25,585 bases of DNA from positions 1-25,585 of IMG/VR virus record IMGVR_UViG_3300032053_000463, one strand, 5' to 3'. Below the pieces are notes generated by a model that was not told where the DNA came from, searched no databases, and was given only the letters and a program-made list of their open reading frames with translations. Positions 1 to 25,585 of the stretch are shown piece after piece (the first letter of the stretch is position 1; every line of letters begins with the position of its first letter). This DNA is from a virus. Both the position numbers and the translations under genes were made by a program.

Positions 1-1458
1 GCCCTGACGGGGACATCCGCCCACAGCGCGGCGGTCGCAGCGACGGCGAGCAGCCTAGTGGTGAGGGATGCCGGCGGCGGCGGCTCGTTCAATTCGCTCA
101 CGGCCACGACAGTCACGATTCCCGGGCAGGTGTTCATCGGCACGGCGGCGACGAACTACTCTGATGGAGATTCCGGACCGGCTGACTCCCGAATGTACCT
201 GAGCAACTATACTACCGACGGTTCTACGTTGACCTTGGGGCTCCTTAACGAGGGAGGGGCCGTCATGTACGGCCACGCGGCGTCTAGTAATGGAGCCATT
301 GTATCCCTGCGATCCGACGGAGGGACGGCGGCGCATTACCTTTATGGAAATAGCGCGGGTGGTGGTGGCGGCAGTGTATGGGCGTGGGGTGGCCGCGGGA
401 CGGAGGCCGCGCCAGAAAACAACCAGCCCGGCAATAATCCTTTCCAAATACACACGAGGATCCGAGGCGCTGGGGCCTACAAGACGGTGGCGAGACAATA
501 CACCACAGTGGCTGGGCCTGAAGGGGAGTGCTTGAATAACGACTGCACAGGCATGTTCGATTTCCAGCTGAAGGATCAGGGGGGGACCGGCTTCTCCTCG
601 CGCATGACCGTGAGCACGGATGGCGTGAGGATACCCATCACGGGGGACGCTCACTACGCACTTGAGACGTCCTCCAGTATCAACGTGCTGGCGGGAGGCG
701 TGACTGCGCCACAGTTTTCTGGGGACGGTGCTAATTTGACCGGAATCCCTCAGTCTGCGGTGACGAACTTATCGGCGGACTTGACGGATATACGGAATAG
801 CACAGGCTCCATCTATTCCGACTTAAATAGTACAGCTTCCCTGCTCACGACTGAGATATCAAGAGCGATCGCCAGGGAGGACGGTATTGGGGTGTCGACA
901 GGGAATATAGTCCCTGAATTGTTGGCGACAACGAATACCTGGACGGCCCAGCAGACATTCCTGAATCAGGTCGAAATATCGTCGTCGCTCATTCTGAGCG
1001 GCGCTGTCGGGCCCACAGCATACTCGTTGATCACCTCTACGGGGATCAATATCGCCGCGGGCTGCATAAAGATGCTCGGCGGCGACGTTTGCGGGCCGGT
1101 TGCCGGTCCAGTGGGACCGACGGGTCCTACAGGTGGTACGGGTGGTACGGGTGGTACGGGTGGTACGGGCGCTACCGGTCCGACGGGTCCGACTGGACCT
1201 ACGGGCGGCACTGGTGATACAGGCGGCACAGGCGCTACCGGTCCGACGGGTCCGACAGGTCCGACGGGACCCACAGGTGGTACGGGGGCGACAGGTCCCA
1301 TGGGGCCTTGGACGGATCAGGGTTTGACGACTTTGCGCGCCGGAGTCCCGATCGGCGTCTACCGCTGCACGGACTGCACGCCGCCCTATAAGATGGCTAT
1401 CTCAACAGCAAACGCTGTCTACAGCGTGCTCGATGCCGTGGGGGTCGAGTTGCAGTGA
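1..1458 (+). CDS. Tail fibre protein with collagen-like stalk (5' end outside window)
   Basis: The reading frame is open from base 1, so the gene begins upstream of the window; a GTG at 58 is only an internal codon. The visible 485 residues start with a fibre-like segment ([16 protein letters not shown]) and a Gly-rich region. A beta-rich part follows with the phrase [13 protein letters not shown] near 930-970, which also occurs in the fibre at the other end of the window. Next come 22 uninterrupted G-X-Y triplets (1105-1302; GPT, GGT, GAT) and a short C-terminal head with a C-x2-C pair. Collagen-like GXT repeats are known to form trimeric stalks in phage fibres. The likely role is host adhesion at the tail tip. 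Gene order is odd, because it sits directly ahead of head genes. Fibre identity is firm; the receptor is unknown. Confidence 0.8.
1105..1302 (+). repeat. Collagen-like G-X-Y repeat, Thr-rich
   Basis: Twenty-two consecutive G-X-Y triplets lie in frame within the fibre gene. Y is almost always Thr and X is Pro, Gly, Ala or Asp. At the DNA level a 9-base unit (ggtggtacg) is nearly perfectly repeated around 1132-1168, so the tract can expand or contract by slippage without loss of frame. Confidence 0.9.
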
Positions 1459-1474
1459 CATTTGGGGATGGAAC

Positions 1475-1603
1475 ATGTGCATGTTCTGCTACGAGACGGC
1501 GGCAATCGGCCTGGTGGGCGTGCCATTCTTTATAAGGGGATGGCGCCTCGTGCGCTCCTGGTGGCGCGCCCGTCTATGCGGGAAAACGGAGTCCCGCGCA
1601 TGA
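1475..1603 (+). CDS. Small membrane protein, 42 aa
   Basis: This short ORF starts at ATG 1475 behind a Shine-Dalgarno-like gggga at 1464-1468 and ends in a TGA that overlaps the ATG of the next gene (ATGA at 1600-1603). The product has a Cys-rich N-terminus (MCMFCYETAA), one hydrophobic stretch of about 15 residues (IGLVGVPFFI), then a Trp/Arg-rich basic tail (RGWRLVRSWWRARLCGK). That looks like a single-pass inner-membrane protein with a positive cytoplasmic end. Paired with the lipoprotein that follows, it resembles the layout of small lysis or spanin genes, but it is too short for a typical i-spanin and has no coiled coil. The function is unknown. Confidence 0.5.
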   Translation: MCMFCYETAAIGLVGVPFFIRGWRLVRSWWRARLCGKTESRA

Positions 1604-1803
1604 CGGCCGGGGTATGCTTCATCGCGGTCGCCGCACTGGCCTGCATGGGCTGCGCCGGTCCTGTTATACTTCGGTCCTCCTGCGATGCACGGGTGGCGAC
1701 CGCGCGCGCCCTGGCAGAGGGTCAGGTGTCGTGGGCGGAACTGCGGGCGTCATTTTTACAGATAAACCTGGATGCCTGCAGATCCGGGAGGGGAGGGCTA
1801 TGA
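1600..1803 (+). CDS. Small lipoprotein, 67 aa
   Basis: The chosen start is ATG 1600, which overlaps the stop of the preceding mini-gene; the frame is open further upstream to 1462 but without a good start. The N-terminus is a signal peptide (MTAGVCFIAVAALAC) with a lipobox-like ALA-C, giving lipidation at C15, or less likely C18. The mature part is short (about 52 aa) and contains two further Cys. The gene ends in ATGA overlapping the MuF-like gene. A lipoprotein next to a small membrane protein could be an o-spanin-like or superinfection-exclusion factor. Neither is demonstrated, and the low-complexity C-terminus gives no fold clue. Confidence 0.5.
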   Translation: MTAGVCFIAVAALACMGCAGPVILRSSCDARVATARALAEGQVSWAELRASFLQINLDACRSGRGGL

Positions 1804-2846
1804 GGACGCTTAGAGCGCAGCGGCTCCGGAGCGAGTACTACGCTCTCCTTGAGGCGCAAATAAACGATCTACTCTGGGAGACGATTTACCGCCCGATTGT
1901 GGAACATGTGCGGGGGCTCCTTCCGAAGCGTGGTGCTTCTTTGCCGGCGGATCCTGCAAAGTTGGCCAGGGCGTATGAACTCCGAAATGCCCCCGGGGAT
2001 GCTCCATTACGCGCGGCGCTGCGCAGCGGGGCCGTCCAGATGATTGTGGACGCCAAAGCTGACCAGGCAATTTTCACCCTTATGGGCGGCAAGTCAAGCC
2101 GCGCCCTGGCGGACGCCTTTCATGGCTTCGGGGCCACGCTCAATAAAACGCGCGGGGCCTATACCTGTACGCGGGCGGCCGTCCCGGGGTGGCTACGCGC
2201 CGAGGCGGCTGGATTTACCGCCCGTTCCAAGGCCGCGCATGATCAGCTCAACAAGATACTCGACGACATTCAAGGGAAAAAGGACCGCGCCGTCGCCGCA
2301 TTTAACTTGTTCCGCGGCGCGGATCATGCGGTCGCCCAGGTGGCCAAGGGGTGGAAGGCGGCGGCCAAAGGCTTCGAGGTGGGGGTTCCGGAGCTCACCG
2401 ACGCCGGGAGGGTTGAACTAGCGCGAGGCATGGCCGAGACGGCAAAGATCCCCATAAAGGAGAGGATGCAGGAGGAGGTTGACCGCCTCCGCGTTCAAGT
2501 GGAAAAAAACGCCCGGCAGGGATACAGGGCAGAAGGGCTTGTGACTCGGATCAGGGACGAATACGCCATGAGCCGCTCGCGTGCCGCCCTCATCGCCCTG
2601 CAGGAGACTGCCAACTTCATGGCGAACTACCGGGCCGCCAGGGCGAAAGACGCCGGATGCGAGTTTTACATCTGGAGGTGCACCCGGGACAACCGCGTAC
2701 GCCCGCTGCACAAGGCGCATAACGGCGTGAAGTACCGTTATGATGCGCCACCGATCATAGACGAGCGGACCGGGGCACGCGGGAATCCCGGGCAGTTCCC
2801 GCGGTGTCGATGTGTGGATTTACCCGTGATTTCGGGAGCATCATGA
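1800..2846 (+). CDS. Minor head protein, MuF / SPP1 gp7 family
   Basis: The start at ATG 1800 is chosen because it overlaps the upstream stop and follows a strong gggaggggaggg; the frame stays open to 1614 but lacks such a signal. The 348-aa product is mostly helical. It ends in the family signature at about 294-341: CTRDNRVRPLHKAHNG, then a PPIIDERTG-like stretch, then PGQFPRCRCVDLPV. Proteins of this family sit beside the portal at the capsid vertex and help head assembly and DNA delivery. Two candidate maturation sites are visible, LRN63|A64 and EKN237|A238, matching the motif in the scaffold and capsid protein. No toxin domain is fused at its C-terminus. The portal gene expected upstream is not in this window. 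Confidence 0.85.
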   Translation: MRTLRAQRLRSEYYALLEAQINDLLWETIYRPIVEHVRGLLPKRGASLPADPAKLARAYELRNAPGDAPLRAALRSGAVQMIVDAKADQAIFTLMGGKSSRALADAFHGFGATLNKTRGAYTCTRAAVPGWLRAEAAGFTARSKAAHDQLNKILDDIQGKKDRAVAAFNLFRGADHAVAQVAKGWKAAAKGFEVGVPELTDAGRVELARGMAETAKIPIKERMQEEVDRLRVQVEKNARQGYRAEGLVTRIRDEYAMSRSRAALIALQETANFMANYRAARAKDAGCEFYIWRCTRDNRVRPLHKAHNGVKYRYDAPPIIDERTGARGNPGQFPRCRCVDLPVISGAS

Positions 2847-2959
2847 GTGTGCGGGAAAGGGCGGGCATGTTCCGAATCTGGGAGCATGATATGCCTGATT
2901 TCAAAAATATTATCGCAGAATTCTTACGCAAAAAGGGCTGTTTAATGGCCGGTGTATAA
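2843..2959 (+). CDS. Hypothetical 38-aa ORF coupling the head genes
   Basis: It begins with ATG 2843 overlapping the TGA of the MuF-like gene (ATGA) and ends with TAA 2957-2959 overlapping the ATG of the large zinc-module gene (TAATG). The product contains MSVRERAGMFRIWEHDM and a short amphipathic helix; I recognise no domain. The double overlap would carry ribosomes from the MuF-like gene into the giant gene, so it may serve mainly for translational coupling. It may also be a chance ORF filling the gap. Confidence 0.4.
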   Translation: MSVRERAGMFRIWEHDMPDFKNIIAEFLRKKGCLMAGV

Positions 2960-5900
2960 TGAGCCCTCTATTTTTAGTCCGTGGGACGGCATCAAAAAGA
3001 CCTGCGCCTGAAATTCATGACCGCCTCGCCGTAATCTGCGACGAGTGCGGCGCCGAGGTCCCGGCCGACGCATTCTCCTGCCCGGAGTGCGGAAGGGTTG
3101 AGCTAGATGGTGAGCGGCAGCGGATTTACGGCGCCCCTGACAGCGGTGCACCGTCGAGCGGCTGCCCGGGCTGCGGCCACCCGCTATGGGACCATGGGGA
3201 GCGTGGATGCTTTCTCCCCGGGTGCGCATGCATGAAGTCGCCGACGGAGTTGCGCTGGATGGTGGAGGCGGGGCTGTGTCAGACCAAGGACAAACGGAAG
3301 GAGAACGCCATGAAGAACACCGCATCGCAGTCACGCATCACCTCCGTCCTTAATAAGACTCGGGCTGTCCAAGACCTCGATGCGGCCGCGTTGGGAGCGC
3401 GTGAGCGCCTTGCCGCGTACCTGACCACGGGCGAGTGGTATGCCCAGCTGGACAGTGATGTGGTGGATTTGGAGGAGATAGCTGGTGTTGTCATGGAGAA
3501 CCGCCCTGGCCGCGAGTGCCCCTCATGCGGCGGGCTCAACACGAAGAATCGCGGCGGGACGGACCCGCCCGGCTCTTTAGTCTGCACGGACTGCAACCGG
3601 ATTTTCTACGACACCGACAGCGGCTTCGCGCCGGGGTCGGCATCGGACAAGGCAGGCAGGTATATCTCTAACGGGTTGGAGCTGTGCGAGTCCTGCGGAG
3701 CCGAGATGCTCCCGCCCATCCAGCACGTCGACGGCGTGGTCAGCTCAGAGTGCCCGCAGTGCAGGAAGGCTAGGCGGGAGACGAAGAACGCCATCGAGAC
3801 CGATGTCTGCAAATGTGGTTGCCAGTACCGGGACCACGAGGATTTCAGCGGGCCATGCGTGAGCTGCCCTGACTGCAAGAAATTTGAGAAGCGGGAGCAT
3901 ATCAACGACCTCAATCCAAAATGCGCTGAATGCGGGCACGCCCAGGGCCAGCATGACGGCTTGCATGGGAAATGCTTTGCCAGCGAGCCTCCTCACGACG
4001 GCCCCTACTGCCCATGCAAGCACTTCGAGTATCCGCGCGGCGCGGCCTCCCAGGAAAACGTTGGTGCTGACGAAGGCTACGCCTGGCGCTGCCGGGAGTG
4101 CGGGCACAAGTTCGCGAGCGCGGCGGCCGCGGAGAAGGCGGTATCTGGCGACAGGGGCTGCCCTAAGTGCGGCGGGGTGGACGTTGACGAGAGCCTGCCG
4201 ATCAAGAACTCAGGCGGAGCAGATGCCGCTATAGCGGCTTTCGAGGCGCACTGTGAGGTCTGCAAGGACTGCAAGAAGGTGATGAATCTGGAGGATGGGA
4301 ATACGGAGCGGGACGCGAGCAAGCTATGTCCGGATGGGAAGGACTTGCTGCATAAGAAGGTCGAGAACGCCAGGGGGACGCCAGAGGTCGCCCGCGTCCA
4401 GGAAATCATGGCGGCCAAAAAGGCAGCAGAATCCTCCGTAGCGGCTGCTAGAGCGACAGGTGATAATGCGAAGATCGTGGAAGCTCTCAAGGCGCTGTCA
4501 GCCGCACAGCGAGCAGAGATCACGGCCTTCGGTGGTGACATAGCAAAGTTACCACAAGAGAATGCCATACTGCCCGAGGGGAAGACGCGCATGGGTCACT
4601 GTGATTATTGCGACGAAAAGGACTACGTTAAGACCACCAGGCTCCCCGGTCAGGGCGACGCCAATATCTGGCTTTGCGATAAGTGCCTGCGTGAAAGGAA
4701 TGCTGCGAATGCGAGCACCGTGCATGGCGGTATCAAAAAGAATGTAGGTGCTGCGGATGCTCAACGAGCATGGGAGACCGGTGGAAATGTAGTAAGAACA
4801 ACCATGCTCAGACTAGCTGGCTTTATGGAATCCTTAGCAACAAAAAAATGGTCCGAGCTTGAGCCGTGGATGCAGGACATGATGCAGGAACACGGGAAGG
4901 TCAACTCCAACGCCGGTGGAATCTGCTCCTCCTGCGGCGCAGCCGCGGTCAAGGAGTTGGGCCAGGTCGCCGGGATGCGGCACAGCAGGTGCGGCCAGTG
5001 CGGGATGGACCAGCACGAAGAAAAGAACGCTGGATCCGATATTTGCGCGACTTGCAGAAAAGAACGAAGTGTGCATCGAGATGATGGGAAGGACCCCGGG
5101 CCTGGAATCTGCAAGGATTTCATGTATTCTGATGTCAGCCCTTTTGTCGTCAAGAACGCCCTAGTTTGTGCTTCTTGCGGAAAGGGTAACAATATCCTCA
5201 AACGTGTTTTAGCGCAGGGGGTAATAGCATTGATGTGCGGGGCATGTGCAAAAGAAGACGGTGTAATTGATGAATGGCGCGCCGCCCCACAGGAGAATAG
5301 CAACGCCCTCGGCGTCTGCGCCGACTGCCTCCACGGGATGGGTGAGCACGACGAGATGGGGTGCATGAAGGACGGGTGCAGCTGCGCGGCGCTCGGTCTC
5401 GGGAAGAGGGAGATGAAGGCGGAGATGCTGACGAGCGGGGACCTCGCCAATGCCTCCCCGCTTCCCATCGTCCTCCACGGTGACGCCTACGAACTGGAGA
5501 TCATGGACTCCAGCCACGCGAAGATGCGCCTGTCTGGGACGGACAAGTGGGGCATCCTGCAGCACGTCGCGCAGCTGCCGCAGGGCGTGATGGCGCAGCT
5601 GGAGGCGATGGGCCGGGCGAACGGGAACTTCCTTAATGAAAACACGAATGATCGGACCCCCCGCGGAGGAATCACAGGATTCGTTGTAGTCAAATCCGAC
5701 GATGGAACATGGGATGTATACCAGCATGGGCCGAACCTGAGCCCATCTGGCGAGTTGGTCAAGTCGGGATTTCCCGCAGAGACTGCCGCGCGCGTTTGGG
5801 CGGCACAGAGGGGTGCTCTTGTAAACGCCTCCTGGTCCGAGGACATGGCCGGCGCGTACTCCGCCGGCCTGGCCGATGCCAAGGCGGGCCGGCCGCGTGA

Positions 5901-6993
5901 CAAGGCGAAGGCGGGAGGGTTCGACGCCGCGTACGAGCAGGGATACTCGCACGGCGAGAACAGGAACACCATCGACATGGCGAAGGCCGACGCGATGGCC
6001 AGGGTGATCTACGGCAAGGTGTACCGGGAACTGCCTGACGACGGCGTCGAGCAGGACTATGTTGCTGGACTCGTCTCGCAGGGGGTGAGGCCAGAGGAGA
6101 TGGCCAATGCGGGGCGTGTCGTTTGCGAAGTCTGCGGCGGGCGTCTGGCCCAGGTCAGGGCGTCGCTCCAGGGGGAGTCGGCACGCGGCGGAGAGAAGTC
6201 ACTATGCCAGGACTGCCTTGCCGAGGCGCACCGGGGGGGGCTGGTCTTGTCGGAAAAGCCGCTGGGCAACGCCGGGCAGGAATCCCTGGGGTTCCAGCAG
6301 GATGCGAGGACAACGACCGCGGGGGCGGCACATAAGGAAGAAATCAACGCAGAAAAGGAGTGGTGGTGCCTTACCTGCGGCAAGGGAATTACCGCCGCCG
6401 ATCGCGAGCCTGGTGGGAAGTGCGAGAAGCACCAGACGCACCTGGTGGAGGAGAATATCTCCCCTGAGTTCCAGGCCGAACTGAAGAAGGAGACCGCTGA
6501 GCACCCCGACCTGTCTCTCCAGGTGATCTGGCAGATCGCCTCTGATCACCTCAAGGAAAAGTTGAGGAGGATCCGGACGCCGGAGGCCATGGCGGCAAAG
6601 GGGTACAACAGCGCCGACGGCAAGCGGACGCAGGACCTAGCCTTCCTGTGCAAAGATTACCCCTACGGCACGAACGATAAGGAAGAGGCGCAGGCGCATA
6701 TGCGAGATACGAAGCACGCTATTGGGCCAAGACCGGAGAATACTAGTGATCGCGCCCACACGCCAATCGTCTCCGAGAAGCAGGCCGGCTTCTTCGGCGC
6801 CGAGCTTGGGCGGCTCCGGGCTGGCAAGGCTACGGAGAGCGGCATGTCCGAGGCGGAGCTGGTGCGTCACCTCAAGGAGTGGGGTGGTAACTCCAATACC
6901 GATGCACCCTTCCTCGCGGAAGACAAGGAAGCCGCTGGCAATGCGATTTACGGGTCGGAAGATAATGTGATGAGCAATGACGTCAGGGAATAA
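2959..6993 (+). CDS. Giant multi-zinc-module protein, predicted head-packaged polyprotein (1344 aa)
   Basis: Start ATG 2959 overlaps the preceding stop. The protein has 65 Cys, nearly all in CxxC-type modules. Ribbon-like pairs lie at residues 27-44, 187-212, 243-268, 378-404, 432-457, 548-576, 656-681, 696-718, 737-763, 1056-1086 and 1137-1155. Four C-x2-CGH...H...C...CxC modules lie at 69-91, 284-306, 322-353 and 787-809. Cys-free parts are 471-535 (helical), 585-651 (helical), 832-956 and 957-1050 (RMF-like). Asn-Ala joints occur at N116, 277, 470, 535, 581, 584, 651, 690, 733, 782, 831, 956, 1050, 1104, 1130 and 1329, often exactly bracketing one module. The next phage gene is the maturation protease. 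I infer a precursor cut inside the prohead. No enzymatic domain is recognised. It could instead be an uncut, linker-rich zinc protein. Confidence 0.75.
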   Translation: MSPLFLVRGTASKRPAPEIHDRLAVICDECGAEVPADAFSCPECGRVELDGERQRIYGAPDSGAPSSGCPGCGHPLWDHGERGCFLPGCACMKSPTELRWMVEAGLCQTKDKRKENAMKNTASQSRITSVLNKTRAVQDLDAAALGARERLAAYLTTGEWYAQLDSDVVDLEEIAGVVMENRPGRECPSCGGLNTKNRGGTDPPGSLVCTDCNRIFYDTDSGFAPGSASDKAGRYISNGLELCESCGAEMLPPIQHVDGVVSSECPQCRKARRETKNAIETDVCKCGCQYRDHEDFSGPCVSCPDCKKFEKREHINDLNPKCAECGHAQGQHDGLHGKCFASEPPHDGPYCPCKHFEYPRGAASQENVGADEGYAWRCRECGHKFASAAAAEKAVSGDRGCPKCGGVDVDESLPIKNSGGADAAIAAFEAHCEVCKDCKKVMNLEDGNTERDASKLCPDGKDLLHKKVENARGTPEVARVQEIMAAKKAAESSVAAARATGDNAKIVEALKALSAAQRAEITAFGGDIAKLPQENAILPEGKTRMGHCDYCDEKDYVKTTRLPGQGDANIWLCDKCLRERNAANASTVHGGIKKNVGAADAQRAWETGGNVVRTTMLRLAGFMESLATKKWSELEPWMQDMMQEHGKVNSNAGGICSSCGAAAVKELGQVAGMRHSRCGQCGMDQHEEKNAGSDICATCRKERSVHRDDGKDPGPGICKDFMYSDVSPFVVKNALVCASCGKGNNILKRVLAQGVIALMCGACAKEDGVIDEWRAAPQENSNALGVCADCLHGMGEHDEMGCMKDGCSCAALGLGKREMKAEMLTSGDLANASPLPIVLHGDAYELEIMDSSHAKMRLSGTDKWGILQHVAQLPQGVMAQLEAMGRANGNFLNENTNDRTPRGGITGFVVVKSDDGTWDVYQHGPNLSPSGELVKSGFPAETAARVWAAQRGALVNASWSEDMAGAYSAGLADAKAGRPRDKAKAGGFDAAYEQGYSHGENRNTIDMAKADAMARVIYGKVYRELPDDGVEQDYVAGLVSQGVRPEEMANAGRVVCEVCGGRLAQVRASLQGESARGGEKSLCQDCLAEAHRGGLVLSEKPLGNAGQESLGFQQDARTTTAGAAHKEEINAEKEWWCLTCGKGITAADREPGGKCEKHQTHLVEENISPEFQAELKKETAEHPDLSLQVIWQIASDHLKEKLRRIRTPEAMAAKGYNSADGKRTQDLAFLCKDYPYGTNDKEEAQAHMRDTKHAIGPRPENTSDRAHTPIVSEKQAGFFGAELGRLRAGKATESGMSEAELVRHLKEWGGNSNTDAPFLAEDKEAAGNAIYGSEDNVMSNDVRE
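3163..3231 (+). repeat. CGH zinc module, copy 1 of 4
   Basis: Residues 69-91 of the giant protein: C69-x2-C72-G-H74, H79, C84, C89-x-C91. The same spacing pattern (CxxCGH, a second His after about 4 residues, Cys, then CxC) recurs three more times in the protein. Confidence 0.6.
3808..3876 (+). repeat. CGH zinc module, copy 2 of 4 (variant)
   Basis: Residues 284-306: C284-x-C286-x-C288, H293, C300-x2-C303-x2-C306, followed by an aromatic (KKFEK). It directly follows the candidate cut K-N277|A278, with six residues in between. Confidence 0.5.
3922..4017 (+). repeat. CGH zinc module, copy 3 of 4 (long loop)
   Basis: Residues 322-353: C322-x2-C325-G-H327, H332, C339, then C351-x-C353-K-HF. The loop between C339 and C351 is longer than in copies 1 and 4. 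Confidence 0.55.
5317..5385 (+). repeat. CGH zinc module, copy 4 of 4
   Basis: Residues 787-809: C787-x2-C790-L-H792, H797, C802, C807-x-C809. It is enclosed by Asn-Ala joints at N782|A783 and N831|A832 and is therefore the only zinc module in its predicted fragment of 49 residues. Confidence 0.6.
5827..5967 (+). repeat. RMF-like module, copy in giant protein
   Basis: Residues 957-1003 start at an N|A joint and carry the pattern AY-x2-G-x2-DA-x-AGRP, then KAGGF-x-AAY-x2-GY-x-HGE-x-RN. A near-identical module lies in the scaffold part of the protease gene (8476-8625). The A...G...aGR....(20-25)....Y..GY..G layout resembles ribosome modulation factor (RMF), but the resemblance is by eye only. 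Confidence 0.5.
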
Positions 6994-6997
6994 GAGT

Positions 6998-7546
6998 ATG
7001 GCAGGAAAAACAAAGGAACAGAAAGCCCGAAATACTATAAAAACTCAAGAATGGCGTGCGGCTCATCGAGCGCGCGTTAATGCCTGGAGTAGAGAATACG
7101 CTAGGCAAAGACGTCGGAAATACCCGGAGCTACTTAGGGGGTACGCTAGAAAATGGAGACTCACGCACCTCAAGCAATCTCGAATAAACTCCCGAGACGA
7201 ACGTAGGAAGCGCCAAGAATTTCGTCCGTGGTTTGAACTACTGCGCAGTGCGAAGCGTAGAGCCGAACAAAAAGGAATGCAATTTCTCTTGACTGCAAAA
7301 TGGGCTCGGGATCGATGGGCTGGAAAGTGCGAGATATCAGAGGTGCCTTTTATTACCGTTGTTGCGAGCAAAAAAGCACGGGGTCCGTATGCACCTTCAC
7401 TAGATCGGATTGAGCCAGAGAGAGGCTACGTAGAAGATAATTGCCGATTTATTCTTTTTGGGATTAATTGTCTGAAGGGAAGCGGAACGGATGCGGACAT
7501 GAATAATATTGCTCAAGCAGTAGTTCATAAAAGGAGCATGCAATGA
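6998..7546 (+). CDS. HNH-type homing endonuclease (free-standing)
   Basis: Start ATG 6998 is preferred over 6977 because aggga at 6985-6989 is well placed and the gene would then follow the giant gene's stop directly. The 182-aa product has a very basic N-terminal half (repeated R/K and YARxxR units) suited to DNA binding. Its C-terminal half matches phage HNH-like nucleases: C111-x-I-S-x2-PF near 111-118, PSLDRI at 133-138, GYVEDNCRFI at 143-152 and N157. Local GC (about 45-53%) is below the flanking GC-rich head genes, and the gene splits two functionally linked genes, as mobile endonucleases do. Its TGA overlaps the ATG of the protease gene. The specific cut site is unknown. Confidence 0.75.
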   Translation: MAGKTKEQKARNTIKTQEWRAAHRARVNAWSREYARQRRRKYPELLRGYARKWRLTHLKQSRINSRDERRKRQEFRPWFELLRSAKRRAEQKGMQFLLTAKWARDRWAGKCEISEVPFITVVASKKARGPYAPSLDRIEPERGYVEDNCRFILFGINCLKGSGTDADMNNIAQAVVHKRSMQ

Positions 7547-9501
7547 CTTCTGCGTATTGTTCGCAATGTCGAAAAGAGAAATGCGGGGCTTGCCGCCTAA
7601 CTCCTGTCCTGAAGAATTCACCGTATAAAGACAAAATTCTCGTAGAGCTCCAGAATGATGCGTGGACCGGGGTTTCCATTTCAGAATGGCCGAGGCTCTT
7701 CACCGGGAAGCATCTAGAGCCTGGAACTGTCTGCTACGATCAGCCTGATGGGACCAAAAAGACGTACCTGCTTACCAGAGAAGCTATCGCCCAGATGCGC
7801 CCATCCATTGAGGGGAAGCCGATCGTGGGTGCGGCGGGAAATTTTGACCATAAGAATGTAGCCCCATCCGATTTCGAGGATGGAGTGGTAGACGGGATAG
7901 TCGTAGAGGGCTTTGATTGTGGCGATGGTTGGGACGGCATCAAATTCATGGTATGGGATCCGGAGACCAAGAAGAGGTGCATCGGGGGCGAGTACCAATT
8001 ATCCTGCGCGTACGTACCCCTGGATGTCTTGGAGGAACCGGGGCTCTGGCACAATATACCTTACGACGCTGTAATAAAATCTGGCGAATATACTCACGTG
8101 GCGGTTGTGAATAACCCAAGATATGCTGGAGCTGTGATCGAGTTGGCCAATTCACTTAAAGGGGGCATGAAAACCGTGAACAAGGTACTGAAGGCACTGT
8201 TGCACCAGACGGTCGGGCTGGCAGTTTTGAAGGAAATCACAAACTCCATCGAAGCGGATGAGGTGAAGGCCGCCGAGGCGAAGAAGAACGCCGAGGACAA
8301 GGCCAAGCTGGAAGCCGCCGAGAAGAAGAACGCCGAGATCGACGTTGCCGCGCTCGCCGACCTGAAGAAGCAGATTTTGGCGACCGAGAACAAGGACGAG
8401 CTCCTGAAGCTCCAGGCGAACGCCGACGAGATCGAGATGCGCATGTCCAAGCGGAACGCCGCGGTTGAGGTTCTGGGGGCGATTGACGCGGCTGATCTGG
8501 CCGGCGCGCGTGCATATGCAGATGGTGTGGAGGATGCTAGGGCGGGCAGGCCGCAGAACAGGATGAAGGCTGGTGGGTTCGTTGCCGCGTATCTTCGGGG
8601 CTACTTGCACGGCGAGAGCAGGAACGCCATGGTCGCGGATGCGGGGAAGGATGCGACGGAGATCGACGTCGCCCGCCTGAAGGAGCTGCGGTCGGCCATC
8701 GCGGAGAGCAAGGATGAGAAGGCGAAGGAATCCATGAACGCCGAGGCCTCTGCGCTGGAGGAGAAGCTCGCGAAGAAGAACGCCGCCCCTCCGGACCCAG
8801 CCGTCAGCGGCTCCGCCATCCTCAACGAGGAGCGCCAGCCCGACACCGGGACCGAGGCCGCCTCGCCGGAGGGCAAGGCCCGCGCCGCGAGGAACGCCGA
8901 TCCGGACGCCAGGTCCAAGTACGAGGACGCGATCTTCAAGCTGGCCGAGGCGTACAAGGCAGACGGTGACCGCGTGAAGTACGACACGGGGTGCCGCGAG
9001 GCCCTCGACGTCCTCCTGGCCGCCCGCAAGCCGGCGCAGAACGACGGGAACGTCCCGCCGTCCAAGCCGGAGCCCGGGGCGCCGTCACTCGTGGCCGCGA
9101 ATGCATCACTCTCCCAAAAGAACGCCGAGCCGGATTCCAGGGACAGGGCCAAATACGAGGACGCGCTCTCCAAGCTGGCCGCGGCGTACAAGATCGACGG
9201 GGATCGCGTGAAGTACGACACGGAGCGCCGCGAGGCGTTTGACGCTTTCCTGGCCGCCGGCAGGCTAAAGAACGCCGAGGATGAAGAGCAGGCGAGGCTG
9301 AAAAAAGAGAACGCGCGGCTACAGGAGAAGCTGAATTCCCTGGTGCGCATACGTGCCAGCGAGGACGCCCGCCGCAAGCAGTATTTCGAGGATCTCAGGA
9401 ACACCGCCGAGCGCAGGAGAGAGCCCGTCGGCTCGCCTTCGGTCGGTGTCGCAACGCCGGATGACAAGCAGGATCTCGGACGGGCGCGCTACGGCTCATG
9501 A
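7543..9501 (+). CDS. Prohead maturation protease (DUF2213-like) fused to long scaffold
   Basis: This 652-aa protein has three parts. Residues 1-25 hold two CxxC pairs (C6/C9, C14/C17) and end in LKN25|S26. Residues about 26-205 look like a DUF2213-type phage protease, with likely catalytic residues H103 (FDHK), S154 (QLSCAY) and H185 (YTHVAVV). The family is thought to share the herpesvirus assemblin-like fold. Residues about 210-652 are Lys/Glu/Ala-rich coiled coil, typical of a capsid scaffold. Asn-Ala occurs at N249, 263, 293, 305, 361, 399, 413, 451, 520, 527, 577 and 590, mostly after K or R. I infer that the protease degrades its own scaffold there. Start ATG 7543 overlaps the HNH stop. 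The fused protease-scaffold layout is well known in phages; the cut motif is my inference. Confidence 0.8.
   Translation: MTSAYCSQCRKEKCGACRLTPVLKNSPYKDKILVELQNDAWTGVSISEWPRLFTGKHLEPGTVCYDQPDGTKKTYLLTREAIAQMRPSIEGKPIVGAAGNFDHKNVAPSDFEDGVVDGIVVEGFDCGDGWDGIKFMVWDPETKKRCIGGEYQLSCAYVPLDVLEEPGLWHNIPYDAVIKSGEYTHVAVVNNPRYAGAVIELANSLKGGMKTVNKVLKALLHQTVGLAVLKEITNSIEADEVKAAEAKKNAEDKAKLEAAEKKNAEIDVAALADLKKQILATENKDELLKLQANADEIEMRMSKRNAAVEVLGAIDAADLAGARAYADGVEDARAGRPQNRMKAGGFVAAYLRGYLHGESRNAMVADAGKDATEIDVARLKELRSAIAESKDEKAKESMNAEASALEEKLAKKNAAPPDPAVSGSAILNEERQPDTGTEAASPEGKARAARNADPDARSKYEDAIFKLAEAYKADGDRVKYDTGCREALDVLLAARKPAQNDGNVPPSKPEPGAPSLVAANASLSQKNAEPDSRDRAKYEDALSKLAAAYKIDGDRVKYDTERREAFDAFLAAGRLKNAEDEEQARLKKENARLQEKLNSLVRIRASEDARRKQYFEDLRNTAERRREPVGSPSVGVATPDDKQDLGRARYGS
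8335..8460 (+). repeat. Scaffold repeat B, copy 1
   Basis: Residues 265-306 begin EIDVAALADLK and end KRNA. They align to residues 373-414 with two small indels, and the internal N-A (293/294 versus 399/400) and terminal N-A (305/306 versus 413/414) positions are retained. Confidence 0.6.
8476..8625 (+). repeat. RMF-like module, copy in protease-scaffold
   Basis: Residues 312-361 contain AYADGVEDARAGRP, KAGGFVAAYLRGYLHGE and end at R-N361|A362. The module is co-linear with residues 957-1003 of the giant protein. It interrupts an otherwise repetitive coiled-coil scaffold and sits between two candidate cut sites (N305 and N361). Confidence 0.55.
8659..8784 (+). repeat. Scaffold repeat B, copy 2
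   Basis: Residues 373-414 begin EIDVARLKELR and end KKNA. This is a second, diverged copy of the unit at 8335-8460. Confidence 0.6.
8893..9030 (+). repeat. Scaffold repeat A, copy 1
   Basis: Residues 451-496 start at R-N451|A452 and contain KYEDAIFKLAEAYK and DGDRVKYDT. Counting from KYEDA, 27 of 36 positions match copy 2. Confidence 0.8.
9121..9276 (+). repeat. Scaffold repeat A, copy 2
   Basis: Residues 527-578 start at K-N527|A528, contain KYEDALSKLAAAYK and DGDRVKYDT, and end at K-N577|A578. The duplicated unit is therefore bounded by candidate cut sites at both ends. Confidence 0.8.
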
Positions 9502-9566
9502 GGCCAGCGGACGTCCACAGGAAGAGCCGTGACGCACAAAACTAGGAACAGAGAGGTAAACTGAAA

Positions 9567-10040
9567 ATGAGCACAGTACCGCAAGTCCAGTCCGACCAGT
9601 TCGTCCAGTCGCCGATGAAGGGCGACCTGGATCTGTCGATCATGCACGCGGGCGTCGTGGTGGGGCGCATCTACTCCGCCGGGGCGGCCGATACGTTCGC
9701 CGCCGGAAGCCGCGTCAAGCTCGACACGACATTCGCCACGCCGGGTGCCCTGCCGCGCTTCGTCGCCGCCGCCGACAGCGAAGCCGCGCATGGGGTCCTC
9801 AAGAGAACGTCGCAGAAGGCATTGTTCGTGGTGAACGACATCGTGGAGGTGCAGCTCGGCGGGAACCCCGCCATCATGTGGCAGGTTGCCGGCGCGACCA
9901 TCACCCCTGGCTTATCCGTGGGCATGGCCTCCGGCTTCATCGTGGCCTCTGACGGGACACATACCGCCATGGGCATCGGGCTCGACTACGCGACCGACTC
10001 CACCATGATCCGGGTCATTTCCGGCTACGTGGCGTGCTAG
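9567..10040 (+). CDS. Putative head decoration / cement protein
   Basis: This 157-aa, Gly/Ala/Val-rich protein has the alternating hydrophobic pattern of a beta-barrel and no Lys/Glu-rich helices. It sits between the protease-scaffold gene and the major capsid gene, the usual place for a decoration (gpD- or DUF2190-like) protein. A Shine-Dalgarno-like gagaggt lies at about 9550-9556. It contains no [K/R/E]-N-A site, as expected for a protein that joins the capsid surface rather than the prohead core. Assignment rests mainly on position and size; I see no diagnostic motif. Confidence 0.55.
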   Translation: MSTVPQVQSDQFVQSPMKGDLDLSIMHAGVVVGRIYSAGAADTFAAGSRVKLDTTFATPGALPRFVAAADSEAAHGVLKRTSQKALFVVNDIVEVQLGGNPAIMWQVAGATITPGLSVGMASGFIVASDGTHTAMGIGLDYATDSTMIRVISGYVAC

Positions 10041-10084
10041 GCACGTATACGTAAAAATCTGTAAGGAAAGGTGAACAAAGAGCC

Positions 10085-11209
10085 ATGAGACACAACGAAC
10101 TGCTTAACTCCCTGCGCAAGGGAGACCCGAAGACCCTCCAGAAGTACGAGGGGCACCCGGAATTGCTGAACCAGCTTCTCGCGATCGCCGCGAACCCGAT
10201 CCCGTGGAAGCCCGGCCTGGACCGTGAGCTGAAGAACGCCAACGGCGCGATCGACCAGAGCGCGCTGGGATTCCAGTACACGATCCAGACCACGACGCTG
10301 ATCGCGGCCGAGGTCGTGACGCAGAAGTTCTACGAGGAGCCGATCGCCGACTTCGCGGACGTCCTCGTGGGCCGCGGGCCGTGGATGGAGGATATTAAGA
10401 CGAACCTGACGTTCGACGCGGCGGGTCCGTTCGAGCAGGGCATCCAGAACCTGGCGACCAGGAGCGAGATCGCGAACGTCGAAGTCAGCATGAGCCCGAT
10501 CACCGCCAAGATCGCGACATGGGCGAAGGGCTACACGTACAGCGTGCCCGAGGTGCAGAAGGCGCTGGCGAGCAACAACTGGGACATCGTGGCGAGCAAG
10601 TACAAAGCGCTCGTCAAGAACTGGCAGCTCGGCATCCAGTCGGTCGGCTTCCTGGGGCGCATCAGCGACCTGGCGAACTACCCCGGCCTGCTGACGAACC
10701 AGGCGGTGAACGTGAACACCACGTTCATCACCGGACCGCTGGCGGACATGTCCGCCGCGAACTTCTCACTGTTCGTGTCGGGCATCCTCCAGCTGTACCT
10801 GACGAACTGCAACGAGGTCCGCTACCCGAATCGGTTCGTGATGCCCCGGTCGGACCAAGTCGGAATGACGGCGCCGTTCAGCTCCACCTACCCGATGATC
10901 TCCAAGCTGGAGTACTTGAAGAAGGCGTTCCAGGCCGTCTGCGGCGAGGATTTCAAAATCCTGGCCACGGCGTACGGGAACAAGGCGCGCAACGCCGGCT
11001 ACCACGCGGTCGCCGGGACGAATCGCTACGCGCTCTACAACGCTGACAAGGAGACGATCCACATGGACATTCCGGTGGACCTCTTCCTGAATGCCCCCGC
11101 CACTGGGAACAACTTCAACTGGCAGGGCGTCGGCGTCGGAGCGTTCACCGGCATGATTGCGTACAGAGTCCCGGAGGTGCTCTACTTCGACGACGCCGCA
11201 AGCCTCTAA
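10085..11209 (+). CDS. Major capsid protein, predicted N-terminal processing
   Basis: The 374-aa protein lies directly after the scaffold-protease and decoration genes and has the size and composition of an HK97-fold major capsid protein. The first ~50 residues are helical and charged, like a delta/pro-domain, and end at ELKN51|A52NGAIDQ, the same K-N-A motif as in the scaffold. Cleavage there would leave a 323-aa mature subunit. The body includes WMEDIKTNLTF, a likely E-loop/N-arm region, and long mixed alpha/beta segments. A 26-base perfect hairpin follows the gene and may set its mRNA level. Capsid identity rests on context, size and the pro-region rather than on a unique motif. Confidence 0.8.
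   Translation: MRHNELLNSLRKGDPKTLQKYEGHPELLNQLLAIAANPIPWKPGLDRELKNANGAIDQSALGFQYTIQTTTLIAAEVVTQKFYEEPIADFADVLVGRGPWMEDIKTNLTFDAAGPFEQGIQNLATRSEIANVEVSMSPITAKIATWAKGYTYSVPEVQKALASNNWDIVASKYKALVKNWQLGIQSVGFLGRISDLANYPGLLTNQAVNVNTTFITGPLADMSAANFSLFVSGILQLYLTNCNEVRYPNRFVMPRSDQVGMTAPFSSTYPMISKLEYLKKAFQAVCGEDFKILATAYGNKARNAGYHAVAGTNRYALYNADKETIHMDIPVDLFLNAPATGNNFNWQGVGVGAFTGMIAYRVPEVLYFDDAASL
10235..10240 (+). other. Predicted capsid maturation cleavage site (N51|A52)
   Basis: The codons aac gcc encode N51-A52 within ELKNANGAI. The motif equals the K-N-A repeated through the scaffold and the giant zinc-module protein, and its position fits removal of a short N-terminal pro-domain. Confidence 0.5.
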
Positions 11210-11230
11210 TTAGCTCGGCGGTCTCCGTAT

Positions 11231-11256
11231 CTGCCCACCGGAAGGCCGGTGGGCAG
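11231..11256 (+). terminator. Strong hairpin after the capsid gene (attenuator or partial terminator)
   Basis: An 11-bp perfect GC-rich inverted repeat (ctgcccaccgg / ccggtgggcag) with a 4-base loop lies in the 80-base gap after the capsid gene. It has no following T-run (tctaggg), so full intrinsic termination is doubtful. It may protect the capsid mRNA 3' end or reduce read-through into the tail genes. Confidence 0.55.
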
Positions 11257-11289
11257 TCTAGGGAGTCTGATCCGCAAAGGGGGTGGCAC

Positions 11290-11643
11290 ATGACGGACGC
11301 AAAAGCCGTAGAGACGAAAGAGAAGACGGTCGCTGTGATCAACCAGGGAGGGTGCACGTACACGACGAGCGTAGGGCCGCTCGGCCCAAAGTGCGGGGTC
11401 GTGGTCCCGGAAGCCGAGGCCGCCCGCCTGATTAAGTACACGGACATCGTGCGCGCCGACTCGATCGTCAAGGGAGACGACGGGCGCGCCGCGCTGCTCC
11501 AGGAGAACGCGGCGCTGAAGGTGCAGGTCGCTGACCTATCGGCCAAGGTCGCCGAGTTCCTCGGAGCGCAGAGCAAGAAAGAGCTGGACGCACTGAAGGA
11601 GAAGCACGCTCCGGCGAGCGGGGATCCGTCACTGGAGAGCTAG
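11290..11643 (+). CDS. Small head protein of unknown function with C-terminal coiled coil
   Basis: This 117-aa protein has a start preceded by aaagggggtgg. The N-terminal ~65 residues are compact with two Cys (G-C-T and K-C-G), while residues 66-105 form a Leu/Ala heptad coiled coil. It lies between the capsid gene and the DUF4054-like connector gene, where small head-completion or accessory head proteins are usually found. It contains LQEN73|A74, matching the head-specific motif, although LQENAALK is also an ordinary coiled-coil phrase. I do not recognise the family. Confidence 0.6.
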   Translation: MTDAKAVETKEKTVAVINQGGCTYTTSVGPLGPKCGVVVPEAEAARLIKYTDIVRADSIVKGDDGRAALLQENAALKVQVADLSAKVAEFLGAQSKKELDALKEKHAPASGDPSLES

Positions 11644-11650
11644 TACTCTT

Positions 11651-12151
11651 ATGGCCTCCACGCCGCCTGCCACGCTCGCCGAGTTCAAGGTCCGCTTCTC
11701 GCGGAACTTCATCTACGGCGCAGGTCCCGACAAGGTGATGGACAGCGACATCAGCAACGCGATGTCTGACGCGCTGCCGCTGTACAACCCGGCCCTGTTC
11801 GATACAGCCACCGGGAAGCTGGCATTCTTATTTGCCACCGCTCACTTCGTCGCGACGAACGTGCAGGCGGCTGGAGGCCTGTCGGCCCAGCCGCGGGGGC
11901 TGGGGATAGAGGGAGTACCAGATGAGATTCTGACGGGCAAGAGCGTCGGCGGCGTAAGCATGAATATGGAGAGCCCTCCGGACATCGTCAAGAACAACTC
12001 CGTGCTGCGGCAGTTCTGGTCCACGATTTATGGCAGGCGCTACTTGACGTATCTGGAGCCCAAGATCAAGGGGGCGTTCGGGTACGTCGAGGGACCTCTG
12101 GCCGAGGACACGAATTACTACCCCAACATCCCGTTCGCGGACTGGAGCTGA
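11651..12151 (+). CDS. DUF4054-like head-tail connector protein
   Basis: This 166-aa protein has an N-terminal helix with FKVRFSRNF, a short acidic segment (VMDSDISNAMSDAL), and a central hydrophobic helix AFLFATAHFVATN like the ALxxAH helix of DUF4054 proteins. Its C-terminal part (RQFWSTIYGRRYL) is aromatic. Members of this group sit just after the major capsid gene in many myoviruses and siphoviruses and are taken as connector or adaptor subunits. It is spaced 7 bases from the preceding gene and 1 base from the next, consistent with the head-to-tail transition of the operon. Confidence 0.7.
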   Translation: MASTPPATLAEFKVRFSRNFIYGAGPDKVMDSDISNAMSDALPLYNPALFDTATGKLAFLFATAHFVATNVQAAGGLSAQPRGLGIEGVPDEILTGKSVGGVSMNMESPPDIVKNNSVLRQFWSTIYGRRYLTYLEPKIKGAFGYVEGPLAEDTNYYPNIPFADWS

Positions 12152-12152
12152 T

Positions 12153-12698
12153 ATGGCGAAAAAAAGCCAGGTTAGGTTCAATCTTAGCGGGCTCCAAGTG
12201 TTGCAGACATCGCTGAGGAAACTCACTGATTCGGGGGATCATGTCCAGGTGGGCATCTTCGGCGACAAGACAACGCGCAAGAAGGGCGGGATAACGAATG
12301 CGGAGGTGGGGTTCATCCACGAAATGGGCTCAGTTACGCGGAACATTCCCCGGAGGTCGTTTTTATGGGACACCCTGAACGAGCATGGAAATGAGCTCAT
12401 GACCGCGTTGAAGGCCGATGCACTCACCCTATTTAAGTCCGGCAAGACACCGCAATTCCTGCATCGGGTAGGGGGAGAGGCCGAGAACCTCGTGCAGATG
12501 GCGTTCGATACGGGTGGCTTCGGCAAATGGGCGCTGCTGTCATACAAGACGCTTATGCGCAAGGCCAAAGGGGGCTTTTTACGGCGTGCCCAGCAGGCAG
12601 CCGAGGATATTTACGAGGGCGGGCACAACGTAGCCATGCTGGTAAAGACGGGACAACTGCGGCGCGCAGTAGCATCGCGGGTGGTGAAAGGGACATGA
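12153..12698 (+). CDS. Tail completion / virion morphogenesis protein
   Basis: The 181-aa product carries the recognisable central phrase VGFIHEMGS followed by IPRRSFL and a C-terminal LVKTGQLRRAV. Both are typical of phage tail-completion proteins of the Mu gpG / HK97 gp10-like type (an HExG core, then PxRxF, then TGxLRxS/A). It is basic overall. The start is one base after the upstream stop, and the stop overlaps the next gene (ATGA). The role is to cap or join the tail; exact family membership needs a profile search. Confidence 0.65.
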   Translation: MAKKSQVRFNLSGLQVLQTSLRKLTDSGDHVQVGIFGDKTTRKKGGITNAEVGFIHEMGSVTRNIPRRSFLWDTLNEHGNELMTALKADALTLFKSGKTPQFLHRVGGEAENLVQMAFDTGGFGKWALLSYKTLMRKAKGGFLRRAQQAAEDIYEGGHNVAMLVKTGQLRRAVASRVVKGT

Positions 12699-13039
12699 TA
12701 CGCTTAGACATGCGCCAGGCTCTGCGCGGGCTGGGGCGCCCAGCGGCGTACCGAATCGTAGAGAAGTCTGTTGCGGACCACGAGATAATTGACACGACCG
12801 TCACTACGCGCATGATTGACCTAGTGCTGCATCCGATGGACGCGCGAAAGATTGCTATAAAGCCGGAAGGCGAGCGCACATGGAAATGGCTCGACGGATG
12901 GACGAGCGAGAAGTTAGAGCTGGGGTGGACACTATTCTCCGAGGAGGGTGCCCGCTACCGCATAATGGGGTCCACTGACTGGAGTCAGGCCGGCTTTTAC
13001 CATTACGAGATGACGGAGAGGCCGAACCCCGATGCTTGA
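12695..13039 (+). CDS. Hypothetical neck/tail-completion protein, 114 aa
   Basis: Start ATG 12695 is chosen because it overlaps the preceding TGA (ATGA); the frame is open further upstream, but that lies inside the previous gene. The protein is mixed alpha/beta with Trp-rich segments (WKWLDGWTSEKLELGW) and ends overlapping the next gene by 8 bases. It lies in the block between the connector and the sheath, where small neck proteins are expected. I recognise no family motif. Confidence 0.6.
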   Translation: MIRLDMRQALRGLGRPAAYRIVEKSVADHEIIDTTVTTRMIDLVLHPMDARKIAIKPEGERTWKWLDGWTSEKLELGWTLFSEEGARYRIMGSTDWSQAGFYHYEMTERPNPDA

Positions 13040-13571
13040 CGATTACCGCGAGCCAGCGAAGGTGGTCGCTGATATCCTTCAGTCCGAGATGGAGCTGGAT
13101 GCCGGCCATTGCCTGCTCGGAGACCAGGAGTGGGACCTCCCATCGGACCGCGGCCTCTTCGCTGTGGTCTTCGACGACGCGCAGCACACAATCGGCACAA
13201 CGACGGAAATGGACCAGACCGGCCCGCTACCGGCGGAGGTACAGAAGCACGCCAGCATTCATGATATCCGCATTGAGATCATGAGTTTCGACAACTCCGC
13301 CCGCACGCGCAAGGTGGAGGTCTCGATGGCTCTCACCAGCTTTTTCGCGCAGCAGAAGATGGAGGAGTACAACTGTCAGATTAGCCGCCCGCAGGCGCCA
13401 ACAAATGCAACGGAGACCGAAGTGACGGGGCGGCTCCACAGGTACGTAATCCGCGTGCGCGTCACATGCCTACAGACCAAGACCAAAACTAGCGCGCAGT
13501 ACTTCGACAAGTTCAATGGCGCCGTAGTAGACGCCACAATCAACGCACCGGAGGTCAACATAAATGAGTGA
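13032..13571 (+). CDS. Putative tail terminator / neck protein
   Basis: This 179-aa protein directly precedes the sheath gene, the standard position of the tail terminator in myoviruses. It has the feature set of neck-terminator proteins of the LIC_12616 type: a conserved central strand-helix (IEIMSFDNSARTRKVEVSMA) containing the SFDxxAR pattern, then FFAQQKMEEYN and a final beta segment ending in VRVTC. It overlaps both neighbours by 8 bases. Assignment is by position and general resemblance. Confidence 0.5.
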   Translation: MLDDYREPAKVVADILQSEMELDAGHCLLGDQEWDLPSDRGLFAVVFDDAQHTIGTTTEMDQTGPLPAEVQKHASIHDIRIEIMSFDNSARTRKVEVSMALTSFFAQQKMEEYNCQISRPQAPTNATETEVTGRLHRYVIRVRVTCLQTKTKTSAQYFDKFNGAVVDATINAPEVNINE

Positions 13572-14742
13572 CCAAGCAGGTCAAACACTGGATTTATCGA
13601 ACGTCATCACGGTGACGGTTCTGCCGACTCCGGCACAACTGGGCACTCCTCTCATCAACACAATTGCCCTCTTCTCGAAAGAGGCTCCGTCTGGCTGGGT
13701 CGCTGGGCAGACCTACGGGGTATACAAGGAGGCAAGTGCGGCAGCAACGGATTTCGGGTCCAACTCGAACGCCTACGCCATCGCGCAGGCAGTCTTCAAT
13801 CAGACCCCGAATCCCGTGGGGACGCAAGGATATCTGGTTATTGTCCCACGCCTGACATCACCCTCTCTGGAGTCGGTGCGTGACGCCATCACGCGGACCA
13901 AGGACCATGTTTACTACTACGGGGTCCTCATAGATGAGGAGATGGGGGACCAGGCGTCTGAGTTCGCGGCGCTGGCGGCGCAGGTCCACGGGCTGCATAA
14001 GATGCTGGGCTACTGCTCGTCGAGCATCGCCGATTTGCAACCGGGCTCGATGCTGGATCTGGTGCGGCAGGGCTCCGAATTCCGTGGGCGCATGTTTTAC
14101 CACGGCAATACTCTCCTCAACGGCGCCGGCGCGCAGCAGACGCAGATCTTCGCAGCGGCCTACCTCGGCCGCGGGCTGTCGGTGGACTTTGGGGGCGTGG
14201 GAACCTCCATCACGATGCACGGCAAGACGCTGGTTGGGATCACCCCGGACCAGACCATCGGGCAGACCCAACTCACTCTGGCCCAGGTGGCCGGCATAGA
14301 CGTCTATGTGTCGGTGGCCGGCATTCCGATGGTGTTCTGCTCGCAGGAGAACACCTACTTCGACGAAGCATACAACGAGGACTGGTTCGCCTTCGCGCTC
14401 CAGGTCGCCGGATTTAATTACCTCATGCCTGTCAGTTTCAAGATTCCGCAAACGGAAGAGGGGATGAGCGGGCTGAAGGACGCCTACCGCAAAGTATGCG
14501 AGCAGGCGAAGACCGCAACGGTGCTGGCGCCCGGGGAGTGGACGGCGGCGGTTCCCTCCGGCGTCCCCCAGGTGCTGTTCAAGAGCAATCTCTCCAAGGT
14601 CGGATACTTCGTTTACTCACTGCCGGTCGCGCAGCAAAGCTCGACGGACAGGGCGGCGCGCAAGGCGCCGCTTATCCAGATCGCCGCCAAACTCGCCGGG
14701 GCTATTCACAGCTCCAACGTACTCGTACTCATGAATGAATGA
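13564..14742 (+). CDS. Contractile tail sheath protein (DUF3383-like)
   Basis: The 392-aa product starts with an N-terminal region with VITVTVLPTPAQLG and IALFSKEAP, then YGVYKEASAAATDFG, as in DUF3383 sheath proteins. The middle has VYYYGVLIDE and the C-terminus ends ...LAGAIHSSNVLVLMNE, where the sheath handshake strand is expected. Sheath subunits surround the tube and contract on host binding. The tail tube gene follows after 23 bases with an aggagg ribosome site, so this pair defines a contractile tail. Length is in the family's normal range. Confidence 0.85.
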   Translation: MSDQAGQTLDLSNVITVTVLPTPAQLGTPLINTIALFSKEAPSGWVAGQTYGVYKEASAAATDFGSNSNAYAIAQAVFNQTPNPVGTQGYLVIVPRLTSPSLESVRDAITRTKDHVYYYGVLIDEEMGDQASEFAALAAQVHGLHKMLGYCSSSIADLQPGSMLDLVRQGSEFRGRMFYHGNTLLNGAGAQQTQIFAAAYLGRGLSVDFGGVGTSITMHGKTLVGITPDQTIGQTQLTLAQVAGIDVYVSVAGIPMVFCSQENTYFDEAYNEDWFAFALQVAGFNYLMPVSFKIPQTEEGMSGLKDAYRKVCEQAKTATVLAPGEWTAAVPSGVPQVLFKSNLSKVGYFVYSLPVAQQSSTDRAARKAPLIQIAAKLAGAIHSSNVLVLMNE

Positions 14743-14765
14743 TTTAGAAACAGGAGGGTAACGCC

Positions 14766-15227
14766 ATGTCAGAAGGAGCGGTAGCTCTTGCCGGGAAGGA
14801 CGTAATAATCATAGACGGTGAGGTGATCTCCGCTCTAGCGGATGCCGACGCCATCAAGCTGGACTTCTCCACGCCGATTGGGGTCATGAAAGTATCAAAA
14901 GACGGTAATGCGATCTATGCCATGCAGTACTCGGGGCAGGTCGTGAAAGTGACATTGCGCCTAGTGCGGGGATCGGCGGATGACCAACTCCTGAATAGCC
15001 GCTTGCAGGACTGGATCGCCGCTCCAGCGGATTTTGAGCTCATGACGGGATCGTTCATTAAACGCATCGGCGATGGCAAGGGGAATATCCTATCCGAGGT
15101 TTACCAAATCGCCGGGGGGATCTTCGATACGATTCCATCGACAAAGATGAACACCGAGGGGGACGTCGAGCAGTCCGTCACCGAATACACCATGCTCTTC
15201 CGGAACAACGTCCGCATGATGCAGTAA
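14766..15227 (+). CDS. Tail tube protein
   Basis: This 153-aa protein directly downstream of the sheath has the tube-protein layout: an N-terminal beta segment (DVIIIDGEVISALADAD), a central QVVKVTLRLVRGSADD strand-helix, and a C-terminal EYTMLFRNNV strand ending the hexamer-forming sheet. Position, size and composition match tail tube proteins of the DUF3277/KPP10 type. It has a strong ribosome site (aggaggg about 7 bases upstream). Stacked hexameric rings of this protein would form the DNA channel. Confidence 0.8.
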   Translation: MSEGAVALAGKDVIIIDGEVISALADADAIKLDFSTPIGVMKVSKDGNAIYAMQYSGQVVKVTLRLVRGSADDQLLNSRLQDWIAAPADFELMTGSFIKRIGDGKGNILSEVYQIAGGIFDTIPSTKMNTEGDVEQSVTEYTMLFRNNVRMMQ

Positions 15228-15232
15228 TGACA

Positions 15233-15247
15233 GCCGGCAAAGCCGGC
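15233..15247 (+). promoter_or_regulatory. Small hairpin between tube and chaperone genes
   Basis: Two copies of the palindrome gccggc separated by aaa can pair as a 6-bp stem just ahead of the ggagggagg ribosome site for the chaperone. It could lower chaperone translation relative to tube. It may also be incidental in GC-rich DNA. Confidence 0.3.
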
Positions 15248-15262
15248 AGAGGAGGGAGGCAA

Positions 15263-15757
15263 GTGGATCAACAGGGAAATGAGTACACGCTGCCCAGCGG
15301 CGCCAAGCTCTATGCAAGCGTGGCTCCATGGGCGGATATCAAAGCGCTGCATGACGCGCTGCTTGACGAGATCAGGGGGAAGGGCGTCGGCGAGTTGGAT
15401 CTCGTGGCTCTCCAGAAGGCATATGAGGGGGGAAACCCGGAAGGGTTCAACCACCTCGTGGACAAGATGATGGGGCTTCTAGCGTCCAAGCCGATCGAGG
15501 AGGCTGTCTTCAAGTGCGCCGAGAAGGCGCTATACCGCCCGGACGGTGAGGAGTCCTCGGTGCGTGTCACGCGGGCGCTGTTCGACGACCCCAAACTGCG
15601 GGAGCGGGTGCGCGAGGACTACTACGCGATCTGCCTCGGAGTGGGGGGGGTGAACCTGCGCCCTTTTGTCAAGGCGCTCTTTTCAGCGTTAAAGGCCCGC
15701 GCGGGGAAGCGCGCCGACATCCAAGGACCGAGTGCCGCATCGGCGACGCCGAGTTAG
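15263..15757 (+). CDS. Tail assembly chaperone (gpG-like)
   Basis: The GTG at 15263 is preferred because ggagggagg at 15251-15259 is an excellent ribosome site; an ATG at 15227 overlapping the tube stop would add 12 low-complexity residues encoded by that same site. The 164-aa product sits between tube and tape measure and is helical (DIKALHDALLDEI, PIEEAVFKCAEKALYR, FDDPKLRERVREDYY, NLRPFVKALFSAL), which matches tail chaperones. These bind the tape measure during tail assembly. A second reading frame continues the protein after a -1 shift. Confidence 0.75.
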   Translation: MDQQGNEYTLPSGAKLYASVAPWADIKALHDALLDEIRGKGVGELDLVALQKAYEGGNPEGFNHLVDKMMGLLASKPIEEAVFKCAEKALYRPDGEESSVRVTRALFDDPKLRERVREDYYAICLGVGGVNLRPFVKALFSALKARAGKRADIQGPSAASATPS

Positions 15758-15915
15758 CGGCGCTGCGCCTGGCGTCGCTGGGCTATGGCGGCGGCGACCC
15801 GGAGAGGGTACTGGGGATGCGCGGCGATCTGGTAATAGCCGCGCTGCAGTACGAGACGTTCAAGGCCGAATACCAGGAGGTCTTTCTGGAGATGAATAAG
15901 CCGGAAAGGCGCTGA
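15550..15915 (+). CDS. Frameshift-dependent extension of tail chaperone (gpT-like)
   Basis: In the -1 frame relative to the chaperone, the DNA is open from 15550 to the TGA at 15913-15915. The 3' part reads as a convincing protein (ELAALRLASLGYGGGDPERV, then a segment with LQYETFKAEYQEVFLEMNK). It has no start codon before an ATG at 15817, so it is probably made only as a chaperone fusion by -1 slippage. The 5' part of this frame (about 15649-15730) reads as noise, so the slip likely occurs late in the first frame. A G/GT pair in this position is standard for long-tailed phages. Confidence 0.65.
   Translation, partial: GVLGACHAGAVRRPQTAGAGARGLLRDLPRSGGGEPAPFCQGALFSVKGPRGEARRHPRTECRIGDAELAALRLASLGYGGGDPERVLGMRGDLVIAALQYETFKAEYQEVFLEMNKPERR
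15643..15710 (+). promoter_or_regulatory. Candidate -1 ribosomal frameshift region
   Basis: Two candidates lie here. A run of eight G at 15643-15650 gives an in-phase G GGG GGG slippery heptamer on which both tRNAs re-pair perfectly after -1 slippage. GGGGAAG at 15703-15709 is less canonical but nearer the point where the extension frame becomes protein-like. Which one is used cannot be decided from sequence alone. Confidence 0.45.
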
Positions 15916-15916
15916 G

Positions 15917-16960
15917 ATGGGCACCCGCATAGGAGAATTTTTCGTCGATCTGGTGGTGGATGCCGCCACCGGGAATCTTTCCGTTCGGCAGCTCGTGGCG
16001 GCCTTTGGAGAGTTAGAGTCCACTTCGTTGGGCGGTGTATATGGCGTCAGCAAGATCGTGGGGGCCATGCTTGATCTGGCCGTAGCAAGTATTGATGCGG
16101 CTGCAGGGCTGATGGACCTGGAAACAAGGACCGGCCTGTCCGCTCAGGCAATTCAGAAATGGCAGATAGCCGCGCAACGAGCAAATGTGTCTGCCGCCAC
16201 CATAAATACGACCATATTCGGATTTCAACGGGCCATGGCCGCCATGGAAATGAAGAAGGACATGCCCTGGGCATTGCAGCTTCTTAAAATTGATCCGTAC
16301 TTAGATAAAGCGCATCATAAACTCAAGAGCGTCATGGCCATTGTAACGGAGATGTCCAAGAGGGGTGCCTTCTGGAAACTATCCCCGGGGGTGCGCGAAG
16401 CAGCACTCGGCACCATCGGCGTACCTTCCGAAATGCTGCTTATCATGGAGAAAATACGGCGCGGCAAATGGCAGAAGATGCTCGATGAGGCGGGGGGCAT
16501 AACTGCCGAGCAGATGGCTCCCCTAACGGATATACACAATGAGATGACAGAAATTAGGCTGCTAGCCCGCGATATCGGCACATATTTTCTTATCGATATG
16601 GAAAAAGTCGCGCATGTATTCACATTCATGAAATCTGAACTTACGGATTTACTTAAAATTCTGCGCGCCTCGAAAGAAGAATTAAAGGGAGCCGCGCAAT
16701 TAGGAATAACCGCTTATGGAAAAGAGCTTGGGGCGCCCTCTGCCATGTTGGGGGCCCTTGAATTTATCAGGAAGACCATAATAGCCCCCACATTGAGTAT
16801 ACCAATGACTGCGGGTATCGTGCGCGATGTCATTGCGCATATCACGGTGAATGTCGATGCCGCCACGGGATCCGTCCAGAGAAAAACCACTGAGCGTATC
16901 CCCGTGACTTCGCAGGACATGCACGGGGCCAGCAGGCAAATCAGCGCCGGCGGGAAATGA
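15917..16960 (+). CDS. Tape measure protein (short)
   Basis: This 347-aa, largely helical protein starts one base after the chaperone-extension stop. It begins with GEFFVDLVVDAATGNLSVRQ, typical of tape measure N-termini in contractile-tailed phages, and has a hydrophobic Gly/Ala stretch at about 35-65 (GVSKIVGAMLDLAVASIDAA) likely to interact with the membrane. The C-terminal part returns to beta structure (ITVNVDAATGS). Tape measure length sets tail length; at about 0.15 nm per residue, the relation known for lambda-like tails, this would be a short tail of about 50 nm. No lysozyme or peptidase domain is seen. Confidence 0.75.
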   Translation: MGTRIGEFFVDLVVDAATGNLSVRQLVAAFGELESTSLGGVYGVSKIVGAMLDLAVASIDAAAGLMDLETRTGLSAQAIQKWQIAAQRANVSAATINTTIFGFQRAMAAMEMKKDMPWALQLLKIDPYLDKAHHKLKSVMAIVTEMSKRGAFWKLSPGVREAALGTIGVPSEMLLIMEKIRRGKWQKMLDEAGGITAEQMAPLTDIHNEMTEIRLLARDIGTYFLIDMEKVAHVFTFMKSELTDLLKILRASKEELKGAAQLGITAYGKELGAPSAMLGALEFIRKTIIAPTLSIPMTAGIVRDVIAHITVNVDAATGSVQRKTTERIPVTSQDMHGASRQISAGGK

Positions 16961-16961
16961 T

Positions 16962-17726
16962 ATGCTTGGGACCATTATCCCCACTACGACGCGCGCCCTG
17001 GCGGCGGCGGCAGCGGCCCGCACACTTGTCGCAAGTTTAATGCGGCCCCGCATAAAGACCGATTTATTGTACTACATGGCGAAGGATATTGGCGGTTTCG
17101 AGTTCGATTATATCGGCGACGAACGGCTTGAAGCGCAGTCCGAGATTACAGATCATTTCACAGAGAATAACTGGTTTTTGCAGGACCATGCGGCCCTGAA
17201 ACCCATAACACTGACCTGCAAGGGATTCGTGGCGGAAACCAAACAGACAAAGACGCAGGCTGTTGGATTTATGGGCGCATTGATGTCGCAGCTTGCCCCG
17301 GTTACGCCTTATCTTACGCGGTACACTCCGGGGACGGCAGCAACAATGGGAACGGCCATTTTAGTAGCAACAGACGTCGAGAATAAGATCCGCAAGGCGC
17401 TCTCCATAGCCAACTCTATCGGGAAATTATTTAGCCCCCTGATGAAGACTAGGTGCCAGGAGGCATACGCCAAGCTCACATCCCTTCGCAATATGCAATA
17501 TACTTTTGCGGTCGTCACCCCATTTCAGAATTTCAAGGACATGATGATCACAAACATCACTCTGGTGTCCCCGGAGGACTCCCGCGGGATTACGGATGTT
17601 ACAGTTACGCTCAAGGAGATCCGGATCGTAAAGGCCGTAAGCACCAAGGCGACGCAGAATCTGGGGGCGACCAATGGGATCTCCAACGCCGCCGGACCGG
17701 CGGGTGCGGTAGGGCGGGTATCATGA
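16962..17726 (+). CDS. Dit-like baseplate protein
   Basis: This 254-aa protein has an Ala-rich N-terminus, then the typical phrase around residues 50-85: RLEAQSEITDHFTENN, then WFLQDHAALKPITLTCKGFV. That pattern (IT.H..E.N...QDH...P....L.G.V) is characteristic of the N-terminal domain of Dit-like/DUF6046 tail proteins. The C-terminal half includes NITLVSPEDSRGITDVTVTL, a long strand pair. It sits between the tape measure and the plug and hub genes, and would form a ring linking tube to baseplate. Confidence 0.65.
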   Translation: MLGTIIPTTTRALAAAAAARTLVASLMRPRIKTDLLYYMAKDIGGFEFDYIGDERLEAQSEITDHFTENNWFLQDHAALKPITLTCKGFVAETKQTKTQAVGFMGALMSQLAPVTPYLTRYTPGTAATMGTAILVATDVENKIRKALSIANSIGKLFSPLMKTRCQEAYAKLTSLRNMQYTFAVVTPFQNFKDMMITNITLVSPEDSRGITDVTVTLKEIRIVKAVSTKATQNLGATNGISNAAGPAGAVGRVS

Positions 17727-18070
17727 ATCTGATCAACACGCTGACCGCTGCCGAGAATCAAAGCCTTGCGTTTATCCTCGCGGACGGGAGCACGATCAAT
17801 CTGAATTTCGTCTACAAAAGCGCCATAGAGCGATGGTCGGTGAACATCGCGTACAAAAATTTCACTGCCAACGGGATTATCTTGTCCACGCATCCCAATC
17901 TGCTGAGGGTGTGGCGGAACGTCCTCCCGTTCGGGATGGCCGTAGTCTCGACCGATAGGGCGGACCCGTTCAAACTCGACGACTTCATGAGCGGCCGGAT
18001 ATCTGTATACATTCTCGATAGCACTTCTGAAAACGTCGAAGTGCAGGATATAGAGGAGGCGTACTTCTAG
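17723..18070 (+). CDS. Baseplate plug protein (Pam3 gp18-like / DUF6983)
   Basis: Start ATG 17723 overlaps the previous stop (TCATGA); the frame is open upstream only as an overlap. The 115-aa product has FVYKSAIERWSVNIAYKN (the R-W-x-V/L-x-I-x-Y core), then THPNLLRVWRN and LPFGMAVVSTD, and ends ...EEAYF. This order (RW...Y, then NLL, then LPFG) matches the small plug protein of simple contractile baseplates such as cyanophage Pam3. It would close the tube end before infection. Next-gene overlap is one base (TAG/GTG). Confidence 0.65.
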   Translation: MNLINTLTAAENQSLAFILADGSTINLNFVYKSAIERWSVNIAYKNFTANGIILSTHPNLLRVWRNVLPFGMAVVSTDRADPFKLDDFMSGRISVYILDSTSENVEVQDIEEAYF

Positions 18071-18957
18071 TGGAGAAGTTCCAGCGCGACTACGAACTCA
18101 CCGTCACGGGCAGATCAGGAATGGTGCACACGATTTCCTATCCCATTACGGTTGAATTCACCGTGGATCGGCAGAACTTCTCCTCCTGCAATACGGGACA
18201 CTTCATTCTTTATAACCTAAGCCCCCTGCAACGCAAGGACATTCTCCGGGACAACTATCCAGGGCAGGCGGACCTCCTGCTCCGCTTTAACGCCGGCTAC
18301 CGTACGCTGGGAACACGCCCCACCATATTCCAGGGAAGCGTCGTCCGCGCCTTTTCCTACAGATCGCAGGGGGATTTGATCACGGAAATAGAGGGGCTAG
18401 ATGGTATTTACGGAGTAGAGGAGGCGCAAGTAGAACTGAAAATAACGGCGGATACCTGGGACACTAAAAAGGTAATCCGTTCCTTGGCCTCAATTCTAGC
18501 CCCGAAGCGTTTACGGATTGGCGCTATCGGGGAGCTCAATTTCAAGGCGCCATTACGCGGTAAAGTATGGTCTGGGACCATCTGGGAGTTCTTCAAACAT
18601 ATCGTACAGGATGATGGAATGGCCTTCATCGATCTCGAAAAAATACACCTCTTAAAGAAAACCGAGGCGTTCCGGGCATTCGGCACCCTTCCCAAGATTG
18701 ACGACTCCACCGGTCTGCTGGAGGTCCCGCGCAGGCAACTAAATACAATAAAATTCAAAATGATCTTCGAGCCCAACCTGATCCTGGGGCAACTCGTAGA
18801 CGTACGCAGCACATTGTTGGAGGACAACAATGGCCTCTGGCGGGTGGAGGGAATTCTCCATGAAGGGAAGATTTCCGGGGCCGTGGATGGCGGGGCGACG
18901 ACATCCATTACGGCCTGGCAGTCCGACGCCGGCTTCGACATGGTGGCGCTAGAATGA
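18070..18957 (+). CDS. Baseplate hub protein (gp27-like)
   Basis: GTG start at 18070 overlaps the upstream stop. The 295-aa protein has the two-barrel hub layout: an N-terminal barrel with ISYPITVEFTVDRQN, CNTGHFILYNLS and ILRDNYPGQADLLLRFNAGY, then a middle domain (YGVEEAQVELKITADTWDT, KKVIRSLA), and a C-terminal part with QLVDVRSTLLEDNNGLWRVE. Hub trimers bridge the sixfold tube and the threefold spike. It is followed by the spike gene with a four-base overlap, as expected for interacting partners. Confidence 0.7.
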   Translation: MEKFQRDYELTVTGRSGMVHTISYPITVEFTVDRQNFSSCNTGHFILYNLSPLQRKDILRDNYPGQADLLLRFNAGYRTLGTRPTIFQGSVVRAFSYRSQGDLITEIEGLDGIYGVEEAQVELKITADTWDTKKVIRSLASILAPKRLRIGAIGELNFKAPLRGKVWSGTIWEFFKHIVQDDGMAFIDLEKIHLLKKTEAFRAFGTLPKIDDSTGLLEVPRRQLNTIKFKMIFEPNLILGQLVDVRSTLLEDNNGLWRVEGILHEGKISGAVDGGATTSITAWQSDAGFDMVALE

Positions 18958-19598
18958 ATAGCGGTAGGTATATCCTGCCCCCCGGGCTTGTCGAGCTCAA
19001 CGGCCTCCAGAAACGTGACATCTTCAACTCATTGCGGGTCGCCATGCCGGGGACTATCCAGGAATACAATTCCGCGAAACGCACGGCTACTGTTCAGCCC
19101 GGCTACAATAGGGTGTATAACGACGGAACGGAGATGCCCCTACCGCCTCTGCTGGACTGCCCCGTGTTCACCCTCCAGGGGGGCGGAATTCATGTGGGAT
19201 TCCCCATCAGCAAAGGTGATGAATGCCTGGTGGTTTTCGGGGATGCCAATATCGACGCCTGGTTCGTGAGCGGCGGGACGCGAACTCCCATGTGCAACAG
19301 GCGCCATGATCTCTCGGATGGATTCGCCCTTGTAGGGGTCAACTCGCTGATTGGGGTTAAGAAATTAGCATCCGCTTTAGAAGTGGATGAGGGAGGCCTT
19401 GCAGACGCCACATCTAAAATATCCCTCAAGGCTGGGAGAATAAAGATATCAAACAATACGAAGAGCCTCGCAACAGTGTTGCAAAACTTAGTGGAGGGCA
19501 TTCAGGGGCTGACCTGCGCGGCGCCGGGGTCTCCCGTAGTGGACACCACGAATAAGGTGGCCACAGCACTTACGGATATAGCGGCCCTGCTCTATTAA
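18954..19598 (+). CDS. Baseplate spike / puncturing protein (Gp138-N / gpV-like)
   Basis: This 214-aa protein has an OB-fold-like N-terminal domain with the family phrases PGTIQEYNSAKRTATVQP, then CPVFTLQGGGIHVGFPISKG, DECLVVFGDANIDAW and RRHDLSDGFA, all characteristic of Gp138-type phage spikes. The C-terminal part, ISLKAGRIKISNNTKSL, looks like beta-helix, followed by a short helical tail. The spike pierces the outer layer on sheath contraction. It is short, so the needle tip is simple, and no metal-binding HxH tip motif is visible. Confidence 0.8.
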   Translation: MNSGRYILPPGLVELNGLQKRDIFNSLRVAMPGTIQEYNSAKRTATVQPGYNRVYNDGTEMPLPPLLDCPVFTLQGGGIHVGFPISKGDECLVVFGDANIDAWFVSGGTRTPMCNRRHDLSDGFALVGVNSLIGVKKLASALEVDEGGLADATSKISLKAGRIKISNNTKSLATVLQNLVEGIQGLTCAAPGSPVVDTTNKVATALTDIAALLY

Positions 19599-19599
19599 C

Positions 19600-19974
19600 A
19601 TGAAATTTCGGGGCCTCGACGCCGCGCAGGATTGGATGCTGGGGCAGGGACTTGGCTCCTATGCCCGCGAGGAGGCCGCGCTCGCGTTGGATATCGCAAC
19701 GCGCATCCGGTCTTGGTATGGGAATTGCTTCTTCGATAAGGAGGCCGGAATCGACTGGCTTAACCGCATGAACAAAGGGCAGCTGGACAACCTTCTGCTT
19801 GAGCTGCAGACCGTCATCCTCCAGACCGATGGCACTGTCAAAATCAACACATTCAATGCGACGCTGGCCACCCGGACGCGCCATTGCGTGGTCTCCTACG
19901 ACATTCAGACCATCTTCAGCCCTTCCTTCCGCAAGCAGCTGGATATAATCTCCCAGGAGTTGCCCAATGCCTAA
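19600..19974 (+). CDS. gp25-like / gpW-type baseplate wedge protein
   Basis: This 124-aa protein contains GLDAAQDWMLGQGLGSY near the N-terminus, then EEAALALDIATRIRSWYGN and CFFDKEAGIDWL, the standard layout of gp25/DUF2634 wedge proteins. These join the sheath's first ring to the baseplate. It overlaps the gpJ-like gene by 8 bases, a conserved arrangement in contractile systems. Confidence 0.75.
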   Translation: MKFRGLDAAQDWMLGQGLGSYAREEAALALDIATRIRSWYGNCFFDKEAGIDWLNRMNKGQLDNLLLELQTVILQTDGTVKINTFNATLATRTRHCVVSYDIQTIFSPSFRKQLDIISQELPNA

Positions 19975-21145
19975 CCAATTAGACGCCGATGGGCTGCAGG
20001 TCGCCACTGCCGATGAGCAGACCACAGCCATTCAGGACAGCCTCAAGTCCATCTTCGGGACGGATATCAACCTCGCGTCCAACTCCCCGGATGGGCAGCT
20101 TATCGGCATCTTAGTGCAGGCGATGCAGGATTTCCTGGATCTTCTCGTCAATATCTATAATGGATTTTCAGTCAGCAGCGCATATGGTACGTCCCTCCAC
20201 CAGCTCGTGGCTATCAACGGCCTTGCCATTCAAGGGGGAACATACACCACGACCCCCGTCGAGATCACAGCCGACAGGGCGCTGACGCTGCCAGGGCTCG
20301 ACCAGGACGTAGCTCTCCCCTTCCTGGTGAAGGACGTGAACAACATCTGGACGCTCATATCCAGTTATTCCTTCGGCGGGGCCGCGACGCAGGCCCTCGT
20401 ATTCCGCTGCGACGAGATGGGGCCGATCCAGCCGCTCTCAAATACTATCGTCAACATCGCCACGCCGACACTTGGAATTACCGATTCCAACAACCCCCCC
20501 AGCACACTCGTTGACGTCGTTATCGGGCAGAACGAGGAGACCGACGTAGCTCTGCGCGTGCGCCACGGCAAGAGCTTCAAACTCGCCGCCACATGCCCCG
20601 CGGACTCGATCGAGGCGGCGCTCCTGGCGATCCCAACGGCTACAGACGCACTTGTGGTTGAGAACGACACAGCCGCCCCGGTCGGCGTAGTGCCCGCGCA
20701 TAGCGTCTGGCCGATCGTGGTGGGCGGGACGTCCGCGGAAATCGCGGCGGCGATATACGCCAAAAAGGCCCCGGGCTGCGGGCTCTACGGCGCAGTGTCG
20801 CAGGTAGTCGCGCGGCCAAACGGGCTCCCGGCCACGATGTACTGGGACACGGGCGTCGAGCAACGCCTCTACGCCCAGTTCGACATCATCCCGACCGTCA
20901 CCGGCGTAACTTTCGACGAAGACCTCATCAAGCAGGAGTTGGCGGCCGCCCTGCTGGGCCACTTCAATCTCGCCAAGCCGGCGACGCTCGGCGACATCGT
21001 CCGCGCCATGTACGGCATCGAGCCGCGGGCTATCCTGGTGTCGACGGGCGTGTCGACGGATGGGATGTCCTACTCCGATACCGTCACGCCGACGTCCTCG
21101 AAGTACTACTTCTCGCTCGCGGCCGCCGATATAGACATCACATGA
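19967..21145 (+). CDS. Baseplate J-like protein (wedge)
   Basis: The 392-aa product begins with a helical N-terminus (SIFGTDINLASNSPDGQLIG, then QAMQDFLDLLVNIYNGFSV), continues through the strand-rich core (TTTPVEITADRALTLPG), and has the central ALRVRHGKSFKL plus GVVPAHSVWPIVVGGTS region typical of gpJ-like proteins. The C-terminal half carries FDIIPTVTGVTFDED and IKQELAAALLGHFNLAKP. Together with the gp25-like and gpI/DUF2612 neighbours it would form the wedge that triggers sheath contraction and holds the fibres. Confidence 0.8.
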   Translation: MPNQLDADGLQVATADEQTTAIQDSLKSIFGTDINLASNSPDGQLIGILVQAMQDFLDLLVNIYNGFSVSSAYGTSLHQLVAINGLAIQGGTYTTTPVEITADRALTLPGLDQDVALPFLVKDVNNIWTLISSYSFGGAATQALVFRCDEMGPIQPLSNTIVNIATPTLGITDSNNPPSTLVDVVIGQNEETDVALRVRHGKSFKLAATCPADSIEAALLAIPTATDALVVENDTAAPVGVVPAHSVWPIVVGGTSAEIAAAIYAKKAPGCGLYGAVSQVVARPNGLPATMYWDTGVEQRLYAQFDIIPTVTGVTFDEDLIKQELAAALLGHFNLAKPATLGDIVRAMYGIEPRAILVSTGVSTDGMSYSDTVTPTSSKYYFSLAAADIDIT

Positions 21146-21768
21146 GCGCCATAGACGATCTGACGAAGTACTATCAGGATTTGCTGATAATCCAGTACTT
21201 TAATAAGCCAAAGGCGCGCGGCGTCATCGGTGCCTTCGTAGGAACGCTGCTCGCCGACGCCATCGCGATCTCGGTGCGCGACGGGTTCGCCCTGGACACT
21301 GCCGTCGGCCAGCAGCTCGACTTCTTGGGAAAGCTGCGCGGGGTGACTAGGTACTCGTACTTGATAGATCTGAACAAGACGTACGTGGGGATACCAAGCG
21401 CCACTGATGGTGCCATCGCGTCGTACATGGGCCTGGCGAGCTACTACGACTCCGCCCTGCCTCCGTGGTGGTACGTCATGAGCTACGACGACTTCACGAC
21501 GCACACGCTCCTCGACGGCGAGTTCCGCCGGGTCATAAAGTACCTGGCGAAGGTTCATTCCTCGGATCATGCGTATGCGTCGCTTGACGCGCTCTGTTAC
21601 GAGTTCTTCGGCGGAAATGTCGACCTCGTGGATAATCTGGACATGACAATTACGTACCGGCATTTAACCTCGGACACGGACAGCTTTTTCCTCATAGTAA
21701 AGCAGATGGAGCTGCTGCCGAAGCTGGCAGGCGTAACGGTTACGACGGCGGAAGTTGCATCTTTCTGA
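21142..21768 (+). CDS. gpI-like baseplate protein (DUF2612)
   Basis: Start ATG overlaps the J-like stop by four bases. The 208-aa protein opens with DDLTKYYQDLLIIQYFNKPK, the DUF2612 signature, and continues with ALDTAVGQQLDFLGKLRGV, then RRVIKYLAKVHSSDHAY. Its C-terminal domain is beta-rich. Proteins in this slot form the tip of the wedge and attach the receptor-binding proteins, which is consistent with the two fibre-type genes that follow. Confidence 0.75.
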   Translation: MSAIDDLTKYYQDLLIIQYFNKPKARGVIGAFVGTLLADAIAISVRDGFALDTAVGQQLDFLGKLRGVTRYSYLIDLNKTYVGIPSATDGAIASYMGLASYYDSALPPWWYVMSYDDFTTHTLLDGEFRRVIKYLAKVHSSDHAYASLDALCYEFFGGNVDLVDNLDMTITYRHLTSDTDSFFLIVKQMELLPKLAGVTVTTAEVASF

Positions 21769-21778
21769 GGGGGATGAC

Positions 21779-22660
21779 ATGGCCAAGATAAGCCGCGCGA
21801 CGCACAAAATTTTTGGGGGCCTGGGGTCCTCCGGCAACTTCGCCCAGTTCGGGTCGCTCGTAGCGGGGGCGCCTTTAGTGAGCAAGGATATAGCGACAAT
21901 ACAGGCCCTCGCAGCGTGGGACAGCGGGTTCCAGGCAGCCAGCTATCCAGCGAACAGGGCGATACTTGTCGAGGACCTAAACGGGTTCGCTTTCGAGCAT
22001 TCTGCGATGGTGGCGTACATACTCCAAGAAGGAATTCCCGAATGGAATGCTGGGACAACATACTACATAGGATCTATCGTCAAGAAGACGAATACTTTTG
22101 AACTCTACGGGTCGGTCATCGCCGCTAACGTGGGAAATGCACTCCCCAGCATGACTGACAATGCGAACTGGCAGTACCTCGGACTGACGACTGGGGCCGC
22201 CCCCGCAGCTAACGTCGTTCCTAAGTTCGACGGCACGGGCAGGTTGGTGGCTTCGCTCTTAACTGATAATGGGGTCAAGGTATCTGTTCCGGGAGTCATC
22301 GAGTCTACTGTTACCGGATTCAAGTTCCCAGACGGTTCGGTTCAAGATACGGCGGCAGCGCCGATAGTCACGGAACAATCGGTCGTTACGGGGGCACGCG
22401 CTTTCGACGCTACATATTATAATCCGGCGGGAAGCACGGTCAAAATTGTTGTGGTGACGGTAGGCGCCACAGGATCCAGGTCCACGGTAGTAGCCTTATG
22501 CGATGCCGGGACATCAGGCAACCCTACGACTAACGTCGCTGCTGATACCGGCGGGGAAGTAGGGAGTAGCGCTGTCGTCACATTCGTCGTCCTCCCCGGA
22601 TACAGGTATCGAGTACTGGGTACTGGATTGACGCTATGCACCTGGGTCGAATGGAGTTAA
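21779..22660 (+). CDS. Receptor-binding / tail fibre-type protein, paralogue 1
   Basis: ATG 21779 is chosen because gagggg at 21767-21772 is well spaced and the next gene begins with the same MAKI start. The 293-aa protein has a conserved N-terminal 190 residues (baseplate-attachment type, with VEDLNGFAFEHS, LQEGI, GSIVKK, then VPKFDGTGRLV and FKFPDGSVQ). A variable C-terminal beta domain contains CDAGTSG and ends PGYRYRVLG...WVEWS. The first 189 residues align without gaps to paralogue 2 with 128 identities. The likely job is host adhesion. Confidence 0.7.
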   Translation: MAKISRATHKIFGGLGSSGNFAQFGSLVAGAPLVSKDIATIQALAAWDSGFQAASYPANRAILVEDLNGFAFEHSAMVAYILQEGIPEWNAGTTYYIGSIVKKTNTFELYGSVIAANVGNALPSMTDNANWQYLGLTTGAAPAANVVPKFDGTGRLVASLLTDNGVKVSVPGVIESTVTGFKFPDGSVQDTAAAPIVTEQSVVTGARAFDATYYNPAGSTVKIVVVTVGATGSRSTVVALCDAGTSGNPTTNVAADTGGEVGSSAVVTFVVLPGYRYRVLGTGLTLCTWVEWS

Positions 22661-22669
22661 GAGGGCGCT

Positions 22670-23608
22670 GTGGCTAAAATAACCCGGACGATGCACAAGG
22701 TTTTTGGCGGGCTGGGGGCGGTGCCCGACTTCGCCAAATTTGGGTCCTTCAAGGCGGGGGGTTTGATCACGAGCAAGGACATCGCCACAATACAGGAACT
22801 CCCGGCGTGGGACAACGGATTCCAAGATGCCCTGTATGGCGCAAACAGGGTACTCCCCGTAGAGGATCTGAACGGCTTCGCCTTCGAGCACTCCACCATG
22901 ATAGGTTACGCTCTGCAGGAAGGAATTTCCGAGTGGGACGCGGGGACGGCGTACTACGCCGGATCGATCGTCAAAAAATCCGGGACGCTCGAATGCTACG
23001 CATCCATTACTAACGCCAACGTGGGAAACGCCCTCCCGGCTATGGCGGATAATTCCAGCTGGAGATACTTGGGCAGGACGACGGGAGATGCGCCCTCAGT
23101 GGGCACAGTACCCAAGTTTGACGCCTTCGGACGGCTTGTTTCTTCGCTCGCGACCGATGATGGGTCGAAGGTATCCGTGGCTGGGCAGATCGAATCGACC
23201 GTCGCCGGCTTCAAGTTCCCCGATGGCACGGTCCAAGCCCGAGGCGCGTCAACTGTAACAGTACAATCAACCTTCCCAATTTCTGATCCCCTAATCGTCT
23301 GTCCCCCGGGGTCACGCACCTATGATATTCCATTCTACAACCCACCCACCTCCACGGCAAGAATTGTCGCGATAACCTGCTTTTCCCCCCTAGGGGTATT
23401 TATATGGAGAAATTTAGCAATATTCTGCGACGCGGGCACGTCCGGTTCTCCAAGCACCAGAATAGGGACGGCTACCCCAGAGTTGAATGGGGGAGTGGCC
23501 TGTATAACATTCGTAGTTCCCCCGGGGTATAGATACCTCGTCTCGGGGAGGAGTTCAGAAATCGGGAGGGTCGATATACCAATACTATATTGGGTGGAGT
23601 GGAGCTAG
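22670..23608 (+). CDS. Receptor-binding / tail fibre-type protein, paralogue 2
   Basis: GTG start at 22670 encodes MAKITRTMHK, co-linear with the paralogue upstream. The 312-aa protein shares the attachment part (residues 1-190) and then diverges into a longer C-terminal domain with its own variant of CDAGTSG and PGYRYLVSG...WVEWS. This duplicated-base, variable-tip arrangement is typical of receptor-binding proteins evolving to recognise different surface structures. It lies 9 bases after paralogue 1. Confidence 0.7.
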   Translation: MAKITRTMHKVFGGLGAVPDFAKFGSFKAGGLITSKDIATIQELPAWDNGFQDALYGANRVLPVEDLNGFAFEHSTMIGYALQEGISEWDAGTAYYAGSIVKKSGTLECYASITNANVGNALPAMADNSSWRYLGRTTGDAPSVGTVPKFDAFGRLVSSLATDDGSKVSVAGQIESTVAGFKFPDGTVQARGASTVTVQSTFPISDPLIVCPPGSRTYDIPFYNPPTSTARIVAITCFSPLGVFIWRNLAIFCDAGTSGSPSTRIGTATPELNGGVACITFVVPPGYRYLVSGRSSEIGRVDIPILYWVEWS

Positions 23609-23620
23609 GGGGAATTAACT

Positions 23621-25585
23621 ATGCTAAAGATAATTTTGATTTTGCTTACGCAAATCTGCCACGGTGGTCCCATCCCGCCCGCTCCGACCAGTGGGATTAA
23701 CAACTCCGCCGCTCCGCAGAACGCGGTATTCAACGTAGGGTCTGGTACCATCCGCGGCTTGCTCTCCGTCAGCACGGTCGCCGTGACGTGGTTGAACGCC
23801 GGAAATTTCTCAGCGAGCGCCCTGTCGGGAAATGGGTCTGGGATGACGAACCTCGATGCCTCGCAGCTCCTGATCGGCACGGTTCCTGCCGGGCGGATGA
23901 TCGGGATATACTCCGGCCTAACCGGCGTCGGCGTCCTCAGTACCGGGACATGGCATGGCCTACCTGTCGGGACGCAGTACGGCGGGACGGGGCAGAACTG
24001 GTCCGCCGTTCCCGCCGGGTATATGCCGGTCTTCACGGGAGCGGGCACCCTCGGCACGCTGGCCCCTGGGCCGGCGACCTACCTGCTCCAGAGCACAGGG
24101 GCGGGCTTCGTATGGGTGTCCTCACCCGCGTTGATCGGCGCGAACTTTATCGACATCCCGCTAACCGCACTCCTGCCAGGGACGCTCCCGGCCGCCATCG
24201 CCGTTGACGACGTGTCCCTGTCGACCGTCTCAGCGGCCAAGGTGTACGGCGACATCGCGGGGAAGGCATCGGCACTGACCGCGCTCCTCCCCATAGACAG
24301 GCTCGCGGCCGGCCAGCTTCCTACCACCATCCCGGCATCCTCGATCACCGTGACCGGCGTTGCTCCCGGCACCTACGGATGGTCCACTAGGTCCGTGCAG
24401 CTAACGGTGGGGACTGACGGCCGCATCACCTCGATTCAGCAGTACAGCATCCCGACGATCCTGCCCTCCACTGTCGCGTACTGGACCTCGTCGAACACGT
24501 GGACGGCGCAGCAGACTTTCCAGAACCAGATATCGCTGTCGACGGACGTGTACTTTAGCGCCGGCCAGATCAACTTGCTGGGCAACCGCGTGACTACGGT
24601 ATCCGGTAAGCTCGACGCAGCGCACCTAGCCAACGCGGTGCCATCTGGGAGCATATCCGGGAGCTACACGAACTTGACCGGCGTAGGGATACTCTCCACT
24701 GGAACGTGGCGCGCGTCCGCCGTCGCCACGCAATACGGCGGTACCGGGCAGAATTGGGAAAGCGCCACGCAGGGAAGCGTCCCGCACTTTAGCAGCACCG
24801 GGGTATTGAGTGCATTGCCTCCGGGGACCGCCGGCTATGTCCTGCAGACCAACGGGGCATACGCGGACCCCACCTGGGTTCCGCAGGAAGCCGTTCCAAT
24901 CCCGTATGCCTCTACCAGCACCTGGACTGCGCAGCAGACGTTCCTGAACCAGGTGTCTTTCTCTACGGACATGTATTTCAGCGCCGGACAGATCAACGCG
25001 CTCGGCAACCGGCTAACCACGGCCACCGGGAAACTTGATGCGACGCAACTGGCTGGCGCTGTGCCGTCTGGCAGCATCAGCGGGAATTATGCGAACCTGA
25101 CGGGGGCGGGGGTCTTGTCTACGGGGACATGGAACGGGATCGTAATCGGCACGCAGTACGGCGGAACCGGCAAAAACTGGTCCGGCGTGAATAAGGGCGA
25201 GATCCCGTACTTCAGCGCAGCAGGAACCTTGGGCACGCTGCCTCCTGGTCCGGCCGGCTTCGTCCTGCAGACGAACGACGACGGCAACGCCCCGTCGTGG
25301 ACACCGGCCGCGAATACGACCGTGCTATCCTCAACGAACACATGGACGGCGCGGCAGACGTTCCTGAACCCGATCACCATATCAACAAGCGCCATGGTAT
25401 CCGGTGGGTTAGGCGTCAACGGTTATTTTATAAATAGGGGGAGCGCAGTAGTATCCGGTAATTCTTCTGCCAACCCAATAGTTTTCCGAGTGGATCCCTC
25501 ATCGTCAAATGCGTATGGGCTGCTCATCAGTTCTTTTGGAAGCGTGAGCGTAGGCGCATTGAACCCTGGAAGGGAGGCTCACTTC
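23621..25585 (+). CDS. Long repeat-rich tail fibre (3' end outside window)
   Basis: The frame is open from ATG 23621 to the last base (655 codons), so the gene continues beyond the window. The N-terminus (MLKIILILLTQICHG) is hydrophobic and looks like a signal peptide, which is unusual for a fibre. The body is made of about 140-residue units containing [55 protein letters not shown] and LQTN. Full units start near 24497 and 24920, with a third beginning near 25340, and a partial diverged unit occupies the N-terminal third. It is most likely a long trimeric fibre for host recognition. It may belong to the same gene as the fibre at the window start. Confidence 0.75.
   Translation, partial: MLKIILILLTQICHGGPIPPAPTSGINNSAAPQNAVFNVGSGTIRGLLSVSTVAVTWLNAGNFSASALSGNGSGMTNLDASQLLIGTVPAGRMIGIYSGLTGVGVLSTGTWHGLPVGTQYGGTGQNWSAVPAGYMPVFTGAGTLGTLAPGPATYLLQSTGAGFVWVSSPALIGANFIDIPLTALLPGTLPAAIAVDDVSLSTVSAAKVYGDIAGKASALTALLPIDRLAAGQLPTTIPASSITVTGVAPGTYGWSTRSVQLTVGTDGRITSIQQYSIPTILPSTVAYWTSSNTWTAQQTFQNQISLSTDVYFSAGQINLLGNRVTTVSGKLDAAHLANAVPSGSISGSYTNLTGVGILSTGTWRASAVATQYGGTGQNWESATQGSVPHFSSTGVLSALPPGTAGYVLQTNGAYADPTWVPQEAVPIPYASTSTWTAQQTFLNQVSFSTDMYFSAGQINALGNRLTTATGKLDATQLAGAVPSGSISGNYANLTGAGVLSTGTWNGIVIGTQYGGTGKNWSGVNKGEIPYFSAAGTLGTLPPGPAGFVLQTNDDGNAPSWTPAANTTVLSSTNTWTARQTFLNPITISTSAMVSGGLGVNGYFINRGSAVVSGNSSANPIVFRVDPSSSNAYGLLISSFGSVSVGALNPGREAHF
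24497..25345 (+). repeat. 140-codon fibre repeat (two full units, third begins)
   Basis: TWTAQQTF / TWTARQTF begins at 24497, 24920 and 25340, spacings of 423 and 420 bases. Each unit carries the ordered phrases STD.YFSAGQIN, LGNR, KLDA, VPSGSISG, LSTGTW, TQYGGTG and LQTN. Units differ mainly in the segment after LSTGTW. Confidence 0.8.

Follow-up and report, generated by a model that had tools for sequence, protein, structure and literature searches.

An Asn residue followed by Ala, Ser, or Thr is, in our judgment, likely to be the cutting signal of a phage prohead protease fused to its own scaffold. The enzyme, predicted to be assemblin-like, would cut between the Asn and the small residue, and both the scaffold and a giant protein encoded upstream would evolve by duplicating and shuffling cassettes that can be cut in this way. 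The genes lie in a 25.6-kb window (the whole stretch of DNA analyzed, 25,585 nucleotides of a virus record), which carries head and contractile-tail genes. On this reading, the head proteases of an entire clade of phages, most of them uncultivated, are predicted to have a new specificity with Asn at P1, and exact sites are predicted for it. The reading also shows how a scaffold that is discarded could gain length by duplication yet stay removable, and it connects giant multi-domain phage proteins with the maturation of the capsid, so that their splitting into working parts becomes directly testable. No Asn-specific prohead protease was reported in the open-licence literature that we searched, and one may exist elsewhere.

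The Protease-Scaffold Fusion and Its Surroundings

The gene for the giant, a zinc-ribbon protein, lies upstream of the protease-scaffold gene, and a 157-amino-acid protein followed by the major capsid protein (MCP) is encoded downstream.

2959..6993, plus strand: giant zinc-ribbon protein, 1,344 amino acids
7543..9501, plus strand: protease/scaffold fusion, 652 amino acids (DUF2213 prohead protease, residues ~50–203; scaffold, residues ~204–652, about 450 amino acids)
7690..8148, plus strand: folded protease domain, recognized by pLDDT and by invariant His103, Ser154, and His185
10085..11209, plus strand: major capsid protein, PF09950 (E = 1.8e-21), with an N-terminal prodomain

The 652-amino-acid protein scores 25.2 bits against the PF09979 (DUF2213) profile (cut-off 22) and matches PHROG 530 (head maturation protease) with an E value of 3e-11. 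Throughout 18 aligned homologues, the columns of His103, Ser154, and His185 are unchanged. An assemblin/gp21-like fold is predicted for the DUF2213 protease domain: the model, in which pLDDT exceeds 90 over most of residues 51–200 and collapses at 203, matches the VZV protease (Z = 9.9 over 104 residues) and T4 gp21 (Z = 9.6 over 123 residues). By Foldseek alone, the protease model had no match at E ≤ 0.001, and the Foldseek matches to MlaD-type proteins were taken as chance.

An HNH/endonuclease-VII-like ORF (6977–7546) overlaps both the end of the giant's gene and the start of the protease gene. It is probably an inserted free-standing homing endonuclease, because it is absent from the corresponding junction in the relative L019, where 3 bases separate the two genes. 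Tail-fibre-like proteins with WTAQQTF repeats are encoded at both ends of the window (1–1458 and 23621–25585), one of the two with a collagen-like GPTGPTG run.

Enrichment of Asn before Small Residues

No dipeptide is more enriched than N-A in the scaffold half of the fusion (12 against 4.0 expected, P about 2e-4), and the protease half has no N-A; it also ranks first among the dipeptides of the giant, where 17 are found against 6.4 expected. A protein-pattern scan in which viral contigs were searched with the protease-scaffold found no relative, and relatives were gathered instead by way of the MCP sequence. Across 49 non-redundant protease-scaffolds, Asn stands before Ala 204 times against 73 expected and before Ser 126 times against 40, and it alone of the 20 residues is strongly enriched before both. 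When 1,687 plus-strand ORFs were ranked by N-A enrichment without prejudice, protease-scaffolds and giants took most of the top places. The scaffold of Bdellovibrio phage phi1422 also has the pattern. Among DUF2213 phages outside the group, it is absent from the scaffolds of phiEt88, ZF40, and PB1, and Aaphi23 has four N-A against 1.6 expected over the whole protein, part of them outside the scaffold.

Conserved Single-Copy Sites

Predicted sites lie at the protease/scaffold junction, near the scaffold C-terminus, and in the MCP.

8149..8154, plus strand: N203|S204, where protease and scaffold meet; self-release site predicted from conservation
9400..9405, plus strand: predicted C-terminal scaffold site N620-T, preceding the conserved C-terminal tag that ends RYGS
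10235..10240, plus strand: predicted MCP maturation site N51|A52, in the linker that joins the prodomain to the core

N203 is present in 18 of 18 homologues and S204 in at least 90% of them, and the position coincides with the end of the predicted protease fold. An N-[AST] lies within 45 residues of the NPRY motif in 48 of 49 non-redundant homologues (shuffled mean 21.5, maximum 30). At the scaffold C-terminus (9400–9501), the tag G..RYG is kept family-wide; this tag is probably the capsid-binding end.

All 55 non-redundant MCPs have Asn just before the core, in nearly every case at one of two fixed places according to clade; the conserved Glu of a T4-type P1 position is not found there. The dipeptide is N-[AST] in 51 of the 55, and in the remaining four, phi1422 among them, Asn is followed by Asp or Val. 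The model of the window MCP consists of a helical prodomain, a disordered linker that holds the site (pLDDT below 50 at residues 40–51 and 54–61), and the core. Since Asn is constant and what follows it varies among small residues, we infer that Asn occupies P1. The single-copy sites at the junction and in the MCP are the strongest reason to regard N-[AST] as a cut signal.

The nearest solved MCP by sequence, 8hdt (Pam3), was discarded as a guide to the site, the alignment beginning past it and hence being uninformative. In PB1/E217, MCP residues 1–65 are unseen by cryo-EM (PMC10329688); this stretch holds no N-A, so PB1/E217 was rejected as a case of the same specificity. The first 30 residues of the XM1 MCP are missing, and no Asn site was found in papers on 7-7-1, P1, and Felix O1.

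Other Explanations of the Signal

Many scaffold units, rich in Lys, Glu, and Ala, presumably form helices, and N-A marks their edges; the dipeptide might therefore be structural punctuation only, capping or breaking helices in a charged, rod-like scaffold that undergoes no proteolysis. We regard this as very unlikely. Before Ala, the other residues common in helix caps show no enrichment (Asp 79/87, Ser 42/65, Thr 26/40), N-[A/S] also recurs in a Pro-rich array of the relative L021, and the N-[AST] signal is invariant in the predicted-disordered linkers beside the protease and the MCP core. Still less credible, to the point of being negligible, is the idea that the enrichment is a side effect of DNA repeats or codon bias, with the word AACGCC copied around. 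This word does encode 10 of the 12 N-A pairs in the window scaffold, all in frame, but across the family N-A and N-S are encoded by twenty different codon pairs, all synonymous codons being in use in the 49 scaffolds, and N-S is as enriched as N-A. Nor can the copying of a DNA word yield the conserved single-copy sites of the MCP and the junction. We rejected this origin on the codon diversity and consider it largely refuted.

The exact bond is a separate matter. Herpesvirus assemblin cuts between Ala and Ser, and at some herpesvirus cleavage sites Asn precedes the Ala; the resemblance of our protease model to the herpesvirus proteases could accordingly be taken to favor a cut after Ala (Asn-Ala|X), with Asn at P2. 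Against this, it is Asn that is fixed, whereas the following residue may be Ala, Ser, or Thr and rarely Asp or Val; a variable small residue fits P1' beside Asn at P1, in the manner of the T4 and SPN3US sites, where a small residue comes after Glu. A cut after Ala thus seems improbable to us.

A Model for Maturation

If the protease cuts after Asn, as we favor, the MCP would assemble around a protease-scaffold core, and after prohead assembly the protease would cut wherever Ala, Ser, or Thr follows Asn. One cut, at the junction, would set the protease free from its scaffold, another would precede the C-terminal tag, and a third would take off the MCP prodomain at its end; numerous cuts within the scaffold would shred it to peptides of approximately 10–70 amino acids, able to leave or stay. 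Because each cassette brings its own cut site, the scaffold would be free to lengthen or shorten by cassette duplication and swapping while its removability was kept.

The herpesvirus maturational protease, a serine protease with a His-Ser-His triad, is fused to a scaffold; a cut where the two join releases it, and a second cut, farther along the chain, serves maturation. The window protein is like it in the fusion of protease to scaffold, in its predicted His-Ser-His triad and pattern of sites, and in the predicted fold; the window family differs in its Asn-[Ala/Ser/Thr] signal, in the number of predicted sites, roughly twelve or more in each scaffold, and in its duplicated cassettes. In the T4 gp21/gp22/gp23 system and with SPN3US gp245, cleavage by the protease following a short motif ending in Glu shreds the core proteins and trims the propeptides of the MCP (PMC5694885, PMC10052503). 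The likeness there is a short motif with a fixed P1 residue, whereas the residue is Glu in those phages and Asn here, and the scaffold here is fused to the protease. The DUF2213/PF09950 module of Bdellovibrio phage phi1422 has the same gene order, an N-A-rich scaffold, and N-S after the protease, but its scaffold is shorter, its MCP site is N-D, in the sequence RLCN|DLGFEID, and nothing in it matches the giant.

Duplicated Units in the Scaffold

8335..8460, plus strand: unit B copy 1, residues 265–306, N-A at residues 293 and 305
8659..8784, plus strand: unit B copy 2, residues 373–414, N-A at residues 399 and 413
8893..9024, plus strand: unit A copy 1, residues 451–494, N-A at its start
9121..9258, plus strand: unit A copy 2, residues 527–572, N-A at its start and K-N-A after it at residue 577

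A sequence-only reading of this DNA had proposed that the scaffold half contains two different duplications, and both stand up to shuffling: the copies of unit A align at 24 SD and those of unit B at 8.6 SD above shuffled sequences. The unit A copies are identical at 32 of 44 residues, with a 2-residue indel (the earlier count of 27 of 36 was a fair approximation), and at 84% of DNA positions. Identity drops to 45% in the 60 nucleotides preceding the N-A codons and is 42% just past the unit. The drop before the N-A codons places the left edge of the repeat exactly at N-A in both copies, in agreement with the proposal that each copy starts with N-A. The broader claim that the units are bounded by N-A holds for this left edge and for the right edge of copy 2 (K-N-A, residue 577); it fails at the right edge of copy 1, which is N-D (residue 500).

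Unit B does keep its internal and terminal N-A despite indels, which compensate for each other: copy 1 has its internal N-A at offset 28 and copy 2 at offset 26, and the terminal one is at offset 40 in both copies. With both A copies removed from the scaffold, the best self-match still exceeds 1,000 of 1,000 shuffles. Unit B is a genuine duplication, made earlier than that of unit A.

Tandem arrays occur in the scaffolds of relatives. Units of 12–17 amino acids, several of them mutually unrelated in sequence, have at least one N-[A/S] each in L033 (14 amino acids × 5.6), L020 (13 × 3.2), L025 (15 × 4.5), and L021 (12 × 4.5, Pro-rich, with NA and NS alternating), and in further arrays of L007, L022, L023, L042, and L044/46/50; the arrays in L094, L100, L061, and L035 have no site per unit. 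The only unit A of L019 ends in KPAANA, the corresponding residues of window copy A1 being KPAQND, and L021 has one unit-B homologue, lacking N-A at the matching places. The expectation that homologues would vary in unit number while retaining N-A is therefore largely borne out, the unit-B homologue of L021 and the four siteless arrays being exceptions. Growth of the scaffold by duplication of cleavable cassettes, with the cut site a prediction, is partly supported: the homologue arrays and the single unit A of L019 speak for it, and the same exceptions, together with the N-D end of copy A1, speak against it.

The Giant Protein and Shared Cassettes

5824..5967, plus strand: cassette C counterpart in the giant, residues 956–1003, bounded by N-A and N-T
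8455..8625, plus strand: cassette C in the scaffold, residues 305–361, N-A at both ends, common to the giant

The giant contains 29 N-[AST] against 11.4 expected, and cutting at these is predicted to give about 30 fragments with a median of 45 amino acids. Its zinc-ribbon spans avoid the signal (one inside against 6.6 expected). Cassette C is 56% identical between scaffold and giant (23.8 SD). When the giants of the window, L019, and L021 and the scaffolds of the window and L025 were compared, 24 of 52 shared-block ends fell within 3 residues of an N-[AST], against 7.7 expected and at most 19 in 2,000 random placements, a result whose P value is somewhat optimistic because a local alignment is apt to stop at a match. 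The order of blocks differs between the giants of the window and L019. The suggestion that the giant grew in the same way as the scaffold gains in part from the shared cassette, with its N-A and N-T bounds, and from reordered blocks with ends at Asn sites in related giants.

Zinc ribbons, weakly matched, are the only domains recognized in the window giant; InPase (PF18823), absent from it, occurs in the giants of relatives or their neighbours (L019:2949-7724, L021:2-3964, and the L025 record). No named phage matched the window giant. Polyvalent proteins are giant multi-domain phage proteins that are predicted to be packaged and for which processing into units has been proposed (Iyer et al. 2017, PMC5512222). 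Because the giants of relatives carry InPase, a domain of such proteins, the giant may be cargo packaged in the prohead. It differs from the polyvalent proteins in having zinc ribbons and no InPase, and the enzyme processing it would be the prohead protease, acting in trans at Asn sites, instead of an embedded metallopeptidase. More tentatively, the giant could be a polyprotein. On this view, it would be packed in the prohead and split there by the protease, at as many as 29 Asn sites, to yield about 30 small domains, zinc ribbons and others, which would be injected along with the DNA; scaffold and cargo would then draw on a common stock of exchangeable cassettes that have one cut signal at their ends.

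A module, YVSRFM.S.EA..DYPD.KQRLAVAYSMYRER, is common to giants and to the N-termini of the protease ORFs of other relatives; it lies at L025:7991-8095 and at residues 253–301 of the L019 giant.
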